From NCBI GenBank assembly GCA_030263455.1, contig SZOZ01000011.1, positions 124,001 through 188,000 on the forward strand: 64,000 bases of DNA, read 5' to 3'. Position numbers and translations under genes: made by a program. The notes below the pieces were generated by a model. That model searched no databases. It saw nothing but the letters and a program-made list of their open reading frames with translations, and was not told the DNA's origin. Source of the DNA: Synechococcales cyanobacterium CNB (GTDB lineage: Bacteria; Planctomycetota; Phycisphaerae; Phycisphaerales; UBA1924). Positions 1-64,000 of the stretch are shown piece by piece (the first letter of the stretch is position 1; every line of letters begins with the position of its first letter).

Positions 1-463
1 TCGGGCGAGAGAGAGTGGGGAGTGTACTCGGAAGCGGCTGCTGTGCTTCTAACTTCGCCTTCAGCAGCAGCTCCCACATACGCAGAGCAGTAGCATTCTG
101 CTCCTTGTTGATCTTGACATCCGCGTTCGCATCAACGTGATTCCAGAGCACGACCGTCGCCGCGGCTACGACGGCCAGCACCAGCACTACGGCCACGATG
201 GGGATGGCCGCGAGTCCAGATATCCTGGCTGGATGCTGGTCGGCCCGAATCAGCCCTCGGCGCACCGCCTCGTCGTACTTCGCCAGGTGTACAGATACGC
301 GCTGCCTCAGACGTTCGCCGAACGTCTCAACCCATCTATCCATCGCCTGGAGCTGAGCGCGCCGTCCAGGGGCCAACCGTGTTCGGTCAATGCTCGGGAG
401 CTCAGTGACGATCTTGTTGTACAGCCTGGTGACGGTAGTGAGTCCCATCATCGACCGTACCAT
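1..463 (-). CDS. Membrane protein, 3' end beyond window
   Basis: The minus-strand frame opens at an ATG at 461-463 and stays open to base 1, so the gene runs off the left edge. At least 154 residues are visible: an amphipathic N-terminal part rich in Arg and Glu, one strong transmembrane segment at about residues 83-108, then a charged helical part. An in-frame ATG at 542-544 would add 27 residues; neither start has a good ribosome site. Codons such as AGA, ATA and TTA appear and the local G+C content looks clearly lower than in the genes from 780 onward, so this segment may have another origin. No family is recognised. The topology would suit a virion or envelope membrane protein, but nothing proves it. 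Confidence 0.6.
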   Translation of the reverse strand, partial: MVRSMMGLTTVTRLYNKIVTELPSIDRTRLAPGRRAQLQAMDRWVETFGERLRQRVSVHLAKYDEAVRRGLIRADQHPARISGLAAIPIVAVVLVLAVVAAATVVLWNHVDANADVKINKEQNATALRMWELLLKAKLEAQQPLPSTLPTLSRP

Positions 464-555
464 TTGATCGCGTAGCCCCGGGAAGAGACGCCACCACAAC
501 CCAAGGTCTACAGAGCCGGTATTGTGTGTGGGGTCAACGTACATAGGGAGAACCG

Positions 556-792
556 ATGCTGCTCACATTCAACTGGTTGGAACTCAGGCCAAAGACGCGG
601 GGGGAAGTCGTCCTGGACAAACTCGCAGACTCGGCGCCGGAACTCGTACTGGCATTCATCGGCCTCATCGCTGTACTCGCCGTCTGTGAGACGATCAACT
701 GGGTTTGCAAACGCGCGATGCGAACCAAGGGGACTTTTACTCCTCCCACCCCAACTGACGACTCACCGACTCCAGGTCGCCATCCACGTTGA
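556..792 (+). CDS. Small single-span membrane protein
   Basis: This 78-residue ORF is the only plus-strand candidate in the first 6.9 kb. It starts at ATG 556, with an AGGGAG ribosome site six bases upstream. After an acidic N-terminal part it has one hydrophobic segment at about residues 29-46 and then a basic, Pro/Thr-rich tail. It is divergent from the truncated membrane gene on its left. Its last 56 bases overlap the 3' end of the minus-strand gene at 737-1027, so the two run into each other. The ribosome site and membrane segment favour a real gene; the convergent overlap and short length argue for caution. No family is recognised. Confidence 0.45.
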   Translation: MLLTFNWLELRPKTRGEVVLDKLADSAPELVLAFIGLIAVLAVCETINWVCKRAMRTKGTFTPPTPTDDSPTPGRHPR

Positions 793-1027
793 TCGCGGTG
801 CCGCCCGCCAGGTGGAGCGTGACCGTGTCGCCGCGCGTGCTCTCGATGGCGAGCACGTGGCCGACCTTCACGCGCACGGCGCCGTGTGGCCCGCTGAAGT
901 AGGCCGAACGCTTCGACCTCTCCACGCTCTCGGCGACGCGCTCCAGGGCGTTGAAGGTCTTGGCCGCAGCCTCTTCGATCATCGAGTCTGGTGGCTGCGG
1001 AAGGGCACCGTTGAGTCCGTCCATCAT
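737..1027 (-). CDS. Hypothetical protein of the compact operon (96 aa)
   Basis: A 96-residue protein, last of the packed operon. The N-terminal half (to about residue 42) is predicted helical with many Ala/Glu. The C-terminal half looks like a small beta domain with alternating Val, Thr and charged residues. There is no signal peptide or membrane segment. It starts three bases after the stop of the 160-residue membrane protein gene. A second in-frame ATG follows immediately, so the start could be one codon shorter. Its 3' end overlaps the convergent small membrane gene on the plus strand. Family not recognised. Confidence 0.6.
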   Translation of the reverse strand: MMDGLNGALPQPPDSMIEEAAAKTFNALERVAESVERSKRSAYFSGPHGAVRVKVGHVLAIESTRGDTVTLHLAGGTAINVDGDLESVSRQLGWEE

Positions 1028-1030
1028 GGT

Positions 1031-1513
1031 TCACCTCATCAACGCGAGCAGTGCGAGTGCGCCGAAGCCTACGAGCATCAGCGTGTTGTCCTGGCGAGCC
1101 GGCTGCGCCGCCGGCTGCATCGGGGGCAGCATCGTCGCCACCTGGCCCGCGGCTACGGGGAGTTGGCCGGGGAGAAGGCTCCGGATCGCGGGGCCGACGA
1201 CGGGGATGGCACCGGCCGCCGCGCCCGCCGCCGCGACCGCCATCGGCCGCAGCGCGTTCTTGATGTTCTTGAAGAGGTTCGAGAACAGCCCTTCAAGCTG
1301 CTCATCGTCGCCGGCCAGGCCGTTGAGTCCGCGCATGCGCATGTAGCGGTACAGCGCCACGACGTTATCCGCGGGCATGGCCGCGAGGATGCGGCGCTGC
1401 TCGGCGTCGGGCAGGTTGACCAGGGCGGCCGGGCTGATCGGCGCAGCGCCGAGGCCGCGGACACCGCGGCCGCAGACGCGCCGAACACACTTGCAGCGCC
1501 CCAGGTCGGTCAT
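1031..1513 (-). CDS. Membrane protein with Ala/Gly-rich hydrophobic region (160 aa)
   Basis: The 160-residue product begins with a short Cys/Arg-rich stretch, then a soluble helical part. A long Ala/Gly-rich hydrophobic segment follows at about residues 90-115, then a Pro/Gln-rich linker, and finally a clear transmembrane helix (residues about 145-159) ending in Met-Arg. The start overlaps the stop of the upstream 82-residue gene by four bases (ATGA). Two hydrophobic regions in a small basic protein are common among membrane-associated phage structural proteins and holins, but no family match is evident, so function is unassigned. Confidence 0.6.
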   Translation of the reverse strand: MTDLGRCKCVRRVCGRGVRGLGAAPISPAALVNLPDAEQRRILAAMPADNVVALYRYMRMRGLNGLAGDDEQLEGLFSNLFKNIKNALRPMAVAAAGAAAGAIPVVGPAIRSLLPGQLPVAAGQVATMLPPMQPAAQPARQDNTLMLVGFGALALLALMR

Positions 1514-1758
1514 CGCGCCCGCTCCAGCAGAGCGGCCTCCAGCGCGGCGACGCGCTGGCGGAGCTTGAGCGCCTCGCCCTTCCAGTACCCCATTGAGCGG
1601 CGCATGTGCTGGTACTTCCGCACCATCTTCGCGGCCGGTGAGCCGGGCTGGAACGTGACGCCCTGGAGGCCGTTGGATCGGCCCAGGCCGTCGAGCTCGC
1701 CGCTCTCGTCCTCGCCGAGTCCGTTCAGGATGTCCGACGCCTCATCGCGCGTGAGCAT
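1510..1758 (-). CDS. Small coiled-coil protein (82 aa)
   Basis: An 82-residue protein starting at ATG 1756-1758, two bases after the stop of the 52-residue gene upstream. The first half is acidic and glycine-rich. The second half, from about residue 45, is a basic amphipathic helix with heptad-like Leu/Ala spacing, likely a coiled coil or oligomerisation helix. Longer readings in this frame run through upstream genes and are not credible. It lies in a tight operon with membrane proteins. No family is recognised. Confidence 0.55.
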   Translation of the reverse strand: MLTRDEASDILNGLGEDESGELDGLGRSNGLQGVTFQPGSPAAKMVRKYQHMRRSMGYWKGEALKLRQRVAALEAALLERAR

Positions 1759-1760
1759 GG

Positions 1761-1919
1761 TCAATCCTCCAGGCCGATCTTGCGGAGAATGCGGCCCAGC
1801 GCACGCTCCATCGTCTTCAGCCGTTCGTCGTGTCTGCCGAGCTGGACGGCGTTGGCGACCGCCGCGGCGACGCCCGCCGCTATGACGATGACGTTGACGC
1901 CGATGAGCAGGTCCTGCAT
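1761..1919 (-). CDS. Very small membrane protein (52 aa)
   Basis: A 52-codon gene below usual ORF cut-offs. It begins at ATG 1917-1919, whose A overlaps the last base of the upstream lipoprotein gene's TGA, and ends at TGA 1761-1763. Residues 4-25 form a hydrophobic Val/Ile/Ala helix; the rest is a charged amphipathic helix. The coupling at both ends, the clean N-in/C-out-type topology and the lack of a competing ORF support it. Small proteins like this in phage operons include holins or spanin-like partners of adjacent lipoproteins, but this is only suggestive. Confidence 0.55.
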   Translation of the reverse strand: MQDLLIGVNVIVIAAGVAAAVANAVQLGRHDERLKTMERALGRILRKIGLED

Positions 1920-2437
1920 CACGACTTCGCCTTGGTGCTCGCCTCATCCCAGGCCGCGTCCGCGGCGCGGTGGACGCGCGCTCGGGCGGTCCACCCCCCC
2001 ACTGCCAGGACGACCGCCGCCACGCCCTGGACGAGTTGCTCGACGCCGACGGAGAGTGCCGCCCCTGTCTGCGGACCACCCGCCGCGGTGCCGGCGACGG
2101 CGGCCACCACGCCCGCCGTCTTCGCCCACCGATCGACGGCATCCGCCGTGGTCCGCTGAATCTCGGCGACCTCACGGGCAGCGTCCGCGGCGGCCTGCGA
2201 AGCCTCAGCCGCCTTGGTCGCGGCGGACTCGATGCGCTGCGCGTCCTCAGGCGCGATCGCCGCCGCCGCCGCCCCGATGTTGTGGGTGGCGTCGCGGAGT
2301 GCATCCGCGGCGTCGGCGAGTCGATCGGCCCGCTCGGCGTACTTCTGGGCGGCCGTGTCGCCGCACCCCAGCATCAGGGTTGCGGCCAGAAGAGCGGCGA
2401 TCACGATGACGGAGCAACGCCCGAGTCCGGTGAGCAT
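1919..2437 (-). CDS. Lipoprotein with Ala-rich coiled coil (172 aa)
   Basis: A 172-residue protein with a lipoprotein signal peptide: a hydrophobic segment at residues 9-23 and the lipobox Leu-Met-Leu-Gly-Cys with Cys25 as the expected acylated residue. The mature part is a long Ala/Asp/Glu/Arg-rich helix (about 30-105), probably a coiled coil. A hydrophobic Gly/Ala/Val stretch (about 108-150) and a basic tail follow. Its first 37 bases overlap the end of the upstream 101-residue gene. Directly downstream is the 52-residue membrane protein. The pair could be an envelope-spanning or lysis-related complex; that is inference. Confidence 0.6.
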   Translation of the reverse strand: MLTGLGRCSVIVIAALLAATLMLGCGDTAAQKYAERADRLADAADALRDATHNIGAAAAAIAPEDAQRIESAATKAAEASQAAADAAREVAEIQRTTADAVDRWAKTAGVVAAVAGTAAGGPQTGAALSVGVEQLVQGVAAVVLAVGGWTARARVHRAADAAWDEASTKAKS

Positions 2438-2706
2438 GGCTCGACCTCCGCCGGGGGGCGTTGTTCAGGTTCAGGAAGCGTACCAGATTCGCCGGGCGTG
2501 TCAAGCCCCCCCCGCCGCGCCTCGAACCAGGCGACGAGCTCCTCCAGGTAGCCGAGCGCGTTCCGGCCGTTGCGCCGCTCACGGTCGGGGAGCGGCTCCG
2601 TCCAGAGCGTCTTCTGCGTTCGCCCGTCCAGGCGTGCCCTGTCCACCAGGGCGATGACGACGCTGAGGCCGGCGACGCGCTCGGGCGTGAGTTTGGGTCG
2701 CTTCAC
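2401..2706 (-). CDS. Hypothetical protein (101 aa)
   Basis: A 101-residue protein. The first 65 residues look like a compact helical domain with basic residues and two Trp; the last 35 are a disordered Pro/Glu/Ser tail. It starts with ATGA overlap on the stop of the 257-residue gene upstream (stop 2703), and its own 3' end overlaps the lipoprotein gene start by 37 bases. A run of eight C on the plus strand (2506-2513) falls in a Gly codon pair here and could be prone to slippage. Function unknown. Confidence 0.55.
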   Translation of the reverse strand: MKRPKLTPERVAGLSVVIALVDRARLDGRTQKTLWTEPLPDRERRNGRNALGYLEELVAWFEARRGGLDTPGESGTLPEPEQRPPAEVEPCSPDSGVAPSS

Positions 2707-3476
2707 CTGATGCCCTCCGCCTTCAGGGCGGCGCAGATGCGCCGCCAGCCCTCCGCCTCCGCTTTGGCCTGCTGTTCAGTCTCGGCCTCGACGTAGGCGA
2801 TCATGGTGACCACATCCAACGCGCGCAGCTCTCGGGCGATCGCCGCCGCCTGCCTCTCCGTCACAGGCTCCGCCTGCCGCTTGCGCAGCACGGACCAGAG
2901 CTGAAGCGCCCAGGGGCGCTCAACCACGCGCATCGACTCCGTGATGACGTTGCTGATGACCTCGGCCGGATCGTGGCTCGCATCGCGGCAGTAGACCGCG
3001 GACGTGACCAGGTCTAAGTGTTCGAAGAGCGGCTTGAGGCCGTCATTCACAGACCAGTACTTTGTGAGGCGCGGTGCCCTGAGGATGTTGTAGACTGCGA
3101 CGTTGACCGATTCTGCCAGCACTGATCTGAGCGACGTGACCATCGCACCGACGCACGCCGCCCACTCGACGCTCGGGCAGCCCGTGACGTACTGCAGTGA
3201 GGTGACGGCCTCGCCGCCCTTGTCCGGCTCGTAGTTGATCTGGATGACGTGACCGGGTTGCGCCGCCTGAATCACCCCAGCGCGTGAGCGGACGAACTCC
3301 ATGAGCACAGGGATGTTCGGGAACGCCGCGTCGAACTCCGGCCGGCCGCGGGACGGAATGATCAGGTGGTGCACAGGAGGGCCGATGCTGAACCCTGACG
3401 ACACCAGGGGCCGTATGGCCACTCCGAACAGGCCTTCGCTGCCTGCGCGTTGCGGGAGTACGCGGAGCTTCGTCAT
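2703..3476 (-). CDS. Hypothetical protein (257 aa)
   Basis: A 257-residue soluble protein starting at ATG 3474-3476, which overlaps the TGA of the upstream 60-codon gene (ATGA). Its ribosome site is a run of nine G immediately upstream. The N-terminal half has alternating beta-like hydrophobic segments. The C-terminal third (from about residue 185) is strongly helical with Ala/Glu/Arg and resembles a coiled coil. There is no signal peptide, membrane helix or catalytic signature that I can name. It is the second-longest product of the operon and could be a structural or DNA-handling protein. The longer frame reading to 4061 crosses two other genes and is rejected. Confidence 0.6.
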   Translation of the reverse strand: MTKLRVLPQRAGSEGLFGVAIRPLVSSGFSIGPPVHHLIIPSRGRPEFDAAFPNIPVLMEFVRSRAGVIQAAQPGHVIQINYEPDKGGEAVTSLQYVTGCPSVEWAACVGAMVTSLRSVLAESVNVAVYNILRAPRLTKYWSVNDGLKPLFEHLDLVTSAVYCRDASHDPAEVISNVITESMRVVERPWALQLWSVLRKRQAEPVTERQAAAIARELRALDVVTMIAYVEAETEQQAKAEAEGWRRICAALKAEGIR

Positions 3477-3655
3477 TGCCCCCCCCCTTTCGTCGGAACG
3501 GTGAGCGCTGAAGCGGCCTGCGCGGCGGCGCCGACGGCCACAACGCGCGTCACGACTCGCTGACGCTGGCGTTCGTAGACGACGATGAGCGTCCAGGACC
3601 GTCCCTCTTCGTCGGTCCAGATGCGGCGGGTGAGCCGGCGTACCTTCGTCTTCAT
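3473..3655 (-). CDS. Small basic protein (60 aa)
   Basis: A 60-codon gene beginning at ATG 3653-3655, overlapping the stop of the 84-residue gene (ATGA), and ending at TGA 3473-3475, overlapping the next start. The product starts with a highly basic stretch, then a beta-like hydrophobic segment, then an Ala-rich part. It ends in a Gly run encoded by nine consecutive G (plus-strand C at 3479-3487). The double coupling is strong evidence that it is translated. No family is recognised. Confidence 0.5.
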   Translation of the reverse strand: MKTKVRRLTRRIWTDEEGRSWTLIVVYERQRQRVVTRVVAVGAAAQAASALTVPTKGGGQ

Positions 3656-3906
3656 GCGGCAACCTCCGTGTTGCAGAAGACCGCCGCGGACAGGTTCCCG
3701 TACTGCGCGGCGTGCTCCAGGTGGGAGGGGTCGATGACTCTCTTCGCCGACGCCGCGGCCGCGAACATCGAAATCCCGCTGAGCGTCGCGCCGACGCTTC
3801 GCGCGATGCGCACCGCGTGAGGCTTGCTGCCGGCCTTGACGTAGTAGACCCCGCAGCGCTTCTTGGTGTTCCTGTCGGAGACGGTGCAGTAGTACCACTT
3901 TGCCAT
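3652..3906 (-). CDS. Small protein with basic N-terminal beta hairpin (84 aa)
   Basis: An 84-residue protein whose N-terminal 30 residues have an aromatic/basic pattern (Trp-Tyr-Tyr-Cys, paired Lys, Tyr-Tyr-Val) suggesting a small beta domain with two Cys. An Ala-rich helical segment follows. It is translationally coupled to the following 60-codon gene by an ATGA overlap, and lies 21 bases after the transglutaminase-like gene. Such small basic proteins in phage operons often bind nucleic acid, but no match is evident. Confidence 0.55.
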   Translation of the reverse strand: MAKWYYCTVSDRNTKKRCGVYYVKAGSKPHAVRIARSVGATLSGISMFAAAASAKRVIDPSHLEHAAQYGNLSAAVFCNTEVAA

Positions 3907-3927
3907 CGGGGGGCTTCCTCTCTGCCG

Positions 3928-4521
3928 CTACTGGCGGACGTGAAGGGTGTACGTGCGCTTCCGCGCCGCCGGGAGCTCCTCTCCAGGCAGCGCGGTTTCC
4001 TGCGGATCGAACGCGACGTGACGGCCCGTGTGGGTCCACGCGCCGAAGTAGATGTGCTCATAGGGGCCCTTCGGGTCGCGGCCGATCACGGTGAGCGTCG
4101 GCGTGTACCCGGCGTTGCGCACCATCGACGCGCCGAGCGCCGCCAGGTCGTCACAGTCGCCCTCTGCCGAGCCGTTGGCGATGATCGTCGCCGCGAAGGT
4201 GTCGGGCATGGTCGGGAGCTCGACGCCGACCGGGTCGCGCTTGAACCGCACGCGCCGCTTGAGGACCAGGTGCACCCCGTAAAGGGTGTGCGGGATGCCC
4301 GCCTGGTATGCGGCGCGGTGCACCGGCGCCGTCAGCCCGAGGGCCGACGCCTCCCAAAGCAGCCGCTTGACGTAGGCCATCCGATCGGAGCGCTTCACCA
4401 TCGCGCGGATGGCCTGCACGGTGGCCTCGACTCGCTCGTCTGCATCGGACGGCAGGGGCACGGAGAGTGTGGCGTTGAACGGGTACGGCCGGCCGGACTC
4501 GGTGATGCGAGCGTTCAGCAT
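3928..4521 (-). CDS. Transglutaminase-like (papain-fold) protein
   Basis: A 197-residue protein. The C-terminal half has the arrangement of the transglutaminase-like cysteine-protease superfamily. Cys123 lies in a Gly-Asp-Cys-Asp-Asp context at the start of an Ala-rich helix, followed by His156 in Tyr-Glu-His and Asp172 in Phe-Asp-Pro. That order and spacing match the Cys-His-Asp triad of microbial transglutaminase-like proteins. The N-terminal 115 residues resemble no named domain. Members of this superfamily occur in phage genomes as peptidases or amidases and in bacteria as peptidoglycan or protein-processing enzymes. The start at 4521 is coupled to the preceding gene by an 7-base overlap. 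The triad is seen; the substrate is unknown. Confidence 0.65.
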   Translation of the reverse strand: MLNARITESGRPYPFNATLSVPLPSDADERVEATVQAIRAMVKRSDRMAYVKRLLWEASALGLTAPVHRAAYQAGIPHTLYGVHLVLKRRVRFKRDPVGVELPTMPDTFAATIIANGSAEGDCDDLAALGASMVRNAGYTPTLTVIGRDPKGPYEHIYFGAWTHTGRHVAFDPQETALPGEELPAARKRTYTLHVRQ

Positions 4522-4763
4522 TGCGCGGACTCCTGCTTGAAGCGGCGAGCCTCGCCCGGCGTCGCCAGGCGGACTACCTCGACGTGCCTGGGCAGAACGT
4601 TCGGCGAGGTTGGATGACGGGGACGACGCTTCGAGTGAGAGAGCCACCAGATGTAGGGCCGTCCTCGGTTCGAGACTGAATGCACCTGGCCGAACCACAG
4701 GGTTCCGCGCTCGACGTTGCGCAGCATGACGATGTCGCCGGTCTTCGGTGTGAGTCCGATCAA
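4515..4763 (-). CDS. Small SH3-like basic protein, TTG start (82 aa)
   Basis: An 82-residue protein that appears to start at TTG 4761-4763. The TTG overlaps the TGA stop of the upstream gene (TTGA), with GGAGG six bases before it. The longer ATG reading to 4844 lies inside the upstream gene and has shadow-like composition. The product opens with a Gly-Asp-Ile-Val motif followed by alternating hydrophobic/aromatic strands, typical of small SH3-like or KOW-like beta barrels, and ends in a basic helical tail. Function not assigned; the start choice rests on the ribosome site and coupling. Confidence 0.5.
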   Translation of the reverse strand: MIGLTPKTGDIVMLRNVERGTLWFGQVHSVSNRGRPYIWWLSHSKRRPRHPTSPNVLPRHVEVVRLATPGEARRFKQESAQC

Positions 4764-5035
4764 TGTGCACCTCCGTTGCCGCCGATCTGGCCGTTGTGCT
4801 CGGGCTTGATGAGGACGGGGCCGCGGGGCTGGGGCTGTCCGCACAGCGCCGCGTAGACCGACTCCGGGCCGGCAGACATGACGATGCCCCCCCCTTGCCG
4901 AAGAAAGAGCAGCGTCGTACCCATGTTCGGACCCGGTCCGATGAGCGAGACTTCCGACGGGTCGATGCGGTAGAGGCCGGCCTGGGTGTGGACGGTGACG
5001 AGTCGGTCGGAGAGGGCTTCACTGGCCTTGTTCAT
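4760..5035 (-). CDS. Hypothetical protein (91 aa)
   Basis: A 91-residue protein whose start at 5035 lies 16 bases inside the end of the 367-residue gene. The first 60 residues show alternating Val/Leu strands around Gly turns, suggesting a small beta domain. The tail is Pro/Gly-rich. A G8 tract (plus-strand C at 4887-4894) encodes part of a Gly run in the middle of the protein. Its stop is fused to the next gene's TTG start. No family is recognised. Confidence 0.5.
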   Translation of the reverse strand: MNKASEALSDRLVTVHTQAGLYRIDPSEVSLIGPGPNMGTTLLFLRQGGGIVMSAGPESVYAALCGQPQPRGPVLIKPEHNGQIGGNGGAH

Positions 5036-6122
5036 TGGGCGTCTCCTGATCGGCGTACAGGGCGCACACGGCCTCGCACACCGACGTGAGGTACGGGGTG
5101 GGGTCTATCTCCGTCGAGCGCAGGAACGCCTCCAGGTCGCTCGCGGAGCACGGGAGTTCCGGCGCCGACTCATCGCGCTCGAGCAGGTCGGCCACGGCGG
5201 GCGCGATCGACTCCGGCGACAAGCCCTGCGAGGAGCCGAAGCCGATGGCCAGCGCGTAAGGGTTGAGCGTCAGCGCGTCGAGTGGCGTCGCCGGTGGGGG
5301 CGGCGCGGGCGGACGCTCGGGAACGGCCGCCGGCTGCGCGGTCGCGGTGGGCGCCGGCGGGATCGCGCGAGGGATCGGCGCCGGCGCGCGAGGCGGGGGG
5401 AGGGGCTGGGACGATCGCGTCGCTCTCAGCATGGCCATGAGCTCCGCGATGACGGGCGTCCACTCGCCCCCCCCACTCCCGCCCTCGGCGCCACCACCAG
5501 GCGACAGGGCTTGCAGGTCGCGCATGGCCGCGACCAGGTCCGATATCTGGCCGCGCTGGCTGGCCAGTTCGATGATGTCCCGCGTGCGCAGCCCTTCACC
5601 GCGCAGCGCCTTGATGAGCTCCGCGACCGCCGGCATCGCGCCGAGCAGCGCCGACCAGGGCGGGGCTGAGGAACGCGACTCGGTCGGCGCCCGCGAGGCG
5701 AGCGCTTCGATCATGCCTCGCAGCTCGCGGACCTCCGCGGCCAGGTCGCTTCCCGACGGTCCGGGCGACTCGGGCTTGTAGAGCTCGACCGCCGCGGGGT
5801 CGATCGAAAGCGCCGCGGTTGTCACGATCACGCCGAGCCGATCGCGCAGCTGGAGCAGGAAGCGTCCGGCTCCAGCCGCTTTGACCAGGCGAGCCTCATC
5901 GAAGAGCGCGACTGGGCCGCTCCACACGCTTGCGGGGCGAGCCTCCCCCTCCGCTTGGCGCATGACCACCAGGCGGTAACTGTCGGCCTCTCCGCCGGCG
6001 AGCTCGATGGCGCGCGCAACGCGGTCGATGCCGTCAAACTCGGCGAGCTCGGCGCGCAGGTGCTCGTATCGGCTTCGCCGCGGTGCCGCTGTGGCGGTGG
6101 TCTGGTCGGTCTCCGGTGGCAT
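5019..6122 (-). CDS. Proline-rich multidomain protein (367 aa)
   Basis: This is the longest product of the operon. Residues about 15-115 form a mixed alpha/beta domain. A helical region follows at 125-235 with Leu/Ala heptads, interrupted by a Gly/Ser linker at about 210-220 that contains a C8/G8 tract. Residues 240-290 are almost entirely Pro and Ala. The C-terminal 70 residues are again helical and acidic, with two Cys. It has no signal peptide or membrane segment. The layout of a folded N-terminal domain, coiled region, Pro/Ala linker and acidic C-terminal domain suggests a scaffolding or adaptor protein. It lies six bases after the first gene of the operon. Confidence 0.55.
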   Translation of the reverse strand: MPPETDQTTATAAPRRSRYEHLRAELAEFDGIDRVARAIELAGGEADSYRLVVMRQAEGEARPASVWSGPVALFDEARLVKAAGAGRFLLQLRDRLGVIVTTAALSIDPAAVELYKPESPGPSGSDLAAEVRELRGMIEALASRAPTESRSSAPPWSALLGAMPAVAELIKALRGEGLRTRDIIELASQRGQISDLVAAMRDLQALSPGGGAEGGSGGGEWTPVIAELMAMLRATRSSQPLPPPRAPAPIPRAIPPAPTATAQPAAVPERPPAPPPPATPLDALTLNPYALAIGFGSSQGLSPESIAPAVADLLERDESAPELPCSASDLEAFLRSTEIDPTPYLTSVCEAVCALYADQETPNEQGQ

Positions 6123-6128
6123 GGTCGG

Positions 6129-6842
6129 TCACTCCTCGGAAGGGACGTACCGCGGCAGGCCGCTCCGACGTGCGCGGAGCACTTGAACCACGGCGGGCAC
6201 CCACGAACGCATGAGGCAGATTTCGCGGACGGTCTGGCCGTGCACCTCTACGAGGTCACGCACTCGCGCGTGGAGCTGATCTCTGCGCTCCTGCGTGCTC
6301 TCACGCCCGATGACCTCCTGGAGGAGCTCGTGCACCTCGGCGTCGCTCATGTTGTCGATGGCGTCGATCGTCTCTTCGCGGTCGCGGTCGTACTGCATGA
6401 CCCACCTCCTGGCGTCGGTCTCGGAATCGAAGTTGTCTCGGACGGCCTTGAACAATCGCGCTCGCCGCTCCTCACCGTGCCAGTCGTGACGCAAGCATCC
6501 GAACAGGCGCTGCGCGGTGATGGCGCGACCGCTGGCGCGTTTGCGCTCGTACTGGACCGCCTCGCGGACGAATCGCGGCGAACGATGAGCGAGGATCGTG
6601 TCGGCCTGGTTCAGCGTGATGCCGTGTTCGAGGAGCAGGCTCAGTGCCTTCTCCCGCGCAGCACCGCGCTTCGCGGCGGCGGGGTCGGCGGCGGCGGCTT
6701 CGCGCGCGCCTCCGTCCCTCCCTCCGCCTCCCTCCGCCTCCCTGTCTTTCTGCCTTTGGTATTCTCGGGGGGACTGGGGGGGGACAGCAACCCCCCGATT
6801 TTGGCGAACCTCTACGCCGTTAGTGGTGTGAGGATACGCCAT
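6129..6842 (-). CDS. Putative replication-initiator-like/DNA-binding protein
   Basis: This 237-residue product of the first operon gene has a disordered, charged N-terminal 60 residues. At about 65-125 comes a helical segment reading 'leu-leu-leu-glu-his-gly-ile', ending in a Leu-Arg-His-Asp-Trp motif. The pattern of a short helix, an Ala-Arg recognition-type segment and 'R-x-D-W' resembles the C-terminal part of many plasmid and phage replication initiators, where a 'xx-I-R-E-D-W' ending is common. The last 100 residues are helical and highly charged. The similarity is by eye only. The in-frame ATG at 6980 would overlap hutH and is not preferred; no good ribosome site is seen at 6842. A G8 tract (6776-6783) falls in its N-terminal coding part. 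Confidence 0.5.
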   Translation of the reverse strand: MAYPHTTNGVEVRQNRGVAVPPQSPREYQRQKDREAEGGGGRDGGAREAAAADPAAAKRGAAREKALSLLLEHGITLNQADTILAHRSPRFVREAVQYERKRASGRAITAQRLFGCLRHDWHGEERRARLFKAVRDNFDSETDARRWVMQYDRDREETIDAIDNMSDAEVHELLQEVIGRESTQERRDQLHARVRDLVEVHGQTVREICLMRSWVPAVVQVLRARRSGLPRYVPSEE

Positions 6843-6935
6843 TTTTGACGTAACCGCTATTCTCGGACTGGGCAGGGGGGTGACGCAGTTTCGGCGTTGC
6901 CAGGCGGTAATCGACGGGCGAGACTTGGGCAACAG

Positions 6936-8432
6936 ATGACTCGACCCCAGATCCAGGAGGTCGTGGAGGTCGCTCGCCACAATCGCCCCGTTCAGATCGG
7001 TGCCGAAGCGGTGCGCCGGCTTGCCGCGTCGCGATCTCGCGTTGAAGCGTGTCTTGGCGACGGAAAGGCTTACTATGGCATCAACACCGGCTTCGGCTCA
7101 CTCGCTCAGCAACGCGTCGGAAGTGAGGATCTGGCGCAGTTGCAGGTCAACCTCGTGCGATCACATGCCGCAGGTGTTGGCGACCCCCTGCCCCGGGAGA
7201 TCGTACGCGGCATGTTGCTGCTTCTCGCGGCCAGTCTGAGCCGTGGCCTGTCCGGAGTGCGGCCGGTCGTCGTTGAGACGCTTGCCGCTTTGCTGAACGC
7301 GGGCATAAGCCCGGTTGTTCCTTCCATCGGTTCGGTCGGAGCGTCTGGCGACCTTGCCCCTTTGGCGCACGCCGCGCTGGTGCTCATGGGAGAAGGTCAG
7401 GCCGAGGTTGGTTGCCGCGTGGTCAGCGGTGGCGAAGCGATGCGATCGGCGGGCATCCCCACGATCGCGCTTGAGGCGAAGGAGGGCCTCGCGCTGCTGA
7501 ACGGCACGCACCTGATGGCCGCTCAGGGCGCGCTGCTTTGCGCCGACTTCGATCATCTCTTCAGCGCTGCGCTCGCTGCGTGCGCCATGTCGATCGACGG
7601 GTGCATGGCGACGGATGCCTTCCTTGACTCCCGCTTGCACGAAGCGAGGCGGCAGCCTGGGCAGAGCATCGTCGCCTCGTGGCTTCACATGATGCTGGAC
7701 GAGAGCGAGATCGTGCGTTCCCACCGCGAGAATGACCCCAGGGTGCAGGACCCCTACTCGCTCCGGTGCGCTCCGGCGGTGCTTGGCGCGGCATCGGACG
7801 CGTTCGATTATGTAAAACACGCCGTCGAACGCGAACTCCACGCCGTCACCGACAACCCCCTTGTCTTCAACGACGGTTCCGTCGTCTCCGGCGGCAACTT
7901 TCACGGCATGCCGCTCGCCATCCCCCTCGACTTGCTCTCGATCGCCCTGGCACACATCGCGGGAATCGCCGAGCGCCGCGTCTTCACCATGCTCGCAGGA
8001 AGCGACCCGGCCAGCGGCCTTCGGCCGTTCCTGGCCGCCCGCCCCGGACTGCAATCGGGCCTGATGATCCTGCAATACACCGCGGCCGCATGTTGCAACG
8101 AACTGGTCGGACTTGCGACCCCCGCGAGTGTTGCAAACCTGCCGACCAGCGCGGGCATGGAGGACTACAACTCGTTCGGGCCGCGTGCGGCGGCCAAGGC
8201 ACGACGCGCGCTCGAACTCGCTCGCTATGTCGTGGCCATTGAACTGCTCTGTGCCGCCGAAGCGATCGACTGCCACCGTCCGCTGCGGTCCGGTGTTGGC
8301 GTTGAGCACTCGCACGCGCTGGTGCGATCCATCGTACCGCGATTGACCGAGGATCGTGCACTGTCTGGGGACGTTCAGCGGATCGTTGCGGACATGGACA
8401 ACCACGCGTGGCTGGTCATCGTGGAGCACTGA
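6936..8432 (+). CDS. hutH: Histidine ammonia-lyase
   Basis: HutH deaminates L-histidine to urocanate and ammonia in the cytosol, the first step of histidine degradation. The 498-residue product has the usual length. The Ala136-Ser137-Gly138 triplet that cyclises into the MIO cofactor lies in the expected Gly-Ala-Ser-Gly-Asp-Leu-Ala-Pro-Leu context. The Tyr-Gly-Ile-Asn-Thr-Gly-Phe-Gly motif is at 47-54, and further conserved blocks (Asn-Gly-Thr, Gly-Gly-Asn-Phe-His-Gly) are present. ATG 6936 was preferred over an upstream in-frame start at 6897 because the family's N-terminus fits it better. It is divergent from the compact minus-strand operon, with 93 bases between, and is followed by hutU. 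Confidence 0.95.
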   Translation: MTRPQIQEVVEVARHNRPVQIGAEAVRRLAASRSRVEACLGDGKAYYGINTGFGSLAQQRVGSEDLAQLQVNLVRSHAAGVGDPLPREIVRGMLLLLAASLSRGLSGVRPVVVETLAALLNAGISPVVPSIGSVGASGDLAPLAHAALVLMGEGQAEVGCRVVSGGEAMRSAGIPTIALEAKEGLALLNGTHLMAAQGALLCADFDHLFSAALAACAMSIDGCMATDAFLDSRLHEARRQPGQSIVASWLHMMLDESEIVRSHRENDPRVQDPYSLRCAPAVLGAASDAFDYVKHAVERELHAVTDNPLVFNDGSVVSGGNFHGMPLAIPLDLLSIALAHIAGIAERRVFTMLAGSDPASGLRPFLAARPGLQSGLMILQYTAAACCNELVGLATPASVANLPTSAGMEDYNSFGPRAAAKARRALELARYVVAIELLCAAEAIDCHRPLRSGVGVEHSHALVRSIVPRLTEDRALSGDVQRIVADMDNHAWLVIVEH

Positions 8433-8564
8433 TCGGTGACCGAAGCACGCTCGGGAGAGCCCGCGGGTTCTCGTCTTCCGGGCTTGGCATCGGAATTGCA
8501 CGGAGTTGTGCCGCGTCGCTCGGCCTCCTAGCCTCAGGGATGCCGGGGCGATGGGAGGCGCGGC

Positions 8565-10316
8565 ATGACGACGATGACCACATCGGCACGCAACGAACCG
8601 AAGAGCGCGCGGACAGCCGTCGCTCGCGTCGTGCGCGCGCCGCGCGGCGCGGAGCGCACCTGCCGCACGTGGCAGGCCGAGGCCGCGATGCGGATGTTGA
8701 TGAACAACCTAGATCCGGAGGTTGCCGAGGCGCCGGAGCAACTCGTCGTCTACGGCGGGCGCGGGCAGGCGGCTCGCTCGTGGCCCGCGTTCGACGCGAT
8801 CGTGCGATCACTGCGATCGCTTGCGCCAGACGAGACGCTGCTCGTGCAGTCCGGCAAGCCCGTCGGCGTGGTGCGCACTCACGAGAACGCCCCGCGCGTG
8901 CTGATCGCGAACAGCAACCTGGTGCCGCGCTGGGCGACCCAGGAACACTTCGACGAACTCGCGTCGAAGGGCCTGATCATGTTCGGCCAGATGACGGCTG
9001 GCTCGTGGATCTACATCGGCACGCAGGGCATCCTGCAGGGCACGTTCGAAACGTTCGCCGAGTGCTCCCGCCAGCGGTTCGACGGCACGCTCCGCGGACG
9101 GCTGTGCGTCACGGCGGGGTGCGGCGGGATGGGCGGCGCGCAGCCGCTCGCCGTCACCCTCAACGGAGGCGTCTGCCTCATCGCCGAGGTCGATCACGGA
9201 CGCCTCGAACGACGGCGACGCGATCGCTACCTCGACGAAACGGTCAGCGACCTCGACGTGGCCATCGACCGCGCCCTCTCGCTCGTCGAGTCGGGCGAGG
9301 CCGTGAGCGTCGGCGTCCATTGCAACGCCGTCGAACTGCTCGAACGCCTGATCGAACGCGATATCACGCCGGACGCCCTCACCGACCAGACCAGCGCGCA
9401 CGACCCCCTAAACGGTTACGTCCCCGTCGAGACCTGCGCCTGCGAGGCCGAAGTGCTGCGCCGGCTTGACCCGGAGCGGTACGTCGCGCTCAGCTTGGCG
9501 AGCATGGACCGGCACGTGCGTGCGATGGTGGAACTACATCGGCGCGGGGCGGTCACCTTCGACTACGGCAACAACATCCGCCAACGGGCCTTCGACCACG
9601 GATTCGAAGACGCGTTCGAGTTTCCGGGATTCGTGCCCGCCTTCATCCGCCCGCAGTTCTGCGAGGGTCGCGGGCCGTTCCGCTGGGTCGCGCTCTCGGG
9701 CGATCCGCGCGACATCTATCGCACCGATTACGAGTTGCTGCGGCTCTTCCCTCGCCACGAGGGTCTTCGGCGGTGGCTGCACTCCTGCCACGAGAACCCC
9801 GACGCTCTGGAGGCGGGCGACTTCGACGCATGCCGGCCGCGGTTCGGCTTTCAGGGGCTGCCCGCTCGCATCTGCTGGCTCGGCATGGGTGAACGCGACC
9901 AGGCGGGCGTGCTCTTCAATCGACTCGTCGCCGATGGTGCGGTCGGCGCGCCGATCGTCATCGGGCGAGACCATCTCGACTGCGGCTCAGTTGCAAGCCC
10001 GAACCGCGAGACCGAAGCGATGCTCGACGGCTCGGACGCCATCAGCGATTGGGCGATCCTCAACGCGATGGTCAACGTTGCAAGCGGCGCGAGCTGGGTG
10101 AGTTTCCACCACGGCGGCGGCGTCGGCATCGGGTTCAGCCAGCACGCTGGCCAGGTCGTGGTCGCGGATGGCTCGCCCGAGGCGGAAGAAAGACTGAGGC
10201 GCGTGCTGACCAACGACCCCGCGATGGGCGTGTTTCGCCATGCGGACGCCGGCTATGAGCAGGCGGATCGAACGGCGATCCGCGCCGGCCTGCACATCCC
10301 GATGACCCGTGTGTGA
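8565..10316 (+). CDS. hutU: Urocanate hydratase
   Basis: HutU adds water to urocanate to give imidazolonepropionate, using tightly bound NAD. The 583-residue protein is a little longer than the usual ~555 because of a Thr/Arg-rich N-terminal extension of about 30 residues. Family hallmarks are visible: a Gln-Met-Thr-Ala-Gly-Ser-Trp block, Thr-Ala-Gly-Cys-Gly-Gly-Met-Gly-Gly for NAD binding, Asp-Gln-Thr-Ser-Ala-His-Asp-Pro, and a Gly-Gly-Gly-Val-Gly-Ile-Gly near the C-terminus. A GGGAGG ribosome site precedes the ATG. It lies 132 bases after hutH, probably in the same unit. Its stop is one base from the convergent truB stop. hutI and hutG are not in this window. Confidence 0.95.
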
Positions 10317-10317
10317 A

Positions 10318-11046
10318 TCAGGACAGCGGCGGAACCGGGATGAGGTCGTCCTGCCCGATCGCCTCAGGGAGCGCGTCGAGCGGCGTGGCACGGTCGATCG
10401 TGTACTCCCCCACCGCCGTGCGCCGCAGGTCGGCGAGCATCGCGCCAGGACCGAGAGCGACGCCGATGTCGCGGGCGAGGCTGCGGATGTAGACCCCCTT
10501 GCCGCAGCGGACGTCGATGACGAGCCGCGGCCAGTCATACTCGACGACGTCGATGGAGCGGATCGTAACGGGTCGTGCCCGCAGGCCGGGGTCCTCGCCG
10601 CGCCGGGCGAAGTCGTAGGCACGCCGCCCCCCCACCATCATCGCGGAGTGCGCGGGTGGGGTCTGCATGATGCTCCCGACGAATCGGGCGCATGCAGCCT
10701 CGATCTCCTCTCGCGTCGGCGGCCGTAGTACGCTGATCTCGGTCAGTTCGCCCTCGCCGTCGTCGGTGGTCGATCGGTGCGAGAGATCGACGCGGGCGGT
10801 GTATCGCTTTTCTCCTGCCATGATCGTGTCGCAGAGCCGCGTGGCTGCCCGTCCCACCAGCACGACCAGCACGCCCGAGGCGAGCGGGTCGAGCGTGCCG
10901 CCGTGCCCGACCTTGACTGTCCGGGGCGCTCCCCCGCGACGCAGGCGAGCCTTTACCAGCCGACAAACCGAGGTCGAAGTCGGACCGCGCGGCTTGTCGA
11001 TCACCAGCAGGCCGGCGGGTGAAGAATGAGGGTGTAAGGCGTTCAC
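10318..11046 (-). CDS. truB: tRNA pseudouridine(55) synthase
   Basis: TruB converts U55 of the T-loop of tRNAs to pseudouridine. The 242-residue protein begins with the family's Gly-Leu-Leu-Val-Ile-Asp-Lys-Pro block. The catalytic motif Gly-His-Gly-Gly-Thr-Leu-Asp-Pro-Leu-Ala-Ser-Gly spans 48-59 with nucleophile Asp53. Later it has Lys-Arg-Tyr (residues about 80-82) and a Gly-Lys-Gly-Val-Tyr-Ile-Arg-Ser block before the C-terminal region. The C-terminal PUA-like extension is short, as in many compact bacterial TruB proteins. Its start overlaps the stop of the upstream glycosyltransferase gene (ATGA), so the two are co-transcribed. It converges on hutU with a one-base gap. Confidence 0.93.
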   Translation of the reverse strand: MNALHPHSSPAGLLVIDKPRGPTSTSVCRLVKARLRRGGAPRTVKVGHGGTLDPLASGVLVVLVGRAATRLCDTIMAGEKRYTARVDLSHRSTTDDGEGELTEISVLRPPTREEIEAACARFVGSIMQTPPAHSAMMVGGRRAYDFARRGEDPGLRARPVTIRSIDVVEYDWPRLVIDVRCGKGVYIRSLARDIGVALGPGAMLADLRRTAVGEYTIDRATPLDALPEAIGQDDLIPVPPLS

Positions 11047-12872
11047 GGCTCACCCTCGCCGGATTCGATGCCGAGCCAGAACGGCCTCACGATGGCAAGC
11101 GCCCGCCAGCGACCCTTCGAGTAGTTGAACCCTTCGACCTCGGCGAGCACGACGTGCGACCTGAGGACGCGCTCCTTGGGAACGATGAGCAGGCCTTCGG
11201 GGTGCGTGCGCCAGTACTCGCCCTGTTGTTGCTCGTCGATCAGCAGAACCGTGGCGCGGGAGCGAAAGACGAGGCTGTCCTCGTGATAGCCGACGGCGGC
11301 GAGCGGACGGGCGCCTTCCGGGTCGATCTCGGCGAGCCGCTCCGCGAGCAGTTCGGTGAGGAACAGCCGCTTCGCGCCCGGGAGCAGGGCCTGGAACGTG
11401 AACGCCCAAAGGGCCGCAGCAGCGATTACCCCTGCAAGTTGAGTAGCGAGTACGCGATCGGGTGCGAACGCACGGCGTGCGAACACTGCAAGCGCCACGA
11501 GCGACGCAAGCCACGGAACTCCGAGTGCAAGAATCCACGGCGAGTGACGGACGCCGAGGGCGAACAAGCCGATCGGGCTCCCGACCGCGAGCAAGGCCGA
11601 CAGTCCGATCCACAACGCAGTGCCCAGGCGTTGCGATCGTGGCAGCACGAGCGAACCGGATGCCGCCGCCAGCACACCGCGCCCGGTGAGGAGCGCGATC
11701 GCCGGATAGAGGGGCATGGTGTAGTGCGGGAGTTTTGTGAGACTGAGTTCGAACACGATCCACGCGGGAACGATCCACGCGATCAGAAAACACTCGGCCG
11801 GGCGAGCCGGACGAGCGTTCGTTATCGCCCGCCAGGCCCGTCGAAGCGGCGAGTGTGGCCGCGCTACGTTCGTGTCATCGACTCGCAAGCCACGTCGTAA
11901 CGCGCGCCTGAAAGCGGCCGCCGTCAGCAGCGACCCGGGCCAGAAGAGGACGATGAGCAGCACGAGGTGATAGCCCGGCGGCCCCCAGTGCCCCTCCTTC
12001 GCGCTCCCTGCGCGAACGAAGACCTCGTCGTAAACCACCGACCAATAGTGTTCGAGGCCCACGTGACTCGCAACAGCGAGAAGCCACGGCACAACGACCA
12101 ACCCGACGACGAGGAATCCGAGAAGCGGCCGCGTGGCGCGGAGCCAGCGCCATCGGCGCGAGACGAGCGAAAGCGCAATCGCTGCGAGGCCGACGACCAG
12201 CGGCGTGATGGGGCCTTTCGTCAGGATGCCCAGGGCAAGGGGGAGCCAGAGGAAAAGTGTTCGAATGACCGAGTGAAGGAGTGACGTCGCGCCGGGTTCC
12301 GTCGAACGCGTACTCTCACGCCAGGTTCGCCACAGTCCCCACATCGAGAGCGCGGTACAGGCGACCATGACGTGGTCCGCGCGGGCCTGGTGAGCTTCCC
12401 AGACGAAGACCGGGCAGACCGCAAGCAAGGCAGCACCCAGCCACGCGGCCCGCGGGTCGAACATCGAAACACCGAGCCGCCACGTCGCCAGCACGGTGAC
12501 CATCGCGGCGATGAACGAAGGTACGCGGTACATCCAGATGGCATCGCGGCCCGGCTCCCCTCCGGTGAGCGCAGCCGCGCTCGCGGCCTGCAGCCAGTAA
12601 ATCAGCGGCGGCTTATTCAGGCGATCACGCCCCTGCACACGCGGGATCGCGAGACCACCCTCGTGGAGTTCGTCTTCTCGCTCGGCCGGAGGGAGCGCCC
12701 GGCTTTCGAACATCTGGCGGCTTGCCTGGGCGAAGCGGGATTCATCCCGATCGACCGGCGGGATGCGCGTGATGCCTGGCAGATAGACTGTGAGGCAGAG
12801 CGCCACAAGCGCCAGCCCGCCGACCGAGCCACGAGCACGCCGACGCCAGATGACGCCCGAACCGATCCGCAT
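11043..12872 (-). CDS. GT39-type (ArnT/PMT-like) membrane glycosyltransferase
   Basis: A 609-residue polytopic membrane protein, predicted to use a polyprenyl-phosphate sugar donor outside the cytoplasmic membrane. After the first transmembrane helix (about 19-35) comes the catalytic Asp-Arg-Asp-Glu-Ser-Arg-Phe-Ala motif at 41-48, followed by Arg-Leu-Asn-Lys-Pro-Pro-Leu-Ile-Tyr-Trp-Leu at about 84-94. Both are diagnostic of the ArnT/PMT-like family. Around eleven further hydrophobic segments follow, and the C-terminal 120 residues form a soluble domain. Substrate cannot be told from sequence; lipid A, cell-wall glycan or protein are all possible. It is coupled to truB downstream. The 5' end overlaps the divergent PAP2 gene by 23 bases. 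Confidence 0.85.
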   Translation of the reverse strand: MRIGSGVIWRRRARGSVGGLALVALCLTVYLPGITRIPPVDRDESRFAQASRQMFESRALPPAEREDELHEGGLAIPRVQGRDRLNKPPLIYWLQAASAAALTGGEPGRDAIWMYRVPSFIAAMVTVLATWRLGVSMFDPRAAWLGAALLAVCPVFVWEAHQARADHVMVACTALSMWGLWRTWRESTRSTEPGATSLLHSVIRTLFLWLPLALGILTKGPITPLVVGLAAIALSLVSRRWRWLRATRPLLGFLVVGLVVVPWLLAVASHVGLEHYWSVVYDEVFVRAGSAKEGHWGPPGYHLVLLIVLFWPGSLLTAAAFRRALRRGLRVDDTNVARPHSPLRRAWRAITNARPARPAECFLIAWIVPAWIVFELSLTKLPHYTMPLYPAIALLTGRGVLAAASGSLVLPRSQRLGTALWIGLSALLAVGSPIGLFALGVRHSPWILALGVPWLASLVALAVFARRAFAPDRVLATQLAGVIAAAALWAFTFQALLPGAKRLFLTELLAERLAEIDPEGARPLAAVGYHEDSLVFRSRATVLLIDEQQQGEYWRTHPEGLLIVPKERVLRSHVVLAEVEGFNYSKGRWRALAIVRPFWLGIESGEGEP

Positions 12873-13725
12873 CGCCAGCGACTATAACCGTGGACTGCCG
12901 CTCCCGGTGCGCCTTGTGCACGTGGCATTCGCGATCTTGTCGTCTCTCGTTGCGCCCGTGTTGCGCTGGGCAGACGATCACAGGAGGCGCGATTGGGCTT
13001 CGCCGCTCCTGTGGGGGACGGTTGCGGTCGCTGTCCTGCTGCCGATCGATGTCTGGATCATGTCTCGCGTGACCGCCGACGGGAGTCGCGGCTCCCTTCC
13101 GCTGGGCGGCGATCTCCGGCGCGAACTCGAAGCCCTCCAGCAGTTCGGCCAAGGGGCCTCGATCATCCTCATCGCCGCGGCGATCTGGTTGCTTGACCCG
13201 GCACGGCGCCGGCGCCTGCTCGACTGGCTCGCCGCGATCGTCGTCGCGGGCATCGCGTGCGTCGCTGCCAAAGCCCTCTTCGGTCGCACGAGGCCTTCGC
13301 TCGACGAAGCCGGCACGTTCATCGGCCCGTTCGGGGCCTACCCGTTCGCGCAAGGTGAGCCGTTCCTGCGGTCGTGGCAGGTCTGGAGGAGCGAGGCGTC
13401 GCGGCTCTGGTCCATGCCCTCCAGCCACACGACCTACGCGGTCGTCGCGTCCGTGTTTCTCTCTGCCATGTACCCGCGGCTGCGCGCGCTCGTGTGGACA
13501 TTGGCGTTTGTTGTCGCCTTCGCACGAGTCGCTCTGGGCGCCCACTACCCCGCGGACGTGGCGGCCGGATGGGCTGTCGGACTCGCGGCGGCGAGACCGG
13601 CCGTCCGGCGCGGCTGGGGTGTCAGGGCGATCGACTGGGCATGGCGAAAGGCCGTCGATCCGAACGCCTCGCCCGCCTGGAAGCCCGAAGACTCCTGCAC
13701 CACACGCGCCGATCGCCGATCCTGA
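12850..13725 (+). CDS. PAP2-family membrane phosphatase
   Basis: A 291-residue membrane phosphatase of the type-2 phosphatidic acid phosphatase family, probably acting on lipid or polyprenyl phosphates. The three catalytic signatures are all present: Lys141-x6-Arg-Pro149, Pro-Ser-Ser-His at 190-193, and Arg226-x5-His232-x3-Asp236. About five transmembrane helices surround them, and the protein ends in a basic cytosolic tail. ATG 12850 gives the usual domain spacing but overlaps the divergent glycosyltransferase gene by 23 bases, so a later start is possible. A polyprenyl-phosphate recycling role beside a GT39 enzyme would make sense; this is inference. Confidence 0.85.
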   Translation: MTPEPIRIASDYNRGLPLPVRLVHVAFAILSSLVAPVLRWADDHRRRDWASPLLWGTVAVAVLLPIDVWIMSRVTADGSRGSLPLGGDLRRELEALQQFGQGASIILIAAAIWLLDPARRRRLLDWLAAIVVAGIACVAAKALFGRTRPSLDEAGTFIGPFGAYPFAQGEPFLRSWQVWRSEASRLWSMPSSHTTYAVVASVFLSAMYPRLRALVWTLAFVVAFARVALGAHYPADVAAGWAVGLAAARPAVRRGWGVRAIDWAWRKAVDPNASPAWKPEDSCTTRADRRS

Positions 13726-13790
13726 CACCCCCGCCCGGACCGGCTTACACTTCGGCCCGCAGCGGGCGACGGGTTCGTCGTCGTGCCCCT

Positions 13791-13877
13791 GGAGAGGTGT
13801 CCGAGTGGCTGAAGGAGCAGCACTGGAAATGCTGTATAGGGGTAACCCTATCGGGGGTTCGAATCCCCCCCTCTCCG
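13791..13877 (+). tRNA. tRNA-Ser (anticodon GGA)
   Basis: An 87-base class II tRNA. The 7-bp acceptor stem pairs GGAGAGG with CCTCTCC. The anticodon loop CTGGAAA is closed by CAGCA/TGCTG and gives anticodon GGA, reading UCC and UCU. A long variable arm with a GGG/CCC stem is typical of tRNA-Ser. The T arm is GGGGG-TTCGAAT-CCCCC. The discriminator is G and the 3' CCA is not encoded. It is transcribed away from the PAP2 gene; a weak GC stem with a short T run lies 10-30 bases downstream. No integrated element is seen beside it. Confidence 0.97.
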
Positions 13878-13908
13878 TTCGTTGAGTTCGAGCGCGTTCG
13901 TGCGCGTT

Positions 13909-15024
13909 TCAGGCCGAGTCATCGCCGAACAGCATGAGTTCGCCCGGCTGCCTCGGCCTGCGGAAAGCGTCCGATGAGATAGGCATCCGACGCCTGTCGA
14001 GTCCGAGGCGCGCTTTGAAGACCTTGAACAGGCTGCCGATCTGCTCGGCACGCTCGCCCTCGCCCCTGAATCGCTTTCCGAAGCGGGAATCATTCAGCTC
14101 GCCGTCGCGCATCCTGCGTATCTCCGCTTCCACTCGGTCGGCGCGAAGCGGGTGCTCACGCCGAAGCCAGTCCAGGAACACGGCCTTGACCTGGTAGGGC
14201 AGGCGGAGCATCGTGTACGCGGCCGTGCGTGCGCCGGCGTCGCGCGCGGCTTCAAGGATCGCGGGAATCTCCGCATCATTCAGGCCTGGGATAATCGGGG
14301 CGACCATGACTCCGACCGGCACGCCGGCACGCGACAGGTCGCGAACGGCATCCAGCCTGGCACGCGGAGACGCCGCCCGAGGTTCCATCGTGCGGGCAAG
14401 GTCGTGGTCGAGCGTTGTCACGCTCACAAGCACCTGCACCGCTCCGTGCCGCGCGAGCGAAGAGAGCAGGTCCACGTCGCGCACGATCAGCGCGCCCTTG
14501 GTGACGATGGACACAGGCTGGCGGCACTCGGCAATGACTTCGAGGCACCGCCGAGTGATCAGCAGACGGCGCTCGACAGGCTGATAGACATCGGTGATGC
14601 CGGCCAGCATGATCGGCTCGCCCCGCCACGACGGTTTGCCCATTTCCCGCCGCAGGAGGTCCGGCGCGTCGAGCTTGGCGAACAGGCGCGTCTCGAAGTC
14701 CAGCCCGCAGGACAGGCCGAAGGTCTCGTGCGTCGGGCGTGCGTAGCAGTAGACGCAACCGTGCTCGCAGCCGCGGTACGGATTGACCGTCCAGTGGAAC
14801 GGGAGGTCCGGGCTATCCACACGGTTGATGATCGTTCTTGCGTTGTCTCGGTACACGCGCGTGGGCGTCTGAACACCTTCTGGATGGTCGCGCAGCACCT
14901 CGTCGAGCGTCTCGCCGAGGACGTGCAGACGGACAGGCTCAAATCGCCCTCCGGGATTCACGCCCGACCCGCGCCCTCGGACTTTCCCGATCGACAACGC
15001 CCCGTCGTACTCATGCGCGTCCAT
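13909..15024 (-). CDS. PA0069-family radical SAM protein
   Basis: A 371-residue radical SAM enzyme of the family annotated after PA0069/Rv2578c, distantly related to spore photoproduct lyase. The iron-sulfur cluster ligands are Cys86, Cys90 and Cys93 in Arg-Gly-Cys-x3-Cys-x2-Cys-Tyr-Ala. A downstream Ile-Val-Thr-Lys-Gly block and a long C-terminal helical part are also typical. The reaction of this family is not established; a DNA-repair-related role is often suggested. The start at 15024 was chosen because the 35 residues upstream have shadow-like composition and the family begins near here. It lies after the ChaN-like gene on the same strand, 79 bases away. Confidence 0.85.
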   Translation of the reverse strand: MDAHEYDGALSIGKVRGRGSGVNPGGRFEPVRLHVLGETLDEVLRDHPEGVQTPTRVYRDNARTIINRVDSPDLPFHWTVNPYRGCEHGCVYCYARPTHETFGLSCGLDFETRLFAKLDAPDLLRREMGKPSWRGEPIMLAGITDVYQPVERRLLITRRCLEVIAECRQPVSIVTKGALIVRDVDLLSSLARHGAVQVLVSVTTLDHDLARTMEPRAASPRARLDAVRDLSRAGVPVGVMVAPIIPGLNDAEIPAILEAARDAGARTAAYTMLRLPYQVKAVFLDWLRREHPLRADRVEAEIRRMRDGELNDSRFGKRFRGEGERAEQIGSLFKVFKARLGLDRRRMPISSDAFRRPRQPGELMLFGDDSA

Positions 15025-15103
15025 GCCTGTCCCCCGGCCCACGGCTGACCCTAACAATACCCTGCCTTTGGTGCCCAGGCAACGGTCCGGGGTGGACGAT
15101 CGG

Positions 15104-16048
15104 TCATGGTGAGCCTGAGGAGCCCGCACCCGACGATCCGGCGTAGACCACGAAATCGGCGCGTCCCAAGTCCGTATCGGCGAGCGACGGACCGGTCGAA
15201 TCGATCACGCTGAGGGTGAGGATGCGAACTCCGGGCCGTGCCCGCCGGAGCAACTGGACAGTACCGCCCTCGAAGTCGGTGTGGAATCGGCCGATCACGT
15301 GCATCACGGGCCGGTTGCCCTCTGCGAGCGAGCTCGCGACGGCATCCGCCATCGTGGCGTCCCAGAGCGACTGCGACCGAAAAATGGCTTCGATCATCCC
15401 CTCGCCCGCGTGGGACGCGTCTCCCATGCCGGACATGAGTTTGAAGAACTCTTCGCGGTAGCGGCCCGATGGCATCTCGGGCGGAATGACGAACAACCTC
15501 CGTTGCTCATCGGTCAGCGTTTCCAGCCGCGAGTACCCGCTCGTGCGCGCGAGCCGCACGTAGCGCCGCGGCGCGTTCGATGCGATCACCGGGCGGCCGG
15601 CGCGCTTCGCCGCCTCGACCATCGTGCGGTGCCCGTCGGGGTAGTTGCCCTGCGAGCGGCCCGAGGCCTTGCGGAACTGCTCTTCGTCGATGAGGCCACC
15701 GAGGTAGTCGTCGAGGTGGACCTGCGAGTCCCGCTCGATGAACTCGAGGCTCAGCGCGGCGCGATCGGTGCGAGCCAGCACGTCCTCCCAGAGCGCGGCT
15801 GCGAACGCGAGGCCAAGCGGGTGGCCGTGCGTCTCGCCGATCATCACGGCGTCCGCGGCGGCAGCGGTCGAAACGAGTTCCTCCCAACCCGCGCGCTGGC
15901 CCGTGTCGCCCCGGTAGATCGATACCGCTTCACGCGGGTTGAGGGGGGCGGTCGCCTCGATCCGTCGGGGCGCGCCGGCGCACGCACCGAGCGCGAGTGA
16001 GGCCGCCAAACAGACGAACAGGAAGCAGCGGTTTCGTGATTGAGCCAT
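15104..16048 (-). CDS. ChaN-family lipoprotein (haem-binding type)
   Basis: A 314-residue exported lipoprotein of the ChaN/DUF399 family. It has a signal peptide with lipobox Leu-Gly-Ala-Cys (Cys23). The family's Ile-Gly-Glu-Thr-His-Gly-His-Pro-Leu-Gly block is at about 70-79, with His residues proposed to bind haem in the Campylobacter homologue. Further conserved segments include Leu-Glu-Phe-Ile-Glu-Arg and a His-Val-Ile-Gly-Arg-Phe-His motif near the C-terminus. The role is likely iron or haem handling at the envelope, by family membership. ATG 16048 is preferred over 16105 because it sits just before the signal peptide. It is divergent from the acetyltransferase gene, 68 bases apart. Confidence 0.85.
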   Translation of the reverse strand: MAQSRNRCFLFVCLAASLALGACAGAPRRIEATAPLNPREAVSIYRGDTGQRAGWEELVSTAAAADAVMIGETHGHPLGLAFAAALWEDVLARTDRAALSLEFIERDSQVHLDDYLGGLIDEEQFRKASGRSQGNYPDGHRTMVEAAKRAGRPVIASNAPRRYVRLARTSGYSRLETLTDEQRRLFVIPPEMPSGRYREEFFKLMSGMGDASHAGEGMIEAIFRSQSLWDATMADAVASSLAEGNRPVMHVIGRFHTDFEGGTVQLLRRARPGVRILTLSVIDSTGPSLADTDLGRADFVVYAGSSGAGSSGSP

Positions 16049-16116
16049 GGGAAGAGCATGACGTGCGGGCCGCGCCGCGTCAAACGCCACGCCCGCCCAC
16101 GCCATAGAGTCTCACC

Positions 16117-16671
16117 ATGGCATCTGGATTGACCGTTCGCCCTGCCGAGGAACGCGACGTCGCATCCATGCTCGACATCACCTGCCGCGAGATCAGGGAG
16201 GGCGTCGCTCACTTCGGAACTCGGGCGCCGACCATCGACGAAGCCTTGGCTGAATACGGCGCGCGCGGCGTCTATCCGTGGTTCGCGGCCGACCTGGAGG
16301 GCAGCGGTGTTGTGGGGTTCGCGAAGGCGGGTCAGTGGAAGTCGCGCGAAGCGTACCACTGGACGGCAGAGATCGGCGTCTATGTCCGTCCGGAGCATCA
16401 TGGGGTGGGCATCGGCCGCTCTCTGTACGCCGCGCTCTTCCCGGCGATGGTGCAGGCGGGACTTCGCACCATCATCGCCGGCATCGCGCTCCCCAACCCG
16501 GCGAGCGTGCGACTGCACGAGGCCTTCGGCATGAGGCACGCCGGCACCATTCCCCGTGCGGGATACAAGCACGGCCGCTGGCTCGACGTCGGCTACTGGG
16601 TGCGGCATCTCGGCGAAGGCGACCCGGGGTCGGTCAACCCCACCACCGTCGCGACCACAGCGCGAGATTGA
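16117..16671 (+). CDS. GNAT-family N-acetyltransferase (phosphinothricin-acetyltransferase type)
   Basis: A 184-residue acetyltransferase using acetyl-CoA. It follows the Pat/MddA subfamily: an N-terminal Val-Arg-Pro-Ala-Glu-x3-Asp start, a Val-Tyr-Val-x-Pro-Glu-His-His-Gly-x-Gly-Ile-Gly acetyl-CoA loop at about 88-100, and a C-terminal Asn-Pro-Ala-Ser-x-Arg-Leu-His-Glu block. Members acetylate phosphinothricin, methionine sulfoximine or other amino groups, and the natural substrate here is unknown. It overlaps the convergent asparagine synthase gene by 38 bases at the 3' end. Confidence 0.85.
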   Translation: MASGLTVRPAEERDVASMLDITCREIREGVAHFGTRAPTIDEALAEYGARGVYPWFAADLEGSGVVGFAKAGQWKSREAYHWTAEIGVYVRPEHHGVGIGRSLYAALFPAMVQAGLRTIIAGIALPNPASVRLHEAFGMRHAGTIPRAGYKHGRWLDVGYWVRHLGEGDPGSVNPTTVATTARD

Positions 16672-18472
16672 CGAGCGGCCAGGCAGCGTGCCAGTGACTC
16701 GATGGTTCGGCGCGGACGGCGGCGAGTGCGGCGGGATTCACGAGCGAGGCGAGGAAGCCGCTCGCTTCCAGTTCCGCCGTGAGGTCAGCGACCCACCGTT
16801 GGAATGGCAGCGGAAAACTTGCCTTGGGGCGGTCGAGCACGGGCTTCGGAAGCGTGCCGGAGAACGCACGCCGCAACGCGATCTTTGTTCGTGGATTTGG
16901 AGGGGCGATGGTTGCGTCGAAGAGTTCGCGCATCGGCACGGCCTCCGCCACTGCGGCGACGCGAACATCCGCAAAGGGCGTCCGGCTCTCGACACTTTCG
17001 AGCATGGTTGCGGAGTCGAGACGCTGGAGCAGACCAGTCAGGTTTACTCTGCGATGGAAGCGCAGGTGTGCTCGCAACGGCCCATCAGCCCGATCTGCCG
17101 CCGCTGCGTACTCGGCGCGGTAGTGCTTGACGAGCGCGGCGTCGCCCTCGACCGCCCGCCAGACCTCCGGGTTGATCAGCAATGCCTTCGCGTGCGGCGG
17201 AATCCAGGCGGCGCTAGCGAGTTGAAACATCCCCGGGTCGGCGTTCCCACGAGCGACGTGCTCAGCCGCGGCGAGCATCGGGTAGTCGTAGCCCGCCAGC
17301 AGCTCGTCAGCGCCCTCCCCGGAGAGTGTCACGGTGCAACCTCCTGCTCGGAGCGAGCGAGCAACTTCGTTGATCGCCACCTCATTCGGTGTGCTCAGAG
17401 GCATGCCGGTGCGCTGCACGAGCGATCGCCATCGTTCAGCGAAGAGCGTGCGTGTGACCTGTGCCTCGCTGTGATCGCTGCCGATCGTGGCGGCGACCTC
17501 GCACGCGAACCGGAAATCGTCCGATTGCGGCACGCCGTCGATCGGCGGTTCGTCTCTCGCTCCCGCGCACCATGTCCGCAGGCGTTTCGTTTCCCGCCGG
17601 GCGATCGACGCCACGATCGAACTGTCCAGCCCACCGCTGAGCAGGCAGCAGAGCGGCACGTCGGACCGCAGGTGCGATCGCACCGAGTCCTCGACCGCAC
17701 CCCGAAGGTCATCCGCTGTCGCACGACCCGCGAACACCGGCGTTTCAACGGTTCCGACCCTCGCCCGCAGGTCGGGCGTGCGAAGATCGAACCGCACCCA
17801 GCGGCCGGGCGGCAGCACACGAACGTCCTTGAACAACGTGCGCTCGCCCAGCGTCGTGCGGATCGTCGTCAGGTAGGCGCTGACCGCGACGAGGTCCGGC
17901 TCGGGCCGAAGCCCAGGATGCTCGAACAGAGCGGGGATCTCGCTTGCAAACAGGATTTCAGGGCCGCGGGGCGTCTCGACCCGCGCCCAGTAGAGCGGCT
18001 TGATGCCCAACGGGTCACGGGCCAGCAGGAGCGTCTCTTCACGGTCGTCATGCAACACCAGTGCATACATGCCTCGCATCAACCCGAGGCCGGGTGGCCC
18101 GTTGATGGCAAGATGGTGCAGCGCCGTCTCGGTATCGCACGACGATCGATACTTAACGCCCGCGCACGCTCGTGCGGCACGAATCTCCGCGTCGTTGTAG
18201 AGCATCCCGTTGTAGACGATCGTGAACCGGCCGTCTGGAGTCGTCATCGGCTGCCGGCCGGACGGCGACGGGTCGATCACGGCAAGCCGACGGTGCCCCA
18301 GAACGACGCCGCGACCGACGAACACACCCTCCCCGTCCGGCCCGCGGTGCGCCAGGCTCGCTGTCATGCGTTCGACCACCGCGCGCGCTGCTCTCCCCCA
18401 CTCGCCCTCGGGGCGATGCGCGATCGACCGTTCATGCTCCACTGTCCGGCAAATGCCGGCGACCCCGCACAT
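16634..18472 (-). CDS. asnB: Asparagine synthase (glutamine-hydrolysing)
   Basis: AsnB makes asparagine from aspartate, glutamine and ATP. The 612-residue protein has the N-terminal class II amidotransferase domain with Cys2 as the catalytic residue after Met removal. His-Arg-Gly-Pro-Asp-Gly is at 42-47. A Tyr-Asn-Gly-x-x-Tyr-Asn block at 87-93 has Met where Glu is usual. The synthetase domain carries the ATP pyrophosphatase motif Ser-Gly-Gly-Leu-Asp-Ser-Ser at 279-285, and later a Ser-Gly-Glu-Gly-Ala-Asp-Glu block. Some homologues act in lasso peptide or exopolysaccharide clusters, but no such genes are adjacent, so a biosynthetic asparagine role is most likely. Confidence 0.9.
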   Translation of the reverse strand: MCGVAGICRTVEHERSIAHRPEGEWGRAARAVVERMTASLAHRGPDGEGVFVGRGVVLGHRRLAVIDPSPSGRQPMTTPDGRFTIVYNGMLYNDAEIRAARACAGVKYRSSCDTETALHHLAINGPPGLGLMRGMYALVLHDDREETLLLARDPLGIKPLYWARVETPRGPEILFASEIPALFEHPGLRPEPDLVAVSAYLTTIRTTLGERTLFKDVRVLPPGRWVRFDLRTPDLRARVGTVETPVFAGRATADDLRGAVEDSVRSHLRSDVPLCCLLSGGLDSSIVASIARRETKRLRTWCAGARDEPPIDGVPQSDDFRFACEVAATIGSDHSEAQVTRTLFAERWRSLVQRTGMPLSTPNEVAINEVARSLRAGGCTVTLSGEGADELLAGYDYPMLAAAEHVARGNADPGMFQLASAAWIPPHAKALLINPEVWRAVEGDAALVKHYRAEYAAAADRADGPLRAHLRFHRRVNLTGLLQRLDSATMLESVESRTPFADVRVAAVAEAVPMRELFDATIAPPNPRTKIALRRAFSGTLPKPVLDRPKASFPLPFQRWVADLTAELEASGFLASLVNPAALAAVRAEPSSHWHAAWPLVNLALWSRRWWG

Positions 18473-18491
18473 GCCCGGTCTATCGGCCCGC

Positions 18492-18839
18492 TCAGACCCA
18501 GACCTGCACGACCAGCCCCGGCTCCTTGCCGAGTTTGCTGGTCCACTCGCCCACGGCCGTGGTGACGAACTTCACCTCGTACTGCGGGTGCGCGTCGAGC
18601 CACTCGTTGATCTGCCGGTCGAGATAGGCGATGCCGTCGTCCGAGAGTTTCGAGTGAAAGCTGCGGACGTGGATCGCGCCGGTGCCGGTGACGTTGGGCG
18701 AACGGCTCCAACAATCCTCGTGCCGCGTCCCTCCCCCGAAGGTCTTGATCTTCGGGTTCAGGCCCGCTGGGGCTGCGGGGGCGGTTCCTTCGATCGGTAC
18801 GGCACGATTCTCAGGTGACGGCTCAGGGCGGTCGGGCAT
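18492..18839 (-). CDS. Conserved hypothetical protein (115 aa)
   Basis: A 115-residue soluble protein. The first 45 residues are Pro/Ala-rich and probably disordered. The last 65 form a compact alpha/beta domain: a beta strand with Val-Arg-Ser-Phe-His, a helix with Leu-Asp-Arg-Gln-Ile-Asn-Glu-Trp-Leu, then strands with Val-Lys-Phe-Val-Thr-Thr and Leu-Val-Val-Gln-Val-Trp-Val at the end. I have the impression of a domain common in planctomycetes but cannot name it. The start is ATG 18839, since longer readings cross the next gene. It sits 19 bases upstream of asnB on the same strand. Confidence 0.7.
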   Translation of the reverse strand: MPDRPEPSPENRAVPIEGTAPAAPAGLNPKIKTFGGGTRHEDCWSRSPNVTGTGAIHVRSFHSKLSDDGIAYLDRQINEWLDAHPQYEVKFVTTAVGEWTSKLGKEPGLVVQVWV

Positions 18840-18885
18840 CGCGTGCCTCCTTGCCGTTCGGGCGAGTAGCCGCCAGCCTACCAGA

Positions 18886-19317
18886 TCATTCGGGCGCTTG
18901 CTCGAACGCCCAGATGCCCCCATGCAATCGGCGACCTCGCAAGACTCGCCGTCGGCCCGAAAAGGCAACCTCGACCTCGATGTCAGCCGGCGACCTCCGC
19001 ACAATCCGACAGGAACCAGCGGCAACCCGGACCACCGTCCCACGTTCGCCCGAGATCGCCCCCTCGTGCTGCAGGTACAACCGCCGATGGTCGGGCATCG
19101 CCTCGGCCAAGAACGAGACGATCGAAGGGGCATCGACCCTCGCTGCCAGGCGGAATGCCAGCAGCGATCGGTCTTCGTCGGTCGCATCCGGCCCCGGCTC
19201 GGCCGGTTCCATCAGCCAGTCGAAGTGGCGGCTGCCGTCGGGCAGGGTGTGTTCGAGCACGACCGTTCTTGGCACCGGGGATGGTACTGCCACGGCGAAG
19301 GCCGAGGCGGGTACCAT
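18886..19317 (-). CDS. LigD-like 3'-phosphoesterase domain protein
   Basis: A 143-residue protein matching the short stand-alone form of the DNA ligase D N-terminal (3'-phosphoesterase) domain. It has a Val-Leu-Glu-His block near residue 20, His-Phe-Asp-Trp at 31-34, and a Tyr-Leu-x-His-Glu-Gly-x-Ile-Ser-Gly-x-Arg-Gly segment at 81-93. In LigD these regions hold the His/Asp metal ligands used to trim DNA 3' ends. Key residues differ in detail from full LigD, so activity is uncertain. A GTG at about 19282 is another possible start. It is divergent from the TPR lipoprotein gene with only 27 bases between them. Confidence 0.7.
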   Translation of the reverse strand: MVPASAFAVAVPSPVPRTVVLEHTLPDGSRHFDWLMEPAEPGPDATDEDRSLLAFRLAARVDAPSIVSFLAEAMPDHRRLYLQHEGAISGERGTVVRVAAGSCRIVRRSPADIEVEVAFSGRRRVLRGRRLHGGIWAFEQAPE

Positions 19318-19344
19318 GCCTGCCTGTCGGGCAAGGAGCGACCC

Positions 19345-20007
19345 ATGCGGACATACGGGCCTGTCACGATCGTCGTTCTCGCACTCGCCGGCCTTTCCGG
19401 GCTGTGGGGCTGCGGCGCACGCCCGCTCAGCATGGTCCGAGCGGATGCCAACGCCCACTACTTCAATGGTCGCTACGAGCAGGCTCTGCCCTACAACCGC
19501 GAGTACGTGGACCGCAAGCCCTCGGATGCCCAGGGACAGTACGAACTCGGTCGCACCCTGCTCGCCCTGAACCGCCCGGGCGACGCGCGCCAGCACCTGA
19601 CGGTCGCCTACGACCTCGACCCGCAGAACGAGACCTACGTCGAAGCCCTCGCCGAGTCGATGCTCCGATCGGGCGATTCCGAGTCCCTCTACGCCTTCCT
19701 GCGGAGGCGGGTAAGCGAACGGGGTCGTGTCGAGGATCATCTTCGACTCGGCCGATTCGCCCATCGCCTCGGCAATGCGGACGAGGCTCACCGGGCCTAC
19801 CTCAACGCTGCCGAGGTCGATGGCGGCCGCACGGTCGAACCGCAGCGAACGCTCGCCGAGTTCTACCGAGCGATCGGCGACGACGACCGGGAGGTCGAGC
19901 GGCTGCGCATGGTGCTGTTCTTCGAGCCGGACAATCCCCAGGCAGGGGCAAGACTGCGGGAACTGGGCTATGTCCCCGGACCGAGTTTCGCCCTTCCGCC
20001 TCGCTGA
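19345..20007 (+). CDS. TPR-repeat lipoprotein
   Basis: A 220-residue exported lipoprotein with a signal peptide and lipobox ending in Leu-Trp-Gly-Cys (Cys23), followed by tetratricopeptide-type helical repeats over about residues 30-205. Typical Ala/Leu/Tyr spacings are seen, such as the Tyr-Glu-Leu-Gly-Arg-Thr-Leu-Leu-Ala-Leu stretch. Such proteins usually scaffold envelope or secretion complexes; no partner is obvious. An AAGGAG ribosome site precedes ATG 19345 by six bases. The longer frame reading upstream crosses the divergent neighbour and is rejected. The ArsR-methyltransferase gene starts 59 bases downstream. Confidence 0.8.
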   Translation: MRTYGPVTIVVLALAGLSGLWGCGARPLSMVRADANAHYFNGRYEQALPYNREYVDRKPSDAQGQYELGRTLLALNRPGDARQHLTVAYDLDPQNETYVEALAESMLRSGDSESLYAFLRRRVSERGRVEDHLRLGRFAHRLGNADEAHRAYLNAAEVDGGRTVEPQRTLAEFYRAIGDDDREVERLRMVLFFEPDNPQAGARLRELGYVPGPSFALPPR

Positions 20008-20049
20008 ATCGCGGCGTGCAGGTTGACGCGGGCAGCCGGTCTTCTACAC

Positions 20050-20071
20050 TTCATCCGGATATACGGATGAA
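20050..20071. promoter_or_regulatory. Perfect palindrome overlapping the SahR-like start codon
   Basis: TTCATCCG at 20050-20057 and its exact reverse complement CGGATGAA at 20064-20071 flank a 6-base AT-rich spacer (GATATA). The right arm contains the ATG start codon of the ArsR-type gene. Dyads like this are typical operators of winged-helix ArsR/SmtB regulators, so autoregulation is the simplest reading. No clear Shine-Dalgarno is present upstream of this ATG, which raises the possibility of a leaderless or weakly initiated message. The symmetry is seen directly; the role is inferred. Confidence 0.65.
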
Positions 20072-21035
20072 ACGAACCGCCCCGGCCATCCCCGCGACCG
20101 CCATGCTGGCCGCCCTCAGCGAGCCGGTCCGGGTCCGGATCGTTCGCCTGCTCGAAGCGGAAGAGTTGTCGGTCGGCGAGGTGGCAAGCGTCGTGCAGTT
20201 GCCGCAATCGACCGTGAGCAGACACCTGAAGGTGCTTGCGGAAGCGGGGTGGCTGGCGCGGCGTGCGGCCGGGACCGCGACCTGCTACCGCGTCGTGCTG
20301 GACGATCTTCAGCCGTTCGCGCGGGCGGTGTGGGTGGCAATGCGCGACGAGACCGCCGGCACCGCCGATATCGAGGAAGACAACCGGCGCCTCGCCGCCG
20401 TGCTCGCGGAGCGCCCCACCGATAGCCAGGCGTTCTTCGGCCGGATCGCGGGAGAGTGGGACAACCTCCGCCGCGAACTCTTCGGCGATCGCTTCACGCC
20501 GCTGGCCCTGCTTTCGCTGCTGCCCCGCGAGTGGACGATCGCCGATCTCGGATGCGGCACGGCAAACGCCGCGGAGTGGCTCGCACCGCGAGTCGGGCGT
20601 GTCGTCGCCGTCGATCGATCGGAAGCGATGCTCGACGCCGCACGCAAGCGGCTCGGCAAGGCAAAGAACGTGCAGTTCAAGGCCGGCGACCTGGAACGGC
20701 TGCCGCTCGCCGCCGCCAGCGTCGATGCGTGCGTGTGCGTGCTCGTGCTGCACCACCTGCCGGAGCCTGAGACCGCCCTGCGAGAGATGGCGCGCGTGCT
20801 GCGGACGGATCGGCGCGGCGGCGCCGCGCTCATCGTGGACATGGTCGAGCACGGACGGACCGAGTACCGCCACACGATGGGCCACGCTCACCTCGGATTC
20901 TCGGCGTCGCGAGTGCGGGAGATGTACTGCGGCGCGGGCTTCGAGGACGTGCGGGTCGAGCCGTTGGCCGCCGAGTCAACCGCGAGAGGCCCCGGATTGT
21001 TCGCCGCCGTGGGATGGAAGAAGGGTCAGGAGTGA
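20067..21035 (+). CDS. ArsR-family regulator fused to SAM-dependent methyltransferase domain (SahR-like)
   Basis: A 322-residue two-domain protein. Residues 1-90 are an ArsR/SmtB winged helix, with Leu-Ser-Glu-Pro-Val-Arg near residue 17 and the recognition helix around Gln-Ser-Thr-Val-Ser-Arg-His-Leu-Lys at 47-55. Residues about 125-315 are a class I methyltransferase-like domain with motif I Ala-Asp-Leu-Gly-Cys-Gly-Thr-Ala-Asn at 159-167 and a Val-Asp-Arg-Ser motif II. This architecture is that of SahR, an S-adenosylhomocysteine-responsive repressor of SAM-cycle genes described in Proteobacteria. The metal-binding Cys patches of metalloregulators are absent. It lies 94 bases upstream of ahcY, which fits such a role. 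Ligand and targets are inferred. Confidence 0.8.
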
Positions 21036-21129
21036 GGTCCGGGGCCTGCAATGCCGCGCGCCGAGTGTCAGAAGAGGCGCCCTCGCCGACTCTCGATCGA
21101 AGACTGAAACCTGCAAAACGGAGAAAGCG

Positions 21130-22641
<1,512 letters not shown>

Positions 22642-22747
22642 ACCGGACGAACACCGAGCACACGCTGTTGATGCGAAGTTGCCTGGAAGAAGCGACTCTC
22701 CCTGCCTTCGCCTCTTTCGCGTCCTTCGTGCCTTCGCGTTCCGGGCT

Positions 22748-23635
22748 TCAAGGCGGAGTGTTGCCCAAGGGGATCGCGGGCGCCCACTCGAGCCATTTCG
22801 AGTCCGGCTGGGGTGCGAGGTCGAAGACGTGCCCATTGGTGACTGCTGCGCCGGGCCGATCCGGCGTGGCGAAGGCGACGCCGCCTGCGATGAGCGCTTC
22901 GAGTGAATCCGTGCGCACGGAGAGGCCGCCGAAGATGCCCCAGTTCACGCCGATGCCGCTGACGTTGTAGAACCGCGTGTTGTCGCGCACGAGGGGGGCG
23001 TACCGAGGCTCCACGGCCGCGGCGAGTTCCACCGTGCGGGCATCGTCCGACAGCCGCACCGATCGCACCTCGCCGACCTGGACGTCTCGGTAATAGACAG
23101 GCGATCCGATCCCGATCGAGCCGCGCCGCGCCGCTCGCAGTAGGACGATCAACTCACCTTCGACCGGCGTCGCGGCGTCATCGGGCGGGCGGACCAGCCC
23201 GTCGAACTCGCTGGCACGCTTCGACCCGGGCACACCGGGCACGGCAGCGATCGACCTCGGGCCGAGGAGCGATTCCAGCCCGCTCACCCCTCGCAGAGAG
23301 ACCTCGGGGCGCACGATCCAGAACCGTGTGCCCTCGACTGCGAGCGCCGCCGACTCGCGGGCGAGCGAGACCCCGACCACCACACCGGCCAGATCGCCCG
23401 ACAGCCCGACCTCCTTCACGACCCCGACCTGCACGCCGCGGCAGGTCACGGGGTCGCCGGGTCGCACGCCCGCGCCTTCGGTGAACCGGATCGTGATCGG
23501 CACGGGCCGGTCACGGATCGCCTGAACTGCCAGAACCGCGAGCACCGCCGCGGCAGCAAGCGGGGCAAGGAGCGCCCACGTCACCCGGCGCACGCGCACG
23601 ATCTCGCTCGACGGGATTCCCGCGTTCTCGCTCAC
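22748..23635 (-). CDS. PqiB/MCE-domain membrane protein
   Basis: A 295-residue protein with one N-terminal transmembrane helix (about 17-40) and two MCE (mammalian cell entry/MlaD-type) domains, at about 44-120 and 145-235. They are recognised by the repeated Val-x-x-Gly-x-x-Val-x-x-x-Gly-Val-x-Val-Gly-x-Val-x-x-Val pattern. MCE proteins form hexameric rings that pass lipids between inner and outer membranes. This is a short member compared with PqiB (about 545 residues, three MCE domains). It overlaps the PqiA-like gene by four bases (ATGA), so the two work together. It converges on ahcY, 106 bases away. Confidence 0.85.
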   Translation of the reverse strand: MSENAGIPSSEIVRVRRVTWALLAPLAAAAVLAVLAVQAIRDRPVPITIRFTEGAGVRPGDPVTCRGVQVGVVKEVGLSGDLAGVVVGVSLARESAALAVEGTRFWIVRPEVSLRGVSGLESLLGPRSIAAVPGVPGSKRASEFDGLVRPPDDAATPVEGELIVLLRAARRGSIGIGSPVYYRDVQVGEVRSVRLSDDARTVELAAAVEPRYAPLVRDNTRFYNVSGIGVNWGIFGGLSVRTDSLEALIAGGVAFATPDRPGAAVTNGHVFDLAPQPDSKWLEWAPAIPLGNTPP

Positions 23636-24240
23636 CGGCAGTTATCCTCCCACACAGCGTGCGGATCGAACGAAGCGGATGCGAGCAGGCTCAGGACGAC
23701 GACCGCGCCGAACGCCGCGACACCCGGCCCGGGCTGGACTGTCACCCAGTCGCCGAGTTTCACCGCTGCGACGAGCACGGCGACCAGCAGCACGTCGACC
23801 ATGCCCCAGCGCCCGAGGAACTCGACGAGCACGTACACCGCGGCACGGTGCCGCCGCTGGAGCAGCACATCGCCCGCGCACAGCGCGAACGTCGCGGCCA
23901 GTTTCGCCAGCGGCGCGATGACGGAACAGAACAGCACAACCAGCCCGATCGCCGTCTGCCCCTCGGCGATCAGGCTCACGACGCCGGACCAGATCGTCGC
24001 CTCGTGGGAATGCCCGAGCCGCTGCACCTGCATCACGGGCAGGCTCATGGCGGCGGGGTACAGGAGCAGCGCGGCGAGCGCAAAGGCTGCGGCCCGGGCG
24101 TTCGAGCGGGGGTGGCGTGTGTGCCGCACCGTCGCCGAACATCGCGGGCACCTCGCCCGGAAGCCCCGCGGCACGACGCCCACCCGCTGCACGAGGCCGC
24201 AGCGGTGGCAGGCGCGGAGCGTGCCGGTTGCCGTGGTCAT
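23632..24240 (-). CDS. PqiA-family membrane protein
   Basis: A 202-residue inner-membrane protein with one PqiA unit. Two zinc-ribbon-like Cys-x2-Cys pairs occur in the N-terminal 35 residues (Cys-His-Arg-Cys-Gly and Cys-Pro-Arg-Cys-Ser), followed by four transmembrane helices (about 47-68, 90-120, 128-160 and 170-190). E. coli PqiA has two such units in tandem. The protein is thought to couple to the MCE lipid-transport partner encoded next. It is translated just before the MCE gene with an ATGA overlap. Confidence 0.88.
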   Translation of the reverse strand: MTTATGTLRACHRCGLVQRVGVVPRGFRARCPRCSATVRHTRHPRSNARAAAFALAALLLYPAAMSLPVMQVQRLGHSHEATIWSGVVSLIAEGQTAIGLVVLFCSVIAPLAKLAATFALCAGDVLLQRRHRAAVYVLVEFLGRWGMVDVLLVAVLVAAVKLGDWVTVQPGPGVAAFGAVVVLSLLASASFDPHAVWEDNCR

Positions 24241-24276
24241 CGTCGAAGTCTACTTCGGAAACTCGCCGGGGTGGAT

Positions 24277-25224
24277 TCAGTCGCGGCGAACAGGGGGGTC
24301 ACGGTCGATCATCGTGCCGGAGAACATCGAGTTGTCGGCCTGCGGATCGAAGGCCTCGACAACCCCATTGCCACGGACAACATACCCCAACTCCGGGAGC
24401 GTCCAGTTCGACACGCTGCCGTCGATGAACGACACGTTCGCCTTGCCGAGGTGGCGCGGATCGGGCGCGGAGCGGTGTTCAGCGCCCGGAAACTGCGGGT
24501 CGGCATGGTCGCTGTTGGGCGTCATGCGCGGCGGATCGAGCGCGTAGCCGTGCCCGCCCATCGCAGTCTGTTGGGGGTGACGCGAGCCGTCGGGGAGGTT
24601 CGGCGTGCGATCCGCCGCGGGCTTGCCCGCCGCCGTGCCCATGCAGTCCGCCGCGAGGACGGTTCTGCCCACGTGAATGACGGATGCCCGAACGGGGAAG
24701 TTCACGAAAGCGCCGAACTCCTGATCGTTCTTGAAGCGGGTGTTGCCGAGAAAGTGGTAGTTGTAGCCGTAGGGGTGGTTGCGGGTGCTGGTCCAGGCGA
24801 TCGCGTTCGGACAGAGGAAGACCTCGTTGTTCACCTGTACGTCGTGCTCGTGCTCGCGTTCCGGGCGAGGCTCGATGAGCGCATAGAACCCCGCGGCTGC
24901 GCCCATGGTGACGTACCAGCGCGGACGATACTGATAGCCGTTCCCAACGAAATAGACGTTCTTGGTCTCGTCCGAGTACCTGCCCATCTGGCCGGGGATG
25001 GAGATGTCGTCGTTGCTGTTGGCGTAGGTGGCCCAGCCGAGGGCGACCTGCCGCATGTTCGACGCGCACTTGACCATCTGGGCGGTCTTCCGCACGCCCC
25101 CGAGCGCTGGAAGCAGGATGCCAAGCAGCGCGGCGATGATGGCAATGACGACCAGCAACTCGATCAGCGTGAAACCTGGGCGCGAAGCATATTCGGCTTG
25201 TGTTTGGTCATCGACCAAGGCCAT
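24277..25224 (-). CDS. Prepilin-type DUF1559-like secreted protein
   Basis: A 315-residue protein with a type IV prepilin-like signal: Gly17-Phe-Thr-Leu-Ile-Glu-Leu-Leu-Val-Val at the processing site and a long hydrophobic helix through residue 42. A C-terminal globular part follows with conserved Gly/Trp/Cys and the Asn-Val-x-Phe-x-Asp-Gly-Ser-Val block near residue 262-270. This matches the planctomycete DUF1559 family, often present in dozens of paralogues per genome, whose function is unknown; pseudopilins of a secretion system are suggested. It starts 37 bases upstream of the pqiA start and is probably independent. Confidence 0.88.
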   Translation of the reverse strand: MALVDDQTQAEYASRPGFTLIELLVVIAIIAALLGILLPALGGVRKTAQMVKCASNMRQVALGWATYANSNDDISIPGQMGRYSDETKNVYFVGNGYQYRPRWYVTMGAAAGFYALIEPRPEREHEHDVQVNNEVFLCPNAIAWTSTRNHPYGYNYHFLGNTRFKNDQEFGAFVNFPVRASVIHVGRTVLAADCMGTAAGKPAADRTPNLPDGSRHPQQTAMGGHGYALDPPRMTPNSDHADPQFPGAEHRSAPDPRHLGKANVSFIDGSVSNWTLPELGYVVRGNGVVEAFDPQADNSMFSGTMIDRDPPVRRD

Positions 25225-25294
25225 GTGCTCGATTCTTCGGGAAGCGGGCCAACCGGGATGCAGGTGACCCGCAGATCAACTCGGAACCGCTTTC

Positions 25295-25318
25295 ATCCGT
25301 TCAGCCGGAAGAACGGAT
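25295..25318. repeat. Inverted repeat upstream of the prepilin gene
   Basis: ATCCGTTC (25295-25302) and GAACGGAT (25311-25318) are exact reverse complements with an 8-base spacer. The element lies 71 bases upstream of the prepilin-like gene start and 37 bases beyond the stop of the PEP-CTERM-like gene. No T-run follows on the minus strand, so it is a poor intrinsic terminator; an operator or processing hairpin is also possible. It shares the word TTCATCCG with the palindrome at the SahR-like start, which may be chance. Confidence 0.45.
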
Positions 25319-25354
25319 ATAGTGAGCGACTGGCCGGGTGTCATTCCCGCGGAG

Positions 25355-25966
25355 TCAGCGTGGACCATGCGACGATCGTCGGCGTGCGAGCCGCAGCACA
25401 CACGGAGCCGCGCACAGCAGAGCGCCGGACGCAGGCGCCGGCACGACGGTCCAACCGACACCCGTCGTCGTGGAGTCATAGTCCTTGCTGCGGCCGAAGG
25501 TGTCGATGTAGATCGCCGTGTAGAGATGGACGTCCTCAAACGAAACAGTGCGCTCGCTGAAGTCCGTGGTCGTCCACTCGAAAACGTAGACAGGCACGAC
25601 CTCCATCGAGTCCCAGATGAAATACTGGTTGAAGAAAGGCGGCAGTTGAAAGAGTTCAACGCCCGTGATGCTGTTGTCCGGCTGAAGAATGCCGTCCTCC
25701 TCGGTGAACCGGCCGAGGTCATCCCAGCCGTCGTAGAACGTGATGGTTCCGGTCTCACCCCCACCGAGGTTGAGGATGTCGAACATGCTTCCCGCGAAGC
25801 CTACCTCGTGAGGATCCCATCGAACCCGAAGTTCGGCACGAACGGTCGGGTTCTGCGGGGTCACCAGGGGGTTGTCAACCGTCCACGACCAGGTGGCGAT
25901 GCCGGCGGACGCAGTGAACGCCGGGGCGAACATGACAACGATGGCAGCCATGATTGCGGGGCGCAT
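25355..25966 (-). CDS. PEP-CTERM-like sorted secreted protein
   Basis: A 203-residue exported protein. It has an N-terminal signal peptide (about 1-21) and a mature beta-rich domain with Trp/Asp/Gly. At the C-terminus a Val-Pro-Ala-Pro-Ala sorting motif at 175-179 is followed by a short hydrophobic stretch and an Arg cluster. This tripartite tail is the PEP-CTERM layout recognised by exosortase-type sorting, with Pro-Ala-Pro instead of Pro-Glu-Pro. The body has no named domain. The start is ATG 25966; a longer frame reading overlaps metF. It is divergent from metF by 66 bases. Confidence 0.75.
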   Translation of the reverse strand: MRPAIMAAIVVMFAPAFTASAGIATWSWTVDNPLVTPQNPTVRAELRVRWDPHEVGFAGSMFDILNLGGGETGTITFYDGWDDLGRFTEEDGILQPDNSITGVELFQLPPFFNQYFIWDSMEVVPVYVFEWTTTDFSERTVSFEDVHLYTAIYIDTFGRSKDYDSTTTGVGWTVVPAPASGALLCAAPCVLRLARRRSSHGPR

Positions 25967-26032
25967 GCGTGGTCCTCCTTGTTGATAATCTAACGGACAA
26001 CCCCTCCCCCTGCCAGCAACAACCGGGGCTGT

Positions 26033-26968
26033 ATGCACATTCTTGACGCCTTTGAAAGCCAGCGGACGACCTTCTCGTTCGAGTTCTTCCCGCCGCGGAC
26101 TGCCGAGGCGGCGGACGACCTCTTCCGCAACATCGCGGACCTGGAGGCCCTCCGACCGACGTTTGTGAGCGTGACATACGGGGCCGGAGGCGGGTCCGCC
26201 CGCGACCTGACCGAGAACCTCGTCGTCAGGCTGAAGGACGAGACCGGCCTGAACCCCATGCCGCACCTCACGTGCGTGGGTCTCGACGAGGGCCGCGTGC
26301 GGGCCATGCTGGAGAGATACGCCGCGCACGGCATTTCGAACATCCTCGCCCTGCGAGGCGACCACCCCAACGGCACGCCCGCTGGGAGCGGGGCCTTTCG
26401 CTACGCCGCCGAACTGGTCGCGTGCATCAAGCGGTTCAACGAGAGCCGTGCACACCGCGACCCGCGCGGGTTCGGGATCGCCGTCGCGGGCTTCCCGGAA
26501 GGACACCCCGAGACGCCGAACCGCCTGCTCGAGTTGGATTACCTCAAGGCGAAGGTTGACGCGGGCGCGGACTACGTCATCACGCAACTCTTCTTCGACA
26601 ATCGCGACTTCTACGACTTCCGCGACCGCTGCCTGCTCGCCGGCATCCGGGTGCCGATCATCGCCGGCATCATGCCCATTACATCGGTCGGCGGCATGAA
26701 GCGGATGGCGGAACTCGCGCTGGGCTCACGGTTCCCGGCCCCGCTCATTCGCGCGATCAACCGCACCGGGGGCGATCCCGAGGCCGTGAAACGCGTCGGC
26801 GTCCACTGGGCGACCGAGCAGTGCCGCGACCTTCTGGACCACAACGTCGCGGGCATCCACTTCTACACCCTGAACAAGTCCCGCGCCACCCGCGACATCT
26901 ACGCGACCCTCGGCGTCAAGGACTCGGACGCGCTGCGCCAGAACGGCGACACACCGCCGGGAACTTGA
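26033..26968 (+). CDS. metF: Methylenetetrahydrofolate reductase
   Basis: MetF reduces 5,10-methylene-THF to 5-methyl-THF with FAD, feeding methyl groups to methionine synthesis. The 311-residue protein starts with the family's Phe-Ser-Phe-Glu-Phe-Phe-Pro-Pro-Arg motif at about 14-22. A Thr-Tyr-Gly-Ala-Gly-Gly FAD-site block follows at about 48-53, then Leu-Arg-Gly-Asp at 108-111, Gly-Tyr/Phe-Pro-Glu-Gly-His-Pro, and Ile-Thr-Gln-Leu-Phe-Phe-Asp. Length is normal for a bacterial single-domain enzyme. With ahcY and the SahR-like regulator 3.4 kb away it forms a loose SAM/methionine-cycle group, though the intervening genes are unrelated. Confidence 0.95.
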   Translation: MHILDAFESQRTTFSFEFFPPRTAEAADDLFRNIADLEALRPTFVSVTYGAGGGSARDLTENLVVRLKDETGLNPMPHLTCVGLDEGRVRAMLERYAAHGISNILALRGDHPNGTPAGSGAFRYAAELVACIKRFNESRAHRDPRGFGIAVAGFPEGHPETPNRLLELDYLKAKVDAGADYVITQLFFDNRDFYDFRDRCLLAGIRVPIIAGIMPITSVGGMKRMAELALGSRFPAPLIRAINRTGGDPEAVKRVGVHWATEQCRDLLDHNVAGIHFYTLNKSRATRDIYATLGVKDSDALRQNGDTPPGT

Positions 26969-26989
26969 ACCGACACGGGCAGGATGCGC

Positions 26990-28198
26990 CTACACCGGCA
27001 CCGCTTCCGCTTGCGGCATGACCGCTGCGGCGGCGTGCTCGCGCAGCATCGCATCGACGTGCTCGAGGGTGACGTTCCCGGCGTCCGCAGCGGTCTTGAT
27101 GCGGGCGGTGATCGATCGGGCGTCCTCATCGGTCAAGGACAGGCCGATCTGCTCCGCTCTCGCCCGCACGGCGTTCCAGCCGGTCAGGCGGTGGGCGACG
27201 TGGACGTAGCGCGACAGGCCGAAGTCCTCGGGTCGCAGCGCCTCGTACGCGCTGGGGTCGTTCAGGACGGCCTTGGCGTGGATGCCCGCCTTGTGCGTGA
27301 ACGCCGAGAACCCCGTGACGCAACTGTTGAACGGCACGTCGATGCCCACCAGCCTGGCGACAGCATGATCGAGGTCGTGCAGCAGGGGCAGACGGTAGCG
27401 TGCGCGCACGCCCTCGGGGTCGTCGCAGTACATGCGGGCGATGAACCCGCTCAGCGGGGTGATCCCGTTGCGCTCGCCGATACCGAGGACGGTGGTGTCC
27501 ACGTGCGTCGCCCCTGCGCGTACCGCCGTCCATGAGTTCGCGACCGCGCACCCGGTGTCGTTGTGCCCGTGGAACTCAACGCCGACGCCCGGACCGACGA
27601 CGCCGCGCACGGCACGCACCACCTGTTCGACCATCAACGGCGTGGCGATCCCCACGGTGTCCGCGATGCCGACACGGTGCACGCCCAGGGCGGCAACGGC
27701 CTCGTAGACGCGCAGCAGGTCCGGCAGCTCGCTCCGGAAACTATCCTCGGTGCTGAAGCGCACCTCGACGCCCGCCTCGACAGCGATCGGGATGACATCG
27801 CTTGCGAGGGCGACGATCTCGTCGATGCTCTTGCCGTGGCCGAACCGGCGCAGGTGCGAGGAGGTGCCGATGACGACGTCCACGCCCGCCACGCCGGTCC
27901 GGATCGCCAGGCGAACGTCCTCGGGGTGGCAGCGGGTGTGCGTGAGCACCTTCGACCGAAGGCCGAGCGAGGCGATTGTCTCGCAGTCCTCGCGGCTGCG
28001 CGGCGAGGCAGCGGGGCTGGTCAACTCCAGGTAGTCCGCGCCGAAGGCGTCGAGCATCGTCGCAAGACGGATCTTCTGCCCGGTCGTGAAGAAGGCGTTG
28101 GCGAACTGTTCCCCCTCGCGCAGCGTGGATTCGATGACGTGCCAAGATCGGCAGGCGGACGGGGCGGCAGCGGGCGTGCCGTTGGAACGCGCGGTCAT
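26990..28198 (-). CDS. Homocitrate synthase
   Basis: This enzyme condenses acetyl-CoA and 2-oxoglutarate to homocitrate, the first step of the alpha-aminoadipate lysine route. The 402-residue product belongs to the DRE-TIM metallolyase family. It has Glu-Ser-Thr-Leu-Arg-Glu-Gly-Glu-Gln near residue 22-30, a His-Gly-His-Asn/Asp-Thr-Gly metal-binding block at about 205-211 and a long C-terminal regulatory domain. Being last in a lysW-X-Y-Z-K operon identifies it as homocitrate synthase rather than 2-isopropylmalate synthase. The start at 28198 overlaps the lysK stop (ATGA). The longer reading to 28345 is inside lysK. Confidence 0.88.
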
Positions 28199-29286
28199 GC
28201 GGGAACTCCGGTGATCTCGCCCGCGAGCGCGGGGAGCGCGTGCGTCAGGACTCGGATCGAACGCACAAACGCGTTGATCTCGACGTGCTCGTCGGGTGTG
28301 TGGTCGAGACCACTGTCGCCCGGGCCGTACGCGGCAATCGGGCATCGCCAGGACGGCGCGACCACGTTCATGTCGGAAGTACCGGTCTTCAGCAACAGGC
28401 GAGGACGCGAACCGAGGGCACGAATGCCGGCGTTCAGTGCCCGGACGAGCACGGATCCACGGTCGGCAACCACCGCCCGCTCACGCCCGACGAACTCGAC
28501 GGTCGCTTCGCGGGCATGTCGCGTGCAGACCTCCTCCAACCGCTCCGGCTCCAGGCCGGGCGGCAGGCGGAAGCCCGCGACGACCTCGACGCGGTCCGCA
28601 AGCCCGTCATGGTTCGTTGAGAGCGAACGAACGTTCGCCTGCAACGACTCGAAAGGGGACGACCCGCCGGGCCAGAGCCTGCGGCAGTCGTCCAGCACGC
28701 CCTGCCACCACATGATGCCCTCGTCCGCAGCACTGGGCGCAGGACCGGCGGTGTGCGCTGACGAGCGCACAAGCGAGTAACGAACGACCAGGCGACCCTT
28801 GTAGCCGATGGTCACGCCGTCCGTCCCGCTCGGCTCGCCGATGATGCAGGCAGCGGGCGAGTAGCGGTCGATCACGGCCCGAGCGCCGCGCGAGGTCGGT
28901 GTCTCCTCCTCGACCGCGCCGATGACGACGAGCCGTGCGCCCTCCGGCATCTCGACCCGTGATGCCGCTGCCACGAACGCCGCGAGCGGCCCCTTCGCAT
29001 CCACCGATCCTCGCCCGTAGAGCCTGCCGCCATCCTCACGCACCGGCACATCGCCAGGCACGGTGTCCATGTGGCCGAGCAGGACGACGTCGGTCGTATC
29101 GGGCTGCGATCGGGTCGGATCGCCGGACGTTGCGCCGATGGCATTCCCGGCATGGTCGATCACCGCGTTCAATCCGGCGTGGTGCATCGCATCGACGAGT
29201 AGCGCGGCGAGGGCGGCCTCGTCGCCCGACACGCTCGGCGTGCTCACCATGCTCCGCAGCAGATCGATCGCATCGCGGTCGGTCAT
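28195..29286 (-). CDS. lysK: [LysW]-lysine hydrolase
   Basis: LysK is a zinc-dependent M20-type peptidase that releases lysine from the LysW carrier at the end of the pathway. In this 363-residue protein the metal ligands appear as Gly-His-Met-Asp-Thr-Val at 70-75, Gly-Arg-Gly-Ser-Val-Asp-Ala-Lys at about 91-98, and Glu-Glu-Glu-Thr at about 127-130. The dimerisation domain lies in the middle. The family also contains ArgE/DapE-type enzymes, but the operon context points to LysK. Both ends overlap neighbours by four bases (ATGA). Confidence 0.9.
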
Positions 29287-30086
29287 TGGAACACCGTTCC
29301 CGCGCCTGAGAGCGCGCGGCTGATCGGGTCGCGTGCCCGGGCGTCGCCGATCACGACCCGACCGACGCCGGCGCAGAGCGCCTCGCCCGCGCCGAGCACC
29401 TTCTTCTTCATGCGCCCCTGCGCCCACTCGACCGCGTCGTCCAGCGCGGCGCGTGACACGCGCGGGACCAGCGACGATTCGTCCGGGAAGCGGCGGAGCA
29501 GCCCGGGCACGTTCGAGAGCAGCAGCAGCTCCTCCGCGCCGAGCGCGGCTGCCGTCTGAGCAGCTGCACGATCCGCGTCCACGTTGATCGGCTCATGCTC
29601 GACGCTGATGGCAGGCGGCGAGATGACCGGCGTGCAGCCCGCATCCATCAGCGTTCGGAGCAGCCCGACGTTGATTCGCTCGACCGTGCCCGTGTAGTCG
29701 TCGCGCACGATGACGACGCGGCCGTTCTCGACCGACCGCACCGCCGCCTTGCGGGCGCCCTCCCACAGCCGGCCGTCCATGCCGGATAGCCCTACGGCGT
29801 TCACCGCCCTCGCCTGCAGCCGCTGGACGATCCGCTGATTCATCACGCCCCGGCACGCCATCTGGAAGATGCCGAGCGTTTCGCGGTCCGTGCGCCGGCT
29901 CGTGTGCCCCGAGGGAGATGTGATGAACCTCGGCGGGCATCCCAACCGCTCGGCGAGCGTGTTTGTCGCGTCCGAACCGCCATGAACGATCACGAGCCGA
30001 CGACTCTCATGCACCAAGCGAGCGGCGTCGTCGCACACCGCGTCGAGGTCCACGCCCGGGCTTCCGCCGATCTTCACAACGATCAT
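29283..30086 (-). CDS. lysZ: [LysW]-aminoadipate kinase
   Basis: LysZ phosphorylates the LysW-bound alpha-aminoadipate. The 267-residue protein is in the amino acid kinase family (N-acetylglutamate kinase type). Val-Val-Lys-Ile-Gly-Gly-Ser lies at the N-terminus and Ile-Val-His-Gly-Gly-Ser at about 34-39, with further Asp/Asn ATP-site blocks near 155-175. Two ATG starts are possible. The one at 30086 has GGAGG five bases upstream and gives the expected N-terminus. The one at 30101 overlaps the lysY stop as ATGA but lacks a ribosome site, so 30086 was chosen. The 3' end overlaps lysK. Confidence 0.88.
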
Positions 30087-30097
30087 GCGTTCCTCCG

Positions 30098-31135
30098 TCA
30101 TGCCGGGTGAAGTCCTGTGAAGGTGAGGCCCGCAGTTTCGTCGAAGCCGCACATGAGGTTCATGCATTGCACGGCGGACCCCGCAGCGCCCTTCATCAGG
30201 TTGTCGATCGCGGAGACGACGACGATGCGATCCGAGTGGGGGTCGCGCTCGAAGCCGACGTCAGCGTAGTTCGTGCCCGCGAGGATTCGAGGCTCGGGCA
30301 GGCGGTAGATGCTCGCTCGGTCCTTCACGATTCGGACGAACGGTTCACCGGCGTACCGCTCGCGGAAGAGCGACCACAGCTCGCGCTCGTCCAGCCGGCG
30401 GGTCGGGAAGACGTGGGCGGTGCAGAGCACGCCGCGCACCATCTCGACCGCGGTCATCGAGACATGGAGGTCGAAGTCGCCGAGTTCCTGCTGAACTTCG
30501 GCCGCGTGCCGGTGTCCGGTGGGTGCGTAGGAGCGAACCGCGCCCGCCCGCTCCGGGTGGTGGCTCGCCGGGGTGACGGCGTTGCCCGCCTCAGACGAGC
30601 CGACCTTCACGTCGCAGACCACCGACCGGATCAAGCCCTTCGCCGCCAGCGGAAGCAGGGCGAGGTTCATCGCCGTTGCGTTGCACCCGACGCCGCTGAC
30701 CAGCCGTGCCCCGCGGATGCGATCCCGGTGCAGTTCCGGCAGGCCGTAGACGAAGCGGTCAAGCCACGCCGGTGCGTGGTGCGGCTCGCCGTACCACTGC
30801 TGGTACGCCGCTGCGTCGCGGAGCCGGAAGTCGGCCGAGAGGTCGATGATGCGCGGCGCGAGAGCGGCATAGCGGTCGATGGCAGCCGCCGCCTCGCCGT
30901 GCGGCAGACACAGGAAGAGCACGTCGCAGGCTTCGAGGGCGTCCGGCGGGACAAACTGGAGCGTCGTGCGGCCGCGGAGGTTCGGATGCACGCTGTGAAC
31001 GAACACGCCGGTTTTCGTCCGCGACGTGACCTGCGCGACCTCGACGCAAGGGTGATCGAGCAGGAGGCGAAGCGCCTCGCCACCGCCGTAGCCGGACCCG
31101 CCTACGATCGACGCCCTGAGCCGCCGCCCGCTCAT
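30098..31135 (-). CDS. lysY: [LysW]-aminoadipyl-phosphate reductase
   Basis: LysY reduces the acyl phosphate on LysW to a semialdehyde with NADPH. The 345-residue protein is an ArgC-type enzyme. It has an N-terminal Gly-Gly-Ser-Gly-Tyr-Gly-Gly-Gly-Glu Rossmann loop, the catalytic Cys in Ser-Gly-Val-Gly-Cys-Asn-Ala-Thr near residue 150, and a Tyr-Ala-Pro-Thr-Gly-His-Arg-His block. ArgC of arginine synthesis is hard to separate by eye, but the LysW-LysX-LysZ operon makes LysY the better call. It overlaps lysX upstream by four bases. Confidence 0.88.
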
Positions 31136-32016
31136 GCGGCCCCCTGCGCGATCGCTTCCGCGGCGTGCCTGCCGGCCACCACGTCCGTGACGAAGTCCAC
31201 GATGCGGGCGGGGATGTCCACGCCGGTAGGCTCGATGCTGTTGCGGAACTCCATGGTGTGATTGACCTCGCTGACGAGCAGCCCGCGTTCGGGGCATTCG
31301 AGCAGATCGATGGCGAGCACACCGCCGCCGACCGCCCGCGCTGCCTGCACGCACACACGCTCGACCTCGGGCGTCATGTCCAGCCGCTCTGCCCGGCCGC
31401 CGCGTGCCGTGTTGGTGATCCAGTGCGCGCTGTGCCGGACGATGCCGCAGATGGCCCGGTCGCCCACGACGAACACCCGCAGGTCACGCTGCGGCTTGCG
31501 GACATACTCCTGCACGTAGAAGACCCCGTGCTGCGGTCCGCCGAGTGTGGCCTTGTGCTCGATCACCGCCTCGGCGGCGTCCCGGTCGCTCACGCGGGCC
31601 AGCAGCCGGCCCCACGACCCCACCGTGGGCTTGAGCACGACCGGGTACCCGATCGCCTCGACCGCCTGCAACGCGGATTCGGCATCCACGGCGACCCTGG
31701 TTCGCGGCGATGGCACGCCAGCACGAGCAAGCAGGAGCGTCGTCGCCAGCTTGTCGCCGCAAGCGTCGATCACGCGTGCAGGGTTCACGCAAGGCACGCC
31801 GTAGGATTCGATGATCCGCACCGCCGCCGCGGCCTGCGTCTGGCTGATGCACCGATCGACGACGGCATCGAACCGCGTCCACGACCCCGCGTCGTCGAGA
31901 TCCCAGACCAGGGTGCGAACATCGAGCAGTTCCAGTTCCACGTCGCGGCGCTGCAACTCCTCGATCAGCAGCCGTTCCTCGACTCGCACTCGCGAGTACA
32001 GCAACCCGATTCGCAT
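31132..32016 (-). CDS. lysX: LysW-aminoadipate ligase, ATP-grasp
   Basis: LysX joins alpha-aminoadipate to the C-terminal Glu of LysW with ATP, protecting the amino group. The 294-residue RimK-like ATP-grasp protein shows Lys-Pro-Thr-Val-Gly-Ser-Trp-Gly-Arg at about 128-136, the Thr-Asn-Thr-Ala-Arg-Gly-Gly block, and the metal-site segment Glu-Val-Asn-His-Thr-Met-Glu-Phe-x-Asn. These match LysX rather than RimK. It starts 52 bases after the lysW stop and overlaps lysY by four bases. Confidence 0.9.
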
Positions 32017-32068
32017 GGACGTTCTCCGAAGAGGCTCGTACTTGGGACCACCTGGCGTTGCCGCGAGG

Positions 32069-32263
32069 TCACTCGCCCCAGTCCTCCTCGACGGTCGGCG
32101 CGAGTTCCAGCTGCAGCGGACTGACGTTCGTCACTTCGAGTTCCGCCGAGCAATCGGTGCAGCGGAGCACCTCGCCTCGGAGCGGGCTGCGGGCAGGGCG
32201 GACCTCCGCGGCGCACTCGGGGCAGGCGGCGACGGTCGTGGCGGTGGCTGTGGGGGGTGTCAT
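32069..32263 (-). CDS. lysW: Amino-group carrier protein LysW
   Basis: LysW is a small carrier to which aminoadipate intermediates are attached for lysine synthesis. The 64-residue product has two zinc-binding pairs, Cys-Pro-Glu-Cys (14-17) and Cys-Thr-Asp-Cys (35-38). The acidic C-terminus ends in the diagnostic Glu-Asp-Trp-Gly-Glu, whose terminal Glu carries the substrate. Compared with Thermus LysW (54 residues) it has about 10 extra N-terminal residues. It is the first confidently assigned gene of the lysine operon. A terminator-like hairpin and a 39-codon ORF lie upstream. Confidence 0.93.
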
Positions 32264-32328
32264 CTGTTGGCTCCTTTCGTTCGTGTCGGGGGGTTTCCGT
32301 GCTTGGATCAGGGTGCAAAAACACCGCA

Positions 32329-32354
32329 GGCCTGTCGGGTGATCCCGCCAGGCC
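32329..32354 (-). terminator. Terminator-like hairpin upstream of lysW (possible attenuator)
   Basis: On the minus strand GGCCTG-x-CGGG-loop(4)-CCCG-x-CAGGCC forms a strong stem with one internal mismatch. It is followed by about eight bases and then five T. It lies between the stop of the 39-codon ORF (32393) and the lysW start (32263). This can end transcription of the short ORF or act as an attenuator of the lysine operon. The stem and T-run are seen directly; strength and regulation are inferred. Confidence 0.6.
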
Positions 32355-32392
32355 CGTGTTCGTCCAGTTTCAGAGCGGATGCCCTGCTGAAG

Positions 32393-32512
32393 TCACGAGC
32401 GCGGCCGGATCACCGGCAGGCCTTTGACTTTCAGCAGTTTCGAGGCGGCAGCGCACAACGCAGGCCCGTTGGCCCCGGCGATTGTCGTGCAGATGGAGTA
32501 CCGCTCGGTCAT
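32393..32512 (-). CDS. Short leader ORF of the lysine operon (39 aa)
   Basis: A 39-codon ORF from ATG 32512 to TGA 32393, too short for normal gene calls. Its codon use is coding-like. In its second half three of six consecutive codons are AAA (Lys), although AAG is favoured in this G+C-rich genome. A hairpin with a T-run follows 39-64 bases downstream, before lysW. Leader peptides rich in the end-product amino acid, followed by an intrinsic terminator, are the textbook layout of transcription attenuation. The predicted peptide also has Cys and Ala residues and could be a small functional protein instead. No Shine-Dalgarno is seen at the best distance, so translation is uncertain. Confidence 0.5.
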   Translation of the reverse strand: MTERYSICTTIAGANGPALCAAASKLLKVKGLPVIRPRS

Positions 32513-32575
32513 GGTGACGGCGTGAACATATCTCCCTCTCCCCGGCTGGTCAAGTCGGGGAAGTGCTTCCCGCCA

Positions 32576-34879
32576 TCAATCGGCAGGTCTGAGGCGGACG
32601 GCTCTGAGATTCATCAGGGCAAGGCCGTCGATGCGAACCGGCCGGACGCGGACCTGGTGAACCCCGGCTTGCTCGACGCCGATCGGCCCCAGGTCGAGAA
32701 TCGCAAACTTCGTCCATGACCCTGTAGGCACGATCCGTCCGTCGGCTCGGCTCTCCCCCACTTGCACGACAAACGCACCGCCAGACCCGGCATCACAGGC
32801 GAACTCGACCTCGACGGAATACCGCCCGGATGGCACTTCCGTGTCCCAGACAACCTCGTCAGCCGGATCGGTCCAGAACCCGATGTTGTCCTTGCCGTGG
32901 CCGACCTCATACTGGGCGTGGACGCCCTCGACGGTCGCATCGCGTGCGTGGAGTACAAGCACGCCGTCCGGACCAGGCCTGACCGGCGCGATCGCCACAT
33001 CCGGCTCGCCCTCGATCTGAAGCACGACGACGGTCACAGGCTGGTCGGACGGCTCCATCGGGAGGTGGATGACAACCCGCTCGCCATCCCGTTCCACGGG
33101 CAAGGGACGGCGGCGAGAATCGGCGTGGAACCAAGCAGCCCCCGCCCGGTTTCGCAGTCCGTCGATCACGAGTCGTCCATCGCCGGGCCAATCGAAGACG
33201 TGCAGGTAGAGTGTTTCGCCCCGGCGTGTACAGCGTCCCCAAGGCAAACGGCGAAAGGGGCTGGCCTGCGTGCCGTAGATCGCCTCGCCGTTGCGATCGA
33301 GCCAGGCGCCCACCGCGTGAAGCCGGTCCACGCTCGGCTGCGGGATCAGTCCCTCAGCGGTCGGGCCGACGTTCAGCAGCAGGTTCCCGCCCTTGCTGGC
33401 GATATCCACGACCATGCGGAGGAGTTCCTCGGCGGACTTCCAGTTCTGGTCGCTGGTCTTGAAGCCCCATGTGTCGTTCATCGTGATGCAGGACTCCCAG
33501 TCCAGCCCCGGCAGCCCTGTCGCCGGCACGGTCTGCTCAGGGGTGGCGAAGTCGCCGACGGTACGGGTCATATCGCCCATGCCCGCGCCGCGCTTGCCGA
33601 CGCGGTTGTTCACGATGACAGAGGGGCTGACGGCCCTGCAGAGGCGTTCGAGTTCGACACCGTGCTCGACGGTCCACTCGGGAATCCACTCGCCGTCGAA
33701 CCACATGACGTCGATGGGTCCGTAGTTGGCGAGCAGCTCCACGACCTGCTTGCGCAGAACGTCGGCGTAGGCGGGGAATCGCTCCCCTCCCGCGTCCTGG
33801 TGGTGCCAGTCCATGATCGAGTGATACCAGCCGACGCGGATGCCCTCGGCGCGGCAGGCGTCCGCGAGTTCACGCATGATGTCCCGCTTGAACGGCGTGG
33901 CGTCGATAACGTCGTACTCGGTGTACGCCGAGTCGAAGAGACAGAAGCCGTCGTGGTGCTTGCTCGTGATGACGAGGTAGCGCATTCCGGCCTCACGCGC
34001 GAGCCGCGCCCACTCACGGGCGTCGAACTTCACGGGGTTGAACCGGGCGGCCAGCGGCTCGTAGTCCTTCGGGCTGATCTGGCCGTGGTACATGATCCAC
34101 TCGCCGACACCGGGCACTTCGCGTCCGTTCCAGACGCCCGCGGGGATCGCGTATAGACCCCAGTGGATGAACATGCCGAAGCGGGCCTCCCGCCACCAGT
34201 CCATGCGGCCCGGCTCGTGAGGGGTTGTGTCCAGTTCGCGGACCCAGACGTTGCGGAACTGCAGGGGCGTGTCATGCGCCTGGAGCTCGACCGGTCCGCT
34301 CGCGGGAACTGGTTTCGTGCGGTCCCAGTAGTTTTCGAGCGTCGTGTCGTTCACGACGAGCACGCCGTTGAGGAATACCGTCACTCGATCGCCGAGGACG
34401 ATGATGCGGAACTCGTTCCACTCGCCGGGCGGACGATCGGCGACCGTGATCGGCCCTGACGGCTCGCGCTGGTTGTTGTAGAGGCCACCCGAGCCGATCG
34501 GGTTGTCCCATATCTGCACCTGCGGGCATCCCCGGATGTAGATGCCGCTGTCCCCGCCGGGTTCGATGCGCCATTCCAGACGCAGTTCGAAGTCGCCGAA
34601 CGACTCGACTGTCTGGAGGCTCGTCCAGCCCTTGTCGAAATGAAGGACACCGTCGCGCACGGTCCAGTGCGTCCGAGCGGCCTCGTTCGCAGCGGCCTGT
34701 GCCTCGGCATGCTTGTCATCGCTCATCGCGGCGACGGCTGGCGGATCACCCGCAAGCCCCTGCCACCCGGAAAGATCGCGACCATTGAACAACGACCGGA
34801 ACCCGGGCGGCGGGCTGACCGTCGCGGATGCCACGGACGCGAGTGCGACGAGTGAGATGAGGGCGATGAGCGTGCGCAT
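32576..34879 (-). CDS. DUF1080-GH29 alpha-L-fucosidase fusion, secreted
   Basis: A 767-residue secreted enzyme with a signal peptide (about 1-19). Residues 25-215 are a DUF1080 (3-keto-disaccharide hydrolase-type concanavalin fold) domain opening with Phe-Asn-Gly-Arg-Asp-Leu-Ser-Gly-Trp. Residues about 228-590 are a GH29 alpha-L-fucosidase with Phe-Gly-Met-Phe-Ile-His-Trp-Gly, Lys-His-His-Asp-Gly-Phe, and nucleophile Asp395 in Met-Trp-Phe-Asp-Gly-Glu. A C-terminal beta-rich domain (about 590-767) resembles carbohydrate-binding modules. Standard GH29 enzymes lack the N-terminal DUF1080 part. Fusing the two suggests stepwise attack on a fucosylated, 3-oxidised glycan. It lies upstream of the lysine operon leader but is separate in function. 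Confidence 0.85.
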   Translation of the reverse strand: MRTLIALISLVALASVASATVSPPPGFRSLFNGRDLSGWQGLAGDPPAVAAMSDDKHAEAQAAANEAARTHWTVRDGVLHFDKGWTSLQTVESFGDFELRLEWRIEPGGDSGIYIRGCPQVQIWDNPIGSGGLYNNQREPSGPITVADRPPGEWNEFRIIVLGDRVTVFLNGVLVVNDTTLENYWDRTKPVPASGPVELQAHDTPLQFRNVWVRELDTTPHEPGRMDWWREARFGMFIHWGLYAIPAGVWNGREVPGVGEWIMYHGQISPKDYEPLAARFNPVKFDAREWARLAREAGMRYLVITSKHHDGFCLFDSAYTEYDVIDATPFKRDIMRELADACRAEGIRVGWYHSIMDWHHQDAGGERFPAYADVLRKQVVELLANYGPIDVMWFDGEWIPEWTVEHGVELERLCRAVSPSVIVNNRVGKRGAGMGDMTRTVGDFATPEQTVPATGLPGLDWESCITMNDTWGFKTSDQNWKSAEELLRMVVDIASKGGNLLLNVGPTAEGLIPQPSVDRLHAVGAWLDRNGEAIYGTQASPFRRLPWGRCTRRGETLYLHVFDWPGDGRLVIDGLRNRAGAAWFHADSRRRPLPVERDGERVVIHLPMEPSDQPVTVVVLQIEGEPDVAIAPVRPGPDGVLVLHARDATVEGVHAQYEVGHGKDNIGFWTDPADEVVWDTEVPSGRYSVEVEFACDAGSGGAFVVQVGESRADGRIVPTGSWTKFAILDLGPIGVEQAGVHQVRVRPVRIDGLALMNLRAVRLRPAD

Positions 34880-34900
34880 GTGCGTGGTTCCTGCGTGCGG

Positions 34901-36253
34901 TCAGGACGGAACGGCCTTCTGCCGCTCGGTGTCCCAGACGAAGACCTTGTTCTGCCGGTATGCCTCAACGCCCATCTTGATGGCGACCATCGTCGCGCAG
35001 CCCAGCTCGGCGTTGCAGTTGGGCTGCGCTTCACCGCGGATCGCGTCGAGGAAGTTGCCGTTGGTGTCGCGGCGCGGCTCGCGGGCGACGGTGTAGGACA
35101 TCTCCCCGCTGGGTGGGTCGGGAACGAAACGCCCCCGTGCATCCTGCACCATGCCCCACTCGGGCAGGAACTCCTTGTTGGCGGCACGGAACTCGGGGAA
35201 CCAGGGCCGCTGCTCGCGCACGATCAGCCCGTCGGCGAACTCCATCGACCCGTGCTGCCCGCGGATGGCGAGCGACGGCGTCTCGTCGTTGGTCATCACG
35301 CTCACGAGCACGACGGTGTGCTCGCTCGGGTAATCCACCATGACCATCGAGGTGTCTGGGATGTCGCGCTCGTCTTTCTGAATGTACAGCCCCCCCGCGG
35401 CGACGACGCGGCGCGGGTACTCGCCGTCCGGCCCCCTGATGGCGAGCAGGAGCGGCGCGAGGACGTGGTACATCAGGTCCGTCGCCACGCCGCCGTTGTA
35501 GGCAAAGTACTTGCGGAAACGGAAGAAGTGATCGGGGTTCCACGGGATCTTCTCGGCCAGCCCGTGCTCCCAGCCGAGCCAGCGGTCCCACCACACATAG
35601 CCAGCGCCGGACGCGGCAGGTCCCGCGTCTCGGTCGATCCCCCAGTTGAACTGGAAGTCGCGCGAGTTCCGGCAAACCGCACCCTGGCTCCAGACCGTCT
35701 TGCCGATGCGACCGGCGGCGATCGCGTCACGCGCCTTCCAGGTGAGGTCGTCGCTCGCACGTTGCGGGCCGACCGCGAATACCCGCCCCGTGCGCTTCAC
35801 GGCGTCGCGGCACTCGATCGCCTGCTCGATTGTGTGGGAGAGCGGCTTCTCGCAGAAAACGTCCTTGCCGGCCTCCATCGCCTCGATCGCTATCTTTGTA
35901 TGCCAGTGGTCTGGCGTGGCGATGACCACCGCGTCCACGTCCTTGGAATCCAGCACCTCTCGGTAATCGAGCGTGCCGCTGGATTCGGAGCCGCCGATCG
36001 TGCCGATCGCCTGGTCGAGGCGCCTGCGGTACACGTCACAGACGCGCGTCACCACGACGTTGTCGGCTTCCGCCCTCCTGCGATAGTCGCCGACGTGCCA
36101 GCGGCCCTGCCCTCCGCAGCCGATGACGCCGAGGCGGATGCGCTCGTTCGCTCCGAGCGTTCGTGCCCACGAGGCCGCGGGCATGAGCGCGGCTCCGGCC
36201 GCCAGACCCGCGGTGAATCCGATGAACTCGCGTCGATCGATGCCGCTGCCCAT
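34901..36253 (-). CDS. Gfo/Idh/MocA-family oxidoreductase, Tat-exported
   Basis: A 450-residue NAD(P)-dependent sugar oxidoreductase with a Tat signal (Asp-Arg-Arg-Glu-Phe-Ile-Gly-Phe at about 6-13, then a hydrophobic stretch). It has the Gly-Cys-Gly-Gly-Gln-Gly Rossmann loop at about 45-50 and the Glu-Lys-Pro-Leu motif near residue 127. Planctomycete members of this type are commonly exported and are linked to oxidising glycosides at C3. The start at 36253 was set by the Tat motif, since the longer reading adds unrelated residues. It lies 21 bases upstream of the GH29 fusion gene and likely shares its transcript. Confidence 0.85.
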   Translation of the reverse strand: MGSGIDRREFIGFTAGLAAGAALMPAASWARTLGANERIRLGVIGCGGQGRWHVGDYRRRAEADNVVVTRVCDVYRRRLDQAIGTIGGSESSGTLDYREVLDSKDVDAVVIATPDHWHTKIAIEAMEAGKDVFCEKPLSHTIEQAIECRDAVKRTGRVFAVGPQRASDDLTWKARDAIAAGRIGKTVWSQGAVCRNSRDFQFNWGIDRDAGPAASGAGYVWWDRWLGWEHGLAEKIPWNPDHFFRFRKYFAYNGGVATDLMYHVLAPLLLAIRGPDGEYPRRVVAAGGLYIQKDERDIPDTSMVMVDYPSEHTVVLVSVMTNDETPSLAIRGQHGSMEFADGLIVREQRPWFPEFRAANKEFLPEWGMVQDARGRFVPDPPSGEMSYTVAREPRRDTNGNFLDAIRGEAQPNCNAELGCATMVAIKMGVEAYRQNKVFVWDTERQKAVPS

Positions 36254-36321
36254 TCTCGGCCTCCGTTCCGCCCGCCAAGGGGTTGTCCGATGGAACAGCG
36301 TACCGTCAAGTTGCCCCCGCA

Positions 36322-37317
36322 TCATCGGGCATGCTCGACTAGGACGCTGACTCCGGCGAATCGAACGGCTGCGGCCTTGCCCTCGATTTCGCCGAGCACG
36401 CAGACCGCCGAGGCGAGGGCATCGGCGGTCGTTGCGTCAGGGGCGATGACCGTGGCCGCGATGCAGTTGGTGAGGCCCAGGCCTGTTCGCGGGTCCACGA
36501 TGTGGGAGTACCGGACGCCCTCGATCTCGACGAACTGGGCGGTATCTCCCGACGTCGCTACTCCCGCGTTGGCCACGGTGAGCGTCGTGGCATCCCCGTG
36601 ACCCGTCCGGACCACGACCGTCCAACCCGCACGATCCGGCGGTGCATCTCCCGCGAGCAGGTCTCCGCCGAGGTCAACAAGAAAGCAGCAGACACCTTGG
36701 TCGCGGAGCACTTCGCCCACCCGATCCGCAATGAAGCCCTTACCGATGCCACCCAGGTCGAGCCTCATGCCGGGGCGAGCCAGCCTCACCGATCGGATAT
36801 CGCGGTGCAGCTCGATCCCCTGCCATCCCACGGTTCCGAGGACGCCTTCCAAGGCCTGACGATCCGGGAGTTGACCCTCTCGGCGTGCCTGTCTCCAGAG
36901 CCGTACGACCGGACCGACGGTCGGGTCGAATGCTCCCCCTGTGGCTTCGGAAAACCGTCGCGCAAGGTCCAGAACCCGGTACAAGTCCTCGCTGACGGGC
37001 ATGGCAGGTCCGCCTGCGGCGTCGCTGAGACGGTTCAACTCGCTTTCGAGCCGCCAGTCGCTGAGGCAGGCGTCGAGGTCCGCGATCCGCTGGAAGGCCA
37101 GAGCGGCGGTTTTCTCGGCCGACTCCCTTTGACCCGCGTAGAGCGTTATCCTGCACTCAACGCCCATGTGGACCTGAGCGAACTCGTATCGAGTCAGGGC
37201 GTCTTCGGATGCCGAGCGATCGGATGCAACCGTGGGCGGCCGGGCACCGCAACCCGAGAGCAACAGCGTGAGCAAGCACAAGCAGCAAAGGACCACCTGG
37301 ATTCGAGAGGGCATCAT
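36322..37317 (-). CDS. apbE: FAD:protein FMN transferase, lipoprotein
   Basis: ApbE attaches FMN to Thr residues of periplasmic flavoproteins such as RnfG/NqrC. The 331-residue protein has a signal with lipobox Leu-Leu-Ser-Gly-Cys (Cys23). Family blocks include Gly-Gly-Ala-Phe-Asp-Pro-Thr-Val-Gly at about 143-151, Asp-Leu-Gly-Gly-Ile-Gly-Lys-Gly near 197-204, Gly-Gly-Asp, and Ser-His-Ile-Val-Asp-Pro-Arg-Thr-Gly. Two adjacent ATG codons, 37317 and 37314, could start it. The first shares two bases with the divergent formylglycine-enzyme-like start, so both promoters must lie inside the other gene's 5' region. A flavin target is not encoded nearby. Confidence 0.88.
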   Translation of the reverse strand: MMPSRIQVVLCCLCLLTLLLSGCGARPPTVASDRSASEDALTRYEFAQVHMGVECRITLYAGQRESAEKTAALAFQRIADLDACLSDWRLESELNRLSDAAGGPAMPVSEDLYRVLDLARRFSEATGGAFDPTVGPVVRLWRQARREGQLPDRQALEGVLGTVGWQGIELHRDIRSVRLARPGMRLDLGGIGKGFIADRVGEVLRDQGVCCFLVDLGGDLLAGDAPPDRAGWTVVVRTGHGDATTLTVANAGVATSGDTAQFVEIEGVRYSHIVDPRTGLGLTNCIAATVIAPDATTADALASAVCVLGEIEGKAAAVRFAGVSVLVEHAR

Positions 37318-38137
37318 GGTTCGTTTCTGGAATCGTCTGACTGCGATGCTCGTGGGCTGCATCGCGGCTTCCATAAGCGTCGCGGGGGATCCGCCGACAC
37401 CCGGCAAACCCTTCAAGCAGGGTATCGAAGGCACCACGGTTTCGTTCGATCTCGTCTGGGTGCCCGGCGAGCGAGACAGCGAAGGCTTGTGGGTCAGCCG
37501 GACCGAGATGCCGTGGGACGTGTACGACGTCTTCACCTACGCCCTCGACCGCCCGAACCCGGAAGCGCCGGCGGACGGCGTGGCGCGACCCACGAAACCG
37601 TACGTCACGATGGATCGAGGTTTCGGGCACGCGGGCTTCCCGGCGATGTCGATGTCGTTCAAGAACGCGCAGGCCTTCTGCGACTGGCTGAGCGCAAAGT
37701 CCGGTCTCCACTACCGCCTGCCGACCGAGGCCGAATGGGAACGGCTCTGCTCCCAAGGTGTCCGTTCCGCACTCGAGAAGCACCCGCTCGACCATCTGGC
37801 CTGGCACGACGGAAACGCCGGGTACCAGACCCGCGCGGTCGGCACGAAGGCTCCGGACGCGCTCGGCATCCATGATCTCCTCGGTAACGTCGCCGAGTGG
37901 TGTGTGACTTCGGACGGCAAGGGAGTTGCCCGTGGCGGCTCGTACCGCGACGACGCGGAGATCGTCCGCTGCGACCGTCGCGAGGAACCAAGCCCCGCAT
38001 GGAACGCCAGCGACCCGCAGATTCCCAAGAGCGTCTGGTGGCTCGCGGATTGTCCGTGGGTCGGTGTGCGCGTGATCTGTGATCCGAATCCGAAGCCAGC
38101 GCCGGCAGCCGCGCCGGCCGAGAGGAGCGAGAAGTGA
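37316..38137 (+). CDS. Formylglycine-generating-enzyme-like (SUMF1) secreted protein
   Basis: A 273-residue secreted protein with a signal peptide (about 1-24) and a FGE-sulfatase/SUMF1 fold. It has a Val-Ser-Arg-Thr-Glu-Met opening strand, Tyr-Arg-Leu-Pro-Thr-Glu-Ala-Glu-Trp-Glu at about 135-144, and Asn-Val-Ala-Glu-Trp-Cys-x9-Ala-Arg-Gly-Gly-Ser-Tyr near residue 194-212. The copper-binding Cys pair of true FGE is not clearly present, so a non-catalytic or different oxidase role is possible. GAGAGGG precedes ATG 37316. It overlaps the next gene's GTG start (GTGA) and is the first gene of the plus-strand sugar operon. Confidence 0.8.
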   Translation: MVRFWNRLTAMLVGCIAASISVAGDPPTPGKPFKQGIEGTTVSFDLVWVPGERDSEGLWVSRTEMPWDVYDVFTYALDRPNPEAPADGVARPTKPYVTMDRGFGHAGFPAMSMSFKNAQAFCDWLSAKSGLHYRLPTEAEWERLCSQGVRSALEKHPLDHLAWHDGNAGYQTRAVGTKAPDALGIHDLLGNVAEWCVTSDGKGVARGGSYRDDAEIVRCDRREEPSPAWNASDPQIPKSVWWLADCPWVGVRVICDPNPKPAPAAAPAERSEK

Positions 38138-39471
38138 AGCCGAAGAGCGCCATGCACGTGTCGCGACGAGAGTTCGTCAAGACCTCCGCCGCGGCGGTCG
38201 CCGTCGGAGCGCTCACCACGCCCATCCTCGCCCACGCGGGCGGGTCGGACCGCATCAAGATCGGGCTGATCGGTTGCGGCGGTCGGGGCACCGGCGCGGC
38301 GGTGCAGGCGCTCCGCGCCGACCCCGGCGTCGTGCTCTGGTCGATGAGCGACGTGTTCAAGGACAGGCTCGATGCCTGCCATGCCAACCTGCGTGGCGCG
38401 ATGGCCGCACTCGACGAAGAGGAGAGCGAGGGAAGCACCCGGTGGCGTGACCGCATCGAAGTCTCTGAAGAGCGCCGCTTCCTCGGGTTCGACTCCTACC
38501 GGCACGTCATCGACAGCGGCGTTGACGCCGTGCTTCTCACGTCGTACCCGTGCTTCCGCGCGAGAGAGATCGCCTACGCCATCGAACGCGGCAAGCACGC
38601 CTTCGCGGAGAAACCGGTGGCGGTGGACGGGCCGGGCCTGCGTTCGGTGCTCGCCTCGGCGGAAGAAGCAAGGCGCCGCAACCTCGGCCTGCTTGTGGGC
38701 TTCTGCTGGCGGTACAACGCCGGCATGAGGGCGTGCTTGGAGCAGGTCAATGGCGGCGCGCTCGGCCGCGTCACCACTGTTCACACCACCTACCACACCG
38801 GCACGCTGCCTCGCCGTCCACGACAGGAGGGGTGGAGCGACCTCGAGTTCCAGATGCGGAACTGGTGGCACTTCACCTGGATTTCCGGCGATCACATCGT
38901 CGAGCAGGCGGTCCACTCCGTCGATCGCACTGCTTGGGCGATGGGCGACCTACCGCCGGCGCGCGTGACGTGCCTCGGCGGGCGCGCGGCGAGGTCCGGC
39001 CCTGAGCACGGCAACGTGTTCGACCACTTCGCCGCCGTCTACGAGTACGAGGACGGACGGAGGGCGTTCCACACCTGCCGTCAGATCGACCATTGCCCCG
39101 GCGACAACACCGACTATGTCTACGGCACCGAAGGGTCGGCTGTCGTGAACGGCTGGGCGCCGACCTACGTCGTCAAGGGCCTCGACGGCGCGGAGCGGTG
39201 GCGCTTCCGCGGGCCGATCAAGGACATGTACCAGGTGGAGCACGACGAGCTGTTCGCATCAATCCGCGCGGGCAAGCCGATCAACGACTGCACGCGAGGG
39301 GCGAACAGCACGCTGATGGCCATCATGGCCCGGATGGCGGCGTACACCGGGCAGACCGTGTCGTGGGAGCAGGCGTTGAACTCGCAGGAGTCGCTCATGC
39401 CGGCCGCTCTCGAATGGGGCGACCTGCCGACCCCACCTGTCGCCGTGCCAGGACAGACCAAACTCGCCTGA
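38134..39471 (+). CDS. Gfo/Idh/MocA-family oxidoreductase, Tat-exported
   Basis: A 445-residue oxidoreductase starting at GTG 38134 that overlaps the previous stop (GTGA). A Tat signal (Ser-Arg-Arg-Glu-Phe-Val-Lys-Thr at about 10-17) is followed by Gly-Leu-Ile-Gly-Cys-Gly-Gly-Arg-Gly-Thr-Gly for NAD(P), and the catalytic-region Glu-Lys-Pro-Val near residue 155. Length and Tat export match the dehydrogenases that make 3-keto-glycosides in this phylum. Another Gfo gene and isomerase-like genes follow in the same operon. Confidence 0.87.
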   Translation: MKPKSAMHVSRREFVKTSAAAVAVGALTTPILAHAGGSDRIKIGLIGCGGRGTGAAVQALRADPGVVLWSMSDVFKDRLDACHANLRGAMAALDEEESEGSTRWRDRIEVSEERRFLGFDSYRHVIDSGVDAVLLTSYPCFRAREIAYAIERGKHAFAEKPVAVDGPGLRSVLASAEEARRRNLGLLVGFCWRYNAGMRACLEQVNGGALGRVTTVHTTYHTGTLPRRPRQEGWSDLEFQMRNWWHFTWISGDHIVEQAVHSVDRTAWAMGDLPPARVTCLGGRAARSGPEHGNVFDHFAAVYEYEDGRRAFHTCRQIDHCPGDNTDYVYGTEGSAVVNGWAPTYVVKGLDGAERWRFRGPIKDMYQVEHDELFASIRAGKPINDCTRGANSTLMAIMARMAAYTGQTVSWEQALNSQESLMPAALEWGDLPTPPVAVPGQTKLA

Positions 39472-39489
39472 ACGAGAGGGGCGTGCCGT

Positions 39490-40407
39490 GTGATCGAGTG
39501 CGATGACATATCCCGGCGTGAGTTCGTCAAGACCTCTGCGGCCGCGGCAGCGGCGTTTGCCGCCTCGCCCGCGATCGCTCGAACGCAGGTCCGACCCGAA
39601 CGTGCGCGGCTTCGCAAGGCACTCAAGTACGGCATGATCGTGGAAGGGTCGAGCGTCATCGAGAAGTTCCGCATCGCCCGAGAGAGCGGCTTCGAAGGCG
39701 TGGAGATGGACTCGCCCGGAGGGCCGCCCGCCGACGAGGTTCGCCGCGCCAGCGAGGAGACGGGGTTGGAGGTGCCTGGCGTCGTCGATTCGGTGCACTG
39801 GAGGCAGACGCTCGGCGATCCGGACGCGGAAGTGCGCGCGCAGGGACGGGCCGCGCTCGAACAGGCGATCAGCGACTGCAAGGCCTACGGCGGCACGTCG
39901 GTGCTGCTGGTGCCCGCCGTCGTCAACAAGCGCATCGCCTACGCGGACGCCTATCAGCGGTCGCAGGAGGAGATCCGGCGCGTGCTGCCACTGGCGTCGG
40001 AACTCGGGATCACGGTCTCGTTCGAGAACGTCTGGAACCACTTTCTGCTCAGCCCGATCGAGGCGGCGCGGTACGTCGACGAGTTCGAGTCACCGAAGGT
40101 CGGCTGGCACTTCGATGTCGGGAACATCGTGAACTACGGCTGGCCCGAGCACTGGATCCGCACGCTCGGCAAACGCATCACTCGTCTCGACATCAAGGAG
40201 TTCAGCCGCCGCAAGCGTGACGAGGAGGGGTTGTGGAAGGGTTTCGCCGTTGAGATCGGCGAGGGGGACTGCGACTGGCCCGCCGTCATGGCGGCGCTCG
40301 GCGACATCGGCTACGAGGGCTGGGCAGCAGCAGAAGTCGGCGGAGGCGACGCGGAACGGCTTCGGGACATTGCGTCGAGAATGGATCGCGTGTTTACTGG
40401 TGGATGA
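39490..40407 (+). CDS. Sugar phosphate isomerase/epimerase-like TIM-barrel protein, Tat-exported
   Basis: A 305-residue protein with a Tat signal (Ser-Arg-Arg-Glu-Phe-Val-Lys-Thr) near-identical to its operon neighbours, then an AP_endonuc_2/xylose-isomerase-like TIM barrel. Metal-ligand type residues appear as Glu in Phe-Glu-Asn-Val (about 178), His-Phe-Asp-Val-Gly-Asn at about 207-212, Asp/Lys in Leu-Asp-Ile-Lys-Glu-Phe and a C-terminal Glu. Substrate unknown; such proteins isomerise or epimerise sugars or keto-sugars. GTG 39490 is the start. The gene lies 18 bases after the preceding oxidoreductase. Confidence 0.8.
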   Translation: MIECDDISRREFVKTSAAAAAAFAASPAIARTQVRPERARLRKALKYGMIVEGSSVIEKFRIARESGFEGVEMDSPGGPPADEVRRASEETGLEVPGVVDSVHWRQTLGDPDAEVRAQGRAALEQAISDCKAYGGTSVLLVPAVVNKRIAYADAYQRSQEEIRRVLPLASELGITVSFENVWNHFLLSPIEAARYVDEFESPKVGWHFDVGNIVNYGWPEHWIRTLGKRITRLDIKEFSRRKRDEEGLWKGFAVEIGEGDCDWPAVMAALGDIGYEGWAAAEVGGGDAERLRDIASRMDRVFTGG

Positions 40408-40410
40408 TGA

Positions 40411-40429
40411 CGGGGCCTGAAAGGCCCCG
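40411..40429 (+). terminator. GC hairpin between operon genes
   Basis: CGGGGCC (40411-40417), a TGAAA loop, and GGCCCCG (40423-40429) form a perfect 7-bp stem three bases after the isomerase-like gene stop. No T-run follows, so it is unlikely to be a strong terminator. It may be a REP-like element or a site that tunes expression of the downstream oxidoreductase gene. Confidence 0.4.
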
Positions 40430-40452
40430 CCCCACAGAGCAGGGAGCGAACC

Positions 40453-41724
40453 ATGAGCGCGTACACGAGGCGGGAGTTCGTCAAGACGTCGGCGGCGGTG
40501 ACGGCAGCGGCCGCGATGGCTCCGCTCGCGGCAGGACACGGGTTCTTCGCACGCGGGTCGGACACTATCCGCGTCGGTGTCATCGGATGCGGCGGACGTG
40601 GCACGGGCGCGGCGTTCAACGCCATCGAAGCCGCGCCGAACACCACCATCGTCGCCCTCGCCGACGTGATGCCCGACAGGGTCGAGTCATGCCGAAGCGA
40701 ACTCGCGAGACTCGGCGATCGCGTGCAGGTCTCTGACGACCGCTGCTTCACGGGGTTCGACGCCTATGAGCGTCTCATCCGTGACGGTGGCGTGGATTGC
40801 GTGATCCTCGCCACGCCTCCCCACTTCCGCCCGGCGCACCTGGCCGCCGCGGTTGTCGCGGGCAAGCACGTCTTCATGGAGAAGCCGGTCGCCGTCGACC
40901 CGGCGGGCGTGCGATCGGTCCTGGCGTCCGCGATGCTCGCCGAGCGCAAAGGCCTGAGCATCGTGGCGGGCACGCAGCGTCGCCACGAGGCCTGCTACCT
41001 CCAGGCGATGGAGCGAGTCAACGCCGGAGCCCTCGGGCGAATCGTCCACGCTTCGTGCTGCTGGAACCAGGGCGGCCTGTGGGTCCACGACCGCAAGCCG
41101 GCATGGACAGACATGGAGTGGCAACTGCGCAACTGGCTTTACTTCACATGGCTCTCGGGCGACCACATCGTCGAGCAGCACGTCCACAACCTCGACGTGG
41201 TGAACTGGGCCATCGGCGAGACGCCGGCCCGCTGCACCGCGCTTGGCGGGCGCCAGGCACGCACCGACCCGAAGTTCGGCCACATCTACGACCACTTCGC
41301 GGTCGAGTACGAGTACCCCTCCGGAGCAACCGTGCTGAGCATGTGCCGCCAGATCGACGGCACGCCGCCGCGGGTCGAGGAACGCATCTTCGGCGCGGAA
41401 GGCAAGGCGGTAACACGCCCCGGCTTCGCTGTCATCGAAGGTGCGAACGCCTGGCGGTTCCGTGGCGACAACCCAAGCCCCTACGTTCAGGAACACGTCG
41501 ATCTCGTCGCGTCGATCGTGAACGGGTCGGGTCGCAACGAGGCAAAGACCGTTGCCGAATCCACGCTCACGGCCATCATGGGTCGGATGGCCGCGTACAC
41601 CGGGCAGGAGGTGACGTGGGAGCAGGCTCTGAACAGCAAACTGGACCTGACGCCCCCGAGTTACGAGTTCGGGCCGCTGCCCACGCCAGAGGTCGCCATT
41701 CCCGGACGCACGCCGCTCGTCTGA
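40453..41724 (+). CDS. Gfo/Idh/MocA-family oxidoreductase, Tat-exported
   Basis: A 423-residue oxidoreductase. The Tat signal Thr-Arg-Arg-Glu-Phe-Val-Lys-Thr lies at residues 5-12, and the NAD(P) loop reads Gly-Val-Ile-Gly-Cys-Gly-Gly-Arg-Gly-Thr-Gly. Glu-Lys-Pro-Val is near residue 144. Overall it resembles the 38134-39471 product strongly along its length, including a Trp/Phe-rich His-Phe-Thr-Trp-type block and the C-terminal Ala-Ala-Tyr-Thr-Gly-Gln block, so the two are probably paralogues. It likely acts on another glycoside or stereoisomer. Confidence 0.87.
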   Translation: MSAYTRREFVKTSAAVTAAAAMAPLAAGHGFFARGSDTIRVGVIGCGGRGTGAAFNAIEAAPNTTIVALADVMPDRVESCRSELARLGDRVQVSDDRCFTGFDAYERLIRDGGVDCVILATPPHFRPAHLAAAVVAGKHVFMEKPVAVDPAGVRSVLASAMLAERKGLSIVAGTQRRHEACYLQAMERVNAGALGRIVHASCCWNQGGLWVHDRKPAWTDMEWQLRNWLYFTWLSGDHIVEQHVHNLDVVNWAIGETPARCTALGGRQARTDPKFGHIYDHFAVEYEYPSGATVLSMCRQIDGTPPRVEERIFGAEGKAVTRPGFAVIEGANAWRFRGDNPSPYVQEHVDLVASIVNGSGRNEAKTVAESTLTAIMGRMAAYTGQEVTWEQALNSKLDLTPPSYEFGPLPTPEVAIPGRTPLV

Positions 41725-41773
41725 TCGACTGTCACCAACGAACAGCGCAGGCGCCGCACCACGGAGAGAACGC

Positions 41774-42700
41774 ATGGAACGCCGGGAGTTTCTCGCATCG
41801 ACGGTCGCGGCCGGCGCGGCCATCGCGTCAGTCGCGACAGGAAGCACCATGACCACAACCAGTGCACCCGCGGGCCGGCGCGCCCCCTTCAAACTGAAGT
41901 ACGCGCCGCACCAGGGCATGTTCAGGCACCATGCCCCCGATGGCATCCTCGACGAACTCCGCTTCATGGCGGACCAGGGCTTCACGGCCTTCGAGGACAA
42001 CGGCATGATGGGGCGGCCCGCCGACGAGCAGGAGAAGATCGGCTCGCTGCTGCGAGAACTCGGCATGACGATGGGCGTCTTCGTCGCCAGCCCGTCAACG
42101 GCGTGGCGGCCTTCGTTCGTCCGCGCCAACAAGGACGACCGGGAGCAGTTTCTTGCCGAATGCCGCCAGGCCGTTGACGTCGCCCGGCGCTGCGGGGCGA
42201 AGTGGATGACGGTCGTGCCCGGCACGCTCGAACCACGGCTGGAGATGGGATACCAGACGGCCAACGTGATCGACCAGTTGCGCTTCGCGTGCGAGATTTT
42301 TGAGCCGCACGGGCTGGTGATGGTGCTCGAACCGCTCAACCCCTGGCGCGACCACCCCAACATGTATCTCTCGAAGATTCCGCAGGCGTTCGAGGTCTGT
42401 CGGGCCGTGAACTCGCCCGCGTGCAAGATTCTGTTCGATATCTACCACCAGCAGATCACGGAGGGGAACCTGATCCCGAACATCGATCTGGCATGGAGCG
42501 AGGTTGCGTACTTCCAGGTCGGCGACAACCCCGGCCGCGCCGAGCCGGGCACGGGCGAGATCAACTACCGCAACGTCTTCCGCCACATCCACCGCAAGGG
42601 CTTCGAGGGCGTGGTCGGCATGGAGCACGGCAACAGCCGCCCCGGCACGGAGGGGGAGCAGGCCGTCATCGATGCCTACCGGGCGGCCGACGGGTTCTGA
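41774..42700 (+). CDS. Hydroxypyruvate isomerase-like TIM-barrel protein, Tat-exported
   Basis: A 308-residue protein. A Tat-like signal (Glu-Arg-Arg-Glu-Phe-Leu-Ala-Ser) is followed by a TIM barrel of the hydroxypyruvate-isomerase-type branch of the xylose-isomerase superfamily. Expected metal ligands are visible as Glu in Val-Leu-Glu-Pro-Leu-Asn, Asp in Leu-Phe-Asp-Ile-Tyr-His, Gln in Tyr-Phe-Gln-Val-Gly-Asp and Glu in Gly-Met-Glu-His. It lies 50 bases after the oxidoreductase gene and 67 bases before the transporter gene. The physiological sugar is not defined. Confidence 0.82.
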   Translation: MERREFLASTVAAGAAIASVATGSTMTTTSAPAGRRAPFKLKYAPHQGMFRHHAPDGILDELRFMADQGFTAFEDNGMMGRPADEQEKIGSLLRELGMTMGVFVASPSTAWRPSFVRANKDDREQFLAECRQAVDVARRCGAKWMTVVPGTLEPRLEMGYQTANVIDQLRFACEIFEPHGLVMVLEPLNPWRDHPNMYLSKIPQAFEVCRAVNSPACKILFDIYHQQITEGNLIPNIDLAWSEVAYFQVGDNPGRAEPGTGEINYRNVFRHIHRKGFEGVVGMEHGNSRPGTEGEQAVIDAYRAADGF

Positions 42701-42766
42701 GTGAGGCTTCGTGGTACACTCGCGGCCCGTTGTCAATCCCGCCCGCACCCGTGAGGAAGTTCTTCC

Positions 42767-44065
42767 ATGACAGCAGCCCCATCGTCCCGTTCCGGCACGG
42801 CCGTCGCTGTGCAACTTGGCGCCATGATGTTCCTCCAGTTCTTCGTCTGGGGGGCGTGGTACGTCACGATGGGGCCGTTTATGAACGCGAGCGGAATGTC
42901 CGGCTCTCTGATCGGATGGGCGTATTCAGTCGGACCGATCGCCGCGATCGTTTCGCCGTTTTTCCTCGGCATGGTCGCCGATCGTTTCTTTCCGACGGAG
43001 CGCGTGCTCGGTACGATGCACCTGCTCGGAGGGCTGGCGCTTCTCGCGGCGCCGACGGCGGCCGGCGTCTCGCCTCAACTCTTCATCATCGCCGTGCTCG
43101 TGCACATGCTGCTCTACATGCCCACGCTCGGGCTGACGAACACGCTCGCGTTCCACAACCTGACCAACGGCGAGAAGCAGTTCCCCCTGGTGCGAGTGTT
43201 CGGCACCATCGGATGGATCGTGGCGAACTGGGTCGTTTCGTTCCTGGCACTCGACACGTCCGCCGGCATGTTCTACGTGGCCGGCGCGTCCGGGCTGATG
43301 CTCGGTGCGTACTCGTTCTTCCTCCCCCACACGCCGCCACCAGCGAAAGGCAAGGCGTTCTCCGCACGCGATGCGGTCGGAGCTGACGCGCTCGTCCTGA
43401 TGAAGGACCGCTCGTTTGCCGTCTTCATCATCTGCTCATTCCTCATCTGCATCCCGCTGGCGGCCTACTACGCCTTCGCCGGCCAGTTCGCGGGTGCGGT
43501 CGGTTTCGAGCGCATCGCCTTCACCATGTCCGCAGGCCAGATCTCTGAGATATTCTTCATGCTCGTCATGCCGCTCTGCTTCGTCCGGCTCGGCGTCAAG
43601 TGGATGCTGCTCATCGGCATGGGCGCGTGGGTCGCCCGGTACGGCCTCTTCGCGGGAGCATGGGACAGCGCGACCGGCAACCACCTGATGCCCATGGTGC
43701 TCATCGGCATCATCCTCCACGGCATCTGCTACGACTTCTTCTTCGTGACCGGGTTCATCTATACCGACAAGAAAGCCCCCGTCCACGTTCGCGGGTCCGC
43801 GCAGGGCTTTCTCGTGCTTGTCACGCAGGGACTGGGCATGTTCATCGGGGCGCAGGTCGCCGGCAGGCTCGTCGATCACTACTCAACCCCGGCTGCGGAC
43901 GGCACCACCGTCATCGCGTGGGACAAACTCTGGCTTGTCCCCTGCCTCTTCGCCGCGATCGTCATGGTCATTTTCTTCCTGTTCTTCAAGGATCGAGTGA
44001 CGGCTACACCGGCACAGGTCGATCGCACGCCCCTCGGTCCCGACCAGTCGGAGACCGCGGTGTGA
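42767..44065 (+). CDS. MFS transporter, nucleoside-permease (NupG) type
   Basis: A 432-residue inner-membrane transporter with about twelve transmembrane helices. It resembles the nucleoside:H+ symporter (NupG/XapB) branch of the MFS: Phe-Phe-Val-Trp-Gly-Ala-Trp-Tyr-Val-Thr in helix 1, Val-Ala-Asp-Arg-Phe-Phe in the first cytoplasmic loop, and Phe-Gly-Thr-Ile-Gly-Trp-Ile-Val-Ala-Asn in the middle. Homologues in planctomycete sugar clusters are thought to import (keto-)sugars. Its stop overlaps the next gene's GTG start (GTGA), so it was coupled to the now broken isomerase gene. Confidence 0.88.
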   Translation: MTAAPSSRSGTAVAVQLGAMMFLQFFVWGAWYVTMGPFMNASGMSGSLIGWAYSVGPIAAIVSPFFLGMVADRFFPTERVLGTMHLLGGLALLAAPTAAGVSPQLFIIAVLVHMLLYMPTLGLTNTLAFHNLTNGEKQFPLVRVFGTIGWIVANWVVSFLALDTSAGMFYVAGASGLMLGAYSFFLPHTPPPAKGKAFSARDAVGADALVLMKDRSFAVFIICSFLICIPLAAYYAFAGQFAGAVGFERIAFTMSAGQISEIFFMLVMPLCFVRLGVKWMLLIGMGAWVARYGLFAGAWDSATGNHLMPMVLIGIILHGICYDFFFVTGFIYTDKKAPVHVRGSAQGFLVLVTQGLGMFIGAQVAGRLVDHYSTPAADGTTVIAWDKLWLVPCLFAAIVMVIFFLFFKDRVTATPAQVDRTPLGPDQSETAV

Positions 44066-44851
44066 CCGGGCCGCGTCTGGCCGTCTGCTCGTGGTCGCTC
44101 CTGCCGACCGGCCCTGCCGACTTGGCCGCGAAGGTGCGGGCGTGCGGGCTGGACGGGGTGCAACTCGCTCTGGACCCCATCCGGCGCGGCGAGTGGGACG
44201 AGGGCGAGACGGTACGCGTTCTGGCCGGTGAGGGCATCGCCATCGTCAGCAGCATGATGGGAATGAAGGGCGAGGACTACTCGACGCTCGACTCCATCCG
44301 GCGAACGGGCGGGGTTCGCCCCGACGAGACGTGGCACGACAATCTCGCAGCGGCAAGGGCGAACGCTGCCCCATGAACCGGCAGACCCCGAGCGGGAGCG
44401 GATGCTCGAACGCCTCCGCACCCTCGCGAGCGTCTTCGGCTCGCACGGCGTGCGCATCGCCCTCGAAACAGGACAGGAGACAGCCGACACGCTGATCTCC
44501 GTGCTGGACGATCTCAACAGCGGCCCGATCGCCCCTCCTGCGCCCGTCGGTGTGAACTTCGACCCCGCCAACATGATCCTCTACGGCATGGGCGACCCGA
44601 TCACCGCCTTCACGCGGCTCTCGCACTCCGTCGCTCAGCTCCACCTCAAGGATGCCCTCCCGACGGACCAACCCGGCACGTGGGGCACGGAAACGCCACT
44701 CGGCGAGGGGGCTGTGCGCTGGCCTGATTTCTTCTATGTCTATCGAGATGCGGACCTCCGCTGCGACCTCGTGATCGAGCGTGAGTCGGGCGAGCGGCGA
44801 GTAGAAGACGTGCGGTCGGCTGCGGAGTACATACGACCGCTGCTTACCTAG
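44062..44851 (+). pseudogene. Sugar phosphate isomerase/epimerase-like gene broken by an internal deletion/frameshift
   Basis: The gene starts at GTG 44062, coupled to the transporter, and reads through Leu-Ala-Val-Cys-Ser-Trp-Ser-Leu to 44376, where it stops at TGA just after an Ala-Ala-Ala-Arg-Ala-Asn-Ala block. The rest of the same family continues in another frame from about 44367 (His-Glu-Pro-Ala-Asp-Pro-Glu-Arg) to 44851, with Glu-Thr-Gly-Gln-Glu and Asn-Phe-Asp-Pro-Ala-Asn motifs. Compared with the family as I remember it, roughly 17-20 residues are missing at the join, so this looks like a small deletion with frame loss. A sequencing error alone would not remove the segment. Two half-proteins might still be made. 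Confidence 0.75.
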
Positions 44852-44860
44852 GCGGAATGG

Positions 44861-46090
44861 TCAGGGAGCCGTCGGCGTCTGCTCTGCGCTGATCTCGCGT
44901 GCCTGAATGTCGCGCCACTCGACGACGTTGCCCGGGTGGTGGGTCTGGAGGGCGACGTGCCCCTGCGGGAACGGCTCGATCTCCGCGTCCACCATCGGCA
45001 CACCGTTGATCCAGGTTTGGACGCGGCTGCCGACGACTCGCACGCGGTAGTCGAACCAGGCATTGTCGCGCGTGATCAGCGTCCTGGCGAAGCCTCGCTC
45101 AGGCCAGGCACGGCCGTAGACACATCCGGTCCAGTTGCGCGGATCGTGGTTGTCGATCTGGGCCTCGTACCCCATGGGCCACGTCTCCGGATTGTTCTGG
45201 GGCGGGGCGGCTCGCGGGTAGAAGCCGCTGTTGCCGCGAGTGTTCACCCGCACGAATGCCCTGATCTCAACGTCGGTGAAGACTCGCTCTGTGTAGAGGT
45301 GCCCGCCGCCGTCACGCCCGACGAGCGTACCGCCCTCGACGGTCCACCGGCCTGTCCCCTTGGCGAACCAGTCGTCGAGGTCGCGGCCGTTGAAGAGCGG
45401 GACGAAGTCGCCTGGATCCGGGTCCGGGGAGAGGTCCATGATCTTGATGTTGCGGAAGCAGACCGGGTTGCCGTGGTCTTGGAGCGAGATGAAGCCGGTC
45501 GTCAGGCGATCGCGGAGTGGGAGGGGCTGGTCTGGCGTGCGGAAGATGCCGCGGCCGTCGAGTTTCTGCCCGTCGTGGATGCGCTCGCCGTTGAGCCATG
45601 CGTCGAGCGTGTCGCCGACGAGGCGGATGTGGTAGGTGTTCCACTCGCCCGGGGGGCGTACGGCCTGAGTCGCCGGAGGGATGGCGTTGTAGACCGCGCC
45701 GCAGTGCGAGAGGCCCGGTTCCTGGCCGTGCGTGTCGTAGATCTGGATTTCCATGCCTGTGAAGGCCGGGTCGCCGACGCTGGACCCGCGCAGGCCGACT
45801 CCGGAGTTGCCCCCGGGCGGGATGAGGAACTCGAGTTTGAGTTCGAAGTCGCGGTACATGCGGGTGGTGCGCAGCCACCAGCCGTTGTTGCCGGCGGTAT
45901 GGATCTCGCCGTCCTTGACGCCCCAGGCTTCGATGTTGCCGGCGGTCGTCCAGCCTTCGAGCGAGCGGCCGTCGAAGAGGAGCGTCCAGCCCGCCTCGCG
46001 CTCCTCGGCGGTGAGCGTGTTGTGCTGCGCTGCAACAGTCTGTACGAGCGTGAGCGTCGTGGTGATGGCAGCGCGAGTCAGGCTGTTCAT
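44861..46090 (-). CDS. Tandem DUF1080 (3-keto-disaccharide hydrolase type) secreted protein
   Basis: A 409-residue secreted protein with a signal peptide (about 1-21) and two DUF1080 domains, each opening with a Leu-Phe-(Asp/Asn)-Gly-Arg-x-Leu-x-x-Trp motif at about 38-47 and 231-240. Each contains Gly-Asn-Ser-Gly and a Trp-Asn-Thr-Tyr or matching strand. DUF1080 has a concanavalin-like beta sandwich and has been linked to cleavage of 3-keto-glycosides. The protein sits in an operon with an oxidoreductase and an isomerase-like gene, consistent with that. The start at 46090 was set by the signal peptide. It is convergent with the pseudogene. Confidence 0.85.
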   Translation of the reverse strand: MNSLTRAAITTTLTLVQTVAAQHNTLTAEEREAGWTLLFDGRSLEGWTTAGNIEAWGVKDGEIHTAGNNGWWLRTTRMYRDFELKLEFLIPPGGNSGVGLRGSSVGDPAFTGMEIQIYDTHGQEPGLSHCGAVYNAIPPATQAVRPPGEWNTYHIRLVGDTLDAWLNGERIHDGQKLDGRGIFRTPDQPLPLRDRLTTGFISLQDHGNPVCFRNIKIMDLSPDPDPGDFVPLFNGRDLDDWFAKGTGRWTVEGGTLVGRDGGGHLYTERVFTDVEIRAFVRVNTRGNSGFYPRAAPPQNNPETWPMGYEAQIDNHDPRNWTGCVYGRAWPERGFARTLITRDNAWFDYRVRVVGSRVQTWINGVPMVDAEIEPFPQGHVALQTHHPGNVVEWRDIQAREISAEQTPTAP

Positions 46091-46109
46091 TGCACCGACT
46101 CCCTTGGTG

Positions 46110-47270
46110 TCAGAACGCGAGCCATTTCTGCTCGGCCTTGCTGCTCTCGACGGTCCGCTCGATGAACCGGACGCCTCGGGCGCCGTCATCGACACCGGGA
46201 AAGTCGTGGCGCGCCGGGCCTTTGGCGCCAGCACCTGTGCGGACGGCCTCGCACGCGGCGCGGTAGACGTTGGCGAAGGCCTCGATGAAGGCCTCGGGGT
46301 GGCCGGAGGGCAGGCGGGTGGTACGTTTCGCGGCGTCGCCGAGGTAGTCGTTGCCGCGGCGGTAGACCTGCTCAGGCTTGCCGAGCCGCTTGACGACGAG
46401 AGCGTTCGGCTCTTCCTGATGCCATTCGACGCCGCCCTTCGTTCCCCAGACGCGCAGGCGCAGATCATTCTCGTTGCCGACGCAGACCTGCGAGGCGAAG
46501 AGGATGCCCTTCGCACCGCCGCGGAACCGGAGCAGAACATTCGCGTCGTCGTCGAGCATTCGGCCGGGGACGAACGTGGTGAGGTCGGCGCAGAGGGTCT
46601 TGAGTTCGAGGCCGGTGACGTAGAAAACGAGTTGCTCACAGTGCGAGCCGATGTCGCCTATCGCGCCGCCGAGGCCGGAGCGGGCCGGGTCGGTTCGCCA
46701 GTCGGCCTGTTTCTGTCCGGTCGCTTCGAGCCGGTTGGCGAGCCATCCCTGGTTGTATTCGACGACGACCTTGCGCACCTCGCCGATCTCACCGGAGCGG
46801 ACGATCTCGCGTGCCTGCTTCACGAGCGGGTAGCCGGAGTAGTTGTACGTGACGCAGAAGACGACGTTGCGTGCCGTGACGAGCGCGGCGAGTTCCGCGG
46901 CTTGCTCGCTGGTGTGCACCATCGGCTTGTCGAGGACGACGTTGAAGCCAGCGTCGACGAAGGCCCTCGCCACCGGAAAGTGAACGTGATTCGGCGTGAC
47001 GATGCTGACGAAGTCGATCCGCTCGCCCGGTGGCAGAGAGCGCTCGCGTTCGAGCATCGCTTCCCACGACTCGTAGTTTCGGCGGTCGTCGAGACCGAGG
47101 TCTCGTCCGCTCGCCCTGGCCTTCTCGGGCGATGCCGAGAGAGCGCCGGCGACGAAATCGACGCCGCCGTCGAGTCGCGCGGCCATGCGGTGCACGGCTC
47201 CGATGAAGGCTCCCTGTCCTCCGCCGACCATGCCCATCCGAAGGGGCCGGTTGTTGTTCGTGCTCGTCAT
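46110..47270 (-). CDS. Gfo/Idh/MocA-family oxidoreductase, cytosolic
   Basis: A 386-residue oxidoreductase without a Tat signal, so probably cytosolic, unlike the three others here. The NAD(P) loop is Gly-Met-Val-Gly-Gly-Gly-Gln-Gly at about 13-20. The Lys-Pro motif (Leu-Asp-Lys-Pro-Met) is near residue 115, and an Asp-Ile-Gly-Ser-His catalytic block near 205. It could act on intracellular keto-sugars. Spacing to the DUF1080 gene is 19 bases, and to the upstream isomerase-like gene 30 bases, suggesting one operon of three genes. Confidence 0.87.
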
Positions 47271-47300
47271 AGTGTGTGTCCGATTTCATTCATCGTGGAT

Positions 47301-48296
47301 TCACTCTTCAAAGGCAGCATCAAAGGCTCTTCCGGACGGCGTGAAGTCCAGCGACCGGACGTACTCGCACGATTCGCGTGCACCGTGCTCGCGGTCCATG
47401 CCGCTGTCCTCCCATTCCACGCTCAGCGGCCCGGAGTACCCTGCCCGGTTCAGGGCACGGACGATCTCCTCGAAGTTCACGTCGCCGCGCCCGACCGAGC
47501 GAAAGTCCCACCCGCGTCGCGCGTCGCCGAACGGCAGGTGCGACGAGAGGATGCCGCTCATGCCGTCGAGCGTCGTCGCGGCGTCCTTCATGTGGACGTG
47601 GAAGATACGGTCGGGGAAACGGTCGATGAATCGCGCGGGGTCCACGCCCTGCCAAACGAGGTGGCTCGGGTCGAAGTTGAAGCCGAAGGCGGGGTGATTC
47701 CCGACGGCCGCGAGAGCCTGCTCCGCGGTGTACAGGTCGTAGGCGATCTCGCTCGGGTGGACTTCGAGCGCGAACCGCACGCCGACCTCCTTGAAGGTGT
47801 CGAGGATCGGCCCCCACCGCCGCGCGAAATCATCGAACCCGGCATCCACGTCCTTCTGACCCGTCGGCGGGAAGAAGTAGAGTTTGTGCCAGATCGCCGA
47901 GCCGGTGAACCCATTGACAACCTTCACGCCGAGGTTCGCGGCCGCGTGTGCCGTCGCCTTCATCTCCTCCGCTGCCCGGCTCCGCACGCCCTCCGGCTCG
48001 CCGTCGCCCCAAACGTGCGGCGGGAGAATCGACTTGTGTCTCCCGTCGATCAGGTCGCAGACCGCCTGACCGACGAGGTGGTTCGAGATCGCCCAGCACT
48101 TCAGACCGTGCTTCGCGAGCAGGGCGTGCCGTCCGTCGCAATAGGCCTTGTCCCTTGCGCCGCGGACGGGGTCGAAGTGCTCGCCCCAGCAGGCAAGTTC
48201 GAGACCGTCGTACCCGAACGACGCCGCCTTGGCGGCCATTTCCTCAAGACCAAGGTCGGCCCACTGGCCGGTGAACAGCGTGACAGGTCGTGTCAT
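47301..48296 (-). CDS. Sugar phosphate isomerase/epimerase-like protein
   Basis: A 331-residue cytosolic TIM-barrel protein of the xylose-isomerase-like superfamily. Expected metal ligands appear as Glu in Ala-Leu-Glu-Val-His-Pro (about 175), Asp in Phe-Asp-Pro-Ser-His (about 212), His in Val-His-Met-Lys-Asp (about 243) and Glu in Val-Glu-Trp-Glu-Asp (about 297). It is the first gene of the minus-strand trio with the oxidoreductase and tandem DUF1080 protein. It probably converts the keto-sugar product to a form that enters central metabolism; the substrate is inferred only. Confidence 0.85.
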
Positions 48297-48399
48297 CGGG
48301 GGTTCCTCTCATCTCCGGGCCGCCCGCCCGGGTCCGACAGGGTATCACACCGCCTGTTCCGCTACCCTGTCACCGAGTCGCCAACCGGAAGGATCGACC

Positions 48400-51300
48400 A
48401 TGCGCCACCGTCTGTTCGCTCTCACGATGCTGACGCTCACTGTTCTCGCGACTGTCGGCCGCGGACAGCCCGAGGAACTGCTCACCAAGGCAGAACGCAC
48501 CGGGTACACGCAGACTGCGACGCACGCAGAGGTCATGGACCTTGCGCGACGGCTGGCGGATCGGTCACCCCGCGTCCACTTGGCCGAACTGGGCCGGTCG
48601 GTCGAGGGACGCGAACTTCCTCTGCTGGTCGTCGCTGATCCACCGGTTGCGACGCCGGAGGAAGCAAAGGCCTCTGGGAAAGTCGTCGCCCTGCTCATCG
48701 GCAACATTCATGCCGGCGAGGTCTGTGGGAAGGAAGCCCTGATGATGCTCGCCCGCGAACTCGCCTTCGCCGACGAACCGGGCGTACTGAAGTCCGTCAT
48801 CGTCTGCATCGCGCCGATCTACAACGCCGACGGCAATGAGCGCATGGAGCCGGGTAACCGGCCCGGACAGGTCGGCCCCGAGCGCATGGGCGTTCGCCCG
48901 AACGCCCAGGGGTTCGACCTCAACCGTGACTTCATGAAGGCAGAGGCTCCCGAGACGCAGGCCCTCATCCGCTTCCTCCGTCGCTGGGACCCGCATGTTT
49001 TCGTGGACACACACACCACGAACGGCTCCGCGCACCGCTACGTGCTCACCTACTCAGGCCCGAAGCACCCGGCCGGGGACGCCGAACTGATCCGCTGGGT
49101 GCGCGATGGGATGCTGCCTCGCGTCACCGAGACACTCCGCGAAACGAAAGGCCACGAGACGTTCTTCTACGGCAACTTCGAGGACGATCACACGAAGTGG
49201 ACCTCGTTCCCCGCCGAACCTCGCTACAGCACGAACTACGTCGGCCTGCGAAACCGGATCGCCATCCTCTCGGAAGCGTACTCGTATGCGCCGTTCAAGG
49301 ACCGGGTGATCGCAACGCTGGATTTCTGCCGGGCGATCGTCGAAGACGCGGCCGCCCGGAAGGACGAGATCGTCAAACTGCTGCGCGAGGTGGATCGTCG
49401 CGCATCGCGGGCCGGCGAGTCACCGCAGGATGACGACCTGGTCGCAGTGCGGACCCGGGCCGCGCCGCTCGGGGAAAAGGCGGCGGTAAAGGGGTTCGAG
49501 ATGGAGCAGCGCGACGGCAGGCGCGTCGCCACGGAACAGCCGAAGGACTACGAGTGCGAACTCTGGCTCGACTACGAGTCGGAACGGGCGGTGCGCCTCC
49601 CGTGGGCATACCTGATCCCACCTCATCTGAGCGTCGTGATCGAGAGCTTGAAGCGTCACGGCATCACCGTCGAAGAACTCCGCGAGGACGCCGAACTGGA
49701 CGCCGAATGCCTGCGCATCGACTCGATCGAGCGGGCAGATCGCCCGTTCCAGGGACACCGCATGACGCGCGTCACCGCGAGCGCGGAAGCGGTCGCGCCG
49801 CGCATCGAAGCCGGCACGGCGATCGTGCGAACCGCGCAGCCGCTCGGTCCGCTCGCGGTGCTGCTCCTCGAGCCGATGAGCGAGGATGGCCTGACCCTCT
49901 GGAACGCGCTCGACGACGGGCTGCGCCTGGGAGAGCCGTATCCGATCCTGCGCGTTCTCACGCCCGTTCCGCTCACACGCTCCGATCAGCCCCCGATCGA
50001 CGAGGACCGCATCTTCGACAGACCGATCACCTTCGACAGCGTCTACCGCGACCGCCGCCGACCGGACCTCAACGGCTCGCCCGTCCGCGTCGGCGAGTGG
50101 CTCGACGACGAGCACTTCGCCCAGACAAAGGACGGCACGCGATATGCCGTCAACGCGCGCACCGGCCGGGCGACCGCACAGCCCCAGCCGGACACCTCCG
50201 CCTTGCGGCAGGCACTCGCCGCCCTTCCGACGATCGACGATGCCACCGCCCGACGGATCGCCGACCGCTTGGCGTTTTCGCAGACGACCGAAGACCGCGC
50301 CGCGGGGTTCTTCGAGCACGGCGACGACCTCTACTACGCACGACTCGACGGATCCGCCGCCCGGCGCCTGACCGCGACGCCCGGTCGCGAGGAACTGGCC
50401 TCGTTCAGCCCGGACGGTCGGTTCGTCGCGTTCGTCCGCGACAACGATCTGTTCGTCGTTGACGTGGACACGGCCACCGAACGCCGCCTCACCACCACCG
50501 GCTCCGAGCGCCTGCTCAATGGCAAGGCGGACTGGGTCTACTTCGAGGAGATCTTCGGCCGCTCGTGGCGCACCTACTGGTGGTCGCCCGACTCGTCGCG
50601 CATCGCGTTCTTCGAGACCGATACCTCTATGGTGGATACGTTCACGATCGTGGACGACGTGCCCGAGCCGCAACGGATCGAGACGACAACCTACCCCAAG
50701 CCCGGGAGGCCGAACCCTGAAGTTCGCGTCGGGATCGTGGCGGTCGCGGGCGGTCAGCCCCGTTTCGCCGATCTCGCCCGCTACACCGCAGGCTCGTTCA
50801 TCGTCACCGGCGTCGGCTGGTGGCCGGATTCACGCACCGCGTACTTCTTCGTGCAGGACCGCGCCCAGCGATGGTTGGACTTCTGCACCGTCGATCCGAA
50901 CGCGGGCTCGTTTGCCGTGCTCTTCCGAGACTCAACGCAGGCCTGGATCGAGGCCCCGTGGGCGCCCCGGTTCCTCAAGGACGGCTCATTCCTGCTCGAC
51001 TCCGAACGCACCGGCTGGAAACACCTCTATCACTACGCCCGCGACGGCTCGCTCATCAGGCCCGTCACGACCGGCGACTTCGAGGTGCGCGGCGTCGAGC
51101 TCCTCGACGAGAAGAACTCCCGGCTCTTCTTCACCGCCTCCACACCCGAGGACGACCATCTCACCAACAACCTCTACCGGATCAATCTCGACGGCACCGG
51201 CCTCACACGCCTGACCACTACGCCCGGCAGCCACCGCGTCTCCGTCAACCCCTCGGGCACGCTTTTCATCGACACCTGGTCCGACGACGAAAGGCCCACG

Positions 51301-52224
51301 AGAGTCGCTGTCCGCGCCGACGACGACTCAATCGTCCGAATGCTCGACACCAACCCCGTGCCGGACCTTGACGAGTGGCGCCTCGGGCGATTCGAACGCG
51401 CCCGCATCCCCTCGCGCCGCGGTCCCATGCTTGATGCCACCGTGCTCTACCCGCCGGACTTCGACCCGGCCAGACCCCATCCCGTCTGGTTCACGACGTA
51501 TGCCGGCCCGCACGCGCCGACCGTGCGCGGCGGGTGGTCCCTCGGCAACGCCGCCGATCACATGCTCGCCAACGTCGGCTTCGTGGTCTTCCGCGCGGAT
51601 CCCTACTCCGCGAGCGGCAAGGGAGCGGTCAGCGCATGGACGGCGTACCGCCGCCTCGGCGTGCCCGAACTCGAAGACATCGTGGACGCGATCACTTGGC
51701 TCAAACAACAGCCGGGAATCGACGGCTCACGGATCGGCATGTCCGGACACTCCTACGGCGGGTTCATCACCGCCTACGCCATGACGAACTGCGACCTCTT
51801 CGCGGCGGGCATTGCCGGTGCGCCCGTGACCGACTGGCGCGACTACGACACCATCTACACCGAGCGGTTCATGGACACACCGCAGGAGAATCCCGGCGGC
51901 TACGACGCGACCTCGGCCGTCAAGGCCGCGAAGAACCTGCACGGCCGGCTGCTGATCCTGCACGGCACGATGGACGACAACGTCCACATGCAGAACACGA
52001 CGCGGCTGGCCAAGGCCCTCCAAGAGGCCAACCGTCCATTCGAGATCATGCTCTACCCGCAGTTCCGCCACGGCATCTGGGGCGATCACTACCGCGATCT
52101 CATCCACGACTTCCAACTTCGCCTGCTGAATGCGCCGCCGGGCGAAGCACGTCAGGGCGGGACACCAGAGCCGGAGCCGACCGATCGGGCCGAGGGTACC
52201 GTGCGAAGGCTTGGGCCGCGGTAG
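48400..52224 (+). CDS. M14 carboxypeptidase-S9 dipeptidyl peptidase fusion, secreted
   Basis: A 1274-residue secreted protein with a signal peptide (about 1-22). Residues about 30-330 form an M14 zinc carboxypeptidase-like domain with His104-x2-Glu107, His205 and a Glu292 near the expected catalytic position. After a linker comes an S9B dipeptidyl-peptidase-IV-like part: a beta-propeller over roughly 600-1000 and an alpha/beta-hydrolase with Ser1118 in Gly-His-Ser-Tyr-Gly-Gly, Asp1192 in Gly-Thr-Met-Asp-Asp-Asn and His1224. Both active sites look complete. The frame is continuous and the GGAAGGA site precedes ATG 48400. A two-enzyme exopeptidase is implied; I do not know of this fusion as a named family. 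Confidence 0.85.
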   Translation: MRHRLFALTMLTLTVLATVGRGQPEELLTKAERTGYTQTATHAEVMDLARRLADRSPRVHLAELGRSVEGRELPLLVVADPPVATPEEAKASGKVVALLIGNIHAGEVCGKEALMMLARELAFADEPGVLKSVIVCIAPIYNADGNERMEPGNRPGQVGPERMGVRPNAQGFDLNRDFMKAEAPETQALIRFLRRWDPHVFVDTHTTNGSAHRYVLTYSGPKHPAGDAELIRWVRDGMLPRVTETLRETKGHETFFYGNFEDDHTKWTSFPAEPRYSTNYVGLRNRIAILSEAYSYAPFKDRVIATLDFCRAIVEDAAARKDEIVKLLREVDRRASRAGESPQDDDLVAVRTRAAPLGEKAAVKGFEMEQRDGRRVATEQPKDYECELWLDYESERAVRLPWAYLIPPHLSVVIESLKRHGITVEELREDAELDAECLRIDSIERADRPFQGHRMTRVTASAEAVAPRIEAGTAIVRTAQPLGPLAVLLLEPMSEDGLTLWNALDDGLRLGEPYPILRVLTPVPLTRSDQPPIDEDRIFDRPITFDSVYRDRRRPDLNGSPVRVGEWLDDEHFAQTKDGTRYAVNARTGRATAQPQPDTSALRQALAALPTIDDATARRIADRLAFSQTTEDRAAGFFEHGDDLYYARLDGSAARRLTATPGREELASFSPDGRFVAFVRDNDLFVVDVDTATERRLTTTGSERLLNGKADWVYFEEIFGRSWRTYWWSPDSSRIAFFETDTSMVDTFTIVDDVPEPQRIETTTYPKPGRPNPEVRVGIVAVAGGQPRFADLARYTAGSFIVTGVGWWPDSRTAYFFVQDRAQRWLDFCTVDPNAGSFAVLFRDSTQAWIEAPWAPRFLKDGSFLLDSERTGWKHLYHYARDGSLIRPVTTGDFEVRGVELLDEKNSRLFFTASTPEDDHLTNNLYRINLDGTGLTRLTTTPGSHRVSVNPSGTLFIDTWSDDERPTRVAVRADDDSIVRMLDTNPVPDLDEWRLGRFERARIPSRRGPMLDATVLYPPDFDPARPHPVWFTTYAGPHAPTVRGGWSLGNAADHMLANVGFVVFRADPYSASGKGAVSAWTAYRRLGVPELEDIVDAITWLKQQPGIDGSRIGMSGHSYGGFITAYAMTNCDLFAAGIAGAPVTDWRDYDTIYTERFMDTPQENPGGYDATSAVKAAKNLHGRLLILHGTMDDNVHMQNTTRLAKALQEANRPFEIMLYPQFRHGIWGDHYRDLIHDFQLRLLNAPPGEARQGGTPEPEPTDRAEGTVRRLGPR

Positions 52225-52254
52225 GCGCTGTCCCGGTCGTGCGCACGGAGTTTG

Positions 52255-54750
52255 TCACTCCGGGTCGCGCCATGCGCTCTGCCGGGCATCGACCTCCCAC
52301 GAGTTGCCGAAGAATCCCGCCCCGATCACCCCATGCACGCCGCGCTCGAGCATCGTCGCGTCGAGCACGATCCAGTCCGGGTACTGCACGCCGGAAACGA
52401 AGTACGGCAGGCGATCCGTAAGGCGACGTCCGGCCAGGCCCGTGCCGGACACCACCCCGACCATGGCCCGCTCGCTTCCCGGCCGCGGTCGGCAGAACAG
52501 CACGGCCAGGTCGTCCCCGCTCACGATTCGCTCATCGACGCGCACTTCGGACGATGTCACGCGAACCGGAGAATCGCCGAGAAGCGCATCCCAGCACGAG
52601 ACCGTGTCGGCGTTGCCGTAGACAATGACGCTTCGATCCACCTCTGCGGCCGGATCGAAGAGGCGGTCCGGAACGATCTCGACCGTGCCATTGCCGCGGT
52701 ACCACCACGTCTCCGCGTCGTAGCGGGCCTTGGCGAAGGCCCAGTTCATCTCGGCCTCGTTGCCGAGCGTGCCGACGACGAAGACGAAACGGTTGTCGAA
52801 CGCGGCCTTGAACGGGCCGGACCGGTGCGGGCCTTTCGTGGACGGGTGAAGCGGCCGGGCAACCGACCAACCTCTGCCCCTGACACCCTCATCGCTTGCG
52901 CCGTTCATCAGGTGAAGCACACCTGTTTCAGGCCAGGTGGAGTCGATCTCGCGCCCGTCGATCTCAACCGCGATTCGTCCGGTTTCCTCCATGCCCCGCA
53001 GGTCAAGGGCGAGACGCGCGACGTTCTCGGTCGCGACGACGACTCGGCGGGCGGATGGGTCCATCACCGCGTCAACGCGGCTGAACTTCATGCTCTCGTG
53101 CTGCTGCTCGATCGTCACCCAATCCCGCGTCGCCGAGACCCCCGGGCCGGCCGTCACGAACGACACACGCGCGGGCATCTCGTCACGACGGCGCTCCTTG
53201 AAGAACTCGACCATCGGCTCCCAGTCCACGCACTCGTTCCCCCACCAGTGCCCCGCTCCCGGCTGCTCGTGGTACTGGAAATCCCGGTGCCACTCCCCCA
53301 CTTCCTTGCGCATCGTGCGTGCCTGGTCGACCGGAACGTTGTCGTCCGCGTCGCCGTGGATGACGTACACGCCGAGGCCGTCGAGGTTGCGCCTCAGTGC
53401 CAACGTGTCGCTCGGGCTGGTCGCCCGCATCAGGATCGCCTCGACGCCGGAGGCCGAGTCGTAGCGGGCAGCGCCCGTGTACGACCAGAAACTCACCCAC
53501 CCAGCGCTCGGTCCGATCGCCGCCCAGCGGTCGGGGAATGTGACCCCGAGATGCCACGTGCCGTGGCCGCCCATCGAGTGTCCGGTCACGATGGTGCGTC
53601 GCGGGTCAGTGCCGAAGCGTGCCGACGCCATCCGGAGGACCTCCATCGCGTCGAGCCGCCCCCAGTCTTCCCAGTCAAAGCCGTACGGGCGACGGTTCGT
53701 GGGGGCGACGACGTGCGCCCAGTCTTTCGGCGCATAGCACGCGGCCTGACTCCGGGCTTCAACGCTCGCGCCATGCAGCGTCAGGATCAGCCCCGGCGTG
53801 ACGCCATCCGCGATCACTCCCGGTCGCACCGAGTAGTACTGCACGCTGCCGTCCATACCGCTGATGAACGTGCGGTCGTGCTGCTCGTTCGGAGAGCGCA
53901 CGTCGAGGGTGATCTCGGTTGTCGCGAGCACGGCGCCGTCGGCAGTTTCCAGCGTCAGCCTGTATCGAACGCTCCGGTCGATGAGGCTCGTGCCCTGCAC
54001 CGCGGGCAGGTCGATCGGAACCTTTCGGGTCGAGTGCGGCCACAGAATCCCGACATCCGAGTGCAGCTCAGCCAGGGGCGTGCCGTCCGAAGCCAACGCC
54101 TCCGCGCGCACGGTCAGCTCTCGGGCCGCCACGCGATCGGTGTTCACCACAACCGCGCCCGCGTGCAGCACTGCGCCCTCACCCTGCACCAGCGAAGGGA
54201 GTGTCAGGTCGCCGGTATCGAAGAACACTCGCGAAGGCGGTGTTATCACCCGCGCCCGCAACCGACCCCGCGCGCACGCGAAAAGCAGTTCGTTGTCGCC
54301 TGGGCGCAGTGCGATTGGCAGACGAACGTACCCCGTCTGATAGGGGTCGCCGACTCGCGGCTGGCCGTTGACGTAGACCATGCTGTGCCCGGACGCTTCG
54401 AGCACGAACAGGCCGCCGTGCATCGTTCGCACGTTGAGTCGGGCGTAGCCGTTCCGCAGCGCGGCGTGGGCGAACCAGCCTTCGTCATTCGCGGCGATGC
54501 GTTCCCAGCGCCGTTCGTCACCATTCGGGAGCGCAACCACGTCGCCTTCCGCCGGGGACTTCCACTCGCCGCGCACGATCAGCCGCCCGACGGCATCGGT
54601 GTAGACCGCGGATCGGCCGCCACGGCCCACGTCGCCGACGACGATCGCTTCGCCGATCCACTCTCCGACGGGCGTGACGCCCTGCCCGCGGCAGGTAACC
54701 GCGAAGGCACACGCGAGCAGAACGGCGAGCCATCGGGCGATCGTGCTCAT
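52255..54750 (-). CDS. Prolyl-oligopeptidase-like alpha/beta-hydrolase, secreted
   Basis: An 831-residue secreted protein with a signal peptide (about 1-22). An N-terminal beta-rich region follows (about 30-290), then an alpha/beta-hydrolase domain with the nucleophile in Thr-Gly-His-Ser-Met-Gly-Gly-His at about 395-402, an acid in Gly-Asp-Ala-Asp-Asp-Asn and a His in Gly-Ala-Gly-His-Trp-Trp. The C-terminal 250 residues are of unclear fold. It may cleave peptides or esters. It is convergent with the M14-S9 fusion, 30 bases apart, and precedes no other gene on its strand within four bases of its start, where the glycerate kinase gene ends. Confidence 0.8.
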   Translation of the reverse strand: MSTIARWLAVLLACAFAVTCRGQGVTPVGEWIGEAIVVGDVGRGGRSAVYTDAVGRLIVRGEWKSPAEGDVVALPNGDERRWERIAANDEGWFAHAALRNGYARLNVRTMHGGLFVLEASGHSMVYVNGQPRVGDPYQTGYVRLPIALRPGDNELLFACARGRLRARVITPPSRVFFDTGDLTLPSLVQGEGAVLHAGAVVVNTDRVAARELTVRAEALASDGTPLAELHSDVGILWPHSTRKVPIDLPAVQGTSLIDRSVRYRLTLETADGAVLATTEITLDVRSPNEQHDRTFISGMDGSVQYYSVRPGVIADGVTPGLILTLHGASVEARSQAACYAPKDWAHVVAPTNRRPYGFDWEDWGRLDAMEVLRMASARFGTDPRRTIVTGHSMGGHGTWHLGVTFPDRWAAIGPSAGWVSFWSYTGAARYDSASGVEAILMRATSPSDTLALRRNLDGLGVYVIHGDADDNVPVDQARTMRKEVGEWHRDFQYHEQPGAGHWWGNECVDWEPMVEFFKERRRDEMPARVSFVTAGPGVSATRDWVTIEQQHESMKFSRVDAVMDPSARRVVVATENVARLALDLRGMEETGRIAVEIDGREIDSTWPETGVLHLMNGASDEGVRGRGWSVARPLHPSTKGPHRSGPFKAAFDNRFVFVVGTLGNEAEMNWAFAKARYDAETWWYRGNGTVEIVPDRLFDPAAEVDRSVIVYGNADTVSCWDALLGDSPVRVTSSEVRVDERIVSGDDLAVLFCRPRPGSERAMVGVVSGTGLAGRRLTDRLPYFVSGVQYPDWIVLDATMLERGVHGVIGAGFFGNSWEVDARQSAWRDPE

Positions 54751-54753
54751 GGG

Positions 54754-56094
54754 TCAGCCTCCGGGTCCGGTGCAGAGAGCGTAGCCGACCGCGATGTCGT
54801 TGACGTTCGTGCCGGTCGGTCCGGTTCGGATCAGACAGCCGAGGGCGTCGAGCGCGACATGGCTGTTGTGCTCGCGGAGCGCAAATGGGAGATCAAGGTT
54901 GCGCGCGCGGGCGTCCGCTGCGGTTGTCCCGGTGACAAAGCCCCCTGCGGCGTCGGTCGGGCCGTCGCGCCCGTCTGTGGCGAAGGCGAGCACGCCAAGT
55001 CCAGGCTCCCCGTCGAGTTCAATCGCGGCCGCGAGGGCCAGCTCCTGGTTCCGTCCACCGATCCCTCGCGCCTCGCCCACGGTCACGGTCGTCTCACCCC
55101 CGAGCAGGACGCATGCCGGTCGGTCGGCAGCGGGGATCGCCCGAATCCGCCTCGCGAGTTCGCGTCCGATCTCGTCCGCTTCGCCCGTAACCCCGCGCTC
55201 GACCGCAACAACGCGAAAGGCCTCAGAGGCCAACCGAGTCGCCGCAGCGCTGAGCGCGGTTTCGTTCCCGCCGATGATCGAGTTGCGGACGCGAACAAAC
55301 GCGGCATCGCCGGGCTTGAGGGTTTCGGGCAGCCGCCCGGCCGCGCCACTGCGGAGGTGTTCGGTCACGGTGTGCGACGCATCGATCACTCCGCGGCGTT
55401 GCAGCACGTCCAGCGCCTCCGCGTACGTTGCCGGATCCGGTGCGGTCGGGCCTGAGCCGATGACGTCAAGTCGATCGCCCACAACATCTGAGAGGATGAG
55501 CGCCTGCACCAGCCGAGGCGAAGCAAGCCGTGCCAGGCCGCCGCCCTTGAGCCGCTCGCAGTGCTTTCGCACAGCGTTGAGTTCGTCGATCGGCGCTCCG
55601 GCGCGAAGCAACGCTCGCGTTACTGCCGCCAGGTCATCAAGCGTCAACCCCTCTGTCGGTAGCGTGAGCATCGCGGACGCTCCGCCCGAGAGCAGCAGCA
55701 GGAGCGTGCCGTCGCTCGGCATGGACTCGACGAGTGCCGCGACGCGCGCGGCCGCATGCAGGTTGCGGGCAGTCGGAACCGGGTGATCCGCCTCGAAGGC
55801 CTCGACTCCTAGGGCCGCGAGGCGATCCGTCCCGGGCACTCCCGACGGAAAGACCGCCACGCCCTCCGTCGGCGCGTCACCAAGGCATTCGTACGCGGCA
55901 GCTGCCATCGCCGGAGCGGCTTTTCCCACCGCCACCAGCACCACGGAGCCTGCAACCCTGAAATCGCCCGGCCAGCCCTCCCGAACAAGCCGGGCGGGAT
56001 CGCACGATGCAACCACCGCTCGCACCAGGCACTCGGCCGAGGGGCGAAGGGTTTCGGCTTGTCGGACGAATCTCGGCATGAGGCTTGACTGCAT
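54754..56094 (-). CDS. Glycerate 2-kinase (MOFRL family)
   Basis: This enzyme phosphorylates D-glycerate with ATP, feeding sugar-acid carbon into glycolysis. The 446-residue protein has the DUF4147/MOFRL layout: Val-Ala-Val-Gly-Lys-Ala-Ala near residue 55, Leu-Ser-Gly-Gly-Ala-Ser-Ala near 137, Arg-Lys-His near 178 and a C-terminal MOFRL domain with Gly-Gly-Glu-Thr-Thr-Val and Gly-Gly-Arg-Asn-Gln-Glu. Two starts are possible (56094 and 56079) and neither has a strong ribosome site. It follows the hydrolase gene and is divergent from the DUF4190-like gene. Confidence 0.88.
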   Translation of the reverse strand: MQSSLMPRFVRQAETLRPSAECLVRAVVASCDPARLVREGWPGDFRVAGSVVLVAVGKAAPAMAAAAYECLGDAPTEGVAVFPSGVPGTDRLAALGVEAFEADHPVPTARNLHAAARVAALVESMPSDGTLLLLLSGGASAMLTLPTEGLTLDDLAAVTRALLRAGAPIDELNAVRKHCERLKGGGLARLASPRLVQALILSDVVGDRLDVIGSGPTAPDPATYAEALDVLQRRGVIDASHTVTEHLRSGAAGRLPETLKPGDAAFVRVRNSIIGGNETALSAAATRLASEAFRVVAVERGVTGEADEIGRELARRIRAIPAADRPACVLLGGETTVTVGEARGIGGRNQELALAAAIELDGEPGLGVLAFATDGRDGPTDAAGGFVTGTTAADARARNLDLPFALREHNSHVALDALGCLIRTGPTGTNVNDIAVGYALCTGPGG

Positions 56095-56168
56095 GGAAGG
56101 CCTTGAGACGGTATTCTGGCCGGGACACGCCCCGGGCACTTGGCCCTCTGAATCCAGGAGAGCAGACC

Positions 56169-56498
56169 GTGACTCAGACCCCTCCTACCACACACTCGTC
56201 CGTCGTGGCCCCGCACCGCGGCGTGTTGATTCTCGTGTTCGGCATCCTGAGCATCGTCCTGTGCGCGATCCTCGGACCGTTCGCGTGGATCATGGGCAAG
56301 GGCGACCTGAAGCGGATCGACGCCGGCACCATGGACCGAGAAGGTCGCGGGCTGACACAAGCCGGCATGATCTGTGGGATCATCGGAACCGTGTTTCTCA
56401 TCTTGAGCGTGTTGATGATCCTGCTCTACGTCGTGCTGATCGCGTTGGGCCTCGGCTTGGCCGCTGCAGGCGCTGCGGGCGGCGCGGGCGGCCCTTGA
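56169..56498 (+). CDS. DUF4190-like membrane protein
   Basis: A 109-residue small membrane protein with two transmembrane helices (about 18-40 and 64-92) joined by a loop containing Met-Gly-Lys-Gly-Asp-Leu, matching the DUF4190 family. The most likely start is GTG 56169, because AGGAGAG precedes it by about seven bases; the ATG 84 bases earlier has a shadow-like extension. It probably functions in the cytoplasmic membrane, but the role of DUF4190 is unknown. It is followed by the DUF2752 gene after 7 bases. Confidence 0.75.
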   Translation: MTQTPPTTHSSVVAPHRGVLILVFGILSIVLCAILGPFAWIMGKGDLKRIDAGTMDREGRGLTQAGMICGIIGTVFLILSVLMILLYVVLIALGLGLAAAGAAGGAGGP

Positions 56499-56505
56499 GG
56501 TACCC

Positions 56506-56988
56506 GTGAAACCCCGCCTCGTCACAGCAAGCCGACGTTTGCCGGTCCCGTGGTGGATCGTCGCGATTGTCGTACTCTGGGGCGGCAGCGTCATGGCGCT
56601 GGAACTCTGGCGCACGCACGGCGGCGATGCCCCGATCACCTGCACCTTGCGCAGGGCAACCGGCATCCCCTGCGGCACCTGCGGTTCCACGCGGGCAGTG
56701 TTCTCCCTCGCCCAAGGCGACGCCGCTTCCGCGCTGCGATACAACCCCTTCGTAACGATCGGCGGCGCAGCCCTCGCCGGCGTCGGCGTGATGCGAATCG
56801 GCTTCGGCAAGCGCCTCAATCTCGGCCTCGGAACCCACGGCCGAAGGATCGCCTGGTGCCTCGTCGGCGCCGCATTCATCGCCAACTGGGCCTACATCAT
56901 CGCGTACCACCGCGGCATCGTCGCCGATCCTGCCGAGATCAGAACAGCAGCAGCCCTGCCGCCATCCACGCCCCTGCCGCAACCATGA
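56506..56988 (+). CDS. DUF2752 membrane protein
   Basis: A 160-residue membrane protein of the DUF2752 family. It has a first transmembrane helix (about 15-33), then the family signature Cys-Gly-x-Cys-Gly-Ser-Thr-Arg-Ala at about 56-64 after an Ile-Pro. Two more helices follow, around 84-98 and 115-135. It starts at GTG 56506. The C-terminal coding region overlaps the convergent AtoE-like gene by 50 bases, so the end may be disordered. Function unknown. Confidence 0.85.
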   Translation: MKPRLVTASRRLPVPWWIVAIVVLWGGSVMALELWRTHGGDAPITCTLRRATGIPCGTCGSTRAVFSLAQGDAASALRYNPFVTIGGAALAGVGVMRIGFGKRLNLGLGTHGRRIAWCLVGAAFIANWAYIIAYHRGIVADPAEIRTAAALPPSTPLPQP

Positions 56989-58339
56989 CGATGGCCGTGT
57001 AGCCAACGATGTCGCGTGCCTTCACCCCCGTGATCGCCAGGAGCGGCAAGGCCCAGAACGGCTGGAGCATGTTCGTCAGTTGGTCCCCGTAGGCGACCGC
57101 CATCACCATCTTCGCCGGATCAACGCCCGCGTCGGCGGCGGCGTGCATGGCGATCGGACCCTGCACCGCCCACTGCCCACCGCCCGACGGCACGAACAGG
57201 TTGACGATCGCCGCGCTGACGAACGTCAGGAACGGCAGCGTCGTCGGGCTGGACGTGTCCGCGATTGCCCGTGCCATCTGCACCGTCAGGCCGGAGCCTG
57301 CCATCAGCCCCATGATTCCCGCGTAGAGCGGGAACTGCAGGATGATCCCGGCGCACCCCGACGCCGCCCGCTCCACTGCACGGACGTACCTGCGCGGCGT
57401 GCCGTGCAGCAGCAGCCCAAGCATGAGCATGGTCATGTTGACCGTGTCGGGCGTCAACTGCGTGATGCCCGAAGGAGGCCGAGCGCCGGTTGTCGGGTCT
57501 GTCGGCGGCAGGTAGTACCCCCACGCCCACCACGCGATCAGGGCGACGAGCAAGAGCGTGACAACTGGCGAGTCTTCGAGCAGGCGGGGAAGGAATGGTT
57601 TGTCTTGCTCGGGAGGCAGCGCGGGATCAGGCTCGGCCGAGATGAACCGGGATGCAGGCTCGACGTCCTCGGCTCGCCGCGGCGACATCATCGCCAGCAA
57701 CGCAGGCGCGAGCACCAGCAGCCCGCCCGTCACGGCCAGGTTCATCGGGCTGAGGATCGTGCCGGCCAGTGAAATCGGCCCGAATGGAGCATCCGGCCCG
57801 AAGATGTCCCGGATTTCGCTCGGCTGCGTGACTTTGAGCGGCGCGCTGCCGGAGAACCCGCCATGCCAGACCAGCAGGCCGACGTAGCCGGCTGCGGCGA
57901 GCAGAGGGTAATGGGCCGCGACCCCGCGACGCTCCATGGCCGCGCCGACCCGCCGAGCCATGAGCGCGCCGGCGATCAGCCCCAGTCCCCAGTTCAGCAC
58001 GCCCAGCGAGGCCGCAACGAGGGCGACCAGCGCAACTGCCTTCGGTGCGGACCGCGGAGCAGCGGCCAATGCGTCCAGCATGCGCGAGACAGGAGGGCTG
58101 GACGCCAGCGCGTGCCCGGTCACGAGAATCAGGCACATCTGCATCGCGAACCGCAGCATCCCCGCTGACCAGACCCCCTCCGTGCCAGCCCACATCGAGA
58201 CCGAGGCCGAGAAAGACGCCGGCGTTCGCGTGAGAACGAGCACGAACGTGACGAGCGTGAGCAGCACGGCCAGTACGAACGGGTCGGGCGCGGTGCGACG
58301 GAAGGCCGCACTGATGCGGAGGCCGAGTGTGGAGATCAT
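56939..58339 (-). CDS. Short-chain fatty acid transporter (AtoE type)
   Basis: A 466-residue permease with about twelve transmembrane helices, matching the AtoE short-chain fatty acid transporter family. It has Leu-Asn-Trp-Gly-Leu-Gly-Leu-Ile near residue 115, Trp-His-Gly-Gly-Phe-Ser-Gly-Ser-Ala at about 158-166 and a conserved Pro-Ser-Gly-Gly-Gly-Gln-Trp block near residue 386-392. It would import acetoacetate or butyrate. It overlaps the DUF2752 gene at its 3' end and starts 38 bases downstream of the aminotransferase gene on the same strand. Confidence 0.88.
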   Translation of the reverse strand: MISTLGLRISAAFRRTAPDPFVLAVLLTLVTFVLVLTRTPASFSASVSMWAGTEGVWSAGMLRFAMQMCLILVTGHALASSPPVSRMLDALAAAPRSAPKAVALVALVAASLGVLNWGLGLIAGALMARRVGAAMERRGVAAHYPLLAAAGYVGLLVWHGGFSGSAPLKVTQPSEIRDIFGPDAPFGPISLAGTILSPMNLAVTGGLLVLAPALLAMMSPRRAEDVEPASRFISAEPDPALPPEQDKPFLPRLLEDSPVVTLLLVALIAWWAWGYYLPPTDPTTGARPPSGITQLTPDTVNMTMLMLGLLLHGTPRRYVRAVERAASGCAGIILQFPLYAGIMGLMAGSGLTVQMARAIADTSSPTTLPFLTFVSAAIVNLFVPSGGGQWAVQGPIAMHAAADAGVDPAKMVMAVAYGDQLTNMLQPFWALPLLAITGVKARDIVGYTAIVMVAAGAWMAAGLLLF

Positions 58340-58376
58340 GGAGACCAGAGTACCGCCGCTCGCGTGTCCGTGCCCC

Positions 58377-59570
58377 TCAGCCCAGCGCGAGCCGCAGCCT
58401 CCGCACCGCCTCCTCCAGCGTTTTCCTTCTCTTGCAGAACGCGAAGCGGACGAACGGTCGGCCGCACTCTTTGTGCTCGTAGAAGACGCTCGGCGGGATG
58501 GCTGCGACGCCGACCTCGGCCGTCAGGTTGCGGCAGAACACCACGTCGTCTGCGAGACCCAGACGACGGCTGACCGGCGTGTGATCGGCCATGATGAAGT
58601 ATGTTCCGTCAGGCCTATGTACGCCGAAACCGAGCGACGCGAGGGCATCGGCGAGAAAGTCCCGGCCCGCCCGGTACTCCGCGACGAGGCCCCGAACATA
58701 CGGCTCACTCGATGGGTCGCTCAGCGCGACCGCAGCACCGTGCTGCAGCGGCGTCGCGGTCGCGAACGTCAGGAACTGGTGCGCCGCCCGCACGCAGGCC
58801 GTCAGGTTCGGCGGCGCGATCGTCCAGCCGATCTTCCACCCCGTCAGGCTGAACGTCTTGCCGAGGCTTGAGCACACGATCGTCCGCTCAGTCATGCCCG
58901 GCAGCGACGCGATCGACACGTGCGGCCTGTCCGCGTCAAATGTCAATCGCTCGTAGACCTCGTCCGAGATCACCGTCACGCCGTTCCGCTCGCAGAGGGA
59001 CGCGATCAGGGCCAGTTCGCCGCGCGTAAAGACCTTGCCAGTCGGGTTGTGCGGGGTGTTCAGCACCAAGGCCCGAGTGCGCGACCCGAAGGCGCTGCTC
59101 AGTTCGTCCTCGTCGAATGCAAACCGGCGATCCGCCCCGGGCCGAAGCGTGACGAACCGCGCGACGCCGCCCGCCAACGCGACGCCCGCCCGGTACGAGT
59201 CATAGAACGGCTCGAAGAGGATCACTTCGTCGCCGGGGTTGAGCAGACCGAGGAAGCACGCGGCGAGAGCCTCCGTGCAGCCGCTCGTGACAGTGACCTC
59301 GGTGGTCGGATCGACCGGCCGTCCTCCGCCGCGCCGGAACCAGTCCGCGATCGCCTCGTTGAGGGGCGGCACGCCGAGGGTGCGGGCGTACTGGTTGTGA
59401 CCGGCATCCAGCGCGGCCTTGGCAGCGTCCTTGACGAACGCCGGCCCGTCGAAGTCGGGGAAACCCTGGGAGAGATTGATCGCGTTGTGGCGCAGGGCAA
59501 GCGCGGTCATCTCGGCGAAGATCGTGGTTCCGAACGGTGCGAGGCGATCGGCGACGGTCGGCGCTGCCAT
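58377..59570 (-). CDS. Class I/II PLP aminotransferase (methionine/kynurenine type)
   Basis: A 397-residue aminotransferase of fold type I. It opens with an Ile-Asn-Leu-Ser-Gln-Gly-Phe-Pro-Asp block at about 31-39. It has Asn-Thr-Pro-His-Asn-Pro-Thr-Gly at about 170-177, Asp-Glu-Val-Tyr-Glu at about 204-208, and the PLP lysine in Ser-Leu-Gly-Lys-Thr-Phe at about 236-241. These blocks match methionine or kynurenine/glutamine transaminases (YbdL-like). ATG 59570 is preferred over 59600 because the extension is basic and shadow-like. The gene precedes the transporter, but no joint role is evident. Confidence 0.88.
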   Translation of the reverse strand: MAAPTVADRLAPFGTTIFAEMTALALRHNAINLSQGFPDFDGPAFVKDAAKAALDAGHNQYARTLGVPPLNEAIADWFRRGGGRPVDPTTEVTVTSGCTEALAACFLGLLNPGDEVILFEPFYDSYRAGVALAGGVARFVTLRPGADRRFAFDEDELSSAFGSRTRALVLNTPHNPTGKVFTRGELALIASLCERNGVTVISDEVYERLTFDADRPHVSIASLPGMTERTIVCSSLGKTFSLTGWKIGWTIAPPNLTACVRAAHQFLTFATATPLQHGAAVALSDPSSEPYVRGLVAEYRAGRDFLADALASLGFGVHRPDGTYFIMADHTPVSRRLGLADDVVFCRNLTAEVGVAAIPPSVFYEHKECGRPFVRFAFCKRRKTLEEAVRRLRLALG

Positions 59571-59596
59571 GGCGGAAGGATACCGGGCCGCTCGAC

Positions 59597-60559
59597 TCAA
59601 TCGCCGCTGACCAGTTCCAGCGTCGCTCGCTGGCGGATCCGCTGCGTCTGCTCGACTTTCTTTGCTGGGTCGGTCAGGTCCGGCATCGAGACCGACCAGT
59701 CCGAATCCATCGACATTTCAGACCGCGCGATGCACCCGGCGGCATGGTCGAAGAGCGTTTCCCCAGCGAGACGAGAATCGGTCAGGCGAACTCGGACCAG
59801 CCCTTCGAGCAACCGGGACAGGTCGTCGTTCTCCTGCCGCACGAGCGAGAGCGTACCGGCTGACTCGATGCGGGCGCACGATCGCGTTGCATGCCGAGCC
59901 GTCCCTCGGAGCGTGTACAGGGTCCGCGACTCGACCACGCCGACGACGGGCATCGGTTGCCGGATGGCGGTCTCCCACGACTCGCCCGTGCGAACGCCCC
60001 GCCCCGGGACCAGCCGCAGGGACTGCTCGATCTGCTGTCGCATGGACTCGTCTGTCAGCGTCGCGTTGAACGCTTCGAGTTGGGTGTCAAGGGCGCCGCC
60101 GGAAAGCGGCGACGTCACGGACTTCATCAGCTCCGACACGCCGCGAACAGCGAGCACCTGACCCTCCGCGTCAACATCGAAACTGATCGTCTTGCCGGCC
60201 AGCGCGGCGAATGGAGCGATCATGGGGTCCGACGCTGCCTCGTGCGTGCCGGGCTGATCGGAGTCGTACTCGACGCGCTTCCCATCGCGCGTGACAACCA
60301 CGGCGATCGCCTCGTAGGTCCGTTCGACTGTCGCCACACCGCGTGAGTCCGCTCGTCGGACTTCCTCGCGGTAGCGGATCGTGCGGACCCACTTCAGTCC
60401 CGTGCCCTCCGCGCCCGCGATCGACTGGTCCATCTCCTCCACCACGCGATAGGTGCGGGATTGACCCTCGACCCACCGCCAGTGCAGGTCAAGGCGAACC
60501 TGACCGAACGCGACGATCGAGATCAGGGACGAGACCGCGATCGTGGCGAAGCGCAGCAT
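59597..60559 (-). CDS. Secreted DUF6263-like protein
   Basis: A 320-residue protein with a signal peptide (about 1-20) and a beta-rich mature part. Repeated Val-Thr/Glu-Tyr patterns, a Pro-x-x-Val-Gly-Glu-Ser-Trp-type block and a C-terminal Leu-Pro-x-Leu-Thr-Asp end are like DUF6263 lipid-binding-type proteins. That link is by eye and weak. It starts at ATG 60559 because the 20 residues of the longer reading lack signal features. A weakly T-poor hairpin and the beta-helix gene lie upstream of its promoter region. Confidence 0.65.
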   Translation of the reverse strand: MLRFATIAVSSLISIVAFGQVRLDLHWRWVEGQSRTYRVVEEMDQSIAGAEGTGLKWVRTIRYREEVRRADSRGVATVERTYEAIAVVVTRDGKRVEYDSDQPGTHEAASDPMIAPFAALAGKTISFDVDAEGQVLAVRGVSELMKSVTSPLSGGALDTQLEAFNATLTDESMRQQIEQSLRLVPGRGVRTGESWETAIRQPMPVVGVVESRTLYTLRGTARHATRSCARIESAGTLSLVRQENDDLSRLLEGLVRVRLTDSRLAGETLFDHAAGCIARSEMSMDSDWSVSMPDLTDPAKKVEQTQRIRQRATLELVSGD

Positions 60560-60645
60560 GAACCGTCTCCAAGGTGATGGGCCGCTGACGATACCGGCTC
60601 CTCCCCCATGCGGCCGCACATGATCGCGATCATCCCGAAGCGAAC

Positions 60646-60670
60646 AGCCCCGGCATCCTTCGCCGGGGCT
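60646..60670 (-). terminator. Intrinsic-terminator-like hairpin
   Basis: AGCCCCGGC (60646-60654) and GCCGGGGCT (60662-60670) are exact complements with a 7-base loop. It lies 33 bases past the stop of the beta-helix gene on the minus strand. A short run with few T follows (GTTCGCTT), so strength is moderate. It probably separates the beta-helix gene from the secreted DUF6263-like gene downstream. Confidence 0.55.
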
Positions 60671-60703
60671 TGCTCGCCGCGTTCGCCGCCCGCCATCCCA
60701 CGA

Positions 60704-63700
60704 TCAGGCGTGGACGGCGACCTCGCTGAGGTTCTCGGTGATCCAAGAGTCCATCCCCGGTGCCCAGTGGACACGGATCACCTCGCCGCCGGGACCGACG
60801 CCAAGAATGTTTAGCGTCCCGACCGCAGAAGCATGGGACGCGAGCCTGCCGGTCGGTCTCGTCGCCCCCTCGGGAAGCCCCTCAATGAGCGGTGAAACCA
60901 CCCAGAGATCCAGCGTCGGAGTCCACCAGTAGACGGTCAGTGCTCCCTGGCCGTCGAGGCCGGCGTAGTTCAGGCCGCCCCAGGGTGTCGTGTAGCCGGT
61001 CAGTTGGCCGGGAACCAGCAGCGGACCCCCGGCGTTCTCGGTGAGGTCGTTGGTCAGCCAGTCACCGCCGAACTGCGGCACCCACCAGGTTACCATGAGG
61101 CGCCCGTCGGCGTTGAGGCCAGCGAGGTTGATGCCGTCCCAAGCCGTGAGTGTGACGGCCAGTTGCCCGCTGATGAGGGGCGCGCCCGTAATCTCGGAAA
61201 GGTTGTCCACCCGCCAGAGATCGAACACGCCGGGCATGATCCAGATGGACTGGATGTTCCCGTCGGCGTCGATGCCGGCAAGGTGCCACGCATTCCAGTT
61301 GGTGACATAAGCGATGAGGTCGTTGAGGTCGGGCGTCGCCATGCCCTGCGGGGTGAGGTGGTCGTCGGAGATGTTGACGAAGGTCCAGAGGGGATTGCCT
61401 GCGACATCCGCGGCGCCTGTCTGCTGGAAAGCGACCATGCGGCCGTCCTGCGCAACACCGACCAAGACGATGATGCCGTCCGTGGAGATAAAGTGCGTGA
61501 TCGCTCGGGCGGGCGCGATCGAGCCGGCGAGTTCGGTCGTGAGGAGTCGGACTGTCCACTGCCCCTCGAAGCCGCGTCTCAGGAGAACGAGGCCCTCGTT
61601 GGTGACTGCGGCTGCGTAGACCAGGCCGTCCTTCGGGTCGGTCCATGTCGTAGAGGGACCGGTGAAGGTAGCAAGTTCGCCGGCACTCGCCCCGAGGACA
61701 CGCCAGCCGGTATCCGTCGGCTCGAAAACGAAGACGCGGCCGTCCATATTGACGCCAATAATGCGGTGTGTATCACCGCTGTCACTGGCGGCGCTGACAT
61801 GAGCCGCGCTGTGCAGGAATCGGGAGAGCCATGGATCGAACTCGAAGTCGGTCGGTTCGCTGGAAGCGCCGACGTTGTCAACAGCAATCAGTCTGAAGCG
61901 AGCAGGCTCACCGGTGGGAATGCGGCTCGACGCTGCGGCCGCGATGACGGCCGTGAAGCCGTTGCTGCCGTCGGAGTCGACGATGACGTCGTTGGCATCG
62001 ACCACGCCGTCACCGTTGAGATCGAAGAGCGCCAAGAATCGGACCTCCACGATCGTGCCATCTTCGTCCGTCGCTGTCGCTGTCAGGGTGAAGGATGCCC
62101 CCCGCTCCACCGCACCCGATGAGACGATGAGCGATTGCACGACCGGGTGCTCATTCGACGCATCGAACGCCACGTCGGCCGCGAAGCCGTCGTTCGAGAA
62201 GCCGATCGCATTGACCGCAACGGCGATGAACGTCTCCGCGGGGCCTGCCCCGGGGAACGGCCCGACGACTGTTGTCCAGCCGTTGGAGGCGTCCGAGTCG
62301 GTCGAGAGAAGTTCGCCGTCGTCGGGGACGCCGTTGCGATTGGCGTCGTGATAGAACCGTACCTCGACGATCGGTGCGTCGCCAGGATCAGCGATGATTG
62401 CGGTAAGCGTGAAGGAGTCCGACAACCCGACAGGCGTGTTGGACGGTGTGAGCGACGCGAATACCGGAGGCCCGTTGTGCTCGAACGCGCCGATGTCCGC
62501 GGCCGCGCCGAAGACGCGGGCCTTGCCGCGGGCGTCGGTGTCAAGGTTCTGCAGGTTTGAGCCGGCGTCGATGGCGGGGCTGCCCGCGAGGAGGGCGTAC
62601 GTCGGCGTCGGGCCACCATAGTCGCCGAGTGGCGCGAGCATGGGGTCGCCGCCGATCAGGTTATGGCTTTCACCGGCAGGGTCTGGCGTTGTCTGGCTTT
62701 CCTGGGCGGCGTTCGTGCGGGTGTTGTGTGCGACGATGGACGAGTACAGGTAGTTCTCGTTGTCCTGCCCGCTGTAGGTCGCGAACCAAATGCCGCCGCC
62801 TTGGAAGCCGACACCGTTCGCATCAGCGGTGTTGCCGACAATCGTGGAGTTTGCGATCGTCGTTCGTGCAGCAAACAGGCCTCCGCCGTTGGTCACCGCG
62901 CTGTTGCCGCTGATGGTGGAGTTGATGATCAGGGCGGACCCGTCGTGCGTCGGGCCCACGAACAGCCCGCCGCCCTGTCCCGATGACGTGTTCGCGCGGA
63001 AGAGAGAGCCGCGGATCGTCGTGCTCCTGCCGCCGGCGTACAGACCGCCCCCTTGAGACGCCTGGTTTCCTTCGAAGCGGGAATCGATCACTTCGAGAGA
63101 ACCATCGTTGCCGAAGTGGTACAGCCCACCGCCCCACCCTGTCGTGGTGTTTCCGGTGATTGTGCTGCGTTCGATCACCGTGTGCCCCCACAGGTTCAGA
63201 CCGCGGCCGGTGTTCTCGGAGATGATCGACTCTCTCACCGTGACTTGGTGAGGCTGGACGCCGTTGGTGGCGACGACGGAGATGGTGCCGTAGTCCGCGT
63301 TGTCGCTCGAGTTGCCCTTGATGGTTGTCCGTTCGATGAACAGAGTCGCTCCGCCTGCTGCCTGCGAGTTCAAGTGGACAGCGCTCGCTTTCGTGCCGGT
63401 ATTGCCCGTCAGAGAGCTGTCGATGATGGCCAATGTTCCGGCAAACCCGGTACCCGCGGCGATCGTCCCGCCCGTGGTGCCCCAGGCGTGATCGGTCGTC
63501 ACGTTGCCGGTGAACTCCGAGCTGATGATCGACAGGTTCCCGGCGGAGATGCTGATCGCGCCAGCGCTCGGCCCGCTGTTGCCGCTGAACTGGCAGCCGT
63601 TGACATCAGCATCCGCATATCCCAGGCTGACCGCGCCGAATCCCGCGCTCGTCGAAGTATTGTCATTGAACACCGAGTCCTTGATTCCCACGATCATGAG

Positions 63701-64000
63701 CACGCCCAGTGCGTCCGCGATCAAGGCCCCGTTCTCATTGCTGATGAAGGCTGATCCCTCGATCGCAATCGCCGGATTCACGCTGATACCGAGCACGGCG
63801 ACCGCGCCGCCAGCAGCGCCCGTCACGTTGCCGACGAACTGGGAGCCCATGATGAGGACGCTCGCATGGTCGATCGCCAACAGGCCGCTCCCCCCCGGCG
63901 CCGAGTTTGCCGTAAAGATCGAGTCCTTGACGACAGTGGTCCCACCGTTTGTGAGAGAGACGCCGCCTCCCCCACCCAGCGACGTGTTGCCTGAGAAGAT
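60704..64000 (-). CDS. Giant secreted right-handed beta-helix protein, 5' end beyond window
   Basis: The reading frame is open from the stop at 60704 to base 64000, so at least 1098 residues are encoded and the start lies outside. Most of the visible N-terminal part (to about residue 480) is a parallel beta-helix of short repeats of the type Ile-x-x-Ser-x-Phe-x-Gly-Asn with Gly-Gly-Gly turns, typical of planctomycete surface adhesins. Two Ig-like segments follow, each with Phe-Thr-Leu-Thr-Ala and Asp-x-Asn-x-x-Gly elements. The last 330 residues contain about five to six units with Gly-Asn/Asp-Gly and Trp-Trp/Leu-Trp strands, which suggest a lectin-like beta-propeller. No sortase or PEP-CTERM tail is seen. 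Confidence 0.85.
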   Translation of the reverse strand: MFSGNTSLGGGGGVSLTNGGTTVVKDSIFTANSAPGGSGLLAIDHASVLIMGSQFVGNVTGAAGGAVAVLGISVNPAIAIEGSAFISNENGALIADALGVLMIVGIKDSVFNDNTSTSAGFGAVSLGYADADVNGCQFSGNSGPSAGAISISAGNLSIISSEFTGNVTTDHAWGTTGGTIAAGTGFAGTLAIIDSSLTGNTGTKASAVHLNSQAAGGATLFIERTTIKGNSSDNADYGTISVVATNGVQPHQVTVRESIISENTGRGLNLWGHTVIERSTITGNTTTGWGGGLYHFGNDGSLEVIDSRFEGNQASQGGGLYAGGRSTTIRGSLFRANTSSGQGGGLFVGPTHDGSALIINSTISGNSAVTNGGGLFAARTTIANSTIVGNTADANGVGFQGGGIWFATYSGQDNENYLYSSIVAHNTRTNAAQESQTTPDPAGESHNLIGGDPMLAPLGDYGGPTPTYALLAGSPAIDAGSNLQNLDTDARGKARVFGAAADIGAFEHNGPPVFASLTPSNTPVGLSDSFTLTAIIADPGDAPIVEVRFYHDANRNGVPDDGELLSTDSDASNGWTTVVGPFPGAGPAETFIAVAVNAIGFSNDGFAADVAFDASNEHPVVQSLIVSSGAVERGASFTLTATATDEDGTIVEVRFLALFDLNGDGVVDANDVIVDSDGSNGFTAVIAAAASSRIPTGEPARFRLIAVDNVGASSEPTDFEFDPWLSRFLHSAAHVSAASDSGDTHRIIGVNMDGRVFVFEPTDTGWRVLGASAGELATFTGPSTTWTDPKDGLVYAAAVTNEGLVLLRRGFEGQWTVRLLTTELAGSIAPARAITHFISTDGIIVLVGVAQDGRMVAFQQTGAADVAGNPLWTFVNISDDHLTPQGMATPDLNDLIAYVTNWNAWHLAGIDADGNIQSIWIMPGVFDLWRVDNLSEITGAPLISGQLAVTLTAWDGINLAGLNADGRLMVTWWVPQFGGDWLTNDLTENAGGPLLVPGQLTGYTTPWGGLNYAGLDGQGALTVYWWTPTLDLWVVSPLIEGLPEGATRPTGRLASHASAVGTLNILGVGPGGEVIRVHWAPGMDSWITENLSEVAVHA

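What the first reader, a model, noticed from the sequence alone, without database searches (positions are those of the whole stretch)
737..6842. Fourteen-gene compact operon of unassigned proteins, candidate integrated virus or plasmid module
Genes from 6842 down to 737 are coupled by start/stop overlaps and mostly encode small unrecognised proteins: membrane proteins, a lipoprotein, a transglutaminase-like enzyme and a long Pro-rich protein. Such dense packing with no metabolic gene is unlike the rest of the window. A tailless or membrane-containing phage, a satellite or a conjugative plasmid fragment would all fit. No hallmark gene is visible, so this is inferred from architecture.
Basis: partly seen in the sequence, partly recalled or inferred. 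Interest (0 to 1): 0.7.

Follow-up and report, generated by a model that had tools for sequence, protein, structure and literature searches.

The report
Tailless virus integrated at dif site
The compact gene block is most likely the right half of a 12-kilobase dormant tailless virus of a planctomycete bacterium, parked in the site where the cell separates its two finished chromosomes.

Summary
It is the right 57% of an 11,987-bp insert bounded by an 18-bp direct repeat inside a dif-like site. A same-genus genome has both flanks and an empty site. The site behaves as dif: single-copy in relatives and, in a single-contig relative, 48% of the chromosome from dnaA where GC skew flips. Seven other genomes of the order carry related elements with shared gene order. 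Four elements, this one included, have both ends at dif-like sites and one has its readable end there; one (G321) does not. The capsid candidates lie left of the window: S gives a low-confidence jelly-roll-like model matching almost only viral capsid proteins. Protein E is homologous to a virion protein of the tailless membrane phage SSIP-1. No packaging ATPase was found. Best reading: a temperate tailless virus integrated by host Xer recombinases. In one relative, integration cuts in two a gene that may encode the replication initiator. Virion, genome type and Xer use are inferred, not shown.

The parts
6851..6868 (.). Right copy of the 18-bp direct repeat; core of the right attachment site (dif-like stretch 6848-6868). 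The left copy is at G000:C11:118,864-118,881, left of the window.
   Evidence: empty site in G299
6129..6842 (-). A, 237 aa; possible C-terminal part of a replication initiator (inference; only a marginal match to the G352 counterpart, 5.7e-4 in a 7-protein set)
5019..6122 (-). B, 367 aa, Pro-rich middle; family found in all 7 related loci; function unknown, perhaps assembly
   Evidence: 2.4e-10 by a profile without this genome; no significant pairwise hit
4760..5035 (-). C, 91 aa, small protein, weak relatives in 2 loci
   Evidence: 0.018
4515..4763 (-). D, 82 aa, TTG start assumed, no relatives found
3928..4521 (-). E, 197 aa, transglutaminase-like; homologue of SSIP-1 virion protein gp34; probably acts on the cell wall at entry (inference)
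3652..3906 (-). F, 84 aa, unknown
3473..3655 (-). G, 60 aa, unknown
2703..3476 (-). H, 257 aa, unknown; no relatives in IMG/VR or in the related loci
2401..2706 (-). I, 101 aa, unknown
1919..2437 (-). J, 172 aa, lipoprotein-like start and hydrophobic stretches (by eye)
1761..1919 (-). K, 52 aa, one hydrophobic stretch (by eye)
1510..1758 (-). L, 82 aa, unknown
1031..1513 (-). M, 160 aa, hydrophobic C-terminus (by eye); family found in 5 related loci
737..1027 (-). N, 96 aa, unknown
556..792 (+). Possible opposite-strand gene, 78 aa with a hydrophobic stretch; coding status uncertain
   Evidence: ORF only
1..544 (-). O, 219 aa, runs off the window (whole gene L002:16885-17544); two hydrophobic stretches (by eye). 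Left of the window follow P, Q, R, S (jelly-roll candidate), T, U, V and the HTH gene W up to the left attachment site

Best explanation
The block is the right half of a temperate, probably tailless, icosahedral virus of a Phycisphaerales bacterium, integrated at the chromosomal dif site. Shown: an 11,987-bp insert with a duplicated core, an empty site in a sister genome, a site with the properties of dif, and shared gene order in seven other genomes. Indicated but not proved: viral nature (E is homologous to a virion protein; S gives a jelly-roll-like model; a more distant provirus has E-, S- and T-like genes beside an SSIP-1-type ATPase). Inferred: S and T (perhaps U) build the shell, U and V may be spike or receptor-binding proteins, several small hydrophobic proteins (J, K, M, O, R) would sit in an internal membrane, and E would act on the cell wall. 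Host XerC and XerD would join attP to dif, since no recombinase gene was found in this element. The excised circle would replicate from an HTH-type initiator (W with A). In relative G312 integration cuts the corresponding gene in two; here its putative parts lie at opposite ends. Lysogeny might thus switch replication off by recombination alone.
For: 18-bp repeat and 11,987-bp insert. Empty site in same-genus G299 with 80-83% identical flanks. dif properties: the pattern occurs once in 13 of 16 genomes, twice in G000 (the two insert ends), in none of the reversed controls; 48% and 49% of the chromosome from dnaA in two single-contig genomes; skew flip at the site in G370. Related elements: direct tblastn or blastp hits of E in 7 loci, S, T and U in 4, V in 3; profiles built without this genome recover B, E, M, O, Q, R, S, T, U, V. 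Both ends at dif-like sites with an identical centre in G000, G370, G351 and G312. E against SSIP-1 gp34: tblastn 4e-4 in 50,697 phage records, profile 7.9e-20 in a small set; gp34 is annotated as structural. S model: 48 of the 50 best Foldseek rows are virus capsid or cement proteins. G107: E-, S-, T-like genes and an ATPase matching SSIP-1 gp40 at 5.7e-8. Nine Phage_integrase-family genes elsewhere in the host genome, among which XerC/XerD are expected (not assigned one by one).
Against: No packaging ATPase, no lysis gene and no particle known. S model confidence is low (pLDDT 52.6, TM-scores 0.11-0.33) and was made from relatives; VIA Z stays at 6.1 or less and furin/Kex2 domains rank equally. 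T model matches mostly influenza HA heads and mixed proteins. S and R do not match SSIP-1 proteins significantly; T does so only marginally (0.0017 to 0.048). In G321 the readable element end has no dif-like site and that genome's dif lies on another contig. G370's element has its own tyrosine recombinase and lies in the opposite orientation to dif. The initiator role of W/A is weakly supported: HTH_36 3.5e-4 for W is below cut-off, the G312 HTH scores 0.1, and in this element W and A are out of frame. In G370 and G352 the site does not cut the gene.
Confidence: 0.8

Rival explanations
1. A dif-integrating plasmid or phage satellite without a capsid of its own: the beta-rich proteins S to V are surface or adhesion proteins, and any transfer needs a helper or conjugation.
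For: No packaging ATPase in any of the 143 proteins of 8 elements scanned by motif. The G352 relative looks like a 10.8-kb circle with its own HTH-type gene, as a plasmid would. Capsid identity of S and T rests on low-confidence models.
Against: E is homologous to a virion protein of SSIP-1. S matches almost only viral capsids. G107 has S- and T-like genes beside an SSIP-1-type ATPase and E. E has no match in 72,556 plasmid records. FLiP and the Odin group are virus groups without a packaging ATPase (PMC5894146, passages).
Confidence: 0.13
2. A finnlakevirus relative (FLiP / phiCjT23 group): ssDNA genome, double-jelly-roll capsid, rolling-circle replication, dif integration.
For: phiCjT23 prophages are flanked by dif sites (PMC9719478, passages). 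Two relatives, G351 and G464, carry a HUH Rep over the Pfam cut-off. No ATPase. The phiCjT23 capsid protein is 239 aa, S is 235 aa. An L101 protein with S-like sequence matches the phiCjT23 capsid protein at 0.003 (not followed up).
Against: Profiles of S, T, U and E give no significant match to phiCjT23 proteins. The S model shows one sandwich of about eight strands, not two (low confidence). No HUH Rep in this genome. E links to SSIP-1 instead.
Confidence: 0.08
3. A resident chromosomal operon or a decayed prophage.
For: Codon usage and GC are host-like. No lysis or recombinase gene was found in this element.
Against: Empty site in the same genus. The 14 ORFs in the window are intact. Few genomes carry it.
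Confidence: 0.03

Closest known systems
[quoted passage not shown]
   Same: Homologous E / gp34, a structural protein of a tailless membrane phage. Similar layout: a hydrophobic protein (gp44), then gp45-gp47, against R then S, T here. T marginally matches gp47.
   Different: SSIP-1 is 43.8 kb with an ATPase, an annotated integrase and an endolysin; the element is 12.0 kb with none recognised. S and R do not match gp45/46 and gp44 significantly.
phiCjT23 and FLiP (finnlakevirus group, Flavobacterium)
   Same: Prophages at dif, small genomes, no packaging ATPase (PMC9719478 passages; PMC5894146 passages). Two relatives here have a rolling-circle Rep.
   Different: No sequence match of capsid candidates; hosts, E gene and gene order differ; this element has no HUH Rep.
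Two-MCP single-jelly-roll viruses (P23-77, sphaerolipoviruses)
   Same: Possible two capsid proteins from adjacent genes; SSIP-1 is grouped with them (PMC5332951 passages).
   Different: No direct match was obtained here; those viruses have larger genomes and a packaging ATPase (partly recalled).
Xer-exploiting elements such as CTXphi (integration at dif by host XerC/XerD)
   Same: Insert at dif; one junction has a full XerD-like arm, the other does not; no own recombinase found in this element.
   Different: Best-known examples are filamentous phages (recalled); here the cargo is a different, probably icosahedral, gene set. XerC/XerD use was not tested.

Membership tests
dif-integrated mobile element | Insert bounded by duplicated core at a dif site; empty dif in a close relative | tested here: met
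dif-integrated mobile element | Site lies at the replication terminus and is single-copy | tested here: met
   Tested in relatives G370 and G397 (distance from dnaA) and G370 (skew); copy number in 16 genomes, (14 with a match, G095 and G316 without). The window's own draft genome was not tested for terminus position.
dif-integrated mobile element | Recombination by host XerC and XerD | not testable with these tools
   Needs an experiment; candidates exist in the genome.
SSIP-1-like tailless virus | Homologue of the gp34 structural protein | tested here: met
SSIP-1-like tailless virus | Two single-jelly-roll capsid proteins homologous to SSIP-1's | tested here: inconclusive
SSIP-1-like tailless virus | Packaging-type ATPase | tested here: not met
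   Walker A motif scan of element proteins and six-frame ORFs of this element; present in the G107 provirus
SSIP-1-like tailless virus | Internal membrane, icosahedral virion | not testable with these tools
   No particle known
[quoted passage not shown]
   No match to the phiCjT23 capsid protein; low-confidence single-sandwich model
Finnlakevirus group | Rolling-circle (HUH) replication protein | tested here: not met
   PF23343 absent from G000, present in G351 and G464; no convincing HUH motif in the six-frame ORFs
Finnlakevirus group | ssDNA genome | not testable with these tools
   -
Tailed phage (Caudoviricetes) | Terminase, portal, tail genes | tested here: not met
   No such match over a cut-off in the Pfam scans, and only weak PHROG matches; one weak PHROG hit of V to a virion structural family (0.026) and one of B to head scaffolding (0.27)
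Inovirus | Zot-type assembly ATPase | tested here: not met
   motif scan; no Zot match

The most novel reading that the evidence does not exclude
A lineage of very small (about 11-14 kb), ATPase-less jelly-roll viruses of Planctomycetota related to SSIP-1, which swap rolling-circle and HTH-type initiators and may carry ssDNA: a single-jelly-roll counterpart of FLiP. In some members attP lies inside the replication-initiator gene, so that joining to dif cuts the initiator in two and excision restores it: a lysogeny switch made by recombination alone.
Probability: 0.28. Interest if true: 0.88.

Novelty: new variant of a known kind. Interest (0 to 1): 0.72.

Why it matters
If true, planctomycetes gain a virus lineage with defined ends, a known docking site, an empty site and an apparently closed relative genome. 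The group was invisible to the Pfam and PHROG scans and to the six IMG/VR scans run here, so similar viruses may be widely missed. It bears on how small jelly-roll viruses package DNA without an ATPase, on how capsid and replication genes recombine, and on dif as a docking site shared by unrelated viruses. The split-initiator idea is directly testable.

Tried and rejected
Led nowhere: Pfam and PHROG scans of the element's proteins and an NCBIfam scan of A, E and W. IMG/VR scans with S, E, H, the U alignment, the E alignment and the G351 U protein: none found a relative. Phage records: S gave two rows at E=4; U and T none. PDB sequence searches with the S and E profiles gave nothing credible. 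The VIA list shows no sphaerolipovirus capsid, which proves nothing.

Rows dropped before counts: the G085 match to S (5e-5, one internal stop) lies among unrelated genes. G447 matched E (2.2e-5) but showed no other element gene, so the order has seven related loci, not eight. Of six distant loci fetched, only G107 had E with S- and T-like genes; L101 (G097) has E- and S-like genes and no T; in L098, L100, L102 and L103 only E matched. The phylum scan with the E alignment matched 19 of 392 genomes, this one and G370 included, mostly weakly; most were not examined.

Cautions on my own numbers: iterated E-values include training members and are not used as evidence; one search leaves this genome out. 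In one search gene O of L024 was assigned by position, not by a hit. R in G107 was placed by position and appearance only (its value is a training value). The dif pattern was written from the sites of G000, G370, G351 and G596, and G299's site was already known; of the other 11 genomes, 9 had one match each. hutH, hutU and proS are named by eye from the sequence. XerD arm, CTXphi and the E. coli dif are recalled.

Considered and rejected: tailed prophage, conjugative plasmid fragment (no relaxase or transfer match), decayed element, core operon.
Full report
Observation. Fourteen intact minus-strand ORFs (A to N) run from 6842 to 737; 9 of 13 junctions overlap and 4 have gaps of 2-21 bases. The window is G000:C11:124001-188000, so I read leftwards. 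The same-strand run continues about 5 kb through O, P, Q, R, S, T, U, V and an HTH gene W; one possible opposite-strand ORF lies at 556-792.

Ends. The longest match between the two sides is an exact 18-bp direct repeat at C11:118,864 and C11:130,851 (window 6851); the next longest is 10 bases. The insert is 11,987 bp, of which the window holds 57%. Same-genus G299 aligns at 80-83% on both flanks, lacks the insert, and has one such site with one mismatch in 25. This is an integrated element.

The site is dif, by computation. One half resembles the XerD arm of E. coli dif (recalled). A degenerate pattern occurs in 14 of 16 genomes: once in 13, and twice in G000, where the two copies flank the insert; all reversed-pattern controls gave 0; G095 and G316 had none within two mismatches. 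The pattern was written from four of these genomes; among the 11 whose site had not been seen before, 9 had exactly one. In single-contig G370 the site is at 3,243,184 and the better of two DnaA-family hits at 1,402,330 of 3,841,330 bases, 48% away (the weaker hit, at 2,195,645, would be 27% away). In G370, GC skew in twenty 20-kb samples is negative in the eight from 1 to 1.42 Mb, positive in the nine from 1.6 to 3.17 Mb and negative in the three from 3.30 Mb on, so it flips at dnaA and at the site. In single-contig G397 the better dnaA hit and the site are 49% apart.

Relatives. Protein E matched 9 of 350 genomes of the order, this one included. One, G447, showed no other element gene. In the other seven loci, direct hits to this element were found for E in all seven, for S, T and U in four each, for V in three, and for M and R in one or two (tblastn or blastp). 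Profiles built without this genome recover its proteins from 98 test proteins: B 2.4e-10, E 2.2e-31, M 4.5e-12, O 2.3e-12, Q 6e-5, R 2.8e-11, S 3.8e-21, T 1.1e-30, U 1.6e-34, V 4.1e-26, C 0.018. The families that are present keep the order B-E-M-O-Q-R-S-T-U-V on one strand in every locus, with gaps and contig ends (O of G370 was assigned by position). G312's second contig supplies its S, T and U, and G596's contig start its V. A, D, F-L, N, P, W and the plus-strand ORF found no partner in the cluster run. The group is sparse: U matched 2 of 397 genomes of the class, this one included.

Where they sit. Both ends are at dif-like sites in G000, G370, G351 and G312, and the readable end in G596; the closed G352 contig contains one dif-like site. 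In the four with both ends, the centre of the site is the same at left and right, one side has a full XerD-like arm and the other does not, as one exchange between attP and dif would leave. Against this, the readable end of G321's element has no dif-like site, and that genome's dif is on another contig. G370's element lies in the opposite orientation to dif compared with the other three, and has its own tyrosine recombinase and a ParE-like gene. hutH lies beside the site in G000, G351, G596 and G312 and proS on the other side in G000, G351 and G312 (gene names by eye), so the constant neighbours follow from the place of dif.

Is it a virus? E is homologous to SSIP-1 gp34, annotated as structural: tblastn 4e-4 in 50,697 phage records, profile 7.9e-20 in a small set. 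SSIP-1 is a tailless membrane phage with two MCP types (PMC6356626 and PMC5332951, passages). S was folded from three relatives' rows: pLDDT 52.6, pTM 0.52, one sandwich of about eight strands plus helices. Of the 50 best Foldseek rows in the PDB, 48 are virus capsid or cement proteins and two are pro-BMP9; TM-scores are 0.11-0.33 and one row has E<=0.001. VIA gives Z up to 6.1, capsids (SPV1 5.9, 147 residues) mixed with furin and Kex2 domains. T (pLDDT 62.0, pTM 0.55) gives mostly influenza HA heads in the PDB, with one small capsid at TM 0.46, and mixed viral proteins in BFVD. By sequence S and R do not match SSIP-1; T matches gp47 at 0.0017-0.048 (hhalign probability 25%). A bridge: G107, of the same phylum, has E-like (6.8e-12), S-like (7.9e-5) and T-like (1.3e-5) genes in that order on one strand, then an ATPase matching SSIP-1 gp40 (5.7e-8). 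I take the viral reading as strong and the capsid architecture as open.

Replication and the split gene. G352's 10,807-bp contig begins and ends with the same 21 bases; closing it gives 10,786 bp and one open frame of 356 codons across the join, with an HTH-like start (by eye), a 23-bp repeat in the middle and a C-terminal part. In G312 the HTH-like part crosses att at one end of the element and the C-terminal part lies at the other; joining the ends gives one open frame of 383 codons. So integration cuts this gene in G312. In this element W (HTH_36 3.5e-4, below cut-off) crosses att at the left end and A begins at the right; in the circle they overlap by about 20 bases in different frames: coupling, not fusion. 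W contains two 19-bp repeats 22 bp apart. In G370 and G352 the site does not cut the corresponding gene, and G351 and G464 have a HUH Rep over the Pfam cut-off. That W/A is a replication initiator is inference; A matches the G352 counterpart only marginally.

No ATPase. A Walker A motif scan of 143 proteins of 8 elements, several of them incomplete, and of this element's six-frame ORFs found four matches, none in a protein that looks like an ATPase. FLiP and the Odin group also lack a packaging ATPase (PMC5894146, passages).

What is known. phiCjT23 prophages in Flavobacterium are flanked by dif sites (PMC9719478: abstract, passages, section 9), so a tailless lipid phage at dif is not new. I found no report of this planctomycete group: four searches of the open-licence library listed nothing on it; I saw listings, abstract starts and passages only, and subscription papers are not held. 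Metagenome contigs were not searched.

Verdict. A dif-integrated, probably tailless, temperate virus: new variant of a known kind.

Noticed in passing
L026 (G352:C53:1-10807, also JAGLTS010000039.1): Contig with a 21-bp terminal overlap and an open frame across the join: probably a circular, extrachromosomal form of a related element.
   Followed up: partly
L024:16160-18126 (G370): This related element carries a tyrosine recombinase, a ParE-like toxin gene and a GIY-YIG-like gene; relatives of the GIY-YIG-like gene are in L026 and L027.
   Followed up: partly
L099:1403-10237 (G107): Distant provirus with E-, S- and T-like genes and an SSIP-1-type ATPase in a 9.5-Mb planctomycete.
   Followed up: partly
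L101:237-10140 (G097): Several S-like genes near an E-like gene; one S-like protein matches the phiCjT23 capsid protein at 0.003.
   Followed up: no
L077 (Aliifodinibius sp. MAG, CAJXMW010000005.1): SSIP-1-like provirus: genes matching SSIP-1 gp33, gp34, the primase, ATPase, gp45-gp47.
   Followed up: partly
L025:2724-3671 (G351): Protein just over the Pfam cut-off for Glyco_hydro_56 next to the V gene; possible lytic or receptor enzyme.
   Followed up: no
L025:1273-1746 (G351): Excisionase-like HTH gene beside the left site (TIGR01764 8.8e-5, below cut-off).
   Followed up: no
window 556-792, + strand: ORF for a small hydrophobic protein facing against the other element genes.
   Followed up: no
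L002:11767-12243 (left of the window): W reads through the attachment site into the chromosome; in the circle it would end with a different tail (158 aa integrated, 136 aa in the circle).
   Followed up: partly
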